Assembly: GCA_026708185.1 (NCBI GenBank)
Contig: JAPOVK010000062.1
Coordinates: 62,001-126,000 of the forward strand
Reading direction: 5' to 3'
Source: Gammaproteobacteria bacterium
GTDB taxonomy: Bacteria; Pseudomonadota; Gammaproteobacteria; Pseudomonadales; Azotimanducaceae
Length of the DNA: 64,000 nt
Notes under the pieces: model-generated
What the model was told of the DNA's origin: nothing
Database searches by the model: none
What the model saw: only the letters and a program-made list of their open reading frames with translations
Shown: positions 1 to 64,000 of the stretch, piece by piece
Position numbering within the stretch: position 1 is the stretch's first letter
Layout of the letters: the number at the start of each line of letters is the position of its first letter
Program-made: the position numbers and the translations under genes

Positions 1-205
1 CGGCCGCATGGTGCCGGTCAGGCTTCGTTGAGCCTGCGAGAGATTGCAGAGACATACGGATGGACTCCTTGTCCAAAAGAAGGGTCACACAGGTGATTCG
101 GCGCTTAAGGGGTAGGGCAGGGATGGCCGATTGGCCGTCTGCGATGAACCGTGGCGCAATAAATCAAGCGCGTCCGTGGATTATGACAGGTTTCGGGGTT
201 GGCGG

Positions 206-616
206 TCACGCCGAGCCGAGTTCGCGGAGCAACGCGACAATCTCCTCGTATTGCTCTCGGTTGGGCAACTCCTCGAATGCCTCGAATCCGCCGGATGCGC
301 CTTTCAGCGCGACATGCATCCCGGCCTCGGGGCTGGCACCGTGCGCGATCAGCATCCGGATCGACTCCCGCCGCGCATAGACGACGGCATAGTCGAGCGG
401 CGTTGCATCGCGGTCCTGATCCCGAAGGCCGAGATCCGCGCCCCGATCCAGGAGCGCTTCGACAGCCCGCCGCTTGTCGCGATAGATCGCCCAGTGGATC
501 GGTGGCGGCGTCTCCTCGAGCGAGTTGACGAGACCCGGTCGCTTGATCAGCACTTGTGCGATCCTGTCGGCGTCGTCGGCTTCGATCGCATCGTAGAGCT
601 CTTCGGTATCGGGCAT
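206..616 (-). CDS. ankyrin-repeat protein, small
   Basis: A 136-residue protein starting at ATG 616. It carries about three ankyrin-type helix-loop-helix units: residues ~28-55 with the PIHWAIYRDKRRAVEALLDRGA pattern split over two helices, ~60-90 with TPLDYAVVYARRESIRMLIAHGA, and a weaker first unit. Ankyrin repeats bind proteins, so a scaffold or inhibitor role is likely, but no partner is visible. There is no signal peptide or membrane segment, so it should be cytoplasmic. An upstream reading-frame extension exists but has no family resemblance, so I place the start directly before the acidic MPDTEELYDAI segment. It sits alone among decayed genes. Confidence 0.75.
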   Translation of the reverse strand: MPDTEELYDAIEADDADRIAQVLIKRPGLVNSLEETPPPIHWAIYRDKRRAVEALLDRGADLGLRDQDRDATPLDYAVVYARRESIRMLIAHGASPEAGMHVALKGASGGFEAFEELPNREQYEEIVALLRELGSA

Positions 617-653
617 GGCATGGGTCGCCTGAAGTCGCGCTTGAGCGATCAAC

Positions 654-770
654 CTAGCACGCCTCTTGGTCCAGCGCGGCGAACTCGACCTCGACGTGCC
701 GGTCGCACGGTACTGGCCGCTAGTTCGCGGCCGCCAGCAAGCAAGACATCCGGGTGACCCGGGTGTGGGA
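654..770 (+). pseudogene. beta-lactamase/serine-hydrolase family fragment
   Basis: A short stretch reads RGELDLDVPVARYWP, the strongly conserved segment just before the YxN-type region in class C beta-lactamase/esterase-fold serine hydrolases. After RYWP the frame changes: the expected continuation (FAAASKQDIRVT) is found in another frame from about 722. No start, no catalytic SxxK and no rest of the protein are present, so this is a scrap of a lost gene. Confidence rests on the motif alone. Confidence 0.5.
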
Positions 771-846
771 GGCCGGGCACGTCTGGGACGACTTGGGGCT
801 GGATCGGGGATTGACGGCGGTGTAGCCTGTTGGCTACGTTTCGCGG

Positions 847-1133
847 ATGCTCGAGGTCCGCAGGACAGAGCTGTTCGCGAGGTGGCTGGACGGATTGAGG
901 GACGTTCGCGCCAGGGCACGCGTGCAGGTCCGCATCGAGCGGCTGGCGGCGGGCAACCCGGGCGACGTGTCTCCGGTGGGCGAAGGCGTCTCCGATGCGG
1001 ATTAACTACGGACCGGGATACCGGGTGTATTTCAAGACACAGGCCGCATGGTCGTCGTGCTGCTGGCGGGCGCGACAAACGCACCCAGAGCGATGACATA
1101 GAGACGGCCCTGCGGCTGGCGAGAAACCTGTAG
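847..1133 (+). pseudogene. frameshifted HigB/RelE-like addiction-module toxin
   Basis: The translation matches the ~95-residue 'addiction module killer protein' family but only across three frame changes. Frame one from ATG 847 gives MLEVRRTELFARWLDGLRD and runs to GVSDAD-stop at 1003. The next frame, from ~995, gives MRINYGPGYRVYF. A third piece from ~1042 gives GRMVVVLLAG. The last frame, from ~1074, gives DKRTQSDDIETALRLARNL and stops at 1133. All pieces are in the family order, so this was one gene. It ends 9 bases before the intact antitoxin at 1143, the usual toxin-first order of this family. The toxin should be inactive. Confidence 0.85.
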
Positions 1134-1142
1134 GAGGACAGC

Positions 1143-1475
1143 ATGACCAAGACCGCTACCGCACGCTACGACGTCGCCGAGCACCTTCGCACGCGCGAGG
1201 AGATGGCGGCGTACTTGGAGGCATCTATCGAGGAGTCCGACGGCGATGCCGCCTTCGTGGCGAAGGCACTGGGCGACATCGCCCGCGCACGGGGCATGGC
1301 GCAGGTGGCGTCCGATGCCGGGCTGTCCCGCGAAAGTCTCTACAAGGCGCTCTCGGGCGGGCGCGTTCCGACGTTCGAGACCGTCCTTAGGGTAGTTGCC
1401 GCCTTGGGGCTGAAGCTGCGCGCGGAAGCGCTGGACCCGGACGCGGCCGGAACGAGCGTGGCGGCGCATCGCTAG
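1143..1475 (+). CDS. HigA-like antitoxin, XRE-type HTH (addiction module antidote)
   Basis: A 110-residue protein of the addiction-module antidote family that pairs with the killer protein encoded just upstream. Residues ~1-35 contain the typical YDVAEHLRTREEMAAYLEA start, and residues ~45-95 form a helix-turn-helix (ASDAGLSRESLYKALSGGR) that would bind the operon promoter. Such antitoxins neutralise the toxin by direct binding and autorepress the pair. AGGAGG-like sequence at 1133-1138 precedes the ATG. It is intact while its toxin at 847-1133 is broken, so it is now an orphan that may only regulate or protect against related toxins. Confidence 0.85.
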   Translation: MTKTATARYDVAEHLRTREEMAAYLEASIEESDGDAAFVAKALGDIARARGMAQVASDAGLSRESLYKALSGGRVPTFETVLRVVAALGLKLRAEALDPDAAGTSVAAHR

Positions 1476-1684
1476 CGGTCACCGGTGGGTAGGCGGGGTA
1501 CTGGGCCCTGCGGCGTTGATCTTGCCGAGGACCAGTGTGGATGTGATCCCGGAGTTGTAGAGCGGAACCGGCTTCCCGGTCGGCAGTTAAGGTTCGCGTC
1601 GTGTGGCATTCCGTGACCGTCAGACATGCTCGTCCGTGACCCAGGCGCGCAGGTGCGGACACTTCGCCGTGACCGGAACGACAG

Positions 1685-2061
1685 TCATCGCGGTTCTGCG
1701 GTCCAAGGGTTGACGGCGTTGACGCCCGTGTTGCGGAACTCGCTGGTATTCCGGGTCAGCACGGCTAGTCCGCGGGTGGCCGCGGCGGCCGCGAGAAAGG
1801 CATCGGGCAGGTGGTCGCCGAGCGGCTCGCCGCGACGGCGCTTGTCTTCCATGATCCGTGCACAAGTCCGGGCGTCGTCCAGCGACCAGTCGACAATCCT
1901 GTCCTCGAACAGTTCGTCAAGAAGATCGTGGAAACGGTGGACGAGGCTGTCGCGGCGCCGACCAGTGGATAGCCTACCGAGACGCCGACCTGTCGCGCCT
2001 CGCGTTTCAGCCATGACTTGTCGGCGGGATCGATGTCGCGGACTGTAATGCTTGTGCTCAC
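1685..2061 (-). pseudogene. deletion-fused FitA/VapB antitoxin start and FitB/VapC PIN toxin end
   Basis: From GTG 2061, preceded by a GGAGGAG site, the first ~27 codons read MSTSITVRDIDPADKSWLKREAR, the N-terminal ribbon-helix-helix start of FitA-type antitoxins. Homology stops near 1975. From ~1960 to 1685, in a different frame, the sequence encodes the C-terminal ~85 residues of a PIN-domain toxin: DLLDELFEDRIVDWS, then GDHLPDAFLAAAAATRGLAV with its conserved acidic residue, then LTRNTSEFRNTGV and NPW. The antitoxin end and the toxin's first half, including the catalytic LLDTN segment, are missing. A single internal deletion explains this. Neither protein can function. Confidence 0.8.
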
Positions 2062-2473
2062 GGCGGTGTCTCCTCCGGCTAGGCCCGTGCCTACACGGAA
2101 CGGCCAAATTCAAGCAAATCATGCTGTCACGGGCGCGGAAGTCAAAAGCCGGTGGCGGGAACGGTTTGACCTTCGTCCGAACGGACATCGCGTGAGCCGC
2201 ACGACGCAGCTCACTTGGCCCGAGTACGGTAGACCCGGCATCGGGGGCTTTGACGCCAGAGCGTGATGTGCGGGGAACGCGCACGGCGCGGCAATCAATC
2301 CACTCCGCGGACGGTCGGATTGGCCCGGGCGGTGCATGAGTCGCTGAGCGGGTTATCCAGTGCATTTGCACCACATTGAACCCAATATTCCTCAAATAAA
2401 ACAATGATAAAGTCTAAAAATACTGATATTATATACAGTATCCTTGCGCGTCACGACATTGCAGGTCACAACG
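2062..2473. other. intergenic stretch with AT-rich patch
   Basis: About 410 bases between the decayed toxin module and the DUF222-HNH gene. I see no convincing gene on either strand. Positions ~2375-2450 are strikingly AT-rich compared with the rest of the window and contain TATTATATAC-like sequence. This may be the promoter of the downstream gene or a mark of foreign DNA. Confidence 0.5.
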
Positions 2474-4111
2474 ATGTTCCAACCTTCCGAAGAAACTGCG
2501 CGATACGCCGGGTTCATACCCGACGACACGGACCATTCCAACCTGGACGAAGCCCAGGACTTCGACTTCATCCCCGACGACCCCGCCGAACTGCGCTGCG
2601 CCGTCACGGACATGGCAGCCCACATCAACGTCGCCGACTGGCGGTTCATCAAGCTCATCGCGGCAATGGACCGCAGGCGCGGCTGGGACGAGCGCGGCTA
2701 CTGCAATCTCGGCAACTGGCTGGACCACTGTTGCGGATTGGGACACTGCGCCGCCCGGGAGCGGATCCGCGTCGGGCGGGCGCTCGCACGGCTGCCGCGC
2801 ATCGATGCGGCGTTCCGTGACGGGCTGCTGAGCTATTCCAAGGTTCGGGCCATCACCCGGGTGGCGACGCGCGAGACCGAGGCGATGCTGCTGTCAATCG
2901 CGCACCGCAGCAGCGCGGCGCAGCTGGAGAGCCTGGTCAGGACCTACCAACGGGTCGACCGCAGCAACGGGGAACGCCTCCCCAGCGAGGAAAGGCGCGG
3001 TTTGAGCTGGCACTACGAGGACGGCATGCTGGTGGTCACGGCGGCGGTGCCAGCCGAGCGGGGCGCGCTCCTGATCAACGCGCTGCAGAAGGTCGTCGAT
3101 GAGCGCACGGACGAACGGGATGCGCACTACCAGTCCCTGCTGGCGGGAGTTTGCGGTCCCGATACCGTGTCCGCGGATGGCGACGTCCCGCTTGACGACC
3201 AGTCGGATACCGAACTCGTCCCCGAACACGCAGCGCCAGCCCCCGTCGCGAACATGGAAACGAGCACTCCCGAGGACGCCATGGTCGCCGACGGTCCCGC
3301 CGGTGTTTCCGCAGAAACGGCATGCGACCTATCCGCCGAGGCGGACGATCTCCCGACATCGTTGGCATTCGAGCTCGCAAGCACCGAACAACGCTTCGCC
3401 GACGCCCTCGTGGACATGGCCGAGCACTACCTGGCGAACGGCCCCAGCCGCCGGGAACGGCGCACCGGCCGGCGCTACGAGGTGGTGCTCACCATCGGAC
3501 GCAACGAGCTTGCTGCGCGGTCGACCACCGGGGGTGCCCGCTACTATGTGGACCCGGACTGGGGGATCGACGAGGAGGACGCCCGCCAGGTCGCCTGCGA
3601 TGCGGACCTCACGGAGTTCATCCAGGACGCGCGAGGCAACCTACTGAACTACGAACGCCGGCGGCGCATCGTCCCCGGGCGGCTGCTGCGGGCCTTGAAG
3701 CTGCGCGACCAGAACCGCTGCCGCTTCCCCGGCTGTCCGCATCAGCGTCATGTCGAGGCGCATCACGTCCAGCACTGGATCGACGGCGGAGAGACGCGGC
3801 TCGAGAACCTGGTGTTGCTGTGCAGCGCGCATCACCATCTGCTGCACCACGGCGCCTTCAACGTCACCGTGGAAGACGATGAGGTTGTGTTCATCAGTCG
3901 CGACGGCGAGGTGATCGAACCGGCGCTCAGTCCTCAGTTTCCGGAAGTTCCTGGCGCGCTTCCGCGCATGTTTCCGAGGAAACCCAACTGCTCGGACTCA
4001 ACACGCCCATGGGGAGGAACTTCGCCGGGATGGCTTGGACTCGCGACTCTTGCGGACTACGAGGTCGGGCCACCTGAGGGTGTCACCAATCCCTCCATGC
4101 TCGGCGCGTAG
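2474..4111 (+). CDS. DUF222 domain HNH endonuclease (13E12 family)
   Basis: A 545-residue protein with an N-terminal DUF222 region (residues ~30-300, including ERIRVGRALARLPRIDAAFRDG and YSKVRAITRVATRETE) and a C-terminal HNH nuclease (~400-455). The nuclease shows CRFPGCPHQRHVEAHHVQHW, then GGETRLENLVLLCSAHHHLLH, giving the zinc cysteines and the H...N...H core. The acidic middle (~225-300) is low complexity. Such proteins recur in repeated copies and are thought to be mobile or selfish. I chose ATG 2474; a TTG at 2444 is possible. The upstream region is AT-rich and the gene lies beside two tRNA genes, which fits acquisition. Confidence 0.85.
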   Translation: MFQPSEETARYAGFIPDDTDHSNLDEAQDFDFIPDDPAELRCAVTDMAAHINVADWRFIKLIAAMDRRRGWDERGYCNLGNWLDHCCGLGHCAARERIRVGRALARLPRIDAAFRDGLLSYSKVRAITRVATRETEAMLLSIAHRSSAAQLESLVRTYQRVDRSNGERLPSEERRGLSWHYEDGMLVVTAAVPAERGALLINALQKVVDERTDERDAHYQSLLAGVCGPDTVSADGDVPLDDQSDTELVPEHAAPAPVANMETSTPEDAMVADGPAGVSAETACDLSAEADDLPTSLAFELASTEQRFADALVDMAEHYLANGPSRRERRTGRRYEVVLTIGRNELAARSTTGGARYYVDPDWGIDEEDARQVACDADLTEFIQDARGNLLNYERRRRIVPGRLLRALKLRDQNRCRFPGCPHQRHVEAHHVQHWIDGGETRLENLVLLCSAHHHLLHHGAFNVTVEDDEVVFISRDGEVIEPALSPQFPEVPGALPRMFPRKPNCSDSTRPWGGTSPGWLGLATLADYEVGPPEGVTNPSMLGA

Positions 4112-4172
4112 TCCACGTGCAAAAGACTGATGGAAACTGTAAACCTTGCCCCGGAACGGCCCCTGCTCCGAG

Positions 4173-4263
4173 TGGCGGAGAGGGAGGGATTCGAACCCTC
4201 GATGGGCTTTTGACCCATACTCCCTTAGCAGGGGAGCGCCTTCAGCCGCTCGGCCACCTCTCC
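4173..4263 (-). tRNA. tRNA-Ser(GCU)
   Basis: A 91-nt class II tRNA on the minus strand. The acceptor stem GGAGAGG pairs perfectly with CCTCTCC, followed by discriminator G and an encoded CCA. The anticodon stem is CTCCC/GGGAG with loop CTGCTAA, giving anticodon GCU. A long variable arm and the T loop TTCGAAT are present. Confidence 0.97.
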
Positions 4264-4276
4264 GGCTAGGCGAATC

Positions 4277-4353
4277 TGGCGCTCCGAGCAGGATTCGAAC
4301 CTGCAATCCCCGGCTTCGTAGGCCGGTGCCTTATCCAGTTTGGCCATCGGAGC
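4277..4353 (-). tRNA. tRNA-Arg(ACG)
   Basis: A 77-nt tRNA on the minus strand, 13 bases from tRNA-Ser. Acceptor GCTCCGA pairs with TCGGAGC, then G and encoded CCA. The anticodon stem CCGGC/GCCGG encloses CTACGAA, giving ACG, which is read as ICG after A-to-I editing. T arm GCAGG-TTCGAAT-CCTGC is perfect. Confidence 0.97.
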
Positions 4354-4529
4354 GCTTGAGGCCGCGTATCTTAGCGTCAATCGGGCTAGCCGTGAACCGC
4401 TAGTCACCTCCCCGATGCCGCGCAGAAGGGCCGAATCGCAACGCCGACGGGGCACGGAAACGGTTGATTCGCGGTCACAGTCGACGCCAACAGGTGTATA
4501 GTTCCGCTTTTGACGCTCGGGAAGTTGTC

Positions 4530-7034
4530 TTGAGTCGCCCGCCCGGCCGCGCACCGGTCGTTCCCACCCTTCTTCTCGCGGCGCTTGCCGCCACCATCGC
4601 CGCCCCCACCTTCGCAAACCTCGATCAAGACGCTGCGGAAGATCAGGACGTCGCCACGCGCCAGCCGCTGAACGTTGCTGTCGAACTCAGGGAGCGCACC
4701 TTCGTGCCCTACGACCGCCACGAGGGGACCGGCCATGTCCTGCTCGCCCGGCGCGACGATGTCGAGATGCGCATCGACGGACGCTTGGACGAGGGAGCGT
4801 GGCAAGGCCTCGAAGTCCACGAGGACTTCCGGCTAATCGACCCCGACACGCTCGAGCCGGGTTCTCTGCCGACGCGCGTACGCATGTTCTACACCGAGCG
4901 CGGCTTCTACCTCGGCGTGGACATGGTGCAGGATCCCGAGACGCTGGTTGAGCACCTGAGCGGTCGTGACCAGGGCATGCTGAACCGGGACTACTTCTCG
5001 TTCACCTTGGATACGTCCGGCGAGGGGCGCTACGGGTTCTGGTTCCAGTTGTGCCTTGGCAACAGCGTGGCGGACGGCACGATCCTGCCGGAGCGCAACT
5101 ACAGCACCAGTTGGGACGGCGCGTGGCGGGGCGGCACCGCGCGCACGCCGGAAGGCTGGAGCGCCGAGTACTTCGTGCCGTGGGCCTTGGTGAACATGCC
5201 GAAGGCCGACGGCCTGCGCACGATCGGCATTTTCGCGCAGCGCAATGTCGCCTATGTGGATGAGCGCTACGCGTGGCCGCCGCTGCCCTGGACACGCCCG
5301 AAGTTCCTGTCCGAGTTTCAGGCATTGGGCCTGGAAGGGGTCAGCCCCCGGCAGCAGTACAGCGTCACCCCTTACGTGGCTGCGGCCTATGATCGGTTTG
5401 CGCAGGGCGACCCGGAGCCGAAAGCGGGCGTCGACCTCTTCTGGCGGCCGTCAAGCAACTTCCAGTTGACCTCCACGCTGAACCCGGACTTCGGCAACGT
5501 CGAAGCCGATGACGTGGTCGTCAACCTCTCCGCCTACGAGACCTTCTTCCCGGAGAAGCGCTTGTTCTTCCAGGAAGGCCAGGAGGTGTTCACCACCAAC
5601 GGCCGCATGTTCGGCGGCGCCTCCGTCCTGCACACGCGTCGCATGGGGGCACCGGCTGTACGGCCCGATGCCCCGGACGGCTACGCGATTTCGCGCGCTG
5701 ACCTGCGCCGGCCGGCGGACTTGCTCGGCGCGGTCAAAGCGACAGGACAGAGCGGGGCGCTCCGGTATGGGTTCCTGGGCGTCGCCGAGGACGACGCCAT
5801 GTTCGACGCTTGGCACGCAGACGGATCGCACCTGGCCTTGAACCAGGCTGGCCGCGACTTCGGTGCGCTGCGCATGCTCTACGAGCACGCCAACGGCGGC
5901 TACAAGTCGCTCGGCTTCATCTCCACGTCCATGAAGCATCCGACGCGCACGGCCACCGTCACGGCCGTCGACGGCCAGTACATCACCGCGGACGGTCGCC
6001 TGCGCGCCGCGTCGCAGGTCATCGCCTCGGACGTGACGGGATCGGAGGAAGACGGCGTCGGCGGGTTCGTGGATCTCGTCTACACGCCGAAACAGGGCAT
6101 TTCGCACTACCTGTCGCTCGATGCCTTCGACGACAGGATCCAGATCAACGACATGGGTTACCAGCGCCGCAACGACTACCGGGAAGTGAAGTACCGGATG
6201 CGCATGTCAAACCCGAATCTCCGCCATTTCCGGAATACGCGCACGTACATCCGCGTTGACCGCATGTGGAACACGGCGGGACAGGTCATCGATTCGGAGA
6301 TCTCCGTCGACCAGCGTTTGGTTCTGCACAACCTGTCGCAAATCCGCTTCAGCGGCGGCGTAAAACCGTCGCACTACGATGATCGCAGCAGCTTCGGCCA
6401 CGGCACCTACCGGCTCGATGACGTTTGGGAGGCCGAAGTGCGCTACTACTCGGACTCCTCGAGGCGGCTTGCCTACTCGGTCCGTCAGCAGTGGCAGCAG
6501 GAACCGGCCGACGGGGGCGTCTATCGGCGTACTCAGGGCATGGTGCAGTGGCGACCTTCGGATCGCATGACCATGGGGCTCGGACTGCGCTACGTCGATC
6601 GCGAGGCGTGGTTGCTGCACCAATCGGACGGGGCGTTCACGGCTTTCGCTTCGGACGAACTGATGCCGAATTTCGACTTGAGCTACTTCTTTTCGGCCCG
6701 CCAGCAGTTGCGCATGGCATTCCAGTGGGTGGCGGTCAAGGCCGAGGAACGCAGCTTCTACCGGATGCCGGATTCGCCCGGTTTCCTGGTGCCGCGGGTC
6801 AAGGATGCGGACGAGGCTCCGGACGACTTCGCGATCTCGCGCATGAATCTGCAAGTGCGCTATCGCTGGGAAATCGCGCCGCTTTCGGATCTCTTCCTGG
6901 TCTATACGAACAACGCTGGCTTGCCGTATTCGGAGACGACCGGCAAGGATTTCGGCCAGTTATTCACCGAGACCTTCGAGCAGACCACGGGTGAGAACCT
7001 AGTGCTGAAGTTCCGGTACCGATTCGGGAGCTAA
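4530..7034 (+). CDS. DUF5916 secreted/outer-membrane protein with CBM9-like domain
   Basis: About 834 residues from TTG 4530, chosen because it is followed by a short basic start and the hydrophobic VVPTLLLAALAATIAAPTFA signal peptide; a TTG at 4464 would give a longer form. Residues ~85-250 look like a family 9 carbohydrate-binding domain (IDGRLDEGAWQGLEVHEDF, VRMFYTERGFYLGVDM, WSAEYFVPWALV). From ~270 onward the DUF5916 region appears (PDFGNVEADDVVVNLSAYET and FPEKRLFFQEGQEVF), with alternating strands and a final LKFRYRFGS, as in outer-membrane beta-barrels. The substrate is unknown; a surface role in carbohydrate or peptide uptake is an inference. A VOC gene follows after 4 bases. Confidence 0.8.
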   Translation: MSRPPGRAPVVPTLLLAALAATIAAPTFANLDQDAAEDQDVATRQPLNVAVELRERTFVPYDRHEGTGHVLLARRDDVEMRIDGRLDEGAWQGLEVHEDFRLIDPDTLEPGSLPTRVRMFYTERGFYLGVDMVQDPETLVEHLSGRDQGMLNRDYFSFTLDTSGEGRYGFWFQLCLGNSVADGTILPERNYSTSWDGAWRGGTARTPEGWSAEYFVPWALVNMPKADGLRTIGIFAQRNVAYVDERYAWPPLPWTRPKFLSEFQALGLEGVSPRQQYSVTPYVAAAYDRFAQGDPEPKAGVDLFWRPSSNFQLTSTLNPDFGNVEADDVVVNLSAYETFFPEKRLFFQEGQEVFTTNGRMFGGASVLHTRRMGAPAVRPDAPDGYAISRADLRRPADLLGAVKATGQSGALRYGFLGVAEDDAMFDAWHADGSHLALNQAGRDFGALRMLYEHANGGYKSLGFISTSMKHPTRTATVTAVDGQYITADGRLRAASQVIASDVTGSEEDGVGGFVDLVYTPKQGISHYLSLDAFDDRIQINDMGYQRRNDYREVKYRMRMSNPNLRHFRNTRTYIRVDRMWNTAGQVIDSEISVDQRLVLHNLSQIRFSGGVKPSHYDDRSSFGHGTYRLDDVWEAEVRYYSDSSRRLAYSVRQQWQQEPADGGVYRRTQGMVQWRPSDRMTMGLGLRYVDREAWLLHQSDGAFTAFASDELMPNFDLSYFFSARQQLRMAFQWVAVKAEERSFYRMPDSPGFLVPRVKDADEAPDDFAISRMNLQVRYRWEIAPLSDLFLVYTNNAGLPYSETTGKDFGQLFTETFEQTTGENLVLKFRYRFGS

Positions 7035-7038
7035 CGCC

Positions 7039-7455
7039 ATGTCCTTGTCTTTCGACCACATCCACCTCATCAGCGAGAGTCCGGAGGAGGCGGCGGCCTG
7101 GTACGAGCGGATTCTTGGCGGCAAGATCGTCGCCGACTACGAACTGCGCGGCGCCCCGCAGATCAACGTCCAGTTGGGCGGCATGCAGGTCATCATCCGT
7201 GGTCGTCGTCCCGGTGAGAGCCCGGTGTCGACGCGCCCCATGCGCGACTTCGCGGATTATTCGAGCCACGACGAGTGGGGCACGGACCACTTCGGCTACA
7301 CGTACCACGGCGACCTCAAGGCCTTCTGCGAGGAGATCCGTCGCAAGGGCGCGACCCTGGCGGTGGAACCCTGGGAGTTCTCGCCGGGTTCGCTGATCTG
7401 CTACGTGGCGGCACCGGACGGCGTCAGCATCGAACTCGTCCAAGCGCGCTCCTAA
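7039..7455 (+). CDS. VOC-family (glyoxalase/dioxygenase fold) protein
   Basis: A 138-residue single-domain protein of the vicinal oxygen chelate superfamily. It opens with FDHIHLISESPEEAAAWYERILGG, the conserved first beta-alpha unit with a metal-binding His, and ends with YVAAPDGVSIELVQ, where the Glu is the usual last metal ligand. Members are lyases, dioxygenases or resistance proteins; the substrate cannot be told here. It starts 4 bases after the DUF5916 gene, so the two are probably cotranscribed. Confidence 0.85.
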   Translation: MSLSFDHIHLISESPEEAAAWYERILGGKIVADYELRGAPQINVQLGGMQVIIRGRRPGESPVSTRPMRDFADYSSHDEWGTDHFGYTYHGDLKAFCEEIRRKGATLAVEPWEFSPGSLICYVAAPDGVSIELVQARS

Positions 7456-7483
7456 GGCGCGACTTCCTCTAACGACCGGTACG

Positions 7484-7990
7484 TTGATCCTCGAACCGGG
7501 GAAGTGGCAGGGCCGCGGCTCGTACCGGCCGACGGACGAGTCCTTGGGTTTGCGGTTCCAAGCCACGGTCGAGGTCGACGACGACCGGCGCACCGAAGGC
7601 CTGATCGTCAATGCCACGTTGCAGGTGGACGGCGGTTCGCCGCGGTCGATCCTGGTCTACGTCGTCCCGGACGATGTCGGCACCTATGCGGTGACGGTGC
7701 GGGGTGACGGCATCGATGTGCAGGGGACGGCGAAGCTCGACAGCGAGCCGCACCTGGCGCTGCTGTGGTCGGAGGATGGCGCCGTGCATGTGACGTGCGC
7801 GGTGTTCACGCTGCCGGACACGCACGGGGTACGCGGCTACGCGAAGGTACGCGGTGACGTCTGGACGTGGGAGTTGGCGCTGCAGCCGCAGCACCGGCTT
7901 CGACGCGGCCGCCCGCGCCTTCAGACCAAGGAAGGCAAGAAGGAGGGACGCGGGAACGTCGTGTCCTTGTTCGACCGCCTGAAGCGCTAG
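7484..7990 (+). CDS. hypothetical protein, beta-rich
   Basis: A 168-residue protein I do not recognise, beginning at TTG 7484. It alternates short polar and hydrophobic strands (LRFQATVEVDDDRRTEGLIV, VTVRGDGIDVQGTAKLD, HVTCAVFTL) as in a small beta-barrel or lipocalin-like fold, then ends in a basic tail (RLRRGRPRLQTKEGKKEGR). No signal peptide or membrane helix is seen. It follows the VOC gene by 28 bases and may belong to that transcript. No clear ribosome site precedes the start. Confidence 0.6.
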   Translation: MILEPGKWQGRGSYRPTDESLGLRFQATVEVDDDRRTEGLIVNATLQVDGGSPRSILVYVVPDDVGTYAVTVRGDGIDVQGTAKLDSEPHLALLWSEDGAVHVTCAVFTLPDTHGVRGYAKVRGDVWTWELALQPQHRLRRGRPRLQTKEGKKEGRGNVVSLFDRLKR

Positions 7991-8000
7991 CGCGAGGCGA

Positions 8001-8073
8001 TGGTACGCGGGCCTCCCGGCCCGCATTGAGCCTTGTACGAGACCGGAATGCGGACGAGGAACTCCGCGTACCG
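8001..8073. repeat. nested inverted-repeat hairpin between convergent genes
   Basis: GGTACGCGG at 8002-8010 is matched by CCGCGTACC at 8064-8072, and inside it CCGCATT near 8020 is matched by AATGCGG near 8047. The unit fills the gap between two convergent genes and could fold into a long imperfect hairpin, serving as a terminator or a REP/MITE-like element. The sequence TGGTACGCGG-CCT-CCGGCCCG recurs at 31391-31412, also between convergent genes. Confidence 0.6.
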
Positions 8074-8078
8074 GGGCG

Positions 8079-9134
8079 TTACTCCTCTCCCGCCGCCTCC
8101 GCGCTCCGGCGTTCGAGCTCCTCGCGCTCGAGCCGCCTAGCCCCGCGCAGGATATTGCCCATCGAGTAGTTGCCTTCGTGGCACGCGTACTCGTAGACCG
8201 GCTTGTCGGTCTGCTTCCACACGTAGCTGCCGCTCCAAGGCCCGGTCCAAGCCGTCGGGTCGTCCACGGTGAAGTCGTAGAGCAGGTTGCCGTCCTCGAG
8301 CTTGGTGAAGCGCTCGACGAGGTGCAGGTTTTCGTCGCCGCCGTATAGGCCGGTGTCCTCGCGGAAGTTCGTGGTGTCGACGACCAGGGTGTCGCCCTCC
8401 CAGTGGCCGACCGAGTCGCCGAGCCAGCGCCGGACGTTCGGCGGGGCGTGTTCGGCGTTCATCCGCACGATCCGCGCGTCGTGGACCATCTCGACGAGGA
8501 TCATGACGTTGTCCTCGCTCTGCACGATGCGCTTGAAGTTGTTGTAGAGCCCGGGAAGCATCGGCGGTCCGGCGCTGAAGCCGAGCAGGCACCGCTCGGC
8601 CAGGGCGAGTTCTTCCGGTGCATCGAACGGCCCCGGTCCGTCCTGGTCCAGCCAGGATGCCGTGCCGTCGTTGTCGTGGGAGAACGAACTGAAGTTGTCG
8701 GCCATCTTCATCATGGCTTTCGGTGTCATGGGCGGGCGCCGGCCGTTCGGCGGGTCGTAGACGATGGATGTCCTGAACTTGCCGTCGATGGCGACCACGC
8801 CGCTGCCAGGGTCGACCCAGAACGCGTTGTAGCCGCCCACGTTGCCCGCACCGAAGTCGTTGACCCCGTCGCCGCCCTTCTTCGGCGGCGCTCGGTTCGG
8901 GTCGTTCGAGCGACCGTCGTTCAGGAACTCCGTTCCGGTGGACAGGGCTGCTGCCTCCTCGGGTGTCAGGAACTCCTTTTCGCCGAGGTCGCGGGGGCGT
9001 TCCAGCGGCGTCAACGAGCCGCCGTCGTAGTATCCGGACAGGTCGGGCTTGCCGGATTCGGTGCGCGGGATGTCCGCTGTCGCGCTCGTTGCCACCATCG
9101 CGGCGAGGACGCACAGCGCTTGAATGAGTCGCAT
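8079..9134 (-). CDS. secreted hypothetical protein
   Basis: A 351-residue protein with a clean signal peptide (LIQALCVLAAMVATSATA, cleavage before DIPRTES) and a mature part rich in aromatic and acidic residues. The opening GKPDLSGYYDGGSLTPLERP and the segment GHWEGDTLVVDTTNFRE are features of a secreted family common in environmental proteobacteria whose function I do not know. The region ~215-300 reads as beta strands (VMILVEMVHDARIVRMN). Likely periplasmic. It is transcribed alone, divergent from the nitroreductase at 9228. Confidence 0.75.
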   Translation of the reverse strand: MRLIQALCVLAAMVATSATADIPRTESGKPDLSGYYDGGSLTPLERPRDLGEKEFLTPEEAAALSTGTEFLNDGRSNDPNRAPPKKGGDGVNDFGAGNVGGYNAFWVDPGSGVVAIDGKFRTSIVYDPPNGRRPPMTPKAMMKMADNFSSFSHDNDGTASWLDQDGPGPFDAPEELALAERCLLGFSAGPPMLPGLYNNFKRIVQSEDNVMILVEMVHDARIVRMNAEHAPPNVRRWLGDSVGHWEGDTLVVDTTNFREDTGLYGGDENLHLVERFTKLEDGNLLYDFTVDDPTAWTGPWSGSYVWKQTDKPVYEYACHEGNYSMGNILRGARRLEREELERRSAEAAGEE

Positions 9135-9227
9135 GGTCGGTCTCCGAACCCTCCAATTGGGCTATCTTGCGCCACCACGCTGCCGCTGTCGACCATGCTG
9201 GCGGGGCACGATGGGAGAACTGACGAG

Positions 9228-9872
9228 ATGCATGACGACCCGGGTCTCTTTGAGTGCATGTACTCCATGCGGGCGATGCGGCGCTTGAAGCCGGATCCCG
9301 TGCCGGAGGCGATGGTGGAGAGAATCCTCGAGGCGGCGACGCGGGCGCCGAGCGGCCAGAATACGCAGCCGTGGGCGTTCCTCGTGGTCACCGAGGAGGC
9401 TGGCCGGCGCTTCTTCGGCGAGAAGTACCGGTACTGGATGCGCAAATCGTCGGGCGGGCGCGAGCCGGCGCCGGACGACCGCAGCCAACGAGCGCGCGAG
9501 ATTCGTGCGGCTCGGCACCTCGGCGATCACATGCCGGAGGTGCCGCTACTCATCCTGGCTTGTGGCAAGCGCGACTGGCCGTTCGCGGTGCCGGAAGACA
9601 GGCGGGTGGGCCACGCGCCGCCATCCTACGGTTCTGTCTATCCCGCGGTACAGAACCTGCTCTTGGCCTGCCGTGGCCTCGGCTTGGGCGCAAGCCTCAC
9701 GACGCTGCACCAGATGTTCGAGTCTGAGTTGCACGACTACTTCGGCATCCCGGACGACTATGGCGTGGTGGCGAGCATCCCAATTGGTTTCCCCAAGGGC
9801 AACTTTGGCCCCGTGCGACGCCATCCCGTTGCCAGCAAGACACACTATGAGCGTTGGGCGAGTGCCCAGTAG
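9228..9872 (+). CDS. nitroreductase-family protein
   Basis: A 214-residue FMN-binding nitroreductase. The conserved start of the fold is present: MYSMRAMRRLKPDPVPEAMV followed by ILEAATRAPSGQNTQPWAFL, whose RxxR and SxxN residues bind FMN. The region YGSVYPAVQNLLLACRGLG is the second FMN-binding helix. These enzymes use NAD(P)H to reduce nitro groups, quinones or ene bonds; the substrate is not deducible. ATG 9228 is chosen because the family starts just before the CMYSMRA motif, although the frame stays open far upstream. Confidence 0.88.
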   Translation: MHDDPGLFECMYSMRAMRRLKPDPVPEAMVERILEAATRAPSGQNTQPWAFLVVTEEAGRRFFGEKYRYWMRKSSGGREPAPDDRSQRAREIRAARHLGDHMPEVPLLILACGKRDWPFAVPEDRRVGHAPPSYGSVYPAVQNLLLACRGLGLGASLTTLHQMFESELHDYFGIPDDYGVVASIPIGFPKGNFGPVRRHPVASKTHYERWASAQ

Positions 9873-9875
9873 AGT

Positions 9876-11306
9876 TCAGGCACGCGTGCGGCTGGCCTCG
9901 CCGGGCGCGATCGGCTCGGGGAAGTTCCAGCGCACCCAAAGCCACTGGAACATGTCATTGGTGGCGTCGTTCCAGCCGAGCAGCCTCGCCTTCATCTCCT
10001 CGCGAACAGCATCGCAGGTGGGGTCGGCGATGCGATTGACGAGTTCGCCGGGGTCGCTCTCAAGGTCGTAAAGCTCATCGACGGAGTGCGGGTCGAAGAC
10101 GTACTTCCAGCGGCTCGTGCGCACCATCCGCTGCGACTGGTAGCCCCACACTTCGCCGTGATGCTCGCAATACACCGCATCGGGCCAGTCCGCGACCGCG
10201 CCGCCGCGCGCTAGGCCTGCGAGACTCCTCCCGTCGATGCCCACAGGAGGCTGTGCGCCACCCCATTCGACAAAGGTCGGCATCAGGTCCAGTGAGCGCA
10301 CGAACTCCGGCACGCGGTGTTGTTCGACCCAAGGTGCCGGGCCCGTCATCAGAAGCGGCACACGGAAGATCTCGTCGTACATCGTGCCGGCCTTCTCGAA
10401 GTGGCCGTGGCTGCCCATGGCATCGCCGTGGTCGGTGCAGAACACGTAGATCGTCTCGTCGGCGATGCCGAGTTCGTCGAGAGCGGTTAGGACTTCGCCG
10501 ACGCAGTCGTCGATTTGGGTGACGACGCCGTAGTACTTCGCAACCACGCGACTCCACCAGGCCCAGTCCTTGTCGGCCAGGTTCCACTCGTGCAGCTTCC
10601 TCAGGTGGCCGGGGGGCTTGCCCGCGAGGTCGTCCTCGAAGTTCTCCCAAGGCGGGATGTCGTCCGGGTCGTACATCGAGGCGTAGGGTTCCGGCGGCAG
10701 GCAGGGGAAGTGCGGCTCGGGCATGTCCATCCGCACCATGAACGGCTGCGACCCCGCGGCGCGTTCCCGGATCAGCTCGATGCCGGTTTGCGTGCGCTGC
10801 ATGAGTCGGGTCTCTTCGGCGGGCGAGCCGGTGGTGCCCGCGATCAGTTGCCTCGCACCGTAGGAGAAATCGACTGCGATTTGGGAGCCTGGGACCAACT
10901 CGGGTCTGGGTCCTCCGAAGCTGTCCGCGAGGGCGCGTGCGAAGCCGAAGTGTTCGGGCAGCAGCTCCTTGTGGACGTGCCATTTTCCGACGTAGTCCAA
11001 GACATAGCCCGCGTCTTTCAGGATACGGCTGAACGTCGGTAGGTCGGGTGACAGTCCCGGGCTCCAGGCGGGTGCGATGTGGGTGTTCAGCATCACGCCG
11101 TGGTTATGTGGATAGAGGCCGGTGAGCAGGGACGCGCGGGCGGGCGAACACACCGGGGAGACAGTGAACGCGTTGTCGAAGCAGACGCCCGTGGCGGCGA
11201 CGCGATCAAGGTTGGGCGTCTGACAGTTCTCGTTCCCGTAACACCCAAGCGCATCCCGACGCAGTTGGTCTGTCATGAAGAAGACGATGTTGGGTTGTCG
11301 CGCCAC
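9876..11306 (-). CDS. sulfatase (formylglycine-dependent)
   Basis: A 476-residue type I sulfatase. The N-terminus PNIVFFMTDQLRRDALGCYG supplies metal-binding Asp residues, and CSPAR at residues 53-57 is the CxPxR motif whose Cys is converted to formylglycine, within SPVCSPARASLLTGLYPHNHG. A later FCTDHGDAMGSHGHFEKAG supplies further metal and sulfate ligands. No signal peptide is visible, so it may act in the cytoplasm on small sulfate esters or phosphonate/choline-type esters. The matching formylglycine-generating enzyme is not in the window. It is the last gene of the yghU-GST-sulfatase operon, 3 bases after the GST. Confidence 0.9.
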   Translation of the reverse strand: MARQPNIVFFMTDQLRRDALGCYGNENCQTPNLDRVAATGVCFDNAFTVSPVCSPARASLLTGLYPHNHGVMLNTHIAPAWSPGLSPDLPTFSRILKDAGYVLDYVGKWHVHKELLPEHFGFARALADSFGGPRPELVPGSQIAVDFSYGARQLIAGTTGSPAEETRLMQRTQTGIELIRERAAGSQPFMVRMDMPEPHFPCLPPEPYASMYDPDDIPPWENFEDDLAGKPPGHLRKLHEWNLADKDWAWWSRVVAKYYGVVTQIDDCVGEVLTALDELGIADETIYVFCTDHGDAMGSHGHFEKAGTMYDEIFRVPLLMTGPAPWVEQHRVPEFVRSLDLMPTFVEWGGAQPPVGIDGRSLAGLARGGAVADWPDAVYCEHHGEVWGYQSQRMVRTSRWKYVFDPHSVDELYDLESDPGELVNRIADPTCDAVREEMKARLLGWNDATNDMFQWLWVRWNFPEPIAPGEASRTRA

Positions 11307-11309
11307 GGC

Positions 11310-12002
11310 TCAGGACAGGTCCAACGGTTCCGGGACGAACCGGCCCAGCACGTCGCGACAGGCGGCCAGGTTCTCGGCGAAGCCGGTGCGCTCTTTCATG
11401 GCGCGCGTGTGCCGGACCAGCGCAGGCCAAAGGCCGCTGTCCGGCGGTCCGGCAACCAGGTCGAGTTGCGTCATCTGTGCGCCGACCGCGATGTCGGCAA
11501 TCGAGAAGCGACCGCCCACGAAATACGCATTGCCGTCCAATGCGCTCTCCAGGTAGTCGAAGTGCCTTGGCAGCGTCTCTCGCCAGGTCTTCCTCGCGGT
11601 ATCGAGGTCCGATTCCTTCCCGGCGATGCGCGGGAACACGATGGGCCTGAACAGTTGCATGCCGGTCGGCTGAGCCAGTTCCGTGTCGGCGTATTCTTCG
11701 AGCCAAATCGCGCGACCGGTGTCGAACGGATTGTCCCCGTAGAGTCCGGCATTGAACTTGGCGTCGAGATAGGCGCAGATCGCCGAGGAGTCCGCGATGG
11801 TGCCAGCCCTGCCCACGGTGCCGACGGAGCGGTCCCGGAGCACGGGAATGCGCCGCGCCGGACTGATCTCGAGGAACCAGTCCGGCATGACCATGTTGTT
11901 GATGCGCTCGAGGTCGTAGTCGACGCCTTGGGACGTGAGAACCACCTCGACCTTGCGCACGAAGGGCGAGACGGGATTGCCGTAGACGACGATGTCGGCC
12001 AT
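11310..12002 (-). CDS. glutathione S-transferase family protein
   Basis: A 230-residue GST. The thioredoxin-like N-terminal half (~1-85) starts with IVVYGNPVSPFVRKVEVVLT and contains the RIPVLRDRS cis-proline loop and DSSAICAYLDAKF, the glutathione gamma-glutamyl-binding segment. The alpha-helical C-terminal half includes FSIADIAVGAQMTQLD, the N-capping hydrophobic staple motif. It would conjugate or reduce an unknown electrophile using glutathione. Starts at ATG 12002, 8 bases after yghU and 3 before the sulfatase, so all three are likely cotranscribed. Confidence 0.88.
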   Translation of the reverse strand: MADIVVYGNPVSPFVRKVEVVLTSQGVDYDLERINNMVMPDWFLEISPARRIPVLRDRSVGTVGRAGTIADSSAICAYLDAKFNAGLYGDNPFDTGRAIWLEEYADTELAQPTGMQLFRPIVFPRIAGKESDLDTARKTWRETLPRHFDYLESALDGNAYFVGGRFSIADIAVGAQMTQLDLVAGPPDSGLWPALVRHTRAMKERTGFAENLAACRDVLGRFVPEPLDLS

Positions 12003-12010
12003 GAGACCGC

Positions 12011-12859
12011 CTACTTGGGATCGAAGTCGCTGGCGCTGTGGCGCTCGACCACGCGCGTCTCCGGGTTTCCGCCGGCGCGGTTCACCCGTCGGCCGCGCTG
12101 CACGGCGGGACGCGCTTCGATCGCCTCCGCCCAGCGCACCACGTTGCCGTAGGAGGCCACGTCCAGGAACTCGGCCGCGCCGTAGATGTTGTGCAGCACC
12201 AGGGCGCCGTACCACGCGTAGTTGGCGATGTCGGCGATTGTGTACTCGTCGCCGCACAGGAAGGCGTTGTCGGCAAGGCGCTGGTCGAGGACGTCCGTTT
12301 GCCGTTTGACTTCCATGGCGTAGCGGTTGATGGGGTACTCGAACTTCTCGGGCGCGTAGGCGTAGAAGTGGCCGAAGCCGCCACCGAGGTAGGGTGCGCT
12401 GCCCATCTGCCAGAAGAGCCACGACAGGCATTCCCCGCGCAGTGACTCATCCGTGGGAAGGAACTTGCCGAACTTCTCGGCGAGGTACAGCAGGATGGCG
12501 CCGGACTCGAATACGCGGGTCGGCGTCGGCGTGCTGCGATCGAGTAGGGCCGGGATCTTCGAGTTCGGATTGATGGCGACGAACCCGCTGCCGAACTGAT
12601 CGCCCTGGCCGATGTTGATCAGGTAGGCGTCGTACTCGGCCTCCGCGACACCCGCTTCGAGCAACTCCTCGAGCAGCACCGTCACCTTCACCCCGTTCGG
12701 CGTCGCCAGGGAATAGAGCTGCAGGGGGTGCTCGCCCACCGGCAATTCGGCCTCGTGCGTCGCACCCGCTATGGGGCGGTTGATGCTCGCGAATCGCCCG
12801 CCGCTCTCCTTGTCCCACTTCCAGACTTTGGGCGGGGTGTAGGTATGTGTCTCTGCCAC
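12011..12859 (-). CDS. yghU: YghU-type glutathione-dependent disulfide-bond oxidoreductase
   Basis: A 282-residue Nu-class GST-like protein. The start ETHTYTPPKVWKWDKESGGR and then ASINRPIAGATHE, LPVGEHPLQLYSLATPNGVK are characteristic of YghU. The SLATPNGVKVTVLLEEL segment holds the two-glutathione site, and residues 130-260 form the helical domain. It acts in the cytoplasm as a disulfide-bond reductase. GTG 12859 is preceded by AAGGAG at good spacing. Its first ~25 codons are duplicated 3.1 kb away at 15865-15931, on the far side of the helicase gene. Confidence 0.92.
   Translation of the reverse strand: MAETHTYTPPKVWKWDKESGGRFASINRPIAGATHEAELPVGEHPLQLYSLATPNGVKVTVLLEELLEAGVAEAEYDAYLINIGQGDQFGSGFVAINPNSKIPALLDRSTPTPTRVFESGAILLYLAEKFGKFLPTDESLRGECLSWLFWQMGSAPYLGGGFGHFYAYAPEKFEYPINRYAMEVKRQTDVLDQRLADNAFLCGDEYTIADIANYAWYGALVLHNIYGAAEFLDVASYGNVVRWAEAIEARPAVQRGRRVNRAGGNPETRVVERHSASDFDPK
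12780..12845. repeat. left copy of yghU 5' direct repeat
   Basis: This segment covers codons ~5-27 of the intact yghU. It shares a perfect 24-base run (TTGATGCTCGCGAATCGCCC and four more) and then near-identity with 15865-15931 in the same orientation. The two copies bracket the helicase gene and look like the ends of an inserted cassette. Confidence 0.75.
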
Positions 12860-13235
12860 GTCGACTGTCTCCTTGGTCTCCCGATCTGCATCACCGGAAC
12901 GGCAGCGCGGGACTTGGCACCCAACACTCTATCCGAAGTAGCCACGACCCTGCATGGGTCGGTCGCAACAGGGTTGATCTGCCGAAGTTGGCGAGGCGGC
13001 GGAGTGCGACGGTCAACGCGACTGTTGATGGGAATCTCACAGTCCAGTCGTCCGACGCCGTTTCACCCTCCACTCCAACGTCGGTAATACGCGTCCTGAC
13101 CGGGCTCACATCTACTCTAAGGAGACGCGGCACGTCGGACCATGCGCTACGACGCGGGCTTCGCAGCCGGGCCAACTCGCTTGGACACCGGAAGTTCGGC
13201 TGCCATATGATCTCCGCTTGCAGTGCGGGGGGATC
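12860..13235. other. intergenic region upstream of yghU and helicase
   Basis: A 376-base divergent gap. It should hold the promoters for the yghU operon (minus) and the helicase (plus). I see open frames on both strands but none with family resemblance or a good ribosome site, and no integrase fragment. Confidence 0.4.
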
Positions 13236-15842
13236 GTGTACGACGCGCTTCGTGGACTTTTGGATGGCGGCGACTTCTCGGTCGTCGAGAGGTTCGAGAT
13301 GTCGGGTCGGCCTGCCCGCCATGGGACCATTCCGCGATACCTCTTCGACTCTCGCATCGGGTTGCACCTCCATAGGCAGCTCAAGGCGTCCGGCACGGGA
13401 GGCGGGCGGTTGTGGGCGCACCAAGCGCGGTCCCTGGAAATGTTGGGGCGCGGGGAGAACGTCGTCGTTTCGACGGGCACGGCTTCCGGCAAGAGCCTCA
13501 TTTTCCGCTCTTTAGCGTTCCACAAGACCTTGCTGAATCCGCGCAGCCGGGCGCTCGTGTTCTACCCGCTGAAGGCGTTGGCGGCCGACCAACTCGTCGG
13601 CTGGCGGCAGATGGCCCGCGAGCTCGATCTGGACGACCGCTACGTAGGCCGAATCGACGGATCGGTCCCGGTGAAGGAACGGGAGGACGTGCTTGCACGC
13701 TCGCGGGTGGTGGTCATGACGCCCGACGTATGCCACGCGTGGGTGATGTCGCGACTGTCGTTGCCGGTGGTGCAGCATTTCGTGTGGTCCCTGTCGACTC
13801 TGGTGATGGACGAGGCACACACGCTCGAAGGGGTCTTCGGGAGCAACTTCGCCTTCCTCGTCCGACGGCTGGTGGCCGCTCGCAACTATTTGATCGGGGA
13901 GGATGAACCGCTGCAACTCGTTGCGGCGACCGCGACAATCAGGGAACCGGGGGAACACCTCAGTCTGCTAACCGGTGGCGTGTTTTCGGTAGTAGACCAC
14001 GAAGACGATGGCGCGCCGCAGCACGAACGCCTGATCGCGCACGTCGAGGCGCTCCCCGGCGAGGAGACGGCGGTCGCGCGGGCGCTACATGAAGGGGTGC
14101 TTGCGGAACCAGGGGTAGGGGGGTTCATCACCTTCGTGGACTCGAGGAAGGGCGTCGAGGGTCTGGCGTCGGCACGGGAAACCGCAATCGAGGAGGATCC
14201 GGCGAAGCTCGTCGATGCCGCTGACATCCTGCCGTATCGGGCGGGATACGCATCTGAAGACCGCGCGAGGATCGAGCGAAGACTCCAAGATGGAACCCTT
14301 CGGGGGGTCGTGTCCACATCCGCGCTCGAGCTCGGGATCGACATTCCACATCTCCGGGTCGGCTTTAACATCGCGATACCGGACTCTCGAAAGGCATATC
14401 GGCAGCGCCTAGGGCGGGTCGGGCGGGCTGCGCCGGGCGCATTTGTAATCATCGCGCCCAGGGATGCCTTCACCCGTTACGGCACGTCCTTCCGCGAATA
14501 CCACGACATGTCGGTAGAGTCGTCCTATCTCTATCTGGATAACAGGTTCATGCAGTTCGCCCATGGCCGTTGCCTCGCGGACGAGCTTGAGTCCATCAGT
14601 GCTCCGCCCAAGACACCCGCAAGGATCGCTTGGCCTGCCGGCTTCCGGGACATGCATAGCGCCGCCCGACCCGGCGGGAACCGGCCGCCGGAGTTTGACG
14701 CGATCGCCGCCCTCGGCGGGGATTCGCCGCAATACGGATACCCGCTGCGGAATGTCGGCGAGACGAATTTCCAGATCAAGACGCACGCAAACGGGGACGC
14801 CATCGGCGAAGTCAGCCAGCAACAGGCTCTCAGGGAGTGCTACCCGGGCGCCACCTACCTCCACCTGACCCGGGCGTACGAGGTGACCGCGTGGCATGCC
14901 AGCACGTTCGATTCGTTTATCCGCGTCAAGGGGACGTCGCCGTTCCGACGCACGCAGCCAAGGATCGCCACCTGGATCAACGCGGGAATAACACCCGCCG
15001 ACATCCAGCAGGGGCACTTCGCCCAGAACCAGAACGGGTTCCTCGCCGAATGCGCCATGCAGGTTACGCAAAGGGTGGAGGGATACGTTGATAGCCGATC
15101 GGGCAAGGTCTGGGCGTACAAGGAACTCCAGCAGCGCAATCCGAACATGAAGCCTCGAATGCGGAACTTCCGGACGACCGGGATCCTACTGTGTGTCACG
15201 GGCGACGTCTTCAAGCGCGGCCAGGTCAAGCGGCTATTCGCGGATAGGTTGGTCGAAGTTTTCGTGCGGGAGTTCAGCATTGCGCCTCGGGACATTAGCG
15301 GCGCTGCAAGCAAGGTCTCGGTTCGTAGTCTCGAAGGCGGTGGTCTCCGTGGCGACTGCATCGCGGTCTACGACGAGACCTACGGCAGTCTCCGCTTGAC
15401 GGAGCGGCTCTACCTCCACTTCGAAGAAATCCTGGATCGTCTGAAGGCGGCCATCCGCGATGGATCGGACGGTAAGCTGGACCCTGCTGCGGTCGAGTCG
15501 GTGTCGAAGGCGGTATCAGGTTTCGTCGCGGCCCAGCCCGTTGAGCCCGTCAGCGCGAATACACCTTCGGACCTGATGTCCGTCTTCGTTGAGGGTTCGC
15601 GGGTGTGCTACCAGCAAGCCGGGCAGATGGCGGTCGAGGTCGAGGTCGTGCAGCCAACGATGATGGAGGACGGGCTCATGTACCAAATCGCCGTGCCCAG
15701 CAGGCCGGGCCAACGCCCATCAAAGCGATGGGTGTCGGGAAACTACATCGAACCGTCCGCCGATGCGGGATCCTGGAGCTATGGCCTCTGGGATCCCCTG
15801 ACCGAACAGTACGTCGACGAGGAACACGCTGACGGGTTCTGA
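13236..15842 (+). CDS. MrfA/Lhr-like SF2 DEAH helicase
   Basis: An ~868-residue superfamily 2 helicase; GTG 13236 follows a GGGGGG site, and a TTG at 13218 is the alternative. Motif I is STGTASGKS (~residue 80), motif II VMDEAH (~190), motif III AATATIREP, motif IV FITFVDSRKGVEGLA, motif V VVSTSALELGIDIPHL and motif VI RQRLGRVGRAAPG (~390). The order and PYRAGYASEDRARIE match MrfA (YprA), a 3'-5' DNA helicase in mitomycin-lesion repair, and its relatives in defence systems. The C-terminal part keeps an MZB/DUF1998-like core (GDCIAVYDETYGSLRLTERL) but not its four zinc cysteines. It is alone and bracketed by yghU repeats. Confidence 0.85.
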   Translation: MYDALRGLLDGGDFSVVERFEMSGRPARHGTIPRYLFDSRIGLHLHRQLKASGTGGGRLWAHQARSLEMLGRGENVVVSTGTASGKSLIFRSLAFHKTLLNPRSRALVFYPLKALAADQLVGWRQMARELDLDDRYVGRIDGSVPVKEREDVLARSRVVVMTPDVCHAWVMSRLSLPVVQHFVWSLSTLVMDEAHTLEGVFGSNFAFLVRRLVAARNYLIGEDEPLQLVAATATIREPGEHLSLLTGGVFSVVDHEDDGAPQHERLIAHVEALPGEETAVARALHEGVLAEPGVGGFITFVDSRKGVEGLASARETAIEEDPAKLVDAADILPYRAGYASEDRARIERRLQDGTLRGVVSTSALELGIDIPHLRVGFNIAIPDSRKAYRQRLGRVGRAAPGAFVIIAPRDAFTRYGTSFREYHDMSVESSYLYLDNRFMQFAHGRCLADELESISAPPKTPARIAWPAGFRDMHSAARPGGNRPPEFDAIAALGGDSPQYGYPLRNVGETNFQIKTHANGDAIGEVSQQQALRECYPGATYLHLTRAYEVTAWHASTFDSFIRVKGTSPFRRTQPRIATWINAGITPADIQQGHFAQNQNGFLAECAMQVTQRVEGYVDSRSGKVWAYKELQQRNPNMKPRMRNFRTTGILLCVTGDVFKRGQVKRLFADRLVEVFVREFSIAPRDISGAASKVSVRSLEGGGLRGDCIAVYDETYGSLRLTERLYLHFEEILDRLKAAIRDGSDGKLDPAAVESVSKAVSGFVAAQPVEPVSANTPSDLMSVFVEGSRVCYQQAGQMAVEVEVVQPTMMEDGLMYQIAVPSRPGQRPSKRWVSGNYIEPSADAGSWSYGLWDPLTEQYVDEEHADGF

Positions 15843-15864
15843 CCCACTTCGCAGTGCGGCGGGA

Positions 15865-15931
15865 TTGATGCTCGCGAATCGCCCGCCGTTCTCCCTTGTC
15901 CCACTTCCAGACCTTGGGCGGTGTGTGGGTT
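15865..15931 (-). pseudogene. displaced 5' remnant of yghU (right direct repeat)
   Basis: On the minus strand this reads ETHTPPKVWKWDKG and then shifts frame by one inserted base, matching the start of intact yghU (ETHTYTPPKVWKWDKESGG). There is no start codon, ribosome site or gene body. It is ~88% identical to 12780-12845 and in the same orientation, consistent with yghU having once adjoined the beta-barrel gene before the helicase cassette arrived. Confidence 0.75.
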
Positions 15932-15973
15932 TCGGCTTCTGTACGCCTGAAAACGCTACTCGTGCCCTGATAC

Positions 15974-16828
15974 CTAAAGGCCGAACCGAAGCTTGGCGAG
16001 CAGGCTGTGCGTTCTGAATTCAGCCGACGTCTCGTTGATCGGCACCCGGATCTCCCTCTTGGTTCCGTCCTGCCGGTACCGCACGATTGCGATATCACCG
16101 ACCTCGGTACTTATCTCGCCCGCGTCGCCATAGCAGTAGGTCAAGTCGAGGTGGACGCGTCCCCGTATCGGGATCGTAACGCCCGCGGTCAGCATCGCAC
16201 TGAGATTCCGTCCGCTTCCCCCGGGAAGGGCGGTGAAGGGGACTTCGCCGTCGGGACCCCGTCGGAGATAGCCGTTCGGGTCGTCGGGATGGGGATACCG
16301 TTGCACATAGCCGGTCATCCGGTAGCCGGTGAGCCCAACCCCGACGCCAATAAAGGGTCGCAAGGCGCGGCCCGGGGCGAGCTCCCAACCCGAAAACTCA
16401 TACAACCCGGAAAGGAGAACCTGCCAGGTGTCCAGACCCGCTGCGGTCGGCTGACGCGTTCCTGAGTTCCGGTAGTTCGTGTTGCCTCGATAGTCGAGAG
16501 AACGGGCGAGTCCGGCCTCCAGTTGAACGCGGATTCCCGATGGCGTGCGCACACCCGCTGCAAAGTGAACGTGCGGGCCGCTGCTTACCGCTCCGGCATC
16601 GAAGTGCTCGTCGCTGCCGTACAACGCGGCGTTGCCGGCATCGTCGCCATCGAGGAACCGGGTGTCTTCGGAGTGGATCACGCCCCCTCCCAGGCTCAGA
16701 TAGGGCACGTAGCCGACCGCAGGCTCGGCGGGACGGTCCGCGGCTGCGGAGGCATTGCCCGAGACGACCAGACTGCACACCAGCGCCAGAATCGACGTGG
16801 CCCGTTTGTGCGTTGTACGGTGCGACAA
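15974..16828 (-). CDS. outer-membrane beta-barrel protein
   Basis: A 284-residue protein with a signal peptide (ATSILALVCSLVVSGNASAA) and a mature part made of alternating aromatic and polar strands: VGYVPYLSLGGGVIH, GIRVQLEAGLARSLDYRG, ALRPFIGVGVGLTGYRM, GRVHLDLTYCYGD. It ends SLLAKLRFGL with a penultimate-hydrophobic/terminal pattern used by the BAM machinery, although Leu replaces the usual Phe. The size and pattern fit the 8-stranded OmpA/OmpW-like barrel group (Omp_b-brl). Function unknown. Monocistronic, facing the helicase gene. Confidence 0.8.
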   Translation of the reverse strand: MSHRTTHKRATSILALVCSLVVSGNASAAADRPAEPAVGYVPYLSLGGGVIHSEDTRFLDGDDAGNAALYGSDEHFDAGAVSSGPHVHFAAGVRTPSGIRVQLEAGLARSLDYRGNTNYRNSGTRQPTAAGLDTWQVLLSGLYEFSGWELAPGRALRPFIGVGVGLTGYRMTGYVQRYPHPDDPNGYLRRGPDGEVPFTALPGGSGRNLSAMLTAGVTIPIRGRVHLDLTYCYGDAGEISTEVGDIAIVRYRQDGTKREIRVPINETSAEFRTHSLLAKLRFGL

Positions 16829-16857
16829 AGAGACTCTGGCTAAAGGATTGATCTTGT

Positions 16858-16934
16858 TGGTCGGAGTGGCCGGACTTGAACCGGCGGCCCCCGCCTCCCG
16901 AAGACGGTGCTCTACCAGGCTGAGCTACACTCCG
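16858..16934 (-). tRNA. tRNA-Pro(CGG)
   Basis: A 77-nt tRNA on the minus strand. Acceptor CGGAGTG pairs with CACTCCG, followed by A and an encoded CCA. The anticodon loop TTCGGGA gives CGG. D arm TAGCTCAGCCTGGTAGAGCA and T loop TTCAAGT are present. It lies next to the three-gene operon of unknown function. Confidence 0.97.
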
Positions 16935-17118
16935 AAGGGTCCGATGGCAGTGCGTCGGGGCTGCGCATTCTACTGCCCGGATTGACCATGCGCCACTGAT
17001 CTCGCGCAGACGAGCGACAGGTCAGTGGTGGATCTGCCTGGCATGTTGGCGTGCTAGCAGCTATGGCGCTTCCCGTCGTCGGACGGGTAGTGTAACCACC
17101 GTGTCACCGAGATTCCTT

Positions 17119-17571
17119 CTACTCGACATGACGCGGTTGCCACTTACTGTAGGAAACTAACTCCTGCGCTTGCTGCTTCCTTTCGTCGCTGTCATGCTCC
17201 GCCTTTTCAGGCAATATGATGTCAGCGTGGCCCGGGTTGGTGCAGGTTGGACTGGCCACGACCTTTCGCCCGTGACGGCAAGCGTCTCTGGCCTCGAGCC
17301 TTAGCCAACCGTAGAACTGCTTTACACCACGCTTTCTGGCGTCCTGATCCCCCTTGGCCGTTGCGGTCTGTTCGTCCGTATCATCGTGGCGATCTACGGA
17401 CAGATAACGTTCGCCAGATTTCTCCATGAAGACATTGGCTAGGTCCCTTGGAGGCGTGCTGCGCTTGGCAGGAGCGAGCCCAAGAAACGTGGGGGCGCGT
17501 TTAGCCTGTCGTTCGGAGAAAACACCGCGCCAAAGACCATCGGTGTCCTTTACCTCGGCGTCTGCCGCCAT
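17119..17571 (-). CDS. hypothetical protein, third gene of unknown operon
   Basis: A 150-residue charged soluble protein I do not recognise. Landmarks are RYLSVDRHDD (~55-65), KQFYGWLRLEARDACRHGRK (~85-105), then VVASPTCTNPGHADIILPEK (~106-125). The clustered Cys/His/Asp residues (ACRH, SPTCTNPGHAD) could form a metal or active site, so a nuclease- or transferase-like enzyme is conceivable, but this is a guess. It starts 17 bases after the 199-residue gene and closes the operon, 185 bases from tRNA-Pro. Confidence 0.65.
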   Translation of the reverse strand: MAADAEVKDTDGLWRGVFSERQAKRAPTFLGLAPAKRSTPPRDLANVFMEKSGERYLSVDRHDDTDEQTATAKGDQDARKRGVKQFYGWLRLEARDACRHGRKVVASPTCTNPGHADIILPEKAEHDSDERKQQAQELVSYSKWQPRHVE

Positions 17572-17588
17572 GGTGGGGAACCTTGTTG

Positions 17589-18188
17589 TTATCGAGTCGC
17601 GAGGTCAGCCAGTGCTCGGGGAATGAAATCGCTGCTGAGCCAAGCGTCGTCGGCGTTGTAATCCTTCATGCGGCGCATTCGACCGTCGATGTTTACGAAG
17701 CAAGTCAGCCCGCCGTCGTTGTCGCACACCAGCGCCATGGCGCGGCCAACCTTGTCCACCGGCACGGTGATCTCTACTTCACCTTCGTCAGTGGACCAAA
17801 TATCGTACGTTCCAGGATGGTATGCGACCAGTGTATTAAGGGTCCGCTCAGCGGCTTGTATAGCGGTGTCGCTTGGCAACGGATTCCCGCACTCTTCCGC
17901 GTCGTTCGAGACTACTTCCCTGACATTGGGCAAATTGTTGGCGGGGATCGAACCACGAAACTCCCCGTAGGAAATCGTGATCTCCCCAATCAGCATGGGT
18001 CCGGCTTGGGTGCCCACACCCGGAGATCGCTCGATACGTGATTGCCACGGGTCTAAGTTCCTCGGGGCGCCGGCCGGTATCTCAAGCTTCAAGTAGTCGT
18101 CTTCCGCCACCGCTTTGCTATCGAACATGCCTCGAAACGGCTGCGGTCTGGCAGGCTCCTCCCAACTCCTTTGTGTGTCGTAACCCAT
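17589..18188 (-). CDS. hypothetical protein, second gene of unknown operon
   Basis: A 199-residue soluble protein with no family I can name. It has an N-terminal polar region, a middle with LEIPAGAPRNLDPWQSRIER and ISYGEFRGSIPANNLPNVRE, and a conserved-looking C-terminal domain: AAERTLNTLVAYHPGTYDIW, DEGEVEITVPVDKVGRAMAL, VCDNDGGLTCFVNIDGRMRR. The alternating strand pattern suggests a small alpha/beta domain. ATG 18188 lies 2 bases after the upstream gene's stop, implying translational coupling. Probably works with its two neighbours. Confidence 0.65.
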   Translation of the reverse strand: MGYDTQRSWEEPARPQPFRGMFDSKAVAEDDYLKLEIPAGAPRNLDPWQSRIERSPGVGTQAGPMLIGEITISYGEFRGSIPANNLPNVREVVSNDAEECGNPLPSDTAIQAAERTLNTLVAYHPGTYDIWSTDEGEVEITVPVDKVGRAMALVCDNDGGLTCFVNIDGRMRRMKDYNADDAWLSSDFIPRALADLATR

Positions 18189-18190
18189 GG

Positions 18191-18589
18191 CTATTGACCG
18201 CCTTTGGACCGAGCTTCGACTTCCTGCAACTTCCGCTGTAGAAAAGCTGGCCAAGGACGTAACGTATTGGCCTTTACGACAATGCTGCATTCAATGTTGC
18301 GGCGGACTCGGACGGTGTTGGTGTTCGGATCGAGCATGAACGGGTCTGGGGCACCGCTCGCCACCGAGAAGCCCGCTGCATCCGTCTCGGTCACCGGTGC
18401 GTCGGTTTCTATTCTCTCCGTGGGCAGCATGTATTCTGAGTAGAACATCAGGTGCAGGTCACCCGACGGCGTAACTATGCCCTGCATGCCGTCCACATGG
18501 TGCGGATTCAGCGCATCCAAGCTCCCATACTCGAAGACTAACTTGACCGCCTTTGGCGGTGGCGGTGCTTCCGGGCTGCTTTCCGGCAT
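18191..18589 (-). CDS. small beta-rich protein, DUF3467-like, first gene of unknown operon
   Basis: A 132-residue protein. After a Pro-rich start, residues 15-60 read VKLVFEYGSLDALNPHHVDG then MQGIVTPSGDLHLMFYSEY, and near the end RRNIECSIVVKANTLRPWPA is followed by a helix QRKLQEVEARS. The pattern of N-x-x-x-G/TPSG-x-x-x-x-x-F then V-x-x-x-x-x-A-helix resembles the DUF3467 clan, whose function is unknown; this match is by eye and tentative. It heads the three-gene operon, coupled to the next gene by 2 bases. Confidence 0.65.
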   Translation of the reverse strand: MPESSPEAPPPPKAVKLVFEYGSLDALNPHHVDGMQGIVTPSGDLHLMFYSEYMLPTERIETDAPVTETDAAGFSVASGAPDPFMLDPNTNTVRVRRNIECSIVVKANTLRPWPAFLQRKLQEVEARSKGGQ

Positions 18590-18750
18590 CGTGTTGTGGC
18601 TCGCTAGTGATGGCAGAGCATTAGATCAACTAAGGCCCCCGCAGTTCAACAGCACCTCACAGCGGTTCGGGTGACAGCGCCCCGCCGGGAGGGTGCGCGG
18701 CAGACCGATGTCGCACCGGGAGGCTGACCTGTCTCCCAGACGCCCACTGG

Positions 18751-19773
18751 TCAGGCCATGCGGGAAACAGCGAACGTCGCGAGGCCCTCCAACGCGTCCC
18801 GATAGCGGCTCGGCGGCAGCGCCAGCAACTCCTCCATCGCCAGCCCGGCTTCGTCCTCTGCACACGCTTTCGTGTAATCGAGGCCGCCGCTCGCATGAAC
18901 GGCGTTGGCGACGGCGCGGAAGTCGTCGGCGGAACGACGTCTGATGGCGTCCCGCACGATGCCGGTGTCGGCGCAGCTGCCGTGGACCATCGTGTGGATC
19001 AGAGGCAGCGTGACCTTGCCCTCGGCCAGGTCGTCGCCGGCGTCCTTGCCCATGGCCAAGCTGTCGCCGGCATAGTCGAGCCAATCGTCGACCAGTTGGT
19101 AGGCCATGCCGAAACGCAGGCCGTAGCGGCGCAGCGCGTCGATGGCGTCGGCGTCCTCGGTGCCGAGCACCGCGCCGGTGTGTGCGGCGGCTTGGAACAG
19201 CATCGCCGTCTTGCGGCGGGCGACCTCGCGGTATTCGGCTTCGGTCATGTCGACCTTGCCGATGTTGGCCAGCTGCATCACTTCGCCTTCGGCGATGAGG
19301 TTGGTGGCGTCGCTGACGATGGCCATGACGTCCATGCTGTCGATTTCCACCATGAGCTGGAAGCCGCGGGAGTAGAGGAAGTCGCCGACGAGTACGCTCG
19401 GCGCATTGCCCCAGAGCATGTTGGCCGTGGCACGGCCGCGGCGCCGGGCGCTCTTGTCGACGACATCGTCGTGCAGGAGTGTCGCGGTGTGCAGGAACTC
19501 GATGACCGTCGCTAGGCGAATGGGATTGCTGCCGGTGCCTTCGAAGCCGCAGGCGCGCGCAGCGAGCAGCACGATCAGCGGGCGCAGGCGCTTGCCGCCG
19601 GCGTTGACGATGTGGTGGCCGATCTCCTCGACCAAGGCGATTCCGGACGAGAGCTGGCGCGGGATAAGCCGGTTGACTCGGCTGAAGTCGTCGCGCACCA
19701 GATCGAAGATGTCGGACAGCTCGGGTTGCGCGCGGATAGGGGCGACGGCCAGGGCGGCGGAACTAGGAGCCAT
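18751..19773 (-). CDS. ispB: octaprenyl/polyprenyl diphosphate synthase
   Basis: A 340-residue trans-isoprenyl diphosphate synthase that makes the polyprenyl side chain of ubiquinone from FPP and IPP. First Asp-rich motif DDVVD at residues 102-106, second DDWLD around 225; GGKRLRPLIVLLAARACG near 60 binds IPP. The position opposite rplU-rpmA-obgE is the standard ispB setting in gammaproteobacteria. Small residues before the first Asp motif allow long chains, but the exact length cannot be read here. Divergent from rplU with a 174-base shared upstream region. Confidence 0.95.
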   Translation of the reverse strand: MAPSSAALAVAPIRAQPELSDIFDLVRDDFSRVNRLIPRQLSSGIALVEEIGHHIVNAGGKRLRPLIVLLAARACGFEGTGSNPIRLATVIEFLHTATLLHDDVVDKSARRRGRATANMLWGNAPSVLVGDFLYSRGFQLMVEIDSMDVMAIVSDATNLIAEGEVMQLANIGKVDMTEAEYREVARRKTAMLFQAAAHTGAVLGTEDADAIDALRRYGLRFGMAYQLVDDWLDYAGDSLAMGKDAGDDLAEGKVTLPLIHTMVHGSCADTGIVRDAIRRRSADDFRAVANAVHASGGLDYTKACAEDEAGLAMEELLALPPSRYRDALEGLATFAVSRMA

Positions 19774-19880
19774 GGGGCTTAACGGGCACTCCGAAACAGA
19801 GGGTTATGGGGTGTTGGGCGCGTTGTATTCGCCTTGCACGGGCCGTAGAATGTCGCGCCTTTTACTACGACCGGCCGGGA

Positions 19881-19910
19881 TTGTCGTGCGTCGGTCGCGC
19901 ATTGTAATAC
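19881..19910 (+). promoter_or_regulatory. candidate sigma-70 promoter of rplU-rpmA
   Basis: TTGTCG at 19881 and TAATAC at 19905, separated by 18 bases, precede rplU by about 40 bases. The -10 is preceded by TTG. This is the best-looking promoter in the ispB-rplU gap and would give a short leader ending in AGGAG before ATG 19948. Confidence 0.5.
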
Positions 19911-19947
19911 ACGTTGGGTGATCGACGTTGGACTAGGAGCCCGTGCC

Positions 19948-20259
19948 ATGTTCGCGGTATTCGAAAGCGGCGGCAAGCAACACCGGGTCGTGGAAGGCGA
20001 GGTGGTGCGTTTGGAGCGACTCGACGGGGAGCCCGGCGACGAGGTGGTCTTTGATCGCGTGCTCATGGTCGGCAACGGCGACGATGTGGCCATCGGTGCG
20101 CCGTTGGTGGACGGTGGCCGGGTCACCGCCGAGGTGGTCGAGCAAGGCCGCGGTCGCAAGATCCGCGTCATCAAGTTCAAGCGCCGCAAGAACTACCTGC
20201 GCAAGAAGGGTCACCGGCAGCACTTCACCGACGTCAGGATCACTGCGATCTCGGCATAG
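19948..20259 (+). CDS. rplU: 50S ribosomal protein L21
   Basis: A 103-residue protein, the normal length. [20 protein letters not shown] is the L21 start, and the basic [20 protein letters not shown] near the C-terminus with [19 protein letters not shown] binds 23S rRNA. An AGGAG lies upstream of ATG 19948. First gene of rplU-rpmA-obgE-proB. Confidence 0.98.
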
Positions 20260-20273
20260 CTTAAGGAACGACC

Positions 20274-20528
20274 ATGGCACACAAGAAGGCAGGCGGCAGC
20301 ACACGCAACGGTCGCGATTCGGAGTCGAAGCGGCTCGGCGTCAAGAAGTTCGGTGGCCAGCACGTGGTTGCCGGGAACATCATCGTTCGCCAGCGCGGCA
20401 CGAAGTTCCATCCCGGTGTCAATGTGGGCTGCGGTCGCGACCACACCCTGTTCGCAACGGCGGATGGTGTCGTGAAATTCGAGCAGCGCGGGCCGTTGAA
20501 TCGCAAGATCGTCAGCGTGGTGGCGTAG
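20274..20528 (+). CDS. rpmA: 50S ribosomal protein L27
   Basis: An 84-residue protein beginning [20 protein letters not shown], the L27 N-terminal tail that reaches the peptidyl-transferase centre, followed by [20 protein letters not shown]. No Firmicute-type cleavable leader is present. AAGGAA precedes the ATG. It follows rplU by 14 bases. Confidence 0.98.
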
Positions 20529-20588
20529 CGCCAGTAGATCGACGCGGTCGCCACGTCGGAGCCACTGTGCATCGCGCACGCCAGTCCG

Positions 20589-21743
20589 ATGAAATTCGTC
20601 GATGAAGCGGTCATCGAGGTACACGCCGGCAAGGGCGGCGACGGCGCGCTGAGCTTCCTGCGCAGCCGCAACCTGCCGCGCGGCGGGCCGGACGGCGGCA
20701 ACGGCGGCAACGGCGGCGCGGTGAACCTCGTCGGCGATGCGGCGCTCAACACGCTCGTGGACTTCCGCTTCATGCCCCGCTACCGGGCTGCCAACGGCGA
20801 CAGCGGCGGGAGTCGGGACAAGACGGGGGCCAACGGCGAGACGCTCTACATCCGCGTGCCGGTCGGCACCACGGTCATCGACGAGGAAACGCGCACCACG
20901 ATCGGCGATGTGGCCCGCGCGGGTGAAGCGGTCCTCGTCGCCAAGGGCGGCGACCGCGGGTTCGGCAACGCCCATTTCAAGTCGAGCACCAACCGCGCCC
21001 CGCGCCACACGACCCCGGGCAGGCCGGGCGAACACCGCCGCTTGCGACTCACCCTGAAAGTGGTTGCCGACGCCGGCCTCCTCGGAATGCCCAATGCGGG
21101 CAAGTCGACGCTCATTTCCCGGGTGTCGGCATCGCGGCCGAAGGTGGCGGACTATCCGTTCACGACGCTGACCCCGAACCTCGGCGTTGTCCGCATCGAC
21201 GACGACGCGAGTTTCGTGCTCGCGGACCTGCCCGGACTGATCGCCGGCGCATCCGAGGGCGTCGGATTGGGGTTCCGGTTCCTAAAGCACTTGTCGCGGG
21301 CCGGGTTGCTGCTGCACCTGGTGGATGCCGCGCCGATTGATGGGTCGGATCCCGTCGCCAATGCGCGCGCGATCGAAGCGGAACTCTTCGCCTACAGCGA
21401 TGTGTTCCGGGAGCGAGAGATCTGGATCGTGGCCAACAAGCTCGACCTCTCTGGCGCGGACGGCGGCTACGCCGCATTGAAGGCGGCCTTTTCCGACCGT
21501 CCCTGCTTCGCGGTGTCCGCCGTCTCGGGCGCCGGTCTCGATGAACTCACGCGTGCCGTGATGGCCCACGTTGCAGGCGACCGGCAGCGGCTTGAGTCGG
21601 ACGAAGGCTTCGCCGATGCGCGACGCGACATCGATGAGCGACTGGGCGATGCCGTCCTCGTTCGGGCGTTCGCAGGCGACCGGCAGCGCCGGCAGGTCGA
21701 TGACGCGAGCGACGAGCCCGAAGTGATCTACCGCCGTGATTGA
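20589..21743 (+). CDS. obgE: GTPase ObgE/CgtA
   Basis: A 384-residue Obg-family GTPase involved in 50S assembly and stress control. The glycine-rich Obg domain (1-158) includes GGPDGGNGGNGG and FKSSTNRAPRHTTPG. The G domain has G1 GMPNAGKST, switch-I YPFTTLTPNLG, G3 DLPGLI, G4 NKLD and a G5-like VSAVSGAG. The tail after ~345 is acidic. Start ATG 20589, and its 3' end overlaps proB by 8 bases. Confidence 0.97.
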   Translation: MKFVDEAVIEVHAGKGGDGALSFLRSRNLPRGGPDGGNGGNGGAVNLVGDAALNTLVDFRFMPRYRAANGDSGGSRDKTGANGETLYIRVPVGTTVIDEETRTTIGDVARAGEAVLVAKGGDRGFGNAHFKSSTNRAPRHTTPGRPGEHRRLRLTLKVVADAGLLGMPNAGKSTLISRVSASRPKVADYPFTTLTPNLGVVRIDDDASFVLADLPGLIAGASEGVGLGFRFLKHLSRAGLLLHLVDAAPIDGSDPVANARAIEAELFAYSDVFREREIWIVANKLDLSGADGGYAALKAAFSDRPCFAVSAVSGAGLDELTRAVMAHVAGDRQRLESDEGFADARRDIDERLGDAVLVRAFAGDRQRRQVDDASDEPEVIYRRD

Positions 21744-22857
21744 CGCTGACGTGCGCAATTGGGTCGTCAAGGTGGGCAGCGCCCTGCTGACGGACCACGG
21801 CACCGGCATTTCGGCCGATGCCCTGGACGAATGGTGCCGACAGATCGCCGCGCTCAGCACTGCCGGCAAGCGCGTCGTGCTGGTCTCGAGTGGCGCGGTG
21901 GCCGAGGGATGCCGGCGGCTCGGATTCGATGTTCGCCCGCGCACGATTCACGAGTTGCAGGCGGCGGCCGCGGTCGGCCAGTCAGGCCTGATCGAAGCCT
22001 ACGAACAGGCGTTCAGGCGCTATGAGCGGCGGATCGCCCTAGTCTTGCTCACCCACGACGACCTGGCCGACCGCGAGCGCTACCTCAATGCCCGCACGAC
22101 GTTGAACACGCTCTTGGACTTCGGCGTCGTGCCGATCGTCAACGAAAACGACTCGGTGGCAACCGACGAGATCAAGCTCGGCGACAACGACACGCTAGCC
22201 GGCATGGTGACGAGCCTGCTCTCCGCGGACCTCCTGGTGCTGCTGACAGACCGCGATGGTTTCCACGAAGCCGACCCGCGGGCGCATCCCGACGCGCCGG
22301 TCGTTCGCGAGGCGCCGGCTGCCGACAAGCGGCTCGATGCCATGGCGGGTGCTGTTGCCGGCAGCCTGGGTCGTGGCGGGATGGTGACCAAGCTCGCTGC
22401 GGCGCGCAGCGCCGCGCGCTCCGGGGCGCACACCGTGATTGCCCACGGGCGTTCGAGAGACGTGCTCCTGAAACTTGCCCGCGGCGAGAGTGTCGGCACG
22501 TTGCTGACGGCGGACTTAGCGCCGCTCGATGCGCGCAAGCGCTGGATCGCCGAGCAACTGCGGGCCAAGGGCGAACTTTGCGTGGACTTAGGCGCGAGCC
22601 ACGCGATCATCCACCGGGGGGTGAGCCTCCTGCCGGCGGGCGTGACCGATGCGACCGGGGCGTTTCGCCGGGGCGACATGGTCCGCGTGCTCGACCCGGA
22701 CGGGGTCGAGATCGCCAAGGGACTCGCTAACTACGATGCCGTGGAGACGCGCAAGCTGATCGGTCGGAAATCGGCGGATATCGAGTCCGTACTCGGCTAC
22801 GTCGACGAGCCGGAAATCGTCCACCGGGACAATCTGGTCGTAGACGCCAGCCGATAG
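21736..22857 (+). CDS. proB: glutamate 5-kinase
   Basis: A 373-residue enzyme for the first step of proline synthesis, glutamate to glutamyl-5-phosphate. The amino-acid-kinase domain (1-255) starts WVVKVGSALLTDHGTG and includes VLVSSGAVAEGCRRLG and NENDSVATDEIKLGDNDTLA. The C-terminal PUA domain (~275-365) is present (GVTDATGAFRRGDMVRVLDPDG), which is the full-length gammaproteobacterial form with proline feedback. GTG 21736 overlaps obgE. proA is not adjacent. Confidence 0.96.
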   Translation: MIDADVRNWVVKVGSALLTDHGTGISADALDEWCRQIAALSTAGKRVVLVSSGAVAEGCRRLGFDVRPRTIHELQAAAAVGQSGLIEAYEQAFRRYERRIALVLLTHDDLADRERYLNARTTLNTLLDFGVVPIVNENDSVATDEIKLGDNDTLAGMVTSLLSADLLVLLTDRDGFHEADPRAHPDAPVVREAPAADKRLDAMAGAVAGSLGRGGMVTKLAAARSAARSGAHTVIAHGRSRDVLLKLARGESVGTLLTADLAPLDARKRWIAEQLRAKGELCVDLGASHAIIHRGVSLLPAGVTDATGAFRRGDMVRVLDPDGVEIAKGLANYDAVETRKLIGRKSADIESVLGYVDEPEIVHRDNLVVDASR

Positions 22858-22886
22858 CGGCTGGTGCTGGTGCGTAGCGGCGCGCC

Positions 22887-23156
22887 TTAAGCTTGCGCCA
22901 TGCTGCGGATTCTGGCTGCCAGCCGCGACTTGTGCCGCGCCGCCTTGTTCCTGTGCAGGATGCCCTTGCCGACCATTTTGTCGATCACCGGCTGTGCGTT
23001 CGCGAGCGCGCTGGCCGCAGCCGCCTGGTCGCCGGACTCGATGGCCGCGTCGACCTTCTTGATGTAGGTGCGCACCGTCGATCGGTGAGCGACATTGCGC
23101 AGGCGGTGGGATTCCGCCTGGCGGGCACGCTTGCGTGCTTGGGCACTGTTGGCCAA
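22887..23156 (-). CDS. rpsT: 30S ribosomal protein S20
   Basis: An 89-residue basic helical protein with the S20 signature MANSAQARKRARQAESHRLR and KGILHRNKAARHKSRLAARI. It binds the 5' domain of 16S rRNA. Convergent with proB and divergent from the PepSY gene. The rpsT-murJ-ribF-lspA neighbourhood is conserved in gammaproteobacteria, though here a PepSY gene intervenes. Confidence 0.98.
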   Translation of the reverse strand: MANSAQARKRARQAESHRLRNVAHRSTVRTYIKKVDAAIESGDQAAAASALANAQPVIDKMVGKGILHRNKAARHKSRLAARIRSMAQA

Positions 23157-23263
23157 GATGCTCCTCGTGTCGACGTGGGTCTGAACCGGCGGCGTAATAT
23201 GCCGCCGGGCCTGCCCAGTGTCAATCGCCAGCAGCGCCGTTCATACAGTCGAAGGGTAGAGCC

Positions 23264-24793
23264 ATGGTCCGGCTGCTGTTCCTCGTGCACCGCTACCTCG
23301 GCATCGCCGTTGGGCTGGTTGTCACCCTGTGGTGTCTCTCGGGGTTCGTGATGATGTACGTGCAGTATCCCGAGTTGACGCGTGCCGATCGCGTGGCCTG
23401 GCTTGAGCCGCTGGATTTGCGCGAGTGCTGCCGGCTGCCGAACCACTTCGGCAACATTGCCGTGGACCGGTTCGCCGTCGAAATGCTCGCTGGACGGCCC
23501 GTACTGCGGGTGTTCGCCGGTCCGCGGCAGTACGTGATGGACATGGCCGGGGGGCAGATCGTCGGCGGCCTCGACGAAACGGCGGCGCGATCTGTCGCGA
23601 CGAGTGCGGCGCGCACGTTCGGCTTGGCGGGCCAGCCCGTCCTGCGCGGCCGGATCGAGCGCGACCAGTGGACCGTGGCCGGGTCCTACCACCCGCATCG
23701 CCCGCTCTATCACTTCGCGATGGACGATGTGCCGGGCACGGAGTTCTACGTCTCCAGCACGGCTGGCGAGATCGTGCAGACGACGACCACCCATGTGCGG
23801 TTCTGGAACTGGCTCGGGGCGGTCGTGCATTGGCTCTACCCGACCATGCTCCGCCAACACACCGCCGTCTGGCTGCAGGTGGTCATCTGGCTCACCATCG
23901 TGAGCCTCTTCCTCAGTGTGATCGGTGCCTATGTCGGCATTCGGCAGTTCCGCTTCCGACTACACGGGCGCCGTTCGCCGTATCGCGGCTGGGGTCTGTG
24001 GCACCACTACGCAGGCCTGGTGTTCGGTCTCTTCACGCTCACCTGGCTGGTGAGCGGCTTGTTCTCCGTCAACCCATGGGGTGCTCTCGAGGGGCGGAGT
24101 TTCGCCAACGAAGCGGAACGGCTCGGCGGGCTACGCCTCGGCTTCGCCGACGTGCGCGAGGCCGTGGGGTCGCTTGGAGGCTCCGTCGTGCCGCGGGGCA
24201 CCGTACGTCTCGAGGGCTTCGCGACGGGAGGTGAGCTGAGTTATTTGGCCACCGATGCCCAAGGCCAGCGGCGGCGGGTCGATCCCGCCGCATTCCGTGC
24301 CGCACCGTTGCCGGAGAGCTACTTTGAACGTGCGCCGGCGACGCTGCGCCCCGATGCGGCGGTCCGCGACGCTGGCTGGATCGGCACAGGCGACGCCTAC
24401 TACTACACGCATCACGAGACGCGGTCCTTTCCCGTCTACCGCATCCGGTACGAAGACGGCGAGCGCCTCTATCTCGATCGCGTCAGCGGTCACCTGGTCT
24501 ACGCGGTGGACCGGGAACGCCGCTGGCTGCGCTGGGTGTTCCACGCCTTGCATCGTGGCGACTTACATGCCGTCGTGCGCGCCCGGCCACTTTGGGATCT
24601 GATGATGTGGTTGTTGCTGCTCGGCGTCACGGCCGGAACGGTCACCGGCACGTGGATGGGTGCGCGACGGATCGTTCGCTGGTCCGCCAACCGGGCGCGT
24701 CATCTCTTCAATGCCACGCCGGAGATCGACGCCGACCGTTCGGTCGCCAGCGTGGCTACGCCGCAGGAAGACGCACGGACGCCTTACGGCTAG
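23264..24793 (+). CDS. PepSY-domain inner-membrane protein
   Basis: A 509-residue protein with about four membrane helices: residues ~8-30 (LGIAVGLVVTLWCLSGFVMM), ~205-230 (VVIWLTIVSLFLSVIGAYVG), ~245-268 (HHYAGLVFGLFTLTWLVSGL) and ~445-470 (DLMMWLLLLGVTAGTVTGTW). PepSY-like periplasmic parts lie between them. The LHRYLGIAVGL and WHHYAGLVFGLF histidines are as in PepSY_TM iron-uptake-associated and reductase-type proteins, so a role with heme or metal redox is possible but unproven. It stands between rpsT and murJ, outside the usual cluster. Confidence 0.8.
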   Translation: MVRLLFLVHRYLGIAVGLVVTLWCLSGFVMMYVQYPELTRADRVAWLEPLDLRECCRLPNHFGNIAVDRFAVEMLAGRPVLRVFAGPRQYVMDMAGGQIVGGLDETAARSVATSAARTFGLAGQPVLRGRIERDQWTVAGSYHPHRPLYHFAMDDVPGTEFYVSSTAGEIVQTTTTHVRFWNWLGAVVHWLYPTMLRQHTAVWLQVVIWLTIVSLFLSVIGAYVGIRQFRFRLHGRRSPYRGWGLWHHYAGLVFGLFTLTWLVSGLFSVNPWGALEGRSFANEAERLGGLRLGFADVREAVGSLGGSVVPRGTVRLEGFATGGELSYLATDAQGQRRRVDPAAFRAAPLPESYFERAPATLRPDAAVRDAGWIGTGDAYYYTHHETRSFPVYRIRYEDGERLYLDRVSGHLVYAVDRERRWLRWVFHALHRGDLHAVVRARPLWDLMMWLLLLGVTAGTVTGTWMGARRIVRWSANRARHLFNATPEIDADRSVASVATPQEDARTPYG

Positions 24794-25168
24794 AAGAATG
24801 CAACCTGACTGCGAGGATTAACCGCGGTCACAGAATAGGCAGCGGCATTTCCTGGCTGTCCTCGGCGCGTGCCGGCGTACTCGGTGTCGGATTCGGACGG
24901 GGACGATGTCTTCCAGGCCGTCGCCGTCGAGGTCGCCCATCACGAGGCCGTCGCTACCGGAGAACGGGACGCCGCTCAAGGTCGGATCGTCTATCAGGTG
25001 CTCGTGCCAACTGATGAACTGCCCGTCCGGGGTCAGTGCCGACGTCGGGGTATCGCCGACGGGCAGTTGGCTTGCGCTTGCACCGAAACCGGCTGCCGCA
25101 ACGAGCGCCAGCAAGGGTTGGGCGACATTGACGTGCCCGGCGCGGCGCTTTGGTGCGAATTTGCACAT
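24794..25168 (-). pseudogene. truncated FG-GAP/VCBS-repeat secreted protein
   Basis: The minus strand encodes a signal-peptide-like VAQPLLALVAAAGFGASASQ, then SWHEHLIDDPTLSGVPFSGS and GLVMGDLDGDGLEDIV, the calcium-binding start of an FG-GAP/VCBS repeat. Right after DIV the frame breaks; the family continuation SESDTEYAG is found in another frame and then the gene ends at the PepSY gene. The remaining repeats are missing, so this is a remnant. It fills the otherwise empty stretch before murJ. Confidence 0.6.
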
Positions 25169-25221
25169 CGGGAGGTGGGATACAGTCCAAGCTTGGGGAC
25201 TAGCATGTTGAGTTGGGTCCT

Positions 25222-26856
25222 GTGAGCGCGAACGAGGCCGAAGAGACGCGCGACGTTGCCGCCCAGGGCGGTGTCGTCGGCGGAATGACTGTGCTGTCGC
25301 GCATCTCTGGCCTCGCCCGGGACGTGGCGCTCTCCCACATCCTCGGCGCGGGCGTCGCCGCCGACGTGTTCTTCCTCGCTTTCCGGATCCCGAACTTCTT
25401 CCGCCGCCTGTTCGCGGAAGGCGCGTTCTCCCAGGCCTTCGTCCCGGTGCTCGCCGAGTATCGGGAGCGCCGGGATGGAGCCCTCAGCCGGGGAGCGCGA
25501 GGGGGCAACCCCTCGCAAGGAAGAGCCGCCGCGGGCGCCGAAGCCGCGTTGCGGACGTTCGTGGCCGCGATGGGCGGAAATCTCGGGGCGGCGCTGTTGG
25601 TGACGGTGGTGGTCGGCGTCGCTGGCGCCTGGGGCCTGGTGGCGCTTTTCATGCCCGGCTATTTCGACGATCCCGCCGAGTTCGCCCTGGCCGTGGACCT
25701 GACGCGGATCATGTTCCCGTACATCGGGTTCATTTCGCTGGTCGCCTTCGCCGGCGCGCTATTGAACAGCGCCCATCGCTACGCCGTGCCGGCGTTCACG
25801 CCCGTCTTGCTGAACGTCGCCCTGATGGCGGCGGCGCTGGTGGCGGCCTCGCAGGCCAGTCCGAGTCCTGAGGGCGCCGCGTACGCACTGGCTTGGGGCG
25901 TGCTGGCCGCGGGTGTCGCGCAGATGTTGTTCCAGGGCCCGTCGCTTGCCTTTGCGGGGCTCTTGGTTCGGCCCAAGCCCAACTGGCGCCACGAGGGTGC
26001 GCGCAAGGTGGGCGCACTGCTCGTGCCGGCCGTCGTCGCGGCGTCCGCGGGGCAGATCAACGTCCTGGTGAGCACGGTGCTGGCGTCGACCCTCGAGCCG
26101 GGAAGCGTGTCGTGGTTGTTCTACGCGGACCGGTTGATGGAGCTGCCTATCGGCGTTGTGGCCGTGGCCCTCGGCACGGTGCTGATCACCAACCTGTCGC
26201 GTCTTCACCGCCGGGGCTTGGACGAGGAGTTCAGCGCGATGCTGGACTGGGGGTTGCGCCTCGGAATCTTGCTCGGTGTGCCCGCTGCTGCGGCGTTGGT
26301 GGTACTCGGCTTTCCCTTGGTAGCAACCATTTTCCAGCACGGGGAGTTCAGCGCCCGCGATGCGGACCGGACAACGATTGCCCTGGTCGCCTACGCGATC
26401 GGCCTGGTGCCCCTGGTGCTCGTAAAGATCGCCCAGCCCGGCTACTTCGCCCACCAGGACACGCGCACCCCGCTCAAGTACACCGTGGCCTCCATCGTCG
26501 TGAACATCGGCGTGAGCCTCGCGACGTTCCGTTGGCTAGGCTTCCTCGGCTTGGCGCTCGCGAACAGCGCCGCGGCCTTCGTCAATGCGGGCCTTTTACT
26601 GCGCGGCTTGTTCCTCCTCGGTCGATGTCGGTGGACGTCGCGGCTGGGGCGCACGGTGTTCGCCACATCTGCCGCGACGGTGGCCATGGTCGCCGGGCTG
26701 CTGTTCGCGTTGCCCGGCCGCGAGGAGTGGCTCGCGATGGGCCTCGCGCTGCGCATTGGCTGGCTCGGTGCGCTGGTGGCGGGTGGCTTTGTGGTTTTCG
26801 TCTTGCTCGTGCTCACCTCCGGCATCAGGCTGCGGGATCTCCGCCATCGCGCTTGA
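25222..26856 (+). CDS. murJ: lipid II flippase MurJ
   Basis: A 544-residue polytopic MOP-superfamily transporter with 13-14 predicted helices that flips lipid II across the inner membrane. Hallmarks are GGMTVLSRISGLARDVALSH, FLAFRIPNFFRRLFAEGAFSQAF split by the first loop, and VLVKIAQPGYFAHQDTRTPL, with the conserved Arg and Asp residues of the central cavity. GTG 25222 is used; a TTG at 25213 is possible. An extra ~25-residue Gly/Ala-rich loop (DGALSRGARGGNPSQGRAAA) is inserted near residue 95. Followed by ribF. Confidence 0.95.
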   Translation: MSANEAEETRDVAAQGGVVGGMTVLSRISGLARDVALSHILGAGVAADVFFLAFRIPNFFRRLFAEGAFSQAFVPVLAEYRERRDGALSRGARGGNPSQGRAAAGAEAALRTFVAAMGGNLGAALLVTVVVGVAGAWGLVALFMPGYFDDPAEFALAVDLTRIMFPYIGFISLVAFAGALLNSAHRYAVPAFTPVLLNVALMAAALVAASQASPSPEGAAYALAWGVLAAGVAQMLFQGPSLAFAGLLVRPKPNWRHEGARKVGALLVPAVVAASAGQINVLVSTVLASTLEPGSVSWLFYADRLMELPIGVVAVALGTVLITNLSRLHRRGLDEEFSAMLDWGLRLGILLGVPAAAALVVLGFPLVATIFQHGEFSARDADRTTIALVAYAIGLVPLVLVKIAQPGYFAHQDTRTPLKYTVASIVVNIGVSLATFRWLGFLGLALANSAAAFVNAGLLLRGLFLLGRCRWTSRLGRTVFATSAATVAMVAGLLFALPGREEWLAMGLALRIGWLGALVAGGFVVFVLLVLTSGIRLRDLRHRA

Positions 26857-27005
26857 CGGCCCAAGGCCGGGTCCGGTACCTCGCACCGCGAACGTAGTTC
26901 GCGCGCGCTCGGCACCGGCGCGTGCCGCTCGCGGCGCACCGACTCCGGCCCAAGGCCACATCGAGGCGGACCTTTTTCGAGCGCGCACCCGTAAACTTCG
27001 CGGCC

Positions 27006-27971
27006 ATGGAGATCATCCGCGGCCTGCACAATATCCGGCCCCGTCACAAGGGCTGCGTGGCGACGATCGGCACGTTCGACGGCGTCCACCACGGCCACCA
27101 GATGCTCTTGGCGCACCTCAAGGCCAAGAGCGAGGAACTCGGCGCCCCGAGCTTGCTGGTCACGTTCGAGCCGCAACCGCGCGAGTACTTCCAGCGCACG
27201 CCGGTTCCCGCGCGGCTCACACGGTTCCGCGAAAAGATCCACATACTGCGTGCCACCGGCGTCGACCGGGTTCTGTGCATTCCGTTCAACGAGCGCACGC
27301 GGCTAATCTCGGCCGCGGAAGTCATCGAGACCTTCCTGGTCGATCTCCTCGGCGTGCGCTACCTGGTCGTTGGCGACGATTTCCAGTTCGGCAAGGATCG
27401 CGAGGGGGACTACGCGATGCTCAAGGACGCGGGGGATCGCTTCGGATTCGGTGTCAGCCACATGGGCACGCTGACCTTCGACCACGAGCGGATCAGCAGC
27501 ACGCGGGTCCGCGACGCCCTCTCGACGGGCGACTTCGCGCTGGCGGAGAAACTGCTCGGTCGACCGTATTCCATGATGGGCCGCGTGGTCTACGGTCGCC
27601 AAATCGGCCGCACCATCGGCATACCCACGGTGAACATCCGCCTGCAACGCTACAAGGCGGCGTTGTCGGGCGTGTTCGCGGTGACTGTCGACGGGCTCGG
27701 CGCCACGCGTCTCGGCGCCGCCAACATCGGCGTTCGCCCGACCGTGGCCGTCGACGGTCGACCCGCGAAGGAGCCGCTGCTCGAGGTCCACATCTTCGAC
27801 TTCGACGAGGAGGTATACGGTCGCCTCTTGACCGTGACGCTGAAGTGGAAAATCCGCGACGAGCGGTGGTTTCCCTCGCTGCAGGCCATGAAGGTCGAAA
27901 TCGACCGGGATGTCGCCAAGACCCGGGCGTACTTCGCCGAGCATCCGCCGGCGCCGGGGAGCGCACTGTGA
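27006..27971 (+). CDS. ribF: bifunctional riboflavin kinase/FAD synthetase
   Basis: A 321-residue enzyme converting riboflavin to FMN and FAD. The N-terminal nucleotidyltransferase half has CVATIGTFDGVHHGHQMLL and the ISSTRVRDALSTGDF signature. The C-terminal riboflavin-kinase half begins near GRVVYGRQIGRTIGIPTVNI and includes GAANIGVRPT. Length is normal. It overlaps lspA by 4 bases (GTGA). In most gammaproteobacteria ileS lies between ribF and lspA; it is absent here. Confidence 0.97.
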   Translation: MEIIRGLHNIRPRHKGCVATIGTFDGVHHGHQMLLAHLKAKSEELGAPSLLVTFEPQPREYFQRTPVPARLTRFREKIHILRATGVDRVLCIPFNERTRLISAAEVIETFLVDLLGVRYLVVGDDFQFGKDREGDYAMLKDAGDRFGFGVSHMGTLTFDHERISSTRVRDALSTGDFALAEKLLGRPYSMMGRVVYGRQIGRTIGIPTVNIRLQRYKAALSGVFAVTVDGLGATRLGAANIGVRPTVAVDGRPAKEPLLEVHIFDFDEEVYGRLLTVTLKWKIRDERWFPSLQAMKVEIDRDVAKTRAYFAEHPPAPGSAL

Positions 27972-28453
27972 AGCGTTGGTACGTGCTTGCGGCGGGCGTT
28001 TTCGCCTTGGACCAGGCGACCAAAGAGATCGCGATGCGCATGCTCGCTGAGGGCTTTCCGGTCGATGTCCTGCCGTTCCTGTCCTGGAACCTGACGTTCA
28101 ACACCGGTGCGGCGTTCAGCCTGTTCGAGGGACTTGGGGTCGTCATCGGCGTTGTCGCCGCGGCGGTATCGGTCTATCTCATCATCGAGATCTGGCGCTT
28201 GCGGGAGGGGTGGTTGGAAGGTGCGGCGTACGGCCTGATCCTGGCCGGGGCCCTTGGCAATCTCACGGACCGCCTGCGTCATGGCCAGGTGGTGGACTTC
28301 GTGCACGTCCAATACGACTGGTTCAACTTTCCCGTGTTCAACGTAGCGGACAGCGCCATCACGGTGGGTGCCGCGGCGTGGATCTGGCTCTTGGTCATGG
28401 ACGCCCGGCGCGGCTCCGGGCGGTCGCGCAACGGGCCTCCGGGCCCGCGGTGA
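27968..28453 (+). CDS. lspA: lipoprotein signal peptidase (signal peptidase II)
   Basis: A 161-residue inner-membrane aspartyl protease that removes signal peptides from prolipoproteins. Four hydrophobic helices are evident. The catalytic aspartates lie in GNLTDRLRHGQVVDF and FNVADSAITVG. NTGAAFSLF is the other conserved box. GTG start overlaps the ribF stop, and its own stop overlaps the fkpB start (TGATG), so the three are translationally coupled. The C-terminus is a basic tail. Confidence 0.96.
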   Translation: MKRWYVLAAGVFALDQATKEIAMRMLAEGFPVDVLPFLSWNLTFNTGAAFSLFEGLGVVIGVVAAAVSVYLIIEIWRLREGWLEGAAYGLILAGALGNLTDRLRHGQVVDFVHVQYDWFNFPVFNVADSAITVGAAAWIWLLVMDARRGSGRSRNGPPGPR

Positions 28454-28911
28454 TGAATGACGACCTGATCGCGCGCCAGGGCGACTTGGCGATCGGGCCG
28501 GGCACCACGGTCACGTTGCACTTCTCGATCCATCTGGCCAACGGCGAAGAGGTCGACACCACGCGGCGCGGCAAGCCGGCCAGGTTCCGGGTTGGCGACG
28601 GCAACTTGGGACCCGGGTTCGAGGCCGCCTTGTTCGGACTGCGCGCGGGAGACGACGAGCGCCTTTGGATTACACCGGAGCAGGGCTTCGGCCTACGTAA
28701 GAACGAGAACATTCGCACAATTCGGCGGGCGGATTTCCCTAACACTGCCGATTTGGAACCGGGGATGATGATGGCTTTCGACGCGGCGGGCGGCGAGTTG
28801 CCCGGCGTCGTGCGGACCGTTGGCGAGGACACCGTGGAGGTCGACTTCAACCATCCCCTGGCGGGCCGTGGACTGACGTTCGACGTGACCATCCTGCGCG
28901 TCGAAGCCTGA
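28453..28911 (+). CDS. fkpB: FKBP-type peptidyl-prolyl isomerase (SlpA/FkpB)
   Basis: A 152-residue SlyD-like FKBP prolyl isomerase and chaperone. The FKBP domain is split by an insert-in-flap: VTLHFSIHLANGEEVDTTRR, then LGPGFEAALFGLRAGDDERL and PEQGFGLRKNENI, ending with DFNHPLAGRGLTFDVTI. It lacks the SlyD His-rich tail. Location after lspA is the conserved fkpB position. ispH, usually next, is replaced here by minor-pilin genes. Confidence 0.93.
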   Translation: MNDDLIARQGDLAIGPGTTVTLHFSIHLANGEEVDTTRRGKPARFRVGDGNLGPGFEAALFGLRAGDDERLWITPEQGFGLRKNENIRTIRRADFPNTADLEPGMMMAFDAAGGELPGVVRTVGEDTVEVDFNHPLAGRGLTFDVTILRVEA

Positions 28912-28952
28912 CGGCCTTGCGACTCGCCGCCCGCGCGACCCGGGAGGTCCCG

Positions 28953-29405
28953 ATGCGTGGGTTTTCGCTGATTGAACTGCTGGTTGCGCTGGCGATCCTG
29001 GCGATCGCCACTGCGGTCGCCTTGCCGATCTACAACGCTTACAGCGTTCGCGCAGAGCGGACAGGCATCCAGGCCGATCTGTTGCGTTGCGCCCAGGGCA
29101 TGGAGCGGCACGCTAACGTCGCGATGGACTACGAGGGCGCGGTCGACACGGATGGCGACGGTGCGGGAGACGCATCGACCGGCTTGGTGTCGCGCAACAT
29201 CTGCGCAGTCGACTCGAGGGCCTACACTGTCACCGTGCACGCCGCCGATGCGGTCCGGTTCGTCCTTCGCGCCCGCGCCGTGCATGCCGATAGCCCGGTC
29301 GGTCGCGACGGCATGCTGGAACTCGACAGCAGGGGTGCTCGGCGGTGGGACCGGAACAACGACGGCGACTTCGACGACGACGGCGAGACAGGTTGGCAGC
29401 CATGA
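28953..29405 (+). CDS. pilE: type IV pilin-like protein PilE
   Basis: A 150-residue pilin with the prepilin-peptidase site MRG|FSLIELLVALAILAIAT (Gly -1, Glu +5) and the hydrophobic N-terminal helix. The C-terminal part has a cysteine pair (LLRCAQ and SRNICAV) for the D-loop and an Asp-rich tail (RNNDGDFDDDGE) that may bind calcium. It begins a minor-pilin operon with pilV, pilW and pilX; ATGA overlaps with pilV. It may be a minor rather than major pilin, given this context. Confidence 0.88.
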   Translation: MRGFSLIELLVALAILAIATAVALPIYNAYSVRAERTGIQADLLRCAQGMERHANVAMDYEGAVDTDGDGAGDASTGLVSRNICAVDSRAYTVTVHAADAVRFVLRARAVHADSPVGRDGMLELDSRGARRWDRNNDGDFDDDGETGWQP

Positions 29406-29869
29406 CCGGGGGCTTTTCGCTGCTGGAGTTGCTGGTCGCGGTCCTGGTCGTCGCCGTGGGCGCCCTCGGCGTTGCGGGGCTGCAATTGGCGAGCATCCAA
29501 AACAACCGGGGCGCCATGCAGTACAGCGTGACAACCTCGCTTGCGACTGACCTCATCGAACGCATGCGCGCCAACCCGGATGCGGACTACGGCACCGATC
29601 TCGGCGTCGCGCCGCCGCCGTTCCATGACTGCCTTGCGAATGACTGTACCGCGCGGCAATTGGCGCAGTTCGATCTGGCGGTTTGGAAATGCGCGCTCGG
29701 CAAGTGGCAGGAGGACACGACATGCACGGGCCTGCCGGAGGCGATTCGCGCGAAGACCGTGCTCCCGGGCGGCGACGGCAAGGTGGCCGAGGACGCCGAA
29801 GTGGTCACGGTGAACCTGGTCTGGGGTCGCGGGGGCCGAGACACGTTCGAGGTCGTGGTGCGGCGATGA
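29402..29869 (+). CDS. pilV: type IV pilus minor pilin PilV
   Basis: A 155-residue prepilin: MTGG|FSLLELLVAVLVVAVGA with Glu +5, then LGVAGLQLASIQNNRGAM and SLATDLIERMRANPDAD, the characteristic PilV segment. Cysteines at CLANDC and CTG could form disulfides. It joins the pilus priming complex with PilW, PilX and PilE. Its start and stop overlap pilE and pilW by four bases each. Confidence 0.92.
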   Translation: MTGGFSLLELLVAVLVVAVGALGVAGLQLASIQNNRGAMQYSVTTSLATDLIERMRANPDADYGTDLGVAPPPFHDCLANDCTARQLAQFDLAVWKCALGKWQEDTTCTGLPEAIRAKTVLPGGDGKVAEDAEVVTVNLVWGRGGRDTFEVVVRR

Positions 29870-30852
29870 GGCCCAACCGCCGACGACAGTGCGGGTTCAC
29901 GCTGTTGGAGCTCTTGCTCGCCGCCGCGCTGGGCGCCTTGACGACTGCCGCGTTGGCCCAGCTCTTCGTGAGCAACGCGCGCGCGTCCGTCTTGCAGACT
30001 GGGCAGGCGCGCCTGCAGGAGTCGGCGCGCCTCGCGCTGCATTTCCTGGCCGATTCGGCACGCTCGGCCGGCTACTACGGCTGTGGGCGTGGACTTCTCG
30101 CCGACGGCCTCGGAGGCACATGGCGTGGTGACTTGGCCCAGGACATCGCGACACCCGTTGCCGGTGCAGATGACGTCGGCGGCGGGGACGACGTATCGGC
30201 GTGGGAACTCGGGGACAGGGAACTGAAGCCCGGTACCGATGTTGTGCTGTTCCGGCGCATCGAGGGGCGCGGCCACGACCTCGCGCAGCCGTTCGACGCC
30301 GACGGCGAGTTGATCATCGCCAGTACGTTTGTGCCGGCATCCGGACAGTTGGCGGTGCTCTCGGCCTGCGGCCAGCTTGGCGTGCTCGGCATAGAGAGTA
30401 TTGCCCGGCGCGGTGGCCGCGTTACGTTGGCGGCGTCCGTCGACATCGATGCGCTGGCTCCAACGGGTTTCGCCTACGGGGATCCTGCGGGGCCGGCGGC
30501 CACCGTCCTCGCGCCCGTGGCCAGCGAGACCTACTTCATCGCGCGTGGCCGGTTCGTCAACAGTCGCGGCGAGCCGAGTTGGTCGCTGTGGCGCAAGGCC
30601 GGTCGGGCCGACGAGGTGGTCTCGGGCGTGGACGATCTCCAGGTCCTGTTCGGCATCGATACGACCCCGGACGATGGCGATGTGGCCCCCGGGCGCTACG
30701 TGACCGCGGACCGGATCGGAGCGGCGATCGTGCGATCGGTTTCGATCCGGGTCACGGTGTCCAGTATCGACGCCTTCGACGAAGGCGATCAGCCGCTCGA
30801 GCAGACCATTTCGCAGACCGTTGCATTGCGGAATCCGTGGACGCCGTTGTGA
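29866..30852 (+). CDS. pilW: type IV pilus minor pilin PilW
   Basis: A 328-residue prepilin with CG|FTLLELLLAAALGALTTAAL and the PilW-type SNARASVLQTGQARLQESAR and ADSARSAGYYGCG segments. The large C-terminal domain ends in VSSIDAFDEGDQPLEQTISQ, typical of PilW. It is part of the minor pilin complex that primes pilus assembly. Overlaps pilX by GTGA. Confidence 0.93.
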   Translation: MRPNRRRQCGFTLLELLLAAALGALTTAALAQLFVSNARASVLQTGQARLQESARLALHFLADSARSAGYYGCGRGLLADGLGGTWRGDLAQDIATPVAGADDVGGGDDVSAWELGDRELKPGTDVVLFRRIEGRGHDLAQPFDADGELIIASTFVPASGQLAVLSACGQLGVLGIESIARRGGRVTLAASVDIDALAPTGFAYGDPAGPAATVLAPVASETYFIARGRFVNSRGEPSWSLWRKAGRADEVVSGVDDLQVLFGIDTTPDDGDVAPGRYVTADRIGAAIVRSVSIRVTVSSIDAFDEGDQPLEQTISQTVALRNPWTPL

Positions 30853-31391
30853 CCACCCCGGAGCGGGATCCGGCGCCGACCGCCCGGCAACAAGACGGGG
30901 GCTTGTCCCATGCAAGGGCTTGGTTGCCGAGCCAGCGCGGCATGGTCCTGTTGATCAGCTTGGGTCTGCTGTTGTCGCTGACGCTGGCTGCCGTCAGTGC
31001 CGCACAGACCACCGTGCTGGAGTTGCGCATGGCGCGCAACGGGCGCGATGCGACGATCGCCTTTCATGCTGCGGAAGCTGCGCTCTCGGAAGCAGAGTCG
31101 GCGATTGTGGCGGGCACCGTTTCGCCGCTGTCTCCACCCGCCTACGGCGCGGCGCCGCCATGGCAGTCCCATGACTGGCCCGACTCGGATTCCGCCTACA
31201 TCGTTGAGGCCGTGGCGACCGTCGGGGAGCCGCCGTCCAGCCAAATCGCGGTCTTCCGCGTAACCGCTCGCGGCCAAGGGCCGGGCGGCGCCGTGGCGTG
31301 GCTGCAGACGACCTACGGCCGGTCCAACGCGGCGGGAGCCGATCCACGGATGACCGGTCGGTTGTCGTGGGTGGCCTTGCCGGCCTGGTAG
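30849..31391 (+). CDS. pilX: type IV pilus assembly protein PilX
   Basis: A 180-residue protein. After a long hydrophilic N-terminus comes QRGMVLLISLGLLLSLTLAA, the PilX-type membrane helix (QRG-x-V/A-L in place of FTLIE), then ELRMARNGRDATIAFHAAEA and ALSEAES, the conserved PilX_N segment. GTG 30849 overlaps the pilW stop. No pilY1 adhesin gene follows, unlike many pilVWXYE operons. Confidence 0.88.
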   Translation: MTTPERDPAPTARQQDGGLSHARAWLPSQRGMVLLISLGLLLSLTLAAVSAAQTTVLELRMARNGRDATIAFHAAEAALSEAESAIVAGTVSPLSPPAYGAAPPWQSHDWPDSDSAYIVEAVATVGEPPSSQIAVFRVTARGQGPGGAVAWLQTTYGRSNAAGADPRMTGRLSWVALPAW

Positions 31392-31412
31392 TGGTACGCG
31401 GACCTCCGGCCC
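31391..31412. repeat. short repeat related to the 8001 hairpin unit
   Basis: TGGTACGCGG-A-CCT-CCGGCCCG here matches 8001-8023 (TGGTACGCGG-G-CCTC-CCGGCCCG) with one substitution and one inserted base. Both lie between the ends of convergent genes. Confidence 0.45.
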
Positions 31413-31425
31413 GGAACCGCACCAC

Positions 31426-31959
31426 CTAGCAGTCTACTTCCCGGCGATCGACGCCATCGAAGTGTCCATCGCCGTCGCGGTCGCGCTCCTGGTAGAGCCG
31501 ACCTTGGTTATTGATCACGATGCGGCGTGCTTGCAGCGGATCGGCGTCGGGTGAACAGACGAAGAGACTGCCGGCTTGCGTGATCGAGCCGTCCGGGCGG
31601 AACGTGAGCCCCGCCGCTCGCCGGTTCCACGTGACTTGGTAGCCCGCAGGCAGCGGCGGGAGGGCCAGCGCAACCGTGCCGTTGACGGCGACGTTCGCAC
31701 CGGCTTCCCAGCTATTGCGCGGTCCGCATGCGGGGCCTTGGCCCGGGCACAGCACGGCGGAAAGACCGCGCGATACGGCGATGTGCCGGGCGAACCGCAC
31801 GGCACCGACCATCTGCTCGACGGTCGTATCGGCACGGCTGCGCGTGGCCAGCGTCGTCAGGCTTGGCGCAGCGACGCTGAAGAGCACGGCTGCGATGGCG
31901 AGGACGGCGAGCAGTTCGGCGACCGTCAGGCCGGCCGCCGGCGTTGGTCGGGGTGACAT
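31426..31959 (-). CDS. fimT: GspH/FimT family pseudopilin
   Basis: A 177-residue prepilin from ATG 31959 (a TTG at 31974 is the alternative). The leader MSPRPTPAAG is followed by LTVAELLAVLAIAAVLFSVA with Glu +5; Leu replaces the usual Phe +1. The GspH domain shows FARHIAVSRGLSAVLCPG and the cysteine-bearing LFVCSPDADP, ending with NNQGRLYQERDRDGDG. It is the fifth minor pilin of this locus, encoded convergently to the pilEVWX operon. Confidence 0.88.
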   Translation of the reverse strand: MSPRPTPAAGLTVAELLAVLAIAAVLFSVAAPSLTTLATRSRADTTVEQMVGAVRFARHIAVSRGLSAVLCPGQGPACGPRNSWEAGANVAVNGTVALALPPLPAGYQVTWNRRAAGLTFRPDGSITQAGSLFVCSPDADPLQARRIVINNQGRLYQERDRDGDGHFDGVDRREVDC

Positions 31960-32056
31960 CGGTTTGCCGCGCAAAGACGCGACTGTGGCAGGTAGGCGGG
32001 CTCCTGTCTTTGGCCGATATCTCGTTTTCGTGTAGGAGATGCGCTCTCGCCGCGCG

Positions 32057-32974
32057 TCAGGACGCCTCGGCGTCGTCGCGCGGGAACTGCAACGGAGGAG
32101 GCACCTCGGGCCGGTCGAGAAGCCCGAAGGAGACCATGTTGAGCCATGACCGCTGCCGGTTTTCGATCACGTTCCTGAGGACAAGCTGACCGTCCTCGTC
32201 GAAGCCGTGGTAGTCCGGGAAGTTGAGCGCCAGCACGCTGAGCGAGTCTTCCGCGGCGTCGGCCAGGCCAAGTTTCCAGTTGGCTTCCACGAGCACGGCC
32301 AGGGCGTCGGCGACCGCCGGCGTTTGCGCATAGTTCTCGATCACGTAGCGGGCGCGGTTCGCGGCCGCGACATTGGCACCGCGGCCGATATAGAAGGTGG
32401 CGACGTTGACCTCCGCTTCGGCCAGTGCGTTGCGCAGGAAAACCATGCGCTGGCGAGCGTCCCTGGCGTATTCGCTCGTCGGGAAGCGCGTCACGAGTTC
32501 GTTGAAATCGGAGAACGCCTGCCGCAGGTGGGTAACGTCGCGGCGCGAGATGTCCGTGGTCATGAAGCGCGCGAACGCCGCGCGATCCCTGGCCAGCGCC
32601 GTGAGGCCCCGCATGTAGTAGGCGTAGTCAACGTTGGCGTGCTGCGGGTGCAAGCGGATGAACCGCTCGGCGGCGTCCTTGGCGGCGTCGAGGTCGCGCG
32701 CCATGTGCTGCGCGTAGATCAGTTCCAGTTGCGCTTGCTCGGCGTAGCGCCCGAATGGGAACCGGGCTTCGAGCCTTTGCAGCCGGGTGATGCCTTGGGT
32801 GTAGTTGCCGGCGCTCAAGCCCGATTGGGCGCGCCGATAGAGCAACTGCTCGCTGGTTTCCTCGTCGTCGTCGAACTCGTCGTCGTCGCCGCCGATGAAC
32901 GGCATCCACGCGCAGCCCGACGTCGCCAACAGGGCGATTGCCGCGGCCAGGAGCGTTGGGCGGTCTAGGAACAT
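32057..32974 (-). CDS. bamD: outer membrane assembly lipoprotein BamD
   Basis: A 305-residue lipoprotein of the BAM complex, which inserts beta-barrels into the outer membrane. The signal peptide ends in the lipobox LATSGC. A very acidic linker (GGDDDEFDDDEETSE) follows, then tandem TPR helices from ~42 (LYRRAQSGLSAGNYTQGITR, RFPFGRYAEQAQLELIYAQH, RFPTSEYARDARQRMVFLRN). Divergent from rluD, the conserved bamD-rluD pairing. Confidence 0.95.
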   Translation of the reverse strand: MFLDRPTLLAAAIALLATSGCAWMPFIGGDDDEFDDDEETSEQLLYRRAQSGLSAGNYTQGITRLQRLEARFPFGRYAEQAQLELIYAQHMARDLDAAKDAAERFIRLHPQHANVDYAYYMRGLTALARDRAAFARFMTTDISRRDVTHLRQAFSDFNELVTRFPTSEYARDARQRMVFLRNALAEAEVNVATFYIGRGANVAAANRARYVIENYAQTPAVADALAVLVEANWKLGLADAAEDSLSVLALNFPDYHGFDEDGQLVLRNVIENRQRSWLNMVSFGLLDRPEVPPPLQFPRDDAEAS

Positions 32975-33079
32975 CGCGACCGGTTAACTGGGCGAGCCCT
33001 TATGCTAGGGCATACGGTGTGCCATTGCACCGCCACCGTGGTGGCGATGTCGTGGATCCAGGCAGAGGGCAACGTGGCG

Positions 33080-34072
33080 ATGGGCGACCACACAGAACGG
33101 CAGACCGATTCCGCAATCGTCGAGTTAGACGCCGTCGTTCCCGAGGAGTTCAGCGGCATTCGCGTCGACCGTGTGGCGGTCCTGATGTTCGCCGAACAGC
33201 GCCGGCAGTCCGGCGTGTCGCGGGTGGAGATCGCGCGTTGGCTGCGCGACGGTTCGCTGACCGTCGACGGCCGCACGGTCAAGCCGAAGACGCCCGTACG
33301 CGGCGGCGAGCGGCTGCGGGTGCGCACCGTTCGGCCGGCACGGTTCGATTGGAACGCGGCGCAGGACGTGGCCTTCGAGGTGGTCTACGAGGACGAAGGC
33401 GTCATCGTGGTCGACAAGCCGCCTGGCCTGGTCGTCCACCCAGGCGCCGGCAATGCGGACGGCACGCTGGTCAACGGCCTGCTGCGCCGACGGCCCGAAC
33501 TCGCCAAGCTGCCGCGGGCGGGGCTCGTGCACCGCCTGGACAAGGACACGAGCGGCCTGCTGGTCGTCGCCGCCCAGCCGGGAAGCCGCGCCGTGTTGAC
33601 GTCGGCCATGGCGGAGCGCCGGATCGAGCGCGAATACTCGGGCGTCATCGAGGGCCAGCTGATCGCGGACCGGCGCATCGAAGCGAATATAGGCCGCGAC
33701 CCGAGCAACCGGCTGCGCTACCGCGTTCGCAGCGACGGCCGCCCCGCGGTGACGCATCTCGCGGTTCGCCAGCGCTTCCCCGCGCACACGTTCGTCGCCG
33801 CGCGGCTGGAAACCGGCCGCACGCACCAGATCCGCGTGCACTTGGCGAGCATCGGACATCCCTTGGTCGGCGACCGCCGATATGGCGCGCGTGGTGTCGT
33901 ACCGCCCGGTGCGAACCCGGACGCGATCATCATCATCCGGGGCTTCCACCGCCAGGCCTTGCACGCTGCGAGGCTTGCCTTCGAACATCCGGACAGCGGC
34001 GAGCCGATGCGCTTCGAGTCGGCCCTCCCAGATGACATGACGCGGCTACTCGCGGCGCTTCGAGGGGACTAG
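33080..34072 (+). CDS. rluD: 23S rRNA pseudouridine synthase RluD
   Basis: A 330-residue RluA-family enzyme that makes pseudouridines 1911/1915/1917 in helix 69 of 23S rRNA. An S4 domain (~20-80) precedes the catalytic domain with GLVHRLDKDTSGLLVVA, whose Asp is catalytic, and ARLETGRTHQIRVHLASIGH. I use ATG 33080 after a GAGGG site; ATG 33047 is possible. Divergent from bamD. Confidence 0.95.
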   Translation: MGDHTERQTDSAIVELDAVVPEEFSGIRVDRVAVLMFAEQRRQSGVSRVEIARWLRDGSLTVDGRTVKPKTPVRGGERLRVRTVRPARFDWNAAQDVAFEVVYEDEGVIVVDKPPGLVVHPGAGNADGTLVNGLLRRRPELAKLPRAGLVHRLDKDTSGLLVVAAQPGSRAVLTSAMAERRIEREYSGVIEGQLIADRRIEANIGRDPSNRLRYRVRSDGRPAVTHLAVRQRFPAHTFVAARLETGRTHQIRVHLASIGHPLVGDRRYGARGVVPPGANPDAIIIIRGFHRQALHAARLAFEHPDSGEPMRFESALPDDMTRLLAALRGD

Positions 34073-34139
34073 GCCGCTCTGTCGATGCGCGGGCAGACCC
34101 GATAGAATGCCGGGTTTCGCTTTTCGAGTTGAGCGGCCG

Positions 34140-35918
34140 ATGACCGAGCGCCTCTCCGGCGGGGAAATGCTCATCCGCGCGCTGCAGGACGAGGGGGTCG
34201 AGTACGTGTTCGGCTACCCCGGCGGCGCGGCGTTGCACATCTACGATGCCGTCTTCAAGCAGCAGCGCATCGAGCACATCCTCGTCCGCCACGAGCAGGC
34301 CGCCACGCACATGGCGGACGGCTACGCACGTTCCACCGGAAAGCCGGGCGTCGTGCTTGTGACGTCCGGTCCAGGCGCGACCAACGCCATCACCGGCCTT
34401 GCCACCGCGTTCATGGACTCGACGCCGATCATCGTGATCTCGGCACAGGTGCCGAACGAAGTGATCGGCACGGATGCGTTCCAGGAAACCGACATGGTGG
34501 GCGTGTCGCGGCCGGTCGTGAAGCACAGCTACATGGTCAAGAGCGCGGACGAGATCCCCCGCATCGTCAAGGAGGCCTTCTACATCGCGAGCTCGGGTCG
34601 CCCGGGCCCGATCGTCATCGACATCCCGAAGGACACGACGGATCCCAACGAGACCTTCGACTACGACTACCCCGAGACGGTCTCGCTGCGCTCCTACTCG
34701 CCCGCGACCCGGGGCCACGGTGGCCAGATACGCAAGGCGGTCGCGGCGCTGATGAGGGCCAAGCGACCGGTGATCTACACCGGGGGCGGCATTGTCCAGG
34801 GCGAAGCCGGGGACATGCTCACGGCCATCGCCCGCATGCTCGGCTACCCGGTGACGAATACGCTGATGGGGCTCGGCGGCTATCCGGGCACGGACCGGCA
34901 GTTCCTCGGCATGCTCGGCATGCACGGAACCTTCGAGGCCAACATGGCCATGCACGAGGCCGACCTCATCTTCGCGGCCGGTGCGCGTTTCGACGACCGG
35001 GTGACCAACAACCCGACCAAGTTCGCCCCGGACGCCAAGGTGATCCACGTCGACATCGACCCCGCGGCGATCTCGAAGATCGTCAACGCTGACATTCCCA
35101 TCGTCGGCCCGGTCAGCGAGGTGCTGACCGAGATGGCACGGCTGATCGATGCGGCGTTGGAGGAGGACCCGGAGCGCATTGACCGGGCGGCGATCGACGC
35201 CTGGTGGGGCCGCATCGACCGGTGGCGGCGCACGCACGGGTTGGACCACGACCAGCGCCACCGCGCCGGCACCAACGGCGCCATGTTGCCGCAGCACGTC
35301 ATCCAGGCGGTCTACCGTGCCACACAAGGCGAGGCTTACGTCACCAGCGATGTCGGCCAGCACCAGATGTTCGCCGCGCAGTACTACAAGTTCGACGCGC
35401 CCCGACGCTGGATCAACAGCGGCGGCCTCGGCACCATGGGCTTCGGCCTGCCCGCGGCGATGGGCGTGCAGTTCGCTCACCCACACGACACGGTGGCGTG
35501 CATCACGGGCGAGGGCAGCTTCATGATGAACATGCAGGAACTGTCCACCTGCATGCAGTACGCGCTGCCGATCAAGATCGTCAACCTCAACAACCAGGCC
35601 CTCGGCATGGTCAAGCAGTGGCAGGACATGCAGTACGGCGGCCGGCACTCGCACAGCACCTACCGGGATGCGTTGCCGGATTTCAAGGCGCTTGCGGAGT
35701 CGTTCGGCCACGTCGCCTACCGCGTCGACGACGTGGGCGAACTCGACGGCGTCATGGCCGACACGTTCGGTCCGAAGCACAAGGACGACCTGGTGTTCAT
35801 CGACGCCCACATTGACCCGGACGAGCACGTCTACCCGATGGCGATCAAGGGCGGGTCGATGGCCGACATGGTGCTCGAACGCGAACCTGGCCGGGACGAT
35901 ATCCGGGAAGACGTCTGA
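34140..35918 (+). CDS. ilvB: acetolactate synthase large (catalytic) subunit
   Basis: A 592-residue ThDP enzyme for the first common step of valine, leucine and isoleucine synthesis. The N-terminal domain has EYVFGYPGGAALHIYDAVF and VRHEQAATHMADGYARSTGK with the catalytic Glu. The ThDP-binding motif is GEGSFMMNMQELSTC through IVNLNNQALGMV. Full length. Its stop overlaps the ilvH start (TGATG). The ilvB-ilvH-ilvC order is standard; an attenuator leader is not evident. Confidence 0.97.
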   Translation: MTERLSGGEMLIRALQDEGVEYVFGYPGGAALHIYDAVFKQQRIEHILVRHEQAATHMADGYARSTGKPGVVLVTSGPGATNAITGLATAFMDSTPIIVISAQVPNEVIGTDAFQETDMVGVSRPVVKHSYMVKSADEIPRIVKEAFYIASSGRPGPIVIDIPKDTTDPNETFDYDYPETVSLRSYSPATRGHGGQIRKAVAALMRAKRPVIYTGGGIVQGEAGDMLTAIARMLGYPVTNTLMGLGGYPGTDRQFLGMLGMHGTFEANMAMHEADLIFAAGARFDDRVTNNPTKFAPDAKVIHVDIDPAAISKIVNADIPIVGPVSEVLTEMARLIDAALEEDPERIDRAAIDAWWGRIDRWRRTHGLDHDQRHRAGTNGAMLPQHVIQAVYRATQGEAYVTSDVGQHQMFAAQYYKFDAPRRWINSGGLGTMGFGLPAAMGVQFAHPHDTVACITGEGSFMMNMQELSTCMQYALPIKIVNLNNQALGMVKQWQDMQYGGRHSHSTYRDALPDFKALAESFGHVAYRVDDVGELDGVMADTFGPKHKDDLVFIDAHIDPDEHVYPMAIKGGSMADMVLEREPGRDDIREDV

Positions 35919-36409
35919 TGAGACGTCTGCTCGCGATCCTGCTCGAGAACGAGGCCGGGGCCCTGTCGCGGGTGGTGGGGCTCTTCGCGCAGCGGAACTA
36001 CAACATCGAGACGCTCACCGTTGCGCCGACCGAGGACAGCACGCTGTCGCGGGTCACTCTTCTGACCTATGGCGACGCGGACCGGATCGAGCAGATCACC
36101 AAGCACCTGAACCGGCTGATCGAGGTGGTCAAGGTCGTCGACCTGACCGACGGCGACCACATCGAGCGCGAGATCATGCTGGTCAAGGTCCGGGCTGTCG
36201 GCGAGGGTCGCGCGGAAGCGAAGCGCATGAGCGACATCTTCCGCGGCCAGATCGTCGACATGACCGCCGACGCGTATACAGTTCAGTTGACCGGACCATC
36301 GGAGAAGCTCGACGCGTTCATCGCCGCACTGGGCGACACGACGATTCTCGAGGTGGTGCGCTCGGGCGTGTCGGGCATCGGCCGGGGCGAGAAAATCCTA
36401 AGCTTGTAG
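35918..36409 (+). CDS. ilvH: acetolactate synthase small (regulatory) subunit
   Basis: A 163-residue ACT-domain regulator that activates the large subunit and confers valine feedback inhibition. MRRLLAILLENEAGALSRVV and FAQRNYNIETLTVAPTED are the ACT effector region; the C-terminal half (EIMLVKVRAVGEGRAEAKRM) is the second ACT-like domain. Coupled to ilvB by a four-base overlap and 19 bases before ilvC. Confidence 0.97.
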   Translation: MRRLLAILLENEAGALSRVVGLFAQRNYNIETLTVAPTEDSTLSRVTLLTYGDADRIEQITKHLNRLIEVVKVVDLTDGDHIEREIMLVKVRAVGEGRAEAKRMSDIFRGQIVDMTADAYTVQLTGPSEKLDAFIAALGDTTILEVVRSGVSGIGRGEKILSL

Positions 36410-36428
36410 CGACGAGGAGACGTAATAA

Positions 36429-37445
<1,017 letters not shown>

Positions 37446-37472
37446 AACCACAGACCCGCAAGGAGCCTTTGG

Positions 37473-38513
37473 ATGTCCAAGCTATCGGAAGACCCGCGCA
37501 TCGATCCGCGCATCAAGGCGATCTTCGCCGCCATGCCGGAGATGCAGAATCCGGGCGACGCGGCAAGCCGGGAGGAGCTTGTCGAAGAGGCCAACTCCGA
37601 ACAAGCCAGGGCGGCCGCGGCCGGCACGGAGCAATTCCTCGCCATGTGCGACACCGAGGAGGTCGCGCCGTCGGCGGGTCTCTCGACCGACACCAAGACC
37701 TTCACCTCCGCGCCGGACGGCAACACCATCAAGGTCCAGTACATTCGCCCGGACAGCGATGAAGCGCTGCCGTGCGTCTACTACATCCACGGTGGCGGCA
37801 TGCAGTCGATGTCGTGCTTCATGGGCAACTACCGCGCTTGGGGACGCATCATCGCGGCCCAGGGCGTGGCGGTCGCCATGGTCGATTTCCGCAATGCGCT
37901 CACCCCTTCGTCGGCACCGGAGGTTCTGCCGTATCCCGCCGGCCTCAACGACTGCGTCTCCGGCGTCAAGTGGCTGAACGCCAATGCCGATGCCCTCGGC
38001 GTCGATGCGGACCGGGTCGTGATCGCGGGGGAGAGCGGCGGTGGCAACCTCACCCTGGCAACGGGCTTGCGGCTGTTGAAAGACGGCGACATCGGCCTGG
38101 TCCACGGGCTTTATGCCCTGTGCCCGTACATCGCCGGCCGCTGGCCGCTGCCTGGGAACCCGTCGTCGACCGAGAACAACGGCATCCTGCTCGACCTGCA
38201 CAACAACCGCGGTGCCATGGCCTACGGCATCGACGAGTTGCATGCCGAGAACCCGCTCGCGTGGCCGGGTTTCGCGACCGCGGACGACGTGCGCGGCCTG
38301 CCACCGGTGGTGGTCAGCGTCAACGAGTGCGACCCGTTGCGCGACGAGGGCGTCAACTTCTACCGGCTGCTGCTCCGCGCGGGCGTCGCTGCGCAGTGCC
38401 GGCAGGTGATGGGGACGATCCACGGCACCGAGATCTTCCCGATGACGTGCCCGGAGATCAGCCGCGAGACCGCGCGCAGCCTCGCCGACTTCTGCCGCGG
38501 CAGCACGCGGTAG
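37473..38513 (+). CDS. alpha/beta hydrolase (HSL-type esterase)
   Basis: A 346-residue hormone-sensitive-lipase-type hydrolase. The oxyanion motif is YYIHGGGMQSMSCFMGNYR, the nucleophile elbow VIAGESGGGNLTLATGL, the acid SVNECDPLRDEGVNFYR and the His in IHGTEIFPMTCPE. It would hydrolyse short-chain esters or lactones, substrate unknown. AAGGAG precedes ATG 37473. It follows ilvC by 27 bases and may share its transcript. Confidence 0.9.
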   Translation: MSKLSEDPRIDPRIKAIFAAMPEMQNPGDAASREELVEEANSEQARAAAAGTEQFLAMCDTEEVAPSAGLSTDTKTFTSAPDGNTIKVQYIRPDSDEALPCVYYIHGGGMQSMSCFMGNYRAWGRIIAAQGVAVAMVDFRNALTPSSAPEVLPYPAGLNDCVSGVKWLNANADALGVDADRVVIAGESGGGNLTLATGLRLLKDGDIGLVHGLYALCPYIAGRWPLPGNPSSTENNGILLDLHNNRGAMAYGIDELHAENPLAWPGFATADDVRGLPPVVVSVNECDPLRDEGVNFYRLLLRAGVAAQCRQVMGTIHGTEIFPMTCPEISRETARSLADFCRGSTR

Positions 38514-38532
38514 GGGGCTTCCGGGGACGTCG

Positions 38533-40254
38533 ATGGCGGTCAGGGAACGCCTTGCGGAACTGGCGCTCGAACTGCCGGCCCCGATGCACATCCCGGGTCA
38601 GCGCTTCGAGCTTGTCCATGTCTCGGGTGACCGCGCCACCATAGCCGGCCACTTGCCTCTGGCACCGGATGGCTCGATTGCGGGACCGCTCGGCAAGGTT
38701 GGTGCCGACGTCACCGCCGACGAGGCCTACCAGTCCGCGCGCCTGGTTGCGCTCGCGATGCTGGCCAGTCTCGAAGCGGCGGGGATCGACCTCGATCGCG
38801 TGGTGTGGCGCAAGGTCTTCGGCATGGTCAATGCCGCCCCCGGCTTCAACGCGCTGCCCGGGGTGATCAACGGCTTCTCGGACGTCCTGCTCGAAGTCTT
38901 CGGCGAGCGGGGACGGCATTCGCGATCCGCCATCGGGGTCGCCGAACTGCCGTTCGGTGCGTCCGTGGCGGTGGAGGCGGAGATCATGCTGATGCCGGCT
39001 GAGGCCGCGGTGGACGTCGCGGCGCCGGTGTCGCCGCCAGCCACTCGGGAAACCCCGGCGCCGGCGGTGCGATCGGCGGATGATCCCGGGCTGCGCGCCC
39101 AGGACTATGCGGGCACCCAGGCGCTGTCCATTCCGGCCCAGGCGATCGTGCGATCCATCGACTCGCTGTCGTACCTGTTCTGGATCTCCATCGCGGGAAC
39201 GGTGGTCGCGATCTTCCTGGCCGCACTCGCCAACCTCGAAGGGCCCGCGACGGGCTCCGTGCAGTTCGGCGAATACCTCATTCCATCAGGGGTGCTGCCC
39301 GTGGCCTGCCTGGTGTTCGCGATGTTCGTGCTCTGGCTGACCGCGAACCGGCTGCGGATGCTCGACGACGCCTTGGCGGACGACGACCTCACATCGGGCA
39401 TGGCGCGTGACATCTTCCGTCTCGACCCGCCGGTGCTGAACGTCTTCGACGCCGGTAGCTTGAAGCCCTTTGCCCTGCTGTCCGGGACGTCGGTGCTGCT
39501 TTGGATCTGGAGCCTGTTCCTGGGCAGCGCCTTGGGTCTCATCTTCTCCGCGACCGTCGCCCAGGGCGCGGCCCTGTCGGTAGACATGTTCGCTGAATTC
39601 CTGGCGTACGCTGCGTTCGCCCTGGTGATCATGTTCTATGGCGTTCGGCAAGTCGTTCCCGCATTGCGGCGGATACTTGAACGGCTCTACGGCGAGCGTT
39701 TGCGGATCGGCATCGTGAGGATCGTCGTGGCGGCGGCGGTGGTCGTGGCCGGAGTCTTCGCGACCAATCCCGATCTCGCGCAGATCTTCATGCCGGACGA
39801 CTGGCGTCGCGTGGGCCCGACCCGCGCCAACGCAATCGACGGCGAGACCCTGCTCCTCGAGAACGGCGAAGTGGTTGTCGTGGTCGGTATCGATGCCTTG
39901 CGTCCGGGACAGACTTGCCTCGACGCTCGTGGCGAGGAGTACGCCTGTGGGCGTCAGGCGACGCAATACCTGCAGTCGCTGGTGCAGGACCGGAGCGTGC
40001 ACTGCCTAGTGGCCTACCCGAACCTCGGGCTGTGTGTGCCGCTGGGCGAGGCCGAACGGCCGCCGGCTGGGCAACGGGGCTACTTCGTCGAACACAGCTT
40101 GGCAGCGCGCATGGTGTCGTCCGGCTATGCCTTGGCGGAAGGCGATGGCCAGGTACTGCTCCACGACCTGCAAAACGAGGCGCAGCGCAAGCGGGTCGGC
40201 GCTTGGCAAGGGGCATTCGAGCCGCCAAGTCGGTGGGCGGCGGGGCAACGCTGA
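38533..40254 (+). CDS. RidA-domain / five-helix membrane / SNase-like fusion protein
   Basis: A 573-residue uninterrupted frame with three parts. Residues ~1-155 are a RidA/YjgF enamine-deaminase-like domain (RFELVHVSGDRATIAGHLPL, KVFGMVNAAPGFNALPGVIN, ASVAVEAEIML). Residues ~155-205 are a Pro/Ala linker. About five hydrophobic helices follow at ~211-232, 254-275, 313-340, 351-375 and 392-412. Residues ~430-573 resemble a staphylococcal-nuclease-like domain (ANAIDGETLLLENGEVVVVV, YACGRQATQYLQSLVQ, VGAWQGAFEPPSRW), but the catalytic Arg and Glu of the GIDAPE region are replaced (VVVVGIDALRPGQTC). With an odd helix number the nuclease-like part should be periplasmic. Function unknown. Confidence 0.75.
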   Translation: MAVRERLAELALELPAPMHIPGQRFELVHVSGDRATIAGHLPLAPDGSIAGPLGKVGADVTADEAYQSARLVALAMLASLEAAGIDLDRVVWRKVFGMVNAAPGFNALPGVINGFSDVLLEVFGERGRHSRSAIGVAELPFGASVAVEAEIMLMPAEAAVDVAAPVSPPATRETPAPAVRSADDPGLRAQDYAGTQALSIPAQAIVRSIDSLSYLFWISIAGTVVAIFLAALANLEGPATGSVQFGEYLIPSGVLPVACLVFAMFVLWLTANRLRMLDDALADDDLTSGMARDIFRLDPPVLNVFDAGSLKPFALLSGTSVLLWIWSLFLGSALGLIFSATVAQGAALSVDMFAEFLAYAAFALVIMFYGVRQVVPALRRILERLYGERLRIGIVRIVVAAAVVVAGVFATNPDLAQIFMPDDWRRVGPTRANAIDGETLLLENGEVVVVVGIDALRPGQTCLDARGEEYACGRQATQYLQSLVQDRSVHCLVAYPNLGLCVPLGEAERPPAGQRGYFVEHSLAARMVSSGYALAEGDGQVLLHDLQNEAQRKRVGAWQGAFEPPSRWAAGQR

Positions 40255-40510
40255 TTGGGCTCCGCGGGGTAATGCGTGGCGCATTCGAGCGCGAAGCGCT
40301 ACGCGACGACGGGTACGTTTCGCCAGCAGCCCGACGCGCTGGAGCCGCCACGCCTCGGCGTTGATTTCGCGGATCTCGGCATCAGCGGTTTCGCGCGCTT
40401 GGGTGACGGCGCCTTCACGTTTGGGTGCCTGGCGACGCCCACGGTAGCGCGACGGTCTGTCGGCGCGGGCGCTGCCAACCAGTAAGCCGAGTGACAAGAG
40501 GAGAGCCAGG

Positions 40511-42262
40511 ATGACGCGAGATCGAGCCGTTTGCCGTAGGCCAGCCCTGGCGACCGCTCTGGGGGCGACTGTGCTCGCGGGCTGTGGTTCGGACAAGGTG
40601 GCAACGGACCAGTCCCTCGCCTCCGAAGCTGTCGAGAACCGGCACGTCAACATCCTGTACTGGCAGGCGGTGTCGACCATGAACCCGTACCTCTCCGGCG
40701 GCACGAAGGACGTCGAGGCGGCATCGCTCGTGATCGAGCCGCTGGCGAACTACGACGACAGAGGCGAGATGGTCCCGGTTCTGGCTGCCGAGATCCCGAC
40801 AAGGGAAAACGGCGGTGTGGCCGACGACATGACGAGCATCACCTGGACGCTGAAGCGGGATGTCGTCTGGGCCGATGGCACACCGTTCACGGCGCGCGAC
40901 GTCGTGTTCACGGGCGAGTACTGTCTCCACAAAGAGATCGGCTGCAGCGCCGATGCGTCATTCACCGACGTACAGAACTTCGAAGCGCTCGACGACCATA
41001 CGGTGCGGTTGACGTTCAGCGTGGCCAAACCGGTCCCGTACGGTCCGTTCGTGGGCGCCATCACGCCGATCATCCAGTACGAACAGTTCAAGGACTGCAC
41101 CGGCATCAGGGCGCCCGAGTGCACCGCGGAGAACTTCCGCCCGGTTGGCACCGGGCCGTTCAAGGTCGACGAGTTCCGCGCCAACGACGTGGTCAGTTTC
41201 TCAGCCAACGAGCTCTTCCGAGAGCCGGGCAAGCCGTGGATGAAGACCGTGACGTTGAAAGGCGGTGGCGACGCCGCGTCGTCGGCACGGGCGGTGCTCG
41301 AGACCGGCGAGTACGACTACGCGTGGAACCTGCAGGTCGAGCCGGAGATCCTCGATAGGATGCTGGCCGCCGGAAAGGGCGAAGTCGTCATGGGGTTCGG
41401 CACCAACGTGGAACGGTTGGTGGTCAACCAGACAAATGCGGATGCGGGCTTTGGGCCGGAGCGGCGTTCGCTGCTCCTCGAAGGCACCAATCCGCATCCA
41501 TTCCTCGCCGACCCGGTAGTCCGCCGGGCGTTGTCGCTGGCCATCGACCGGCGCTTGCTGGTCGAGGCCGGCTACGGTCCTTCCGGGCGCGTGACCTGCA
41601 ACATCGTCCCGGCGCCGCCGAGCTACGCGTCAACGGCCAACGAGGGTTGTCGAAAGCCCGACGCCGACGAGGCCAACCGGATCCTCGACGAGGCGGGTTG
41701 GGTTCCGGGTGCCGATGGCGTGCGGTCGAAGGGCGGAATACGGCTGTCGATCCTCTACCAGACCTCGACCAATTCGGTCCGCCAAGGCACCCAGGCACTC
41801 GTCAAGCAGATGTGGCAGCAGATCGGCGTCCAAACCGAACTGCGCAACATCGACGGCGGCGTCTACTTCGGCTCCGACCCGGCGAGCCCAGACACGTTTC
41901 AGAAGTTCTACGCCGATGTGCAGATGTACACCAGCAACTTCCAGAGCGCCGACCCCGAGTTCTACATGGCAGCGTGGGTCTGCGAGGAGGCCCCGGGTCC
42001 GGACAACCAGTGGCTCGGGACCAACGTGTCGCGGGGCTGCTCCGCCGAATTCGACGGCCTGGCGGAACGCCTGGCCGCGACCCCCTACGGCGACGAACGG
42101 TTCGAAATCGCGAAGCGCATGAACGACATCGTGGTCCAGAACCACTTCCTGATCCCATTGGTCTGGCGGGCGTCGACTTCCGCGCGTTCCAAGTCCTTGA
42201 AGGGCGTACGCATGAATCCTTGGGACTCGGAACTCTGGAACATCGAGGATTGGCATCGCTGA
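40511..42262 (+). CDS. ABC transporter substrate-binding lipoprotein, family 5 (peptide type)
   Basis: A 583-residue SBP_bac_5 protein. The signal sequence ends in the lipobox TVLAGC. The mature part shows ILYWQAVSTMNPYLSGGTKD, RDVVWADGTPFTARDVVFTG and GTGPFKVDEFRANDVVSFSA, typical of dipeptide/oligopeptide/nickel binding proteins. AGAGGAG precedes the ATG. It feeds the two permeases immediately downstream. The ligand cannot be read from sequence. Confidence 0.92.
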   Translation: MTRDRAVCRRPALATALGATVLAGCGSDKVATDQSLASEAVENRHVNILYWQAVSTMNPYLSGGTKDVEAASLVIEPLANYDDRGEMVPVLAAEIPTRENGGVADDMTSITWTLKRDVVWADGTPFTARDVVFTGEYCLHKEIGCSADASFTDVQNFEALDDHTVRLTFSVAKPVPYGPFVGAITPIIQYEQFKDCTGIRAPECTAENFRPVGTGPFKVDEFRANDVVSFSANELFREPGKPWMKTVTLKGGGDAASSARAVLETGEYDYAWNLQVEPEILDRMLAAGKGEVVMGFGTNVERLVVNQTNADAGFGPERRSLLLEGTNPHPFLADPVVRRALSLAIDRRLLVEAGYGPSGRVTCNIVPAPPSYASTANEGCRKPDADEANRILDEAGWVPGADGVRSKGGIRLSILYQTSTNSVRQGTQALVKQMWQQIGVQTELRNIDGGVYFGSDPASPDTFQKFYADVQMYTSNFQSADPEFYMAAWVCEEAPGPDNQWLGTNVSRGCSAEFDGLAERLAATPYGDERFEIAKRMNDIVVQNHFLIPLVWRASTSARSKSLKGVRMNPWDSELWNIEDWHR

Positions 42263-42294
42263 ACCGTGCGCGCTGAAACACACGAGGTAGAGCC

Positions 42295-43308
42295 GTGATC
42301 CGCTACATCACGCGGCGCCTCTTGTTTGCCGTGCCGACGCTCATCGCGATCAGTTTCACGATCTTCGCCTTGCTCGACCTGGCACCCAGCGACCCGACGG
42401 GACAGTTGCCGCTCACCATTCCCCCGGAAGTCCGGGCGCAAATCCGCGAATCGTTGGGACTCGACGAACCGTTCCCCGTCCGCTACGCGAAGTGGATGAG
42501 GCAGTTCTTTGTGAACGAGCCGTTGAACCTGATCGAGCGGGCCTTCGATGTCGAGATCGGCGACTCCGATTCGCGCACCCGTGTGATCTCGTACGCGACG
42601 CGGAGTCCCGTCGTGGACATCATCGCCGAGCGGATCCCACAGACGTTGTGGGTCATTGGCCTGTCCTACGTCGTGGGCATCTTGGTCGCGCTGCCCATTG
42701 GCATCGTGTCGGCATACCGGCAGTACTCGTGGTTCGACCAGGTGGGCACGTTCGTGTCGATGGTGGGCTTTTCCGTGCCGACCTTCTTCACCGGGCTGCT
42801 TGCGATCATCGTGTTTAGCGTGATGCTGGAATGGCTGCCGTCGATCTACGACACCACCCACCGGGTCACCGATCTCGGGAGCTTCTGGGTCCAGATCAAG
42901 CAGATCTTCATGCCCGTGATGGTGCTCGCGTTCTACAACGCGGCGCAGCTCGCCCGCTTCATGCGATCGTCCGTGCTCGACAACCTGAATCTGGACTACG
43001 TGCGCACGGCGCGCGCCAAGGGCATGCGGGAGCGGACCGTGCTGCTCGTACACGTTCTGCGCAACAGCATGATCCCGGTGGTGACGATGATCGCCCTGGG
43101 TGTCCCAACCATCTTCGGCGGCGCGATCATCACCGAGCAGATCTTTCGCGTGAACGGCTTGGGCCAACTGCTGATCGTCGCCATCCAGGGGGCTGACATC
43201 CCGATGGTGCAGACACTCACGTTCCTGTTCGCCGTGCTGATCGTCGGCTTCAACCTCGTCGCCGACGTGATCTACGGCATCCTCGACCCGCGCATCCGGT
43301 ACGACTAG
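42295..43308 (+). CDS. ABC transporter permease, DppB type
   Basis: A 337-residue inner-membrane permease with about six helices. MIRYITRRLLFAVPTLIAIS and SFTIFALLDLAPSDP form the first helix, and the EAA-type loop is YVRTARAKGMRERTVLLVHV followed by LRNSMIPVVTM. GTG 42295 follows the SBP by 32 bases. Forms a heterodimer with the next permease. Confidence 0.93.
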   Translation: MIRYITRRLLFAVPTLIAISFTIFALLDLAPSDPTGQLPLTIPPEVRAQIRESLGLDEPFPVRYAKWMRQFFVNEPLNLIERAFDVEIGDSDSRTRVISYATRSPVVDIIAERIPQTLWVIGLSYVVGILVALPIGIVSAYRQYSWFDQVGTFVSMVGFSVPTFFTGLLAIIVFSVMLEWLPSIYDTTHRVTDLGSFWVQIKQIFMPVMVLAFYNAAQLARFMRSSVLDNLNLDYVRTARAKGMRERTVLLVHVLRNSMIPVVTMIALGVPTIFGGAIITEQIFRVNGLGQLLIVAIQGADIPMVQTLTFLFAVLIVGFNLVADVIYGILDPRIRYD

Positions 43309-44217
43309 ATGGCCGAGCACCACGACGGCCCGGCGCAGGAGTACCGCCCGCCTTGGATGGATGTGTGGCTGGCGTTCCGCAAACACACCGGTGCCTTGGT
43401 CGGTGTCGGCGTTTTCTCGTTCATGGTGCTGGCCGTACTCGTCGGCCCGGTCCTGCACGGGATCGATCCCCAGTACCTCGACATCGCGGCCCGAAATGCC
43501 GGCGTGTCGTGGACACACCCCCTTGGCACGGACAACCTAGGGCGCGATGTGCTCGCACAGATGTTGGCGGGAGGACGCGTTTCGCTCGCCGTTGGCTTCA
43601 CGGCGATGTTGCTGTCGCTGGTGTTCGGCACTGCGGTGGGCGTCCTGGCCGGCTACTTCAAGCGTGCGGACGGTTTCTTGATGCGCACCACCGACCTGTT
43701 TCTCGCGCTGCCGTTGCTGCCCCTGTTGCTGGTCATCATCATGCTGTTCCGAGACACGCTGCGCCTCGCGTTCGGACCCGAGACGGGCATCTTCCTGCTC
43801 ATCGTGTTCGTGATCGGCATCACCAGTTGGATGCAGACCGCCCGGATCGTGCGCGGCGAGGTGTTGGCCATCAAGGAGCGCGAGTTCGTCACCGCGGCGC
43901 GCGGCATCGGTTCGCGCGAACGGCGGATCATCGTCCGCCATGTGCTGCCGAACGTCATGAGTCCGATCATGGTGTCAGCGACGCTGGGTATCGCCAACGC
44001 GATCATCACGGAGTCGGCGTTGTCGTTCCTTGGCCTCGGATTCCCGCCGGATTTCCCGACTTGGGGCCGCCTGCTGTTCGACGGCGCGAACTTCATTTCC
44101 ATAACGCCGGCGCGGGTCATCTGGCCGGGGCTGGCGATCTCGCTCACCGTGCTGTCGGTCAACTACATCGGCGACGGCTTGCGCGATGCTCTGGATCCCC
44201 GGCTGCGGGGAACCTGA
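43309..44217 (+). CDS. ABC transporter permease, DppC type
   Basis: A 302-residue permease beginning one base after the DppB-type stop. The N-terminal helix with FRKHTGALVGVGVFSFMVLA, the HPLGTDNLGRDVLAQMLAGG segment and the EAA loop FVTAARGIGSRERRIIVRHV are typical of DppC. No ATPase genes follow; the next gene is on the other strand, so the nucleotide-binding subunits must be elsewhere. Confidence 0.93.
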   Translation: MAEHHDGPAQEYRPPWMDVWLAFRKHTGALVGVGVFSFMVLAVLVGPVLHGIDPQYLDIAARNAGVSWTHPLGTDNLGRDVLAQMLAGGRVSLAVGFTAMLLSLVFGTAVGVLAGYFKRADGFLMRTTDLFLALPLLPLLLVIIMLFRDTLRLAFGPETGIFLLIVFVIGITSWMQTARIVRGEVLAIKEREFVTAARGIGSRERRIIVRHVLPNVMSPIMVSATLGIANAIITESALSFLGLGFPPDFPTWGRLLFDGANFISITPARVIWPGLAISLTVLSVNYIGDGLRDALDPRLRGT

Positions 44218-44273
44218 TGCCATCCGAGATTCCAACGAGGCCTAGTCGGCCGCGTCGGGGCAAGGCGACGCGC

Positions 44274-45272
44274 CTAGACTGCCCAGTTGTGCCAGATGTT
44301 GTCCTCGGTGGCGGGCACGTCTTCGCGGAAGTTCCGCGTGTCCACCCACCACTGGAACTTCTCGCCCGGACCGTATTCGTCGTCGTCAAAGTAGGTGAGC
44401 CCCGCACGTTCGAAGTCGCAAGGCACGATCAGGCGCACCCGTGGATCATCGCCCTCGGCCGAGTAGTTGACGCCGGCCGAGTGCAGCGTACGCGGGTGCC
44501 AGAACACGACGTCGCCGGCATCGCCCGGGAATTCGACCGGTGTGATGTCGCGGAGCACGGCATCGCGGGCGGTCCTGAAACCCTCGCCCTTGTCGGCTGA
44601 CATGATGCCGCCGTGCAAGGTGTCCCAGTGCGGGTGGAGGCGCAGATGTGACCCAGGCCAGAGCGTGAACGCGCCGCACCTGGGCGGCACTTCGTGGACC
44701 AGCACCATGGCGGACAACTGGGCGGCCATGTAGTCCGCATGGGGACCGAGTCGGCCAGGCGCCGCTGGATGCTTCGGAAAGACCGCGTAGATGCCCCGGA
44801 CGCGGCGCGGCGGCTTGATCGGTGCGCCGAGGAACGCTTGCGCCACCGCCAGCACGTTCGGATGGTTGGCGATGGCCTCGACGAGGAAAGGCTCCGTGCC
44901 GATGCCGGAGGGGCCCGGCGAGCGCATCTTCCAGTTGGTGTGGATGAGCCGGCCGACGCGTGCCACATCGTCGTCGGTCCATTGCTCCTCCGCGGCATCA
45001 AGCCAGGTTTGCGGCTCGTTGCGGCGGAGGATGTTGCGGGGGACGTGCGCCCAAAGGTGATCGGCGACCTTCCGGAACGCGCGACTGTCGTGGATGAGGC
45101 CGCGTTTGACGATGAACCCCTGGCTCTTGAAGTGCTCGATTTCGCCGGCGTTCAAGGCCGTGCCCGGCGTGAAGCAGCCCGGGTCTTCGAACGGGACCGG
45201 TTCCCGCACCACCACGTCGTCCGCGGTCGGCTGTCCGGTCAGGTGGCCTTTGGCGTACTCGGTGTATTCCAT
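44274..45272 (-). CDS. phytanoyl-CoA dioxygenase family protein
   Basis: A 332-residue Fe(II)/2-oxoglutarate dioxygenase of the PhyH family. The iron-binding HxD is in LGPHADYMAAQL, the distal His in RTLHSAGVNYSAEGDD, and a downstream Arg (DPRVRLIVPC) would bind 2-oxoglutarate. Substrate unknown; members hydroxylate fatty acyl-CoAs or small metabolites. ATG 45272 lies inside the 3' end of tesB (34-base overlap), so the two are coupled. Confidence 0.88.
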   Translation of the reverse strand: MEYTEYAKGHLTGQPTADDVVVREPVPFEDPGCFTPGTALNAGEIEHFKSQGFIVKRGLIHDSRAFRKVADHLWAHVPRNILRRNEPQTWLDAAEEQWTDDDVARVGRLIHTNWKMRSPGPSGIGTEPFLVEAIANHPNVLAVAQAFLGAPIKPPRRVRGIYAVFPKHPAAPGRLGPHADYMAAQLSAMVLVHEVPPRCGAFTLWPGSHLRLHPHWDTLHGGIMSADKGEGFRTARDAVLRDITPVEFPGDAGDVVFWHPRTLHSAGVNYSAEGDDPRVRLIVPCDFERAGLTYFDDDEYGPGEKFQWWVDTRNFREDVPATEDNIWHNWAV

Positions 45273-46093
45273 CGCATCAATCCCTCCTGCAGGCAGGTCG
45301 CGACCAGCCCACCGTCGCGAGTATAAATCCGCCCGCGTGCCAGGCCGCGGCCGCCGCCCGTGGCCTCGACGTCCAGCACGAAGAGCAGCCACTGGTCGGC
45401 CCGCGCGGCACGGTGGAACCACATGGCGTGATCGAGGCTGGTCCCCTCGAAGTCCCGGTCCTGCCAGCGCAGACCGAGCGGCAGCAGGATCGGATCGACC
45501 AGCGTGCTGTCGGACAGGTAGGCGATGGCCACCTGGTGCAGGTTCGGCGAGTCGGGCAGCGTCTCGTTGATGCGCATCCACATCAACTGCGTTTCGGTCA
45601 CGGGTTCGCCGCGGGGGGCGCGGGGCGGGTTGATGTAGCGGATGTCGATGGCCCGAAGAGTGTTGCTCAAGACCTCCGCGCCAGTCTCGGCGGTTGAAAA
45701 CTCGTCGTAGGTGTACGACACGGTCTCCGGCGCTGGGACTTCGGGCATAGGGGAGCGCGTGTATTCCGGCGTGTCATCGGGTACCTGGAACGACGCGATG
45801 AGCCGAAAAAGCTCCTTGTCCCGCTGCGCCGCGGTGACCTCGCGCCAGGAGAACGACCGCCCGTCGCGGATGGGGGTGACCACGAGATGCACGTCGAGGT
45901 CGACGTCGCCGGGACGCAGGAAGTAGCCGTGCAGGGAGTGCAAGGCCCGGTCGGCGGTGACGCTCAACTGCGCGGCCGCCAGGCACTGGCCAAGGAACTG
46001 GCCCCCGAACATCCGCTCGCCCTTTTCGAGGGCTGGCGGCGCGGTGAATCGCCCATCGCCGACGGGTTCGAGCGTGACGAGGTCGGCAAACAT
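45239..46093 (-). CDS. tesB: acyl-CoA thioesterase II
   Basis: A 284-residue double-hotdog thioesterase. MFGGQFLGQCLAAAQLSV, LHSLHGYFLRPGDVDLDVHL, and SLDHAMWFHRAARADQWLLF are TesB signatures; the catalytic Asp/Gln/Thr region is in YLSDSTLVDPILLPLG and the C-terminal RGRIYTRDGGLVATCLQEGL. It hydrolyses acyl-CoAs to free acids. I use ATG 46093, which gives the usual length; a TTG at 46144 is in frame. It precedes and overlaps phyH. Confidence 0.92.
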   Translation of the reverse strand: MFADLVTLEPVGDGRFTAPPALEKGERMFGGQFLGQCLAAAQLSVTADRALHSLHGYFLRPGDVDLDVHLVVTPIRDGRSFSWREVTAAQRDKELFRLIASFQVPDDTPEYTRSPMPEVPAPETVSYTYDEFSTAETGAEVLSNTLRAIDIRYINPPRAPRGEPVTETQLMWMRINETLPDSPNLHQVAIAYLSDSTLVDPILLPLGLRWQDRDFEGTSLDHAMWFHRAARADQWLLFVLDVEATGGGRGLARGRIYTRDGGLVATCLQEGLMRWNTPSTPKAT

Positions 46094-46181
46094 GCGTGCA
46101 TCCAAGGTCGAAGGTCGCGAGTTTGCGTGCTCGCCGGTGTGCAAGCAAGCGTCCGGAGGCGTTGGCGCACGTTGGACGCGC

Positions 46182-46195
46182 GTACACAGGTGTAC
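46182..46195. promoter_or_regulatory. palindrome GTACAC-AG-GTGTAC in divergent promoter region
   Basis: A perfect 6-2-6 palindrome in the 220-base gap between tesB (minus) and the coiled-coil gene (plus), just before the only AT-rich patch there (46195-46230). It may be an operator for a dimeric regulator. Confidence 0.35.
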
Positions 46196-46311
46196 TAACT
46201 AATTGAGTTTAATGAAAAAATCTGAGGATGTCGTTTGCAGGCCGCCGCGCCTCCTGCTATGGTCATGCAGACCAGCCAGCCGCCGCGGCGAGCAGTTGCA
46301 GGCAAGTAGCC

Positions 46312-46710
46312 ATGGCATCCGAACTAGAACGCATCGCTTCTCTCGAGACGAACTACGAGCATGTCGACAAGACGCTGACCGCGATCGGTCGGACGCTCGA
46401 AGCGATCCGGGCCGAGATCGGTGAGCTTCGCTCGGAGGTCGACGGCGTCCGCCAGATGGTCCACACCGAAATCGGTCGGGTGCGTACGGACCTAGGCGGC
46501 AGACTCGACGACATCGTGCTGCGTATGGCCGAGGACAAGACCGCAGGCAGCGAGACGAAGCTCAAGGTGGCGCTCAAGGTCATCGGCTGGTTGGTCGGCG
46601 TCGTGACCACCGTGCTTGGCACCGTGATCGGCGGCCTCTTCTTGTTTGCCCGTTTCCTCCTACCGAAGCTGGCGAGCGCGGTGCAGGACGCGGCGTCCAC
46701 CATCACTTAG
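46312..46710 (+). CDS. small coiled-coil membrane protein
   Basis: A 132-residue protein. Residues ~5-75 form a coiled coil with heptad hydrophobics (LERIASLETNYEHVDKTLTA, IRAEIGELRSEVDGVRQMVH). One membrane helix follows at ~90-115 (VIGWLVGVVTTVLGTVIGGL). The short tail ends AVQDAASTIT. This arrangement resembles hemolysin XhlA-like or DUF1640-type small proteins, but I assign no function. Encoded convergently to the amidohydrolase, 22 bases away. Confidence 0.7.
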   Translation: MASELERIASLETNYEHVDKTLTAIGRTLEAIRAEIGELRSEVDGVRQMVHTEIGRVRTDLGGRLDDIVLRMAEDKTAGSETKLKVALKVIGWLVGVVTTVLGTVIGGLFLFARFLLPKLASAVQDAASTIT

Positions 46711-46732
46711 CCTCGAGTGGCCGCGCCAAAGG

Positions 46733-48115
46733 TCAAAAGGCGCGGGTTTGCGGGGCGGGCGGTGTGCAAAGCAGGCTTCCGGATACGCTCGCTCGAACAT
46801 CGGACCGGTCGAGGGACAGCCGTGCCTGCGTCCAGGGTCGCCTTAGTACGCACAGGGCGGCGGCGCCCACGACGACGCGCCTTGGCTTGCCGCCGGGGTC
46901 GGCAAGCGGCGTCGTGAAAAGGGCGAGTGCGCGTTCCGGTGTCAGCCGCTCCGCCGCACCCAGAACGTGTCCCCTCGGCGTCTTCCGGTTGACGGCGGCG
47001 TTCATGGCGGCCCAGGGGTCCGGATCGCCGAACGGCGCGTCGGTGCCGCCGCCCAAGGGGATGCCAGCGTCGATGAAACCGCGGCATCGGTACAGGTTGT
47101 CGTGATCGGAGGCGGGGACGTCGGCAACGTACGCGTCGCCGCGCTCGGGGATGAAGTTCGGCTGGGTGACGACCGTCAGGTCGTTGGGATCCCGCGGCGT
47201 ATCGCGAAACAGGGCCATCGTGGCCGCGTCAGTCACCGAAGCGTGTTCGATGCGGTCGCCCGGGACGGTTCCCGCGTCGCGCAAGGCCGACAGCGCGAAG
47301 ACGAGCTCGGTGCGCGTGACGCAATGAAAGGCGACCGGGCGGTCTCGCTCGTGCGCTTTGCCGATCCGCGCCACCAAGGCGTCGAGGTCCGGCAGGGCGG
47401 CATCGTCGAGCATGATCTTGAGCGACCCCGTGGCCAAGGACTCGTCGCCCATGAGGTTCACCCGCTGGCACAGGTCTAGGTCCTCGTAGAGCCGAGCGGT
47501 GGCCGTGTCGTTGGTTGGCGTGGCGTCGGTGATGCCGGTGACGCCGTAGGCGGCGAGTCGACGCGACGTGGCCTCGACAGTGCTGCGGAAGTCCCCTTCG
47601 GCGGCCAGGCGTTCGCGCAGCAGCGCATCGCCACGGAACAGTTGGCCGTCCGGGACGGTCAGGCCCAGTTCGCGTTCGGCTGCCGAGTTCAGGAACCACA
47701 TCTTGCCCGATCGGTGCTGGATGCGGATGGGGCGTTCGCCGCCAAGGCGGTCGAGCTCGTCCCGGGTCAGGATGCCGGCCACGGACTCGTGGTAGCCGAC
47801 GCCGCGGATCCAGCCGGTGCCGGGTGCCTCTGCCAAGACCTCTTGGAGTTGGCCGGCATGGCGCACACCAGGTGGCCCGCAGGATATCGATCGGGAAGCG
47901 GCCGCCAATGCGAAAAGGTGGATGTGATGGTCGTTCAAGCCCGGAATCACGGCACCGCCCTCGGCGTCGAGGCGGAACTCGTCCTCGGTGGCCAGTGCGG
48001 GGGCGATGTCCACGATCCGGCCGTCCCGGCAGCGGATGTCCAATGGTGCAACGCCGTCGATCTCAGCGTTGACGATCAGCAACCGGTCGTGCAGTGAAAT
48101 CGAGGTGTCGGTCAT
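46733..48115 (-). CDS. amidohydrolase family protein (YtcJ-like)
   Basis: A 460-residue metal-dependent hydrolase. The HxH metal site is in PGLNDHHIHLFALAA, with later ligands in VAFHCVTRTELVFAL, DRIEHASVTDAAT and GGGTDAPFGDPDPW. The order DRLLIVNAEIDGV, then a TIM barrel, fits the Amidohydro_3 group. It probably hydrolyses an amide or N-acyl bond in the cytoplasm; substrate unknown. ATG 48115. Divergent from the enoyl-CoA hydratase gene. Confidence 0.88.
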   Translation of the reverse strand: MTDTSISLHDRLLIVNAEIDGVAPLDIRCRDGRIVDIAPALATEDEFRLDAEGGAVIPGLNDHHIHLFALAAASRSISCGPPGVRHAGQLQEVLAEAPGTGWIRGVGYHESVAGILTRDELDRLGGERPIRIQHRSGKMWFLNSAAERELGLTVPDGQLFRGDALLRERLAAEGDFRSTVEATSRRLAAYGVTGITDATPTNDTATARLYEDLDLCQRVNLMGDESLATGSLKIMLDDAALPDLDALVARIGKAHERDRPVAFHCVTRTELVFALSALRDAGTVPGDRIEHASVTDAATMALFRDTPRDPNDLTVVTQPNFIPERGDAYVADVPASDHDNLYRCRGFIDAGIPLGGGTDAPFGDPDPWAAMNAAVNRKTPRGHVLGAAERLTPERALALFTTPLADPGGKPRRVVVGAAALCVLRRPWTQARLSLDRSDVRASVSGSLLCTPPAPQTRAF

Positions 48116-48197
48116 GCCGCGGGCACCGAACGGCGAGGCCTTGCAGTTTACCGCGCCGATCCGACCCGCCCCGCGCGGTGAGTGATATGGTCGGCCC

Positions 48198-49181
48198 ATG
48201 GCAGAGGTGGATGCGGCCAGGCCCATGACGTTGGCCGAGTTGGCGACCTGGCTCGCGGCACCTACGCGGGCCGAGGAACTGTGTGCCTTGGCCGGGACGC
48301 CCTGTATTTTCGTGGAGTTGGACGGGGCGCCTTGGCCTTCGATTGCCGGCAACCCCAATTGTCCGGTCGTGTCCGTCACCGACCGCGCGGACGTTCCGGA
48401 CGTGGTTGACGTCGTGGTGGCGGACGCCGACGCGGGGATGCAGGTTGCCGAAGCCGTGCAGCGCAATCCGATCGCGGCCATGGTGCTCGTGCGGCTGCTG
48501 CGGCACAACCAGGGCGTCGGTGTCGGCGATCGCCTCTACGCGGAGTCCCTGGCGTACTCGGCCCTGCAACACGGGGCCGAGTTCAGAGCTTGGCTTCAGG
48601 CGCGAACCCGGCGCGAACCGCGTCCGGAACCCGATGCGCCGGCCGTTCTGCTGACGCGCGCCGGGGACGAGTTGCGGATCACCCTCAACCGGCCGCACAA
48701 GCGCAACGCCTACTCGAGCGGCTTGCGCGACGCGCTCTGCGAAGCGTTGGCGTATGCCGTGGACGATCCGAGCGTCGCCCGGGTCGTGCTCGACGGTGCC
48801 GGCGCATCGTTCAGTGCCGGCGGCGACCTCGATGAATTCGGCGAGGCGACCGATGCGGGGATCGCCCATGCGTCGCGGATGGCGCGCAGTGCCGGAGTGC
48901 TGATCGACCGGCTCCGGGACAGGATCGAAGCCCGCGTGCACGGCGCATGCATCGGCGCCGGCATCGAGTTGCCGGCGTTCGCGGGTCGGGTCGTGGCCCG
49001 CGAGGACGCCTTCTTCCAGCTTCCGGAAGTGGGCATGGGGTTGATTCCCGGGGCCGGCGGCACGGCGAGCATCCTGCCGAGGATCGGTCGGCGGCGGCTG
49101 GCGTTGATGGCGCTGACCGGAATGCGCGTGGACGCATCCACGGCGTTGGAATGGGGTCTGGTGGATGCCATCGAGAATTGA
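48198..49181 (+). CDS. enoyl-CoA hydratase/isomerase family protein with N-terminal extension
   Basis: A 327-residue protein whose crotonase core starts only near residue 155 (GDELRITLNRPHKRNAYSSG), with oxyanion-hole segments GAGASFSAGGDLDEFGEATD and VHGACIGAGIELPAFAGRVV and the PEVGMGLIPGAGGTASILPR region. The first ~150 residues form an extra domain (AELATWLAAPTRAEELCALA, VPDVVDVVVADADAGMQVAE) resembling a degenerate second crotonase half. It likely hydrates or isomerises a CoA thioester. Overlaps the GNAT gene by 17 bases. Confidence 0.85.
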   Translation: MAEVDAARPMTLAELATWLAAPTRAEELCALAGTPCIFVELDGAPWPSIAGNPNCPVVSVTDRADVPDVVDVVVADADAGMQVAEAVQRNPIAAMVLVRLLRHNQGVGVGDRLYAESLAYSALQHGAEFRAWLQARTRREPRPEPDAPAVLLTRAGDELRITLNRPHKRNAYSSGLRDALCEALAYAVDDPSVARVVLDGAGASFSAGGDLDEFGEATDAGIAHASRMARSAGVLIDRLRDRIEARVHGACIGAGIELPAFAGRVVAREDAFFQLPEVGMGLIPGAGGTASILPRIGRRRLALMALTGMRVDASTALEWGLVDAIEN

Positions 49182-49797
49182 CCGGCGCGGGACGTTCGCT
49201 GGTCATGACGTCCACTTGGCGACACCGCGTCTGAAGCTACGCCCGTTCGAGGAGGCGGACCTCGACACCGCCTTGGTGTTCTATCAGGACGGCGAGTTTC
49301 TCGAGGGCATGGAGGGCGAGCCGCCCTCGCTACCCGTGACGCGCGACTATCTCGAGCGCTCGGCGCGCGCGATGACCGCCAACGGTTTCTACTTCGCGAT
49401 CGTGCAACGCACGACGGGCCGGACGATCGGGGAGGTGTGTCTTCAGCGGATGAACCTGGAGCGCGGCAAGGTGCCCGGGGAGAAGGTCATGCGGCTCCCC
49501 ATCGGCATCTGGGACAAGACGCTGTGGGGTCGCGGCTATGCGAAGGAGGTGGTGCAGCGCCTGATGGTGCACGCGTTCGAAGACTTGGGCGTGGACCGTT
49601 TCTGCGCCATGGATGTGGACGCGACGAACCCGCGCTCACAACGTCTTTGGCAGAGGTGCGGGCTGCGCCGAGCCCGCGTCACCGGCCGCAAGATCGACTT
49701 TGAAATCGACCGGTCGGACTACGCGGCGCTGACCGGGTGTTCGAAGCAGAGTTCCCGGCCATCGGGGTCGCGCACCGACAGTTGCCGCATGCCGTAG
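49165..49797 (+). CDS. GNAT-family N-acetyltransferase (RimJ/RimL type)
   Basis: A 210-residue acetyltransferase. ATPRLKLRPFEEADLDTALV opens the fold; TIGEVCLQRMNLERG and GIWDKTLWGRGYAKEVVQRL hold the acetyl-CoA pyrophosphate loop (R-x-x-G-x-G/A), followed by FEDLGVDRFCAMDVDATNPR and QRLWQRCGLRR. The last ~23 residues run into the 3' end of the opposite-strand ligase gene and show no homology. ATG 49165 overlaps the preceding gene. Target unknown. Confidence 0.82.
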   Translation: MPSRIDRRGTFAGHDVHLATPRLKLRPFEEADLDTALVFYQDGEFLEGMEGEPPSLPVTRDYLERSARAMTANGFYFAIVQRTTGRTIGEVCLQRMNLERGKVPGEKVMRLPIGIWDKTLWGRGYAKEVVQRLMVHAFEDLGVDRFCAMDVDATNPRSQRLWQRCGLRRARVTGRKIDFEIDRSDYAALTGCSKQSSRPSGSRTDSCRMP

Positions 49798-51620
49798 AAC
49801 GCGACTGTGGGCGGTGGCGCGTCCACGCCACGGCCGGTGAACTGTTCGTGGAGGTCGTCGACGTTCTCGCAGAGGAAGAACAAGGCGACGTCGCCGTGGC
49901 CGTTGCGTAGGCCGCCGAGATCGTCGGGCTCCGCCGACTGCAGCATGATCGTCGCCCCCTCCATCTCGAGCTGGCACCAGTTCAACCGACCGTCGGCATC
50001 CCAGCGGTTGGTCAGGGTGAAGCCGAGTTGGTCGCAGTAGAAGGCGCGCGAGCGTTCGATGTCGGCGACGTACAAGAGCGGCATGGCGGCGCGCACGTTC
50101 TGCGCGGGTGCCGTCAACTTCGCCTTGACGACGCGGCGGAGCAGCTTGCCGGTTTCGTTGTAGGGCAGTTCCGGCCAGAAGGCGATGCTCTCCGGAACCC
50201 GTGAGGAGCGCATGTGGCTGCGCACCCAGTCCTGAAGGTCGGCGATCAGATCGTCGTTGGCGGGCGTATCGCTGTTGACGACGACCGCACCGGCCACCGC
50301 CTCCCCCCACTCTTCGCTGGGCACGCCGACGACGGCGGCGTCGCGGACCGCGTCGTGTGCGAGCAGCACGTCCTCGATCTCGCCGGGCGACATGTTCTCG
50401 CCGCCGCGGACGATGACGTCGTCGGCGCGGCCGTCGAGGAACAGGTAGCCCTCCGCGTCCAGGAAGCCGGCGTCCCGGGTGGGGAACCAGCCTTCGGTGT
50501 CGACGGTGCTGCCGCGGTCTTCGTACTCGCCTGAGACCTGCTCGCCGCGGACGTAGATCTCGCCGCGTTGGTCGGTGCCCAGGGCGTTGCCTTCGTCGTC
50601 GCGGATTTCGATTTCGATCCCGGGCAATGGAATGCCGACCGAAACCAGGCGCCGACGCACCTCTTCGGCCTCGCTGGTCGCGGCGGCTCGGTGTTCGTCG
50701 GGCCCGAGTACGGTGATCGTGGAACTGGTCTCGGTCAGGCCGTAGGCGTTGGTGAAGTCGGTGTCCGGGAACAGCGCCATGGCCTTCTCGATCACCGAGA
50801 GGGGCATCTTGCCGCCGCCGTAGGACAGCGATTGCAGGTGCGACATGCCGGCGGTCTTTTCACCCTCCAGCGCGTCGACGATCCTCGACAGCATGGTCGG
50901 CACCACGAAGGCCGTGGTGATGCGCTCGTGGCGGGCGGTCTCGATCCAGGCATCCGCGCTGAAATTGGCGAGTTGGACGACCCGACGTCCCGCGTAGACG
51001 GAACTCAGGGTCGAGGCGATGCCGGCAACGTGGTAGGGCGGAACGCATACGAGCGCCGCCTCGTCCTCGGCGGCGGACATGAACTCCACCGAACTCACGA
51101 TGTACGAGACCAAGTGCTTATGGCGCAGCACCGCGGCCTTGGGAATGCCGGTCGTGCCACTGGTGAAGAGCAGTACGCCGACGTCTTCGGGATCCATGGA
51201 GCGTTGCTCGGCATGGCCGTCGCCGCTTCGGGCCGCACCGAGGAAGGTCCCGCGAGAGCGTGCGTCAACGCCATCGCGATCCTGGAAATGGGGGAGTCGC
51301 TCATCGTCCGTCACCAGGTAGGCGGGCGTCACGCGGGCGAGAAGCGCGTCGATCTCCTCACCCGTCAGGCGGTAGTTGATCGGGACGTAGGGGACGCCGG
51401 CCCAGCCGCTCGCGAACAGCGCAACGGGAACGGCGATGTTGCTGACATCGAGCATGGCGACGCGGCTCGCGCCTGACTCGCGGATGTCGTGCGCCGCGGC
51501 ACCGGCGGCGTCGTAGAGTTCCTGGTAGGTAATGGAGGATCCGCCGTCTGCGGGGTCGGTGAACGCAACGCGGTCGCCGAAGCCGGACATCGCCATTTCC
51601 AGCAGCATCATGGTGTTCAC
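49719..51620 (-). CDS. acyl-CoA ligase (AMP-binding) fused to a VOC domain
   Basis: A 633-residue fusion. Residues ~1-505 are an ANL-superfamily ligase: P-loop LLFTSGTTGIPKAAVLRHKH (~150), A5 motif TNAYGLTETSSTITVL, A8 DGRADDVIVRGGENMSPGEI with the EIE segment, and the catalytic Lys in LPYNETGKLLRRVVK. After a short linker, residues ~513-633 form a full VOC/glyoxalase domain (MPLLYVADIERSRAFYCDQL through VRDPDGRELCFEHP). The ligase would activate a carboxylate as acyl-AMP/CoA; the VOC part may bind or process the substrate. Its 3' end overlaps the GNAT gene by 79 bases on the other strand. Confidence 0.85.
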   Translation of the reverse strand: MNTMMLLEMAMSGFGDRVAFTDPADGGSSITYQELYDAAGAAAHDIRESGASRVAMLDVSNIAVPVALFASGWAGVPYVPINYRLTGEEIDALLARVTPAYLVTDDERLPHFQDRDGVDARSRGTFLGAARSGDGHAEQRSMDPEDVGVLLFTSGTTGIPKAAVLRHKHLVSYIVSSVEFMSAAEDEAALVCVPPYHVAGIASTLSSVYAGRRVVQLANFSADAWIETARHERITTAFVVPTMLSRIVDALEGEKTAGMSHLQSLSYGGGKMPLSVIEKAMALFPDTDFTNAYGLTETSSTITVLGPDEHRAAATSEAEEVRRRLVSVGIPLPGIEIEIRDDEGNALGTDQRGEIYVRGEQVSGEYEDRGSTVDTEGWFPTRDAGFLDAEGYLFLDGRADDVIVRGGENMSPGEIEDVLLAHDAVRDAAVVGVPSEEWGEAVAGAVVVNSDTPANDDLIADLQDWVRSHMRSSRVPESIAFWPELPYNETGKLLRRVVKAKLTAPAQNVRAAMPLLYVADIERSRAFYCDQLGFTLTNRWDADGRLNWCQLEMEGATIMLQSAEPDDLGGLRNGHGDVALFFLCENVDDLHEQFTGRGVDAPPPTVAFYGMRQLSVRDPDGRELCFEHPVSAA

Positions 51621-51701
51621 GGCGTGATCCTCGGATTTCGGTCTGTTCTTCGCACGGGAGAATGCGGAGCATTCTCCAACGAATCGCCGAAGGCGATTCG
51701 C

Positions 51702-52004
51702 CTAGTCGGTCTTGGGGAGCTTCTTGGCGTCTTTGACGTTGAGGGCGCTGCCACCGACGCTTAGGGAACCTTCGCCTGCCTTCACGCAGAGCACTTCGAG
51801 GGAACCGTCCTCGTTGACGTAGCGCTTGCCGATCGCCGTGCCGTCAGCGTGGTCGGCGTCGACTGCGCCGCCATTGGATTCCCCGTCGCCCATCGCTGTA
51901 CCGCCGCAGCACAGATCCACCTCGCCGTCGGGTGCGGCAATGACCATGATCTCCGTTGCGCAGACCGCGCTCTTCATGCGCTTGCCGGCTGACAAGGTCG
52001 CCAT
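51702..52004 (-). CDS. small hypothetical protein upstream of the ligase
   Basis: A 100-residue protein. The first 35 residues, LSAGKRMKSAVCATEIMVIA and DGEVDLCCGGTAM, carry two cysteine sites (VC, CC) and resemble a short uncharacterised family that I associate with acyl-CoA ligase loci. The rest is Gly/Asp-rich with KRYVNEDGSLEVLCVKAGEG. It is 81 bases upstream of the ligase on the same strand and probably cotranscribed. Divergent from the selenoprotein gene. Function unknown. Confidence 0.7.
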   Translation of the reverse strand: MATLSAGKRMKSAVCATEIMVIAAPDGEVDLCCGGTAMGDGESNGGAVDADHADGTAIGKRYVNEDGSLEVLCVKAGEGSLSVGGSALNVKDAKKLPKTD

Positions 52005-52091
52005 AGTTCTCCCCCGGGTTTCCCCTGTTTGGTGAAAAGCGCAGCATTGTACCCAATCGGCTCACAGGGCGGGGTGTATGATTCGTCGCCG

Positions 52092-52958
52092 ATGAGTGGT
52101 CAGCCGGTCCCCTACATGGCCCGGACCCGGCGCTACTACGAAGCGCAGGGGTTCGAGCGCGCCTATGTGTGGGCGCACTTCGAGGACGTACCTTTCACGC
52201 CGCTCGCGAAGCCGCTCGCGGAGTCGAAGCTGGCCGTGGTGAGTACGTCGGCGCTCTACGATCGCGAAGCCACGGATCCGCGCTACGTCGCCTCCGGTTC
52301 GATGCTTCAACCACCTCCACGGTTGTACGCCAACGACTTGGCGTGGGCGAAGAATGTGACCCACATGCACGACCGTGGCAGCTACTTCCCCGTGGAGCCT
52401 TTGAAGGGCATGGTGGACGATGGCCGCTTGGGGGCTTTGAGCGAGCGGTTCCACTGCGCACCGACCGAATACAGCCAGCGGCGCACGCGGGAAAGCGACG
52501 CCCCGGAGATTCTCCAGCGTGTCAGGGTGGATGGCGCCGACATCGCGCTGCTCGTGCCGTTGTGACCGGTGTGCCATCAGACCGTGAGTCTGATCGCCCG
52601 CCACTTGGAAGCCAACGGCGTCCCCACCGTCATCCTGGGATCGGCCTTGGACGTGGTCGAGCACTGTGGGGTGCCGCGATTCGCGTTTGTCGACTTCCCC
52701 CTGGGCAATCCCTGCGGTAGGCCGTGGGATCGGACGATGCAGACGGCAATCGTGACAGGCGCCGTTGGCCTCTTCGAAAGCGCTGAAGCACCGCGCACGA
52801 CGCTGCGTCTGCCACACCTCTGGGGCAAAGACGAAGGCTGGCGTGACGAGTATCTCGGGGTGCGCGAGGAGGACTTGGAGGCGCTTCGCCGCAAGGGCGA
52901 GGAACGCCGCGCGCTGCGGGCGCAACTGCGCACGGAGGGGCGTGTCCGCCAAGGCTGA
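52092..52958 (+). CDS. GrdB-like selenoprotein (in-frame UGA as Sec158)
   Basis: A 288-residue reading frame from ATG 52092 to 52958 that contains one TGA at 52563-52565. Both sides belong to one protein of the glycine/sarcosine/betaine reductase selenoprotein B-like family: before it MSGQPVPYMARTRRYYEAQG, LAESKLAVVSTSALYDREAT and GADIALLVPL, after it PVCHQTVSLIARHLEANGVP and PTVILGSALDVVEHCGVPRF. Reading UGA as selenocysteine gives the redox motif U-P-V-C, equivalent to C-P-V-C in cysteine homologues. A hairpin 11-29 nt downstream fits a bacterial SECIS. The chemistry is presumably a reductive cleavage or selenoenzyme redox step, but the substrate is unknown. The selA/B/C/D genes it needs are not in the window. 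Confidence 0.85.
52576..52594 (+). promoter_or_regulatory. candidate bacterial SECIS hairpin
   Basis: ATCAGAC (52576-52582) pairs perfectly with GTCTGAT (52588-52594) around loop CGTGA. A further GC/GC pair continues the stem beyond one C-C mismatch. The loop begins 18 nt after the UGA and has G at its second position, within the known limits for bacterial SelB-binding elements (loop roughly 16-37 nt away, a G in the first two loop bases). Confidence 0.75.
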
Positions 52959-53254
52959 CGCCCACTTCGAGGCGGTGCGGCCACTCCTCGGAATGCAATC
53001 GGCGTTTCGCTGGACCGGCCCCGGGGCTTTGGGCGCGGACCACGAACTCGGCTTTGGTGCGGGCGCAGGCCATAGTCGTGACTTCGCCGCGTATGGCTCT
53101 CCGCGCCTCATTGACATGGTTGGGCGTGCCTACGGCAATAGAGACCGGGCCTGACGAGCCAGATGGGTTTCGCCGTTGGGCACTGGCTCGGGTTGAAGTT
53201 GACAGACCTATGCCTAGAGACTGGGCGGTCGTCGCGCGGGTCGGCAAATGTCGG
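52959..53254. other. intergenic region without a recognisable gene
   Basis: About 295 bases between the selenoprotein and the small membrane protein. Several frames are open by GC content, but none has a ribosome site with family resemblance. Confidence 0.4.
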
Positions 53255-53458
53255 TCACTTGCTTGACCGGAGTCGGCGACGGATGTCGCGCCAGTAGCTC
53301 CACGGAAACAGCATAACCAGAGCAGCAAGAACGACGAATGCGGGGTGCCATCCGAGCTGCCATCCCAAGACGGATATCCATGCCGCGAGGAGCGTGTTCC
53401 ATGCCATAACGCGCCACGTCAGGACGCGGTCCTTCAATGGGTCGACTGGCTGGCTCAT
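53255..53458 (-). CDS. small two-helix membrane protein
   Basis: A 67-residue protein from ATG 53458, preceded by AGGGAG at 7-8 bases. It has two hydrophobic helices, ~17-35 (VMAWNTLLAAWISVLGWQLG) and ~38-52 (PAFVVLAALVMLFPWSYW), and a basic end (RDIRRRLRSSK), so both termini are probably cytoplasmic. No family is recognised. Good translation signals and composition support it as a real gene. Confidence 0.6.
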   Translation of the reverse strand: MSQPVDPLKDRVLTWRVMAWNTLLAAWISVLGWQLGWHPAFVVLAALVMLFPWSYWRDIRRRLRSSK

Positions 53459-53616
53459 GGGCTTCTCCCTAGTTGGGAGAGCAGACTACCGACTACCGCT
53501 GCGCTTGTCATGACGCGGATATGGTGGAACACTTGACCGTTGAGGCCATTGCGACATCAACCAGTTAGTGGCGGGCGGTGTTGCGCTTTTTCTAGTGGGG
53601 ATTGGGGAGACACGTT

Positions 53617-55257
53617 GTGGCACACGATATTGTGATTCGCGGCGGCGAACTGGTCGACGGAACGGGTGCTGCGCCCGTCCAGGGCGACCTCGCCATCGAC
53701 GACGGATCGATCACCGCCGTCGGCGCGGTCGACGGCAAGGGCAAGCAGGAAATCGACGCGCGGGGGCTCGCGGTAACGCCCGGCTTCGTGGACCTGCACA
53801 CGCACCTCGACGCGCAGATCGGCTGGGATCCGCAGATGACGCCGGTGAGCTGGCACGGTGTCACGACCGCGCTGCTCGGCAACTGCGGAGTCACCTTCGC
53901 GCCGTGCAAGCCGCAGGACGTCGAACTCCTCGCGGCGATGATGGAGACCGTCGAGGACATCCCGAAAAACGCCATCCTGACCGGTCTGCCGTGGGACTGG
54001 GAGGACTACGGTGGCTACCTCGACGCCATCGAACGGCTGGAGCCGGCGCTCAACGTGGCCGGCATGGTCGGCCACTGTGCGGTGCGGTTCTACGTCATGG
54101 GCGAGCGCGCCGTGGAGGAGCAGGCCACTGCCGAAGAGCGCAAGCAGATGGCCGACATCGTCGCGCAGTCCATCGACCGCGGCGCCGTCGGCTTCTCGAC
54201 CAACCGCTACCCGCCGCATAAGCTGCCCGATGGCCGCTCCATTCCGGGCACGTTCGCCGATCCGATCGAGTTGGTGGAGATTGCCAAGGCGGTGGGTCCG
54301 CGCAACGGTCTCATGCAGGCCGTGGGTGCCAACTTCGAGGTCCTGAAGGCCATGGCGGAGACAACCAAGGGGCGGATTCTCTTCAGCTACGGCACGGGGC
54401 CGCAGGAAGGTTCCGGCAAGGCCCAAGCGGACAACCTCGCGAAACTCGCCCAGCACGGTGATCTCACCGCGATCACCCAGGTCCGTGGTTCCGGCTTCAT
54501 GTTCGGTCTGCAGTCGAACCTGCCCGTTCAGGGCGAGACGTGGGATGCGTTGCGCAAGATGGACCTTGCCGGACGCCTGAAGGCGATCCGCGATCCCGAG
54601 ACGCGCGCCAAGCTGGTTGCCGAAGGCAAGGACATGAAGCGCCGCTTCCCGATGACGAACGTCTTCTACCTCGGCGACGACGAGACGCCGAACTACACGT
54701 CGCCCTCGACGGAGAACCTCGAGGCCCAGGCCGCGGCGGCGGGCGAGCACTGGGTGGAGACTTTCCTGCGCCTGTCGGACCAGACCGACGGCCGGGCGCT
54801 CTTCAACCTGCGCATGTTCAACCAGAGCCTGAAGGAGTTGGGCGACCTGTTCCGCAGCGAGCACATCTTCCCGAGCCTCGGCGATGCCGGGGCCCACGTC
54901 TCGCAGATCATGGACGCGGGCTGGCCGAGTTTCATCCTGTCGTACTGGATTCGCGAGGCGGGCCTCTACAGTCTGGCGGAGGGCGTCCGGCGGCTGACCT
55001 CGGGGCCGGCGCGCGTTTTGGGGCTGAAGGACCGCGGCACGCTGGCACCCGGCAAGCGGGCCGACGTCAACGTCCTGGATCCATCCAAGGTCGCCGAGCG
55101 GCAGCCCGAACTGGTCCACGACTTCCCCGGCGGTGCGCCGCGCTACATCCAGAAGTCGCTGGGCTACAAGACGACCATCGTTAACGGCGCGGTGACGCTC
55201 GTGGACGGTGAGCACACCGGCGCGCGGGCTGGGAAGGTGCTGCGCCACGCGGGGTAA
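53617..55257 (+). CDS. N-acyl-D-amino-acid deacylase family amidohydrolase
   Basis: A 546-residue Amidohydro_3 enzyme. DIVIRGGELVDGTGAAPVQG and LAVTPGFVDLHTHLDAQIGW (HxH metal site) open the protein; GVTTALLGNCGVTFAPCKP holds a Cys ligand region, and SLGDAGAHVSQIMDAGWPSF the late Asp. D-aminoacylases remove acyl groups from N-acyl-D-amino acids; relatives act on other N-acyl or hydantoin-like compounds, so the substrate is open. GTG 53617 follows GGGGAG at good spacing. Confidence 0.88.
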   Translation: MAHDIVIRGGELVDGTGAAPVQGDLAIDDGSITAVGAVDGKGKQEIDARGLAVTPGFVDLHTHLDAQIGWDPQMTPVSWHGVTTALLGNCGVTFAPCKPQDVELLAAMMETVEDIPKNAILTGLPWDWEDYGGYLDAIERLEPALNVAGMVGHCAVRFYVMGERAVEEQATAEERKQMADIVAQSIDRGAVGFSTNRYPPHKLPDGRSIPGTFADPIELVEIAKAVGPRNGLMQAVGANFEVLKAMAETTKGRILFSYGTGPQEGSGKAQADNLAKLAQHGDLTAITQVRGSGFMFGLQSNLPVQGETWDALRKMDLAGRLKAIRDPETRAKLVAEGKDMKRRFPMTNVFYLGDDETPNYTSPSTENLEAQAAAAGEHWVETFLRLSDQTDGRALFNLRMFNQSLKELGDLFRSEHIFPSLGDAGAHVSQIMDAGWPSFILSYWIREAGLYSLAEGVRRLTSGPARVLGLKDRGTLAPGKRADVNVLDPSKVAERQPELVHDFPGGAPRYIQKSLGYKTTIVNGAVTLVDGEHTGARAGKVLRHAG

Positions 55258-55289
55258 GAGCCAAGCGCGGCCCTCGGGGTCTTAAAACC

Positions 55290-55317
55290 GAAACCGGCGC
55301 CATATGGCGCCGGTTTC
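55290..55317. terminator. perfect palindrome, rho-independent terminator
   Basis: GAAACCGGCGCC-ATAT-GGCGCCGGTTTC forms a 12-bp perfect stem between the convergent amidohydrolase and nrdB genes. On the minus strand it is followed by GGTTTTAAG, so it best terminates nrdB transcripts; it may also stop plus-strand transcription, which lacks a T run. Confidence 0.75.
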
Positions 55318-55341
55318 GCATTCGGGCAGGGCGAGGTTCGG

Positions 55342-56694
55342 TCAGTCCCAGCTCAAAGCGCCGCCCGTCTGGTACTCGGTCACCCGCGTCTCGAAGAAGT
55401 TCTTCTCCTTTTTCAAGTCCATGATCTCGGACATCCACGGGAACGGGTTCTTGGCGCTGGGGAACTGTTCGGGCAGGCCGATCTGCGCCAAGCGCCGGTT
55501 GGCGATGAACTGGAGGTATTCCGCCATCGTGTTGGCGTTCATGCCGAGCACGCCGCGGGGCATGGTGTCGCGCGCGTAGCGGGTCTCGAGTTCCGCCCCT
55601 TCGAGGATCATGCGCGTTGCGAGAGCGCGCATGTCGTCGTCCCACAGGCGCGCGTTCTCCAGCTTGATCTGGTTGATGACGTCGATTCCGAAGTTCACGT
55701 GCATGGACTCGTCGCGCAGGATGTACTGGAACTGCTCGGACGTGCCGGTCATCTTGTTGCGCCGACCCATGGAGAGGATCTGTGTGAAGCCGCAGTAGAA
55801 GAAGATGCCTTCCATGACGCAGTAGTAGGCGATCAGGTTCTTGAGCAGCGCCTTGTCCGCCTCGACGGTGCCGGTCTGGAAGGTGGGATCGGCGAGTTCG
55901 CGCGTGTACTTGAGCGCCCAGGAAGCCTTGTGGGCGACCGAGGGAATCTCGTGGTACATGTTGAAGATCTCGCCCTCGTCCATGCCCAGCGACTCGATGC
56001 AGTACTGGTAGGCGTGGGTGTGGATGGCTTCCTCGAACGCTTGGCGCAGCAGGTATTGCCGGCACTCCGGGTTGGTGATGAGCCGGTACACGGACAGCAC
56101 GAGGTTGTTCGCGACCAGCGAGTCGGCCGTCGAGAAGAACCCGAGGCTGCGCTTGACGATCGTCCGTTCATCGTCGGACAGGCCCGCATCCGACTTCCAC
56201 AGGGACACGTCCGCGGTCATGTTGATTTCCTGGGGCATCCAGTGGTTGGCGCAGCCGTCGAGGTACTTCTGCCAGGCCCAGTCGTACTTGAACGGCACGA
56301 GCTGATTGAGGTCGGCGCGGCAGTTGATCATCGCCTTCTGATCCACGGTGACGCGCTCGCCGTGTTCGATTCCGGACTCGGCGTCGAGATGGGCGGCCGC
56401 CTGGGCAACGGCGTCCGCTAGCGCCTCGGCTGGCGCCGGCGCCGGATCCTCAGGCGTTGCTGGCGGAATTGGCGGCAACTGTGGCGACGGCATCGGCTGC
56501 ACCTCGGACACGGCGTCCAAAGTGGCGACAGGCGGCTCGGCTGGGCCCGGTGGAGGCGCCGGCTCCGGCGGTCGGTCTTGTGGTACGGCGACTTCCAGGC
56601 CTTCCAGAAACGACCGGCTCGCCGCCGCATCGCGCGGTGTCGTGGCGCCGCCCCCGGCGAGGCCGTCTTGATCGTAGTCGTCCCAGCTCAGCAT
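55342..56694 (-). CDS. nrdB: class Ia ribonucleotide reductase, beta subunit
   Basis: A 450-residue R2 protein. The radical-generating core (~115-430) has [20 protein letters not shown] with the first Asp, [20 protein letters not shown] with Glu, His and the radical Tyr, and [15 protein letters not shown] with Glu and His of the second iron site. The unusual part is a Pro/Ala-rich N-terminal linker of ~100 residues ([14 protein letters not shown] and similar) ahead of the core. It delivers the radical to NrdA. It lies 94 bases downstream of nrdA in one operon. Confidence 0.95.
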
Positions 56695-56759
56695 GTTCGC
56701 CTCCTTTTGGAATTCACGATGTCCTTTCGTTCTCTCATGCGCGTCTCAACGCGTCCTTT

Positions 56760-56787
56760 ACCAAGCACCAAGCACCAAGCACCAAGC
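56760..56787. repeat. 7-bp tandem repeat (CCAAGCA x4) between nrdA and nrdB
   Basis: Four copies of ACCAAGC/CCAAGCA in tandem fill the spacer just after the nrdA stop. On the coding (minus) strand it reads GGTGCTTGGTGCTTGG. The copy number could vary between strains and alter nrdAB spacing. Confidence 0.7.
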
Positions 56788-56788
56788 C

Positions 56789-60811
<4,023 letters not shown>

Positions 60812-61011
60812 ATGACTGGCGGCTCCTTGTTCTGTGACTTTATCGCGTACCTGGTTATTTATCCAGCGCTATACCTAGGTTGTCGCCGACCTACGGCGTG
60901 GATCGGGCTGCGGCATGGAGCGGTGGAATGGTAGGGAGCGGTTTGTGCGGCGTCTGGGCGGGATGAATGGGCCGTGGCACGCTGCGGGGCGCGCCTGTGT
61001 GCTCCGTCAGA

Positions 61012-61225
61012 ACGCAATATGTAGGCATGCCCTCTCCTTGGGAACCCAACATAGAGCGGTTTGCGGCACAATGCAACAGGTTTTCGCAGACCGAAACCTG
61101 TGCACAACTCCTTGGCACCTGGTGGCCAACCTCCCGTGCAGCGGTGCACAAACGGTGAGCAACCGGGGCGAACCGCGAGGCACTATATGTTGTGGGTGGT
61201 CGCGGGTGAGTAAGGTTGTGGATAA
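61012..61225. promoter_or_regulatory. NrdR-box-like and DnaA-box-like sites upstream of nrdA
   Basis: The 536-base gap between nrdA and glpK contains GCAATATGTAGGC (61014-61026) and CCAACATAGAG (61046-61056), centres about 32 bases apart, both near the NrdR consensus and in the tandem spacing that family uses. A better match, CACTATATGTTGTG, lies at 61181-61194. DnaA-box-like TTGTGGATAA is at 61216-61225 and TGTGCACAA at 61099-61107. NrdR represses nrd genes when dATP is high, and DnaA links nrdAB to replication in E. coli. Confidence 0.6.
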
Positions 61226-61347
61226 CGCCTTGATAAGTTCGGGAAAAGCCGTTTGGGTGCGGTGGGTGGAGACCCTCGGCACGTTTCTGTCCACTTACGG
61301 TCCCGCACGGATGTCGTAAAGTCCCGGCTGGTCTGGCCGTTGGAAGT

Positions 61348-62853
61348 GTGACCGTGCCGTACGTGCTGGCGATCGATCAGGGGACATCGAGTTCGCGCGC
61401 CGTCGTGTTCGACGCCGACGGTCGCGAAGTGGCTGCCGCGCAGCACGCTGTCGAGGCCGTGTTCCCCGCCGACGGCTGGGTCGAGCAGGAACCGGAGACC
61501 CTGTGGAACAGCGTGCTGGCCGTGGGCCGCGAGGCGATCGCCGAGAGCCGGGTGGCGCCGGAGCAGATCGCGGCGATCGGCATCGTCAACCAGCGCGAGA
61601 CGACGCTGGCTTGGGATGCGCGCACCGGGGACGCGCTCGGCAACGCCATCGTCTGGCAGGATCGTCGCACAGCCGAGGAATGCCAGCGGATCCGCGACGA
61701 AGGCGTCGAACCCGAAATCGCGGCGATAACGGGCCTGTTGGTGGACCCGTACTTCTCGAGCACGAAGCTGAAATGGCTGCTGGAGGAGCGCGACTTGGAG
61801 GTGGCCGCGGCCCGCGGCGACGTGCGCTTCGGCACCGTGGACAGTTTCCTGGTCTGGCGGCTCACGAAAGGTGCCCGGCACGCGACGGACGCCACCAACG
61901 CCGCCCGCACCCAGCTTTTCGACATCGGCCAGCAGACGTGGAGCGACCGGCTGCTCGACTACTTCGGCATCGCGCCGTCCGTGCTGCCGACCGTGCTCGA
62001 CTGCGTCGACGACTACGGCGTCGCGGATGCCGAATGGTTCGGCGCGGCGATTCCGATCCGCGGCGTGGCGGGCGACCAGCAGGCCGCGTTGCTCGGCCAG
62101 GGCTGCCTCGAGCCGGGAATGGTCAAGAGCACGTACGGCACCGGGTGTTTCGTGATCGCCAACACCGGCACCGAGCAGGTGCGATCAAGCCAGCGCCTGC
62201 TCACCACCGTGGGCTACCGCGTGGGCGGGACCACCACCTACGCCCTGGAAGGCAGCATCTTCAACGCCGGCGTGGCCATCAAGTGGCTGCGCGACACGCT
62301 GCGACTGATCGAGTCCGCAGCGGATACCGAGCTCGCGGCGCGGCGCATCGCCGGCGACACCGGCGGCGTCTTCGTCGTTCCTGCGTTCACAGGTCTCGGC
62401 GCCCCGCATTGGCGGCCGGATGCCCGGGGTCTGATCACGGGGTTGACCCTGGACTCGAACCCCGACCACATCGCCACCGCCACGTTGAAGGCCATCGGGT
62501 TTCAGACGGCCGATCTGCTCGCCGCGGTTGCCGCCGACGGCGTGGCCGCGACGGAGTTGCGCGTCGATGGCGGCATGGCCGTCAACGACTGGTTCTGCCA
62601 ATTCCTGGCGGACGTTGCGGGCATGAACGTCGTGCGTCCGGCGAGCATCGAGACGACGGTTCTGGGCGCCGGCCTCCTGGCGGCGGTGGGTGCGGGGCTG
62701 CACGGCGACGTCCGGGCTGGAAGCCGCGCGTGGGGCGCGGCGCCGGCATCCGTAGAAGGCGTGCCTGGGCGGCGGTTCACGCCGGCCGTCGATGCCGAAC
62801 ATCGAGCGGATTGGCTGCGCGACTGGCGGCGCGCCGTGGCGCGGGCGCTATAG
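61348..62853 (+). CDS. glpK: glycerol kinase
   Basis: A 501-residue FGGY kinase that phosphorylates glycerol to sn-glycerol-3-phosphate. VLAIDQGTSSSRAVVFDADG is the ATP-binding start, GIVNQRETTLAWDARTGDAL and NAIVWQDRRTAEECQRIRDE the substrate region, and IRGVAGDQQAALLGQGCLEP plus KSTYGTGCFVIANTG the second nucleotide site. GTG 61348 or 61354 could start it. No glpF or glpD is adjacent. Divergent from nrdA. Confidence 0.95.
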   Translation: MTVPYVLAIDQGTSSSRAVVFDADGREVAAAQHAVEAVFPADGWVEQEPETLWNSVLAVGREAIAESRVAPEQIAAIGIVNQRETTLAWDARTGDALGNAIVWQDRRTAEECQRIRDEGVEPEIAAITGLLVDPYFSSTKLKWLLEERDLEVAAARGDVRFGTVDSFLVWRLTKGARHATDATNAARTQLFDIGQQTWSDRLLDYFGIAPSVLPTVLDCVDDYGVADAEWFGAAIPIRGVAGDQQAALLGQGCLEPGMVKSTYGTGCFVIANTGTEQVRSSQRLLTTVGYRVGGTTTYALEGSIFNAGVAIKWLRDTLRLIESAADTELAARRIAGDTGGVFVVPAFTGLGAPHWRPDARGLITGLTLDSNPDHIATATLKAIGFQTADLLAAVAADGVAATELRVDGGMAVNDWFCQFLADVAGMNVVRPASIETTVLGAGLLAAVGAGLHGDVRAGSRAWGAAPASVEGVPGRRFTPAVDAEHRADWLRDWRRAVARAL

Positions 62854-62883
62854 CTTAAGGAACGCGCTGCTAAACTACGCGGC

Positions 62884-64000
62884 GTGGCTGCCCATCCGCA
62901 ATCCCAGCGCCAAGAGGTCGCGGATCAGCCGTACGCCGCGCTGGATCTCGGTTCCAACAGCTTCCACCTGATCGTCGCCCACGACCACGACGGCCGCCTG
63001 CAGGTCGTCGATCGCCACAAGGAGATGGTGCGCATCGCGGAAGGGTTGACGGAAGCCAACGAGCTTTCCGCGACCGTGGCCGCCCGGTCGTTGGCATGCC
63101 TCAAGCGCTTCGGACAACGCATCCGCCACCTGCCGCGCCACCACGTGCGCATCGTCGGCACCAACGCGTTGCGCCAGGCGCGCAACAGCCGCGACTTCAT
63201 CGACGCTGCCGAGGACGTTCTCGGGCACCGCGTGGAAATCATCAGCGGGCGCGAGGAAGCACGGCTGATCTACCTCGGCGTGTCGCACTCCCTGGAAGAC
63301 CAGTTCGACTCGCGGCTCGTGGTCGACGTCGGCGGTGGGAGCACCGAGCTCATTCTCGGGCGCCAGTTCCAGCCACGGCTCATGGAGAGCCTCTACATGG
63401 GCTGCGTATCGATGTCGGCCCGGCACTTCGCGAACGACGCCATCGACGCCACGCGGTTCGCGCGGGCGGAGACCGCCGCCCGCCAGGAACTCGAGGTGAT
63501 CGAGGAAATCTACCGCGCCCGCGGCTGGGACACGGCGATCGGCTCCTCCGGTACATTGATTGCGATTCACGATGCCATTGTCGAACTCACGGGCGTTCAC
63601 GGCATCACGAGCGACGGCCTGGCCGCCCTCAAGGACCGCTTACTGGCGGCCGGTCGAACGGACGGTCTCGATCTGCTCGCGGTCGACGAGGAGCGCGCGC
63701 CCGTGTTTCCGGGCGGCGTGGCCATCGTCGCGGCCACCTTCGAGTCGCTCGGCATCAGGGAGATGACGGTCTCGGACGGTGCATTGCGGGAGGGATTGCT
63801 GCACGACCTGCTCGGACGGGTGCATGCCCAGGACATCCGCGACGCCACGGTCGCCGACCTGATCGAGCGCTACCATATCGATGAGCCCCACGGCCGTCGC
63901 GTCGCCAGCACGGCGGCGCGGATCCTCGAACAGGGCGGCTGGCAGTTGACGGGCTTCGGGGCCCGCCGACTGTTGCGCTGGGCCGCGATGCTGCACGAGA
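62884..64000 (+). CDS. ppx: exopolyphosphatase Ppx/GppA family (runs off the window)
   Basis: A frame open from GTG 62884 to the window end, at least 372 residues. YAALDLGSNSFHLIVAHDHD is the phosphate-1 motif of the actin-like fold; VGTNALRQARNSRDFIDAAE, SGREEARLIYLGVSHSLED and RLVVDVGGGSTELILGRQFQ (phosphate-2) follow, then TAIGSSGTLIAIHDAI. From ~315 the helical HD-like domain begins. It hydrolyses inorganic polyphosphate or pppGpp; the family does not separate cleanly by eye. It starts 30 bases after glpK. The 3' end is missing. Confidence 0.93.
   Translation, partial: MAAHPQSQRQEVADQPYAALDLGSNSFHLIVAHDHDGRLQVVDRHKEMVRIAEGLTEANELSATVAARSLACLKRFGQRIRHLPRHHVRIVGTNALRQARNSRDFIDAAEDVLGHRVEIISGREEARLIYLGVSHSLEDQFDSRLVVDVGGGSTELILGRQFQPRLMESLYMGCVSMSARHFANDAIDATRFARAETAARQELEVIEEIYRARGWDTAIGSSGTLIAIHDAIVELTGVHGITSDGLAALKDRLLAAGRTDGLDLLAVDEERAPVFPGGVAIVAATFESLGIREMTVSDGALREGLLHDLLGRVHAQDIRDATVADLIERYHIDEPHGRRVASTAARILEQGGWQLTGFGARRLLRWAAMLHE

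Follow-up and report, generated by a model that had tools for sequence, protein, structure and literature searches.

A stretch of 64,000 nucleotides of gammaproteobacterial DNA (hereafter, the window) carries a reading frame that is broken by a single TGA. The question raised by this locus is whether that TGA is a stop or a selenocysteine (Sec) codon, and what kind of protein is encoded in the latter case. We infer that the apparently split gene is most likely one gene, in which UGA specifies selenocysteine. We are confident that its product is a selenoprotein and a partner-free relative of the GrdB and PrdB proteins, a judgement that applies to the protein apart from its substrate.

An in-frame UGA and the selenocysteine machinery

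The PrdB/GrdB-like selenoprotein gene lies at 52092-52958 on the forward strand and encodes 288 residues. Reading of the frame bore out the claim of the preliminary description that it is interrupted at 52563 alone: it begins with ATG at 52092, ends with TGA at 52956-52958 and has a single internal stop, the TGA at 52563-52565. On the evidence of the frame and of aligned relatives this codon is read as Sec158, in the context ...LLVPL-U-P-V-C-HQTVSL. The start codon is uncertain, the frame being open upstream with TTG at 52029 (in the ORF list) and GTG at 52074 in frame; ATG 52092 is where the relatives align. A plain ORF list gives the two halves as separate ORFs, as had been predicted for a standard gene caller.

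The codon at the Sec site was compared in the best 80 of 140 stretches encoding a relative; 18 of these have TGA there, and the other 62 a Cys codon (TGC or TGT). The alignment of U and C homologues therefore gave TGA or a Cys codon at the site in 80/80 loci, and agreed with the earlier placement of the UGA at the first Cys of C-P-V-C. Within the genome collection, the closest relative is L016, from a Gammaproteobacteria MAG, with 92% identity to the window gene. The dN/dS ratio between the two was 0.135 before the TGA and 0.109 after it, and the corresponding values in two other pairs were 0.140/0.153 and 0.145/0.099. Both halves of the gene are under purifying selection in the three pairs compared. 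When 293 genomes of the order were scanned at E 1e-20 or better, 16 carriers with 23 matches were found, with TGA in 23/23; one of these matches, L111, has an extra TAA besides the TGA. A Cys-form relative in a MAG (L068, 6001-6771) has one early stop, for which mutation and assembly error are indistinguishable.

Presence of the gene went together with presence of selA, which was found in 16/16 carriers of the order scan as compared to 23/277 non-carriers (Fisher p 4e-16). Among the 50 genomes searched of the 80 loci, selA was found in 16/18 with TGA forms and in 13/32 with Cys forms (p 0.001), this table and that of the order having at least one genome in common. No selA match was found in two TGA-bearing genomes, G304 and G306, both of them MAGs.

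The host assembly is a 5.13-Mb draft of 65 contigs, estimated to be 97.08% complete with 3.66% contamination, and the window lies within its contig C47. Genes for selA (C3:245827-247152), selB (C3:243974-245797) and selC, the tRNA-Sec (C3:243822-243911; called by ARAGORN as SeC with anticodon tca), form one cluster, and selD (L101, C3:379969-380874) is located elsewhere on C3. Selenocysteine use by this organism, as proposed earlier, is thus supported by the presence of selA, selB, selD and tRNA-Sec in the same draft assembly. Since the sel genes, the window gene and three paralogs of it are spread over five contigs, their common ownership rests on binning. The selD gene sits inside a 775-residue open frame, and its fusion to another domain is possible.

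The SECIS hairpin and its conservation

The SECIS was assessed by folding and by covariation. Its apical hairpin (52576-52594, forward strand; ATCAGAC-CGTGA-GTCTGAT) has 7 bp and a 5-nt loop, CGUGA in the RNA, and 10 nt separate the TGA from the stem. This is the 7-bp hairpin with a CGTGA loop, starting 11 nt past the TGA, that the preliminary description had reported. A longer SECIS fold including a lower stem (52568-52602, forward strand) is predicted from the single sequence only. The 40 nt behind the window TGA fold with -17.9 kcal/mol, a value equalled by 0/200 shuffles (z -3.62). Single-sequence folding of eight TGA forms gave z values from -3.62 for the window gene to -0.35 for L121, a paralog from the same assembly, for which 66/200 shuffles fold equally well; the range in three Cys forms was -1.37 to 0.57.

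The hairpin is under RNA-level selection in the TGA forms only. Across the seven pairs of the stem, 39 distinct TGA forms showed 91.6% standard pairs and 37 double-change cells against a shuffle mean of 10.7 (0/500 as high), and slid controls gave 0 to 5 such cells. Stem covariation gave no signal in the Cys forms (39 of the 62 Cys loci), where 2 double-change cells were counted against 2.8 in shuffles and pairing was 73.6% as compared to 73.9% in shuffles. Pair 19-27 was intact in 36/39 TGA forms versus 7/39 Cys forms, and pair 16-30 in 39/39 versus 21/39. L103 and L105 were excluded from the first hairpin set as copies of the window gene and of L025, respectively; the later TGA-form set leaves out the near-copies L019, L020, L023 and L025 and takes in L169-L171. 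The GU of the loop is also dictated by an invariant Val codon, Cys forms included, and is therefore not independent evidence.

The pairing reaches into the protein sequence, since changes at residues 164 and 166 go together while the stem is preserved. Ser replaces Thr164 in 11 of the 23 order sequences, and 8 of these 11 also have Gly for Ser166 with an intact stem. The remaining 3 (L112-L114) are the TGA-form hairpins that carry a U-U mismatch.

In the decoding proposed here, Sec-tRNA made by SelA and SelD would be carried by SelB to the UGA at 52563, and the hairpin at 52576-52594 would position SelB and the Sec-tRNA so that translation continues through to a single product of 288 residues. 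The listing of the two halves as separate ORFs would fit a pseudogene, or a pair of genes parted by a real stop, but this has a negligible probability given TGA at the identical codon position in 18 related loci and in 23 matches of the order scan (genomes partly overlapping), purifying selection downstream of the TGA, compensatory changes in the stem and the Sec machinery in the assembly.

Family placement, neighbouring genes and proposed chemistry

A Pfam search with the window protein gave no match at E 0.1. The best NCBIfam match was PrdB (TIGR04483), which covered residues 35-241 with 77 bits (cut-off 300), and the next matches, weak ones, were to GrdB-type models. A profile of the family, searched against 265 frames, matched two GrdB-type proteins from genome G226 in their C-terminal half (E 1.9e-22 and 1e-21). 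When seven family members were aligned with these two proteins (nine rows), P100, G111, U/C158, C161, E173, R196, L204, G205 and A224 were invariant. Profile homology, which spans the U/C-x-x-C site, places the window protein in the GrdB/PrdB superfamily. The earlier label 'GrdB-type' can thus be kept in the sense of distant homology to GrdB-type proteins, but not beyond it, the nearest curated family being PrdB and the partners of the known enzymes having not been found in the searches given below. The AlphaFold2 model of the window protein had a pLDDT of 94.5 and a pTM of 0.93. A PDB sequence search returned two matches only (E 0.7 and 0.78), and Foldseek with the model gave none at E 0.001 or better among 1175 fold matches. 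With no close solved relative or fold match, the confident model therefore names no activity.

Profile searches found four family members in the host assembly (G000), with TGA at the Sec site in all. The three paralogs of the window gene are L121 (C56:42546-43316; UPVCHQSV), L125 (C8:7408-8028; UPLCTRTV) and L171 (C31:160115-160738; UPNCTRAV), the latter two with a longer C-terminal part. A single clade for the Cys forms was rejected (AU p 1.8e-07). The number of U/C changes was 4 in the quick tree and 6 in the careful tree, and the well-supported (starred) branches force at least 3 such changes for the Cys group. With the two GrdB-type proteins as root of the quick tree, the deepest lineages are all Sec. 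This suggests that Sec was ancestral and was followed by several Cys replacements; the sample was chosen by likeness to the window gene and its deep lineages come from the same order, and is therefore biased towards the kin of that gene. Alignment A3 is without L068, which was placed in the quick and the careful tree with its stop coded as X. L111 entered the quick tree in masked form; the careful tree excludes both L111 and L108. As the Cys forms are not one clade and selA occurs in part of their genomes, the family offers a natural Sec/Cys set in which to compare the cost and gain of selenium.

Three further loci are recorded here. In G021 (L128, 2933-7836), selA and a selB-like frame lie divergently beside a PrdB-like Sec gene, followed by a CoA-binding domain protein. 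In G255 (L142, about 7700-8700, reverse strand), a GH-TGA-GSC frame near a PrdB-like Sec gene resembles the UGSC selenoproteins in the excerpted text of PMC2398784. A gene of G467 inside a 1359-aa open frame had the look of a fusion and was rejected, the open frame upstream being read as accidental.

The divergent neighbours of the window gene are a 100-aa protein of unknown family (51702-52004, reverse strand) and an AMP-dependent acyl-CoA ligase fused to a VOC/glyoxalase domain (49719-51620, reverse strand), each present in 8 stretches including that of the window. An amidohydrolase-family protein (53602-55257, forward strand) lies downstream and recurs in 3 stretches including that of the window. 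The predicted model of the 100-aa protein was poor (pLDDT 50.8) and was not used. VOC proteins also adjoin two other paralog classes (L171 and L129). Farther along the window, a ribonucleotide reductase alpha subunit (56789-60811, reverse strand) matches the model on both sides of an intein-like insert of ~350 residues (roughly residues 451 to 806), whose final His-Asn is followed by Gly, and not by Cys, Ser or Thr.

Class III CoA-transferase gave 19 matches in the best 80 of 140 loci plus the window stretch, 15 of them within 200 nt. These adjacent genes occur in three arrangements, namely divergent (L026, L028), upstream in line (L035, L036) and downstream in line (11 Cys loci), and 4 of the 15 loci have TGA genes. 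None was found beside the window gene, nor within 200 nt in 65 of the 80 loci. In 26 later stretches a CoA-transferase III lay within 200 nt in two, L170 (TGA) and L174 (Cys), and it lay some 3 to 5 kb off in L171, L137 and L129. Acyl-CoA dehydrogenase was directly upstream in five loci among the 80 and the window stretch. The neighbours are simple codon-score calls and not those of a published gene finder, with evident antisense shadows in some loci, and some loci have short flanks at contig ends. Most loci are devoid of CoA-type neighbours, and loci of the same genus are not independent, which makes a binomial p too strong; the neighbourhood is therefore a lead and not a proof.

Because of these neighbouring gene types, a CoA-activated acid is put forward as the candidate substrate. 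That the window protein is a Sec/Cys reductase acting on a CoA-activated substrate is accordingly a tentative proposal, drawn from the neighbours and held with somewhat less than even confidence. By homology the protein is related to PrdB and to the C-terminal half of GrdB; it stands alone and would work without PrdA, GrdE-type or GrdA partners. The substrate may be an organic acid that a class III CoA-transferase or an acyl-CoA ligase converts to its CoA thioester. The invariant UPxC/CPxC suggests U158 as the catalytic selenol and C161 as the resolving thiol. U158 would attack the activated substrate and the reduced product would be released, after which the U158-C161 selenenylsulfide may be re-reduced by a thioredoxin-like donor.

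A rival that concerns function, and not the Sec reading, is a general thiol-disulfide or peroxide-type redox selenoprotein. UxxC is indeed common to redox selenoproteins in the excerpted text of a marine survey (PMC1088965), but we consider this unlikely, as the NCBIfam matches are solely of the GrdB/PrdB kind with none in Pfam, and no thioredoxin-like protein is present among the best 50 of the 1175 fold matches, all of which fall short of E 0.001. The recurring neighbours, too, suggest acyl-CoA chemistry.

Partner subunits and comparison with known reductases

Known reductases of the GrdB/PrdB type require a second component. The GrdE-type family PF09338 was found in 0/16 order carriers and in 1/293 order genomes, namely G226, a non-carrier that served as positive control. 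It was also found in 0/65 further carrier genomes, a search that had no positive match anywhere; at least one of the 65 is an order carrier, G302 and G076 sharing their selA place. The PrdA model (TIGR04480) matched in 0/16 order carriers, with no true PrdA genome as positive control; on G226 it gave two weak partial matches, on the PF09338 genes of that genome. GrdA (PF04723) was likewise found in 0/16 order carriers, with G226 positive by two copies, each with TGA. When 20 selected neighbour proteins were scanned against Pfam, no PF09338 or GrdA protein was found.

As the 16 carriers yielded no PrdA, GrdE-type or GrdA partner, we have not filed the window gene under D-proline or glycine reductase, and the window protein is probably neither. 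The possibility that the protein is PrdB of D-proline reductase, the label used in marine metagenome surveys, agrees with TIGR04483 being the top curated match and with 'proline reductase PrdB' as the name given to UxxC proteins in excerpts of PMC1088965 and PMC2398784. This is nevertheless very unlikely in view of the low score against the curated cut-off and of the partner searches, read with the limits on their controls given above, which found PrdA in none of the order carriers, PF09338 in none of these or of the further carriers, and neither PF09338 nor GrdA among the selected neighbours.

The marine surveys bear on how widespread this protein may be. In the excerpted texts, the Sargasso survey has 42 'proline reductase PrdB' selenoproteins with UxxC (PMC1088965) and the GOS survey 235 (PMC2398784), and proline reductase, which surveys rank with the prominent marine selenoproteins, makes up 6.4% of marine selenoprotein genes in a 2021 survey (PMC9402790). 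These proteins, likened to the window family by description only, are UxxC proteins of the GrdB/PrdB kind from marine sources, as are those of the window family. The GOS table assigns pfam07355, in contrast to the absence of a Pfam match for the window protein; the proteins are named D-proline reductase, and PrdA goes unmentioned in the excerpts of the survey text. Judged from these descriptions, the survey 'PrdB' selenoproteins may be the window family, which may thus be known already under an ill-fitting name. A literature search of titles and abstract openings, mostly outside subscription papers, found no PrdB-like proteins without PrdA. If the survey proteins are the window family, their function probably differs from D-proline reduction, and a considerable part of marine selenium use has an unexplained purpose.

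A broader proposal, which we regard as possible but doubtful, is that of a widespread and misnamed family of partner-free Sec/Cys reductases, with four Sec paralogs in this assembly, acting on CoA-activated organic acids by cleavage or reduction. GrdB-type selenium chemistry would here operate without coupling to the pyruvoyl subunit or to the formation of acetyl phosphate. GrdA/B/C and PrdB are described in excerpts of a 2026 review (PMC13188914), which lists PrdB as a UxxC selenoprotein of D-proline reductase (TIGR04483). With PrdB, the small Sec subunit of that enzyme, the window protein has in common the redox-site U/C and the profile match, although it falls far under the curated cut-off and PrdA was not found in the 16 order carriers. 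As compared to selenoprotein B of the GrdB/GrdF/GrdH type (TIGR01918, NF040795), the window protein is without the N-terminal half, no GrdE-type or GrdA partner was found in the 16 order carriers of its family, and its motif is U-P-V-C-H-Q-T in place of U/C-G-T-C-T-R-C. The C-terminal half of these proteins nevertheless aligns with the window protein, and U/C158, C161, E173, R196 and L204-G205 are shared between them.
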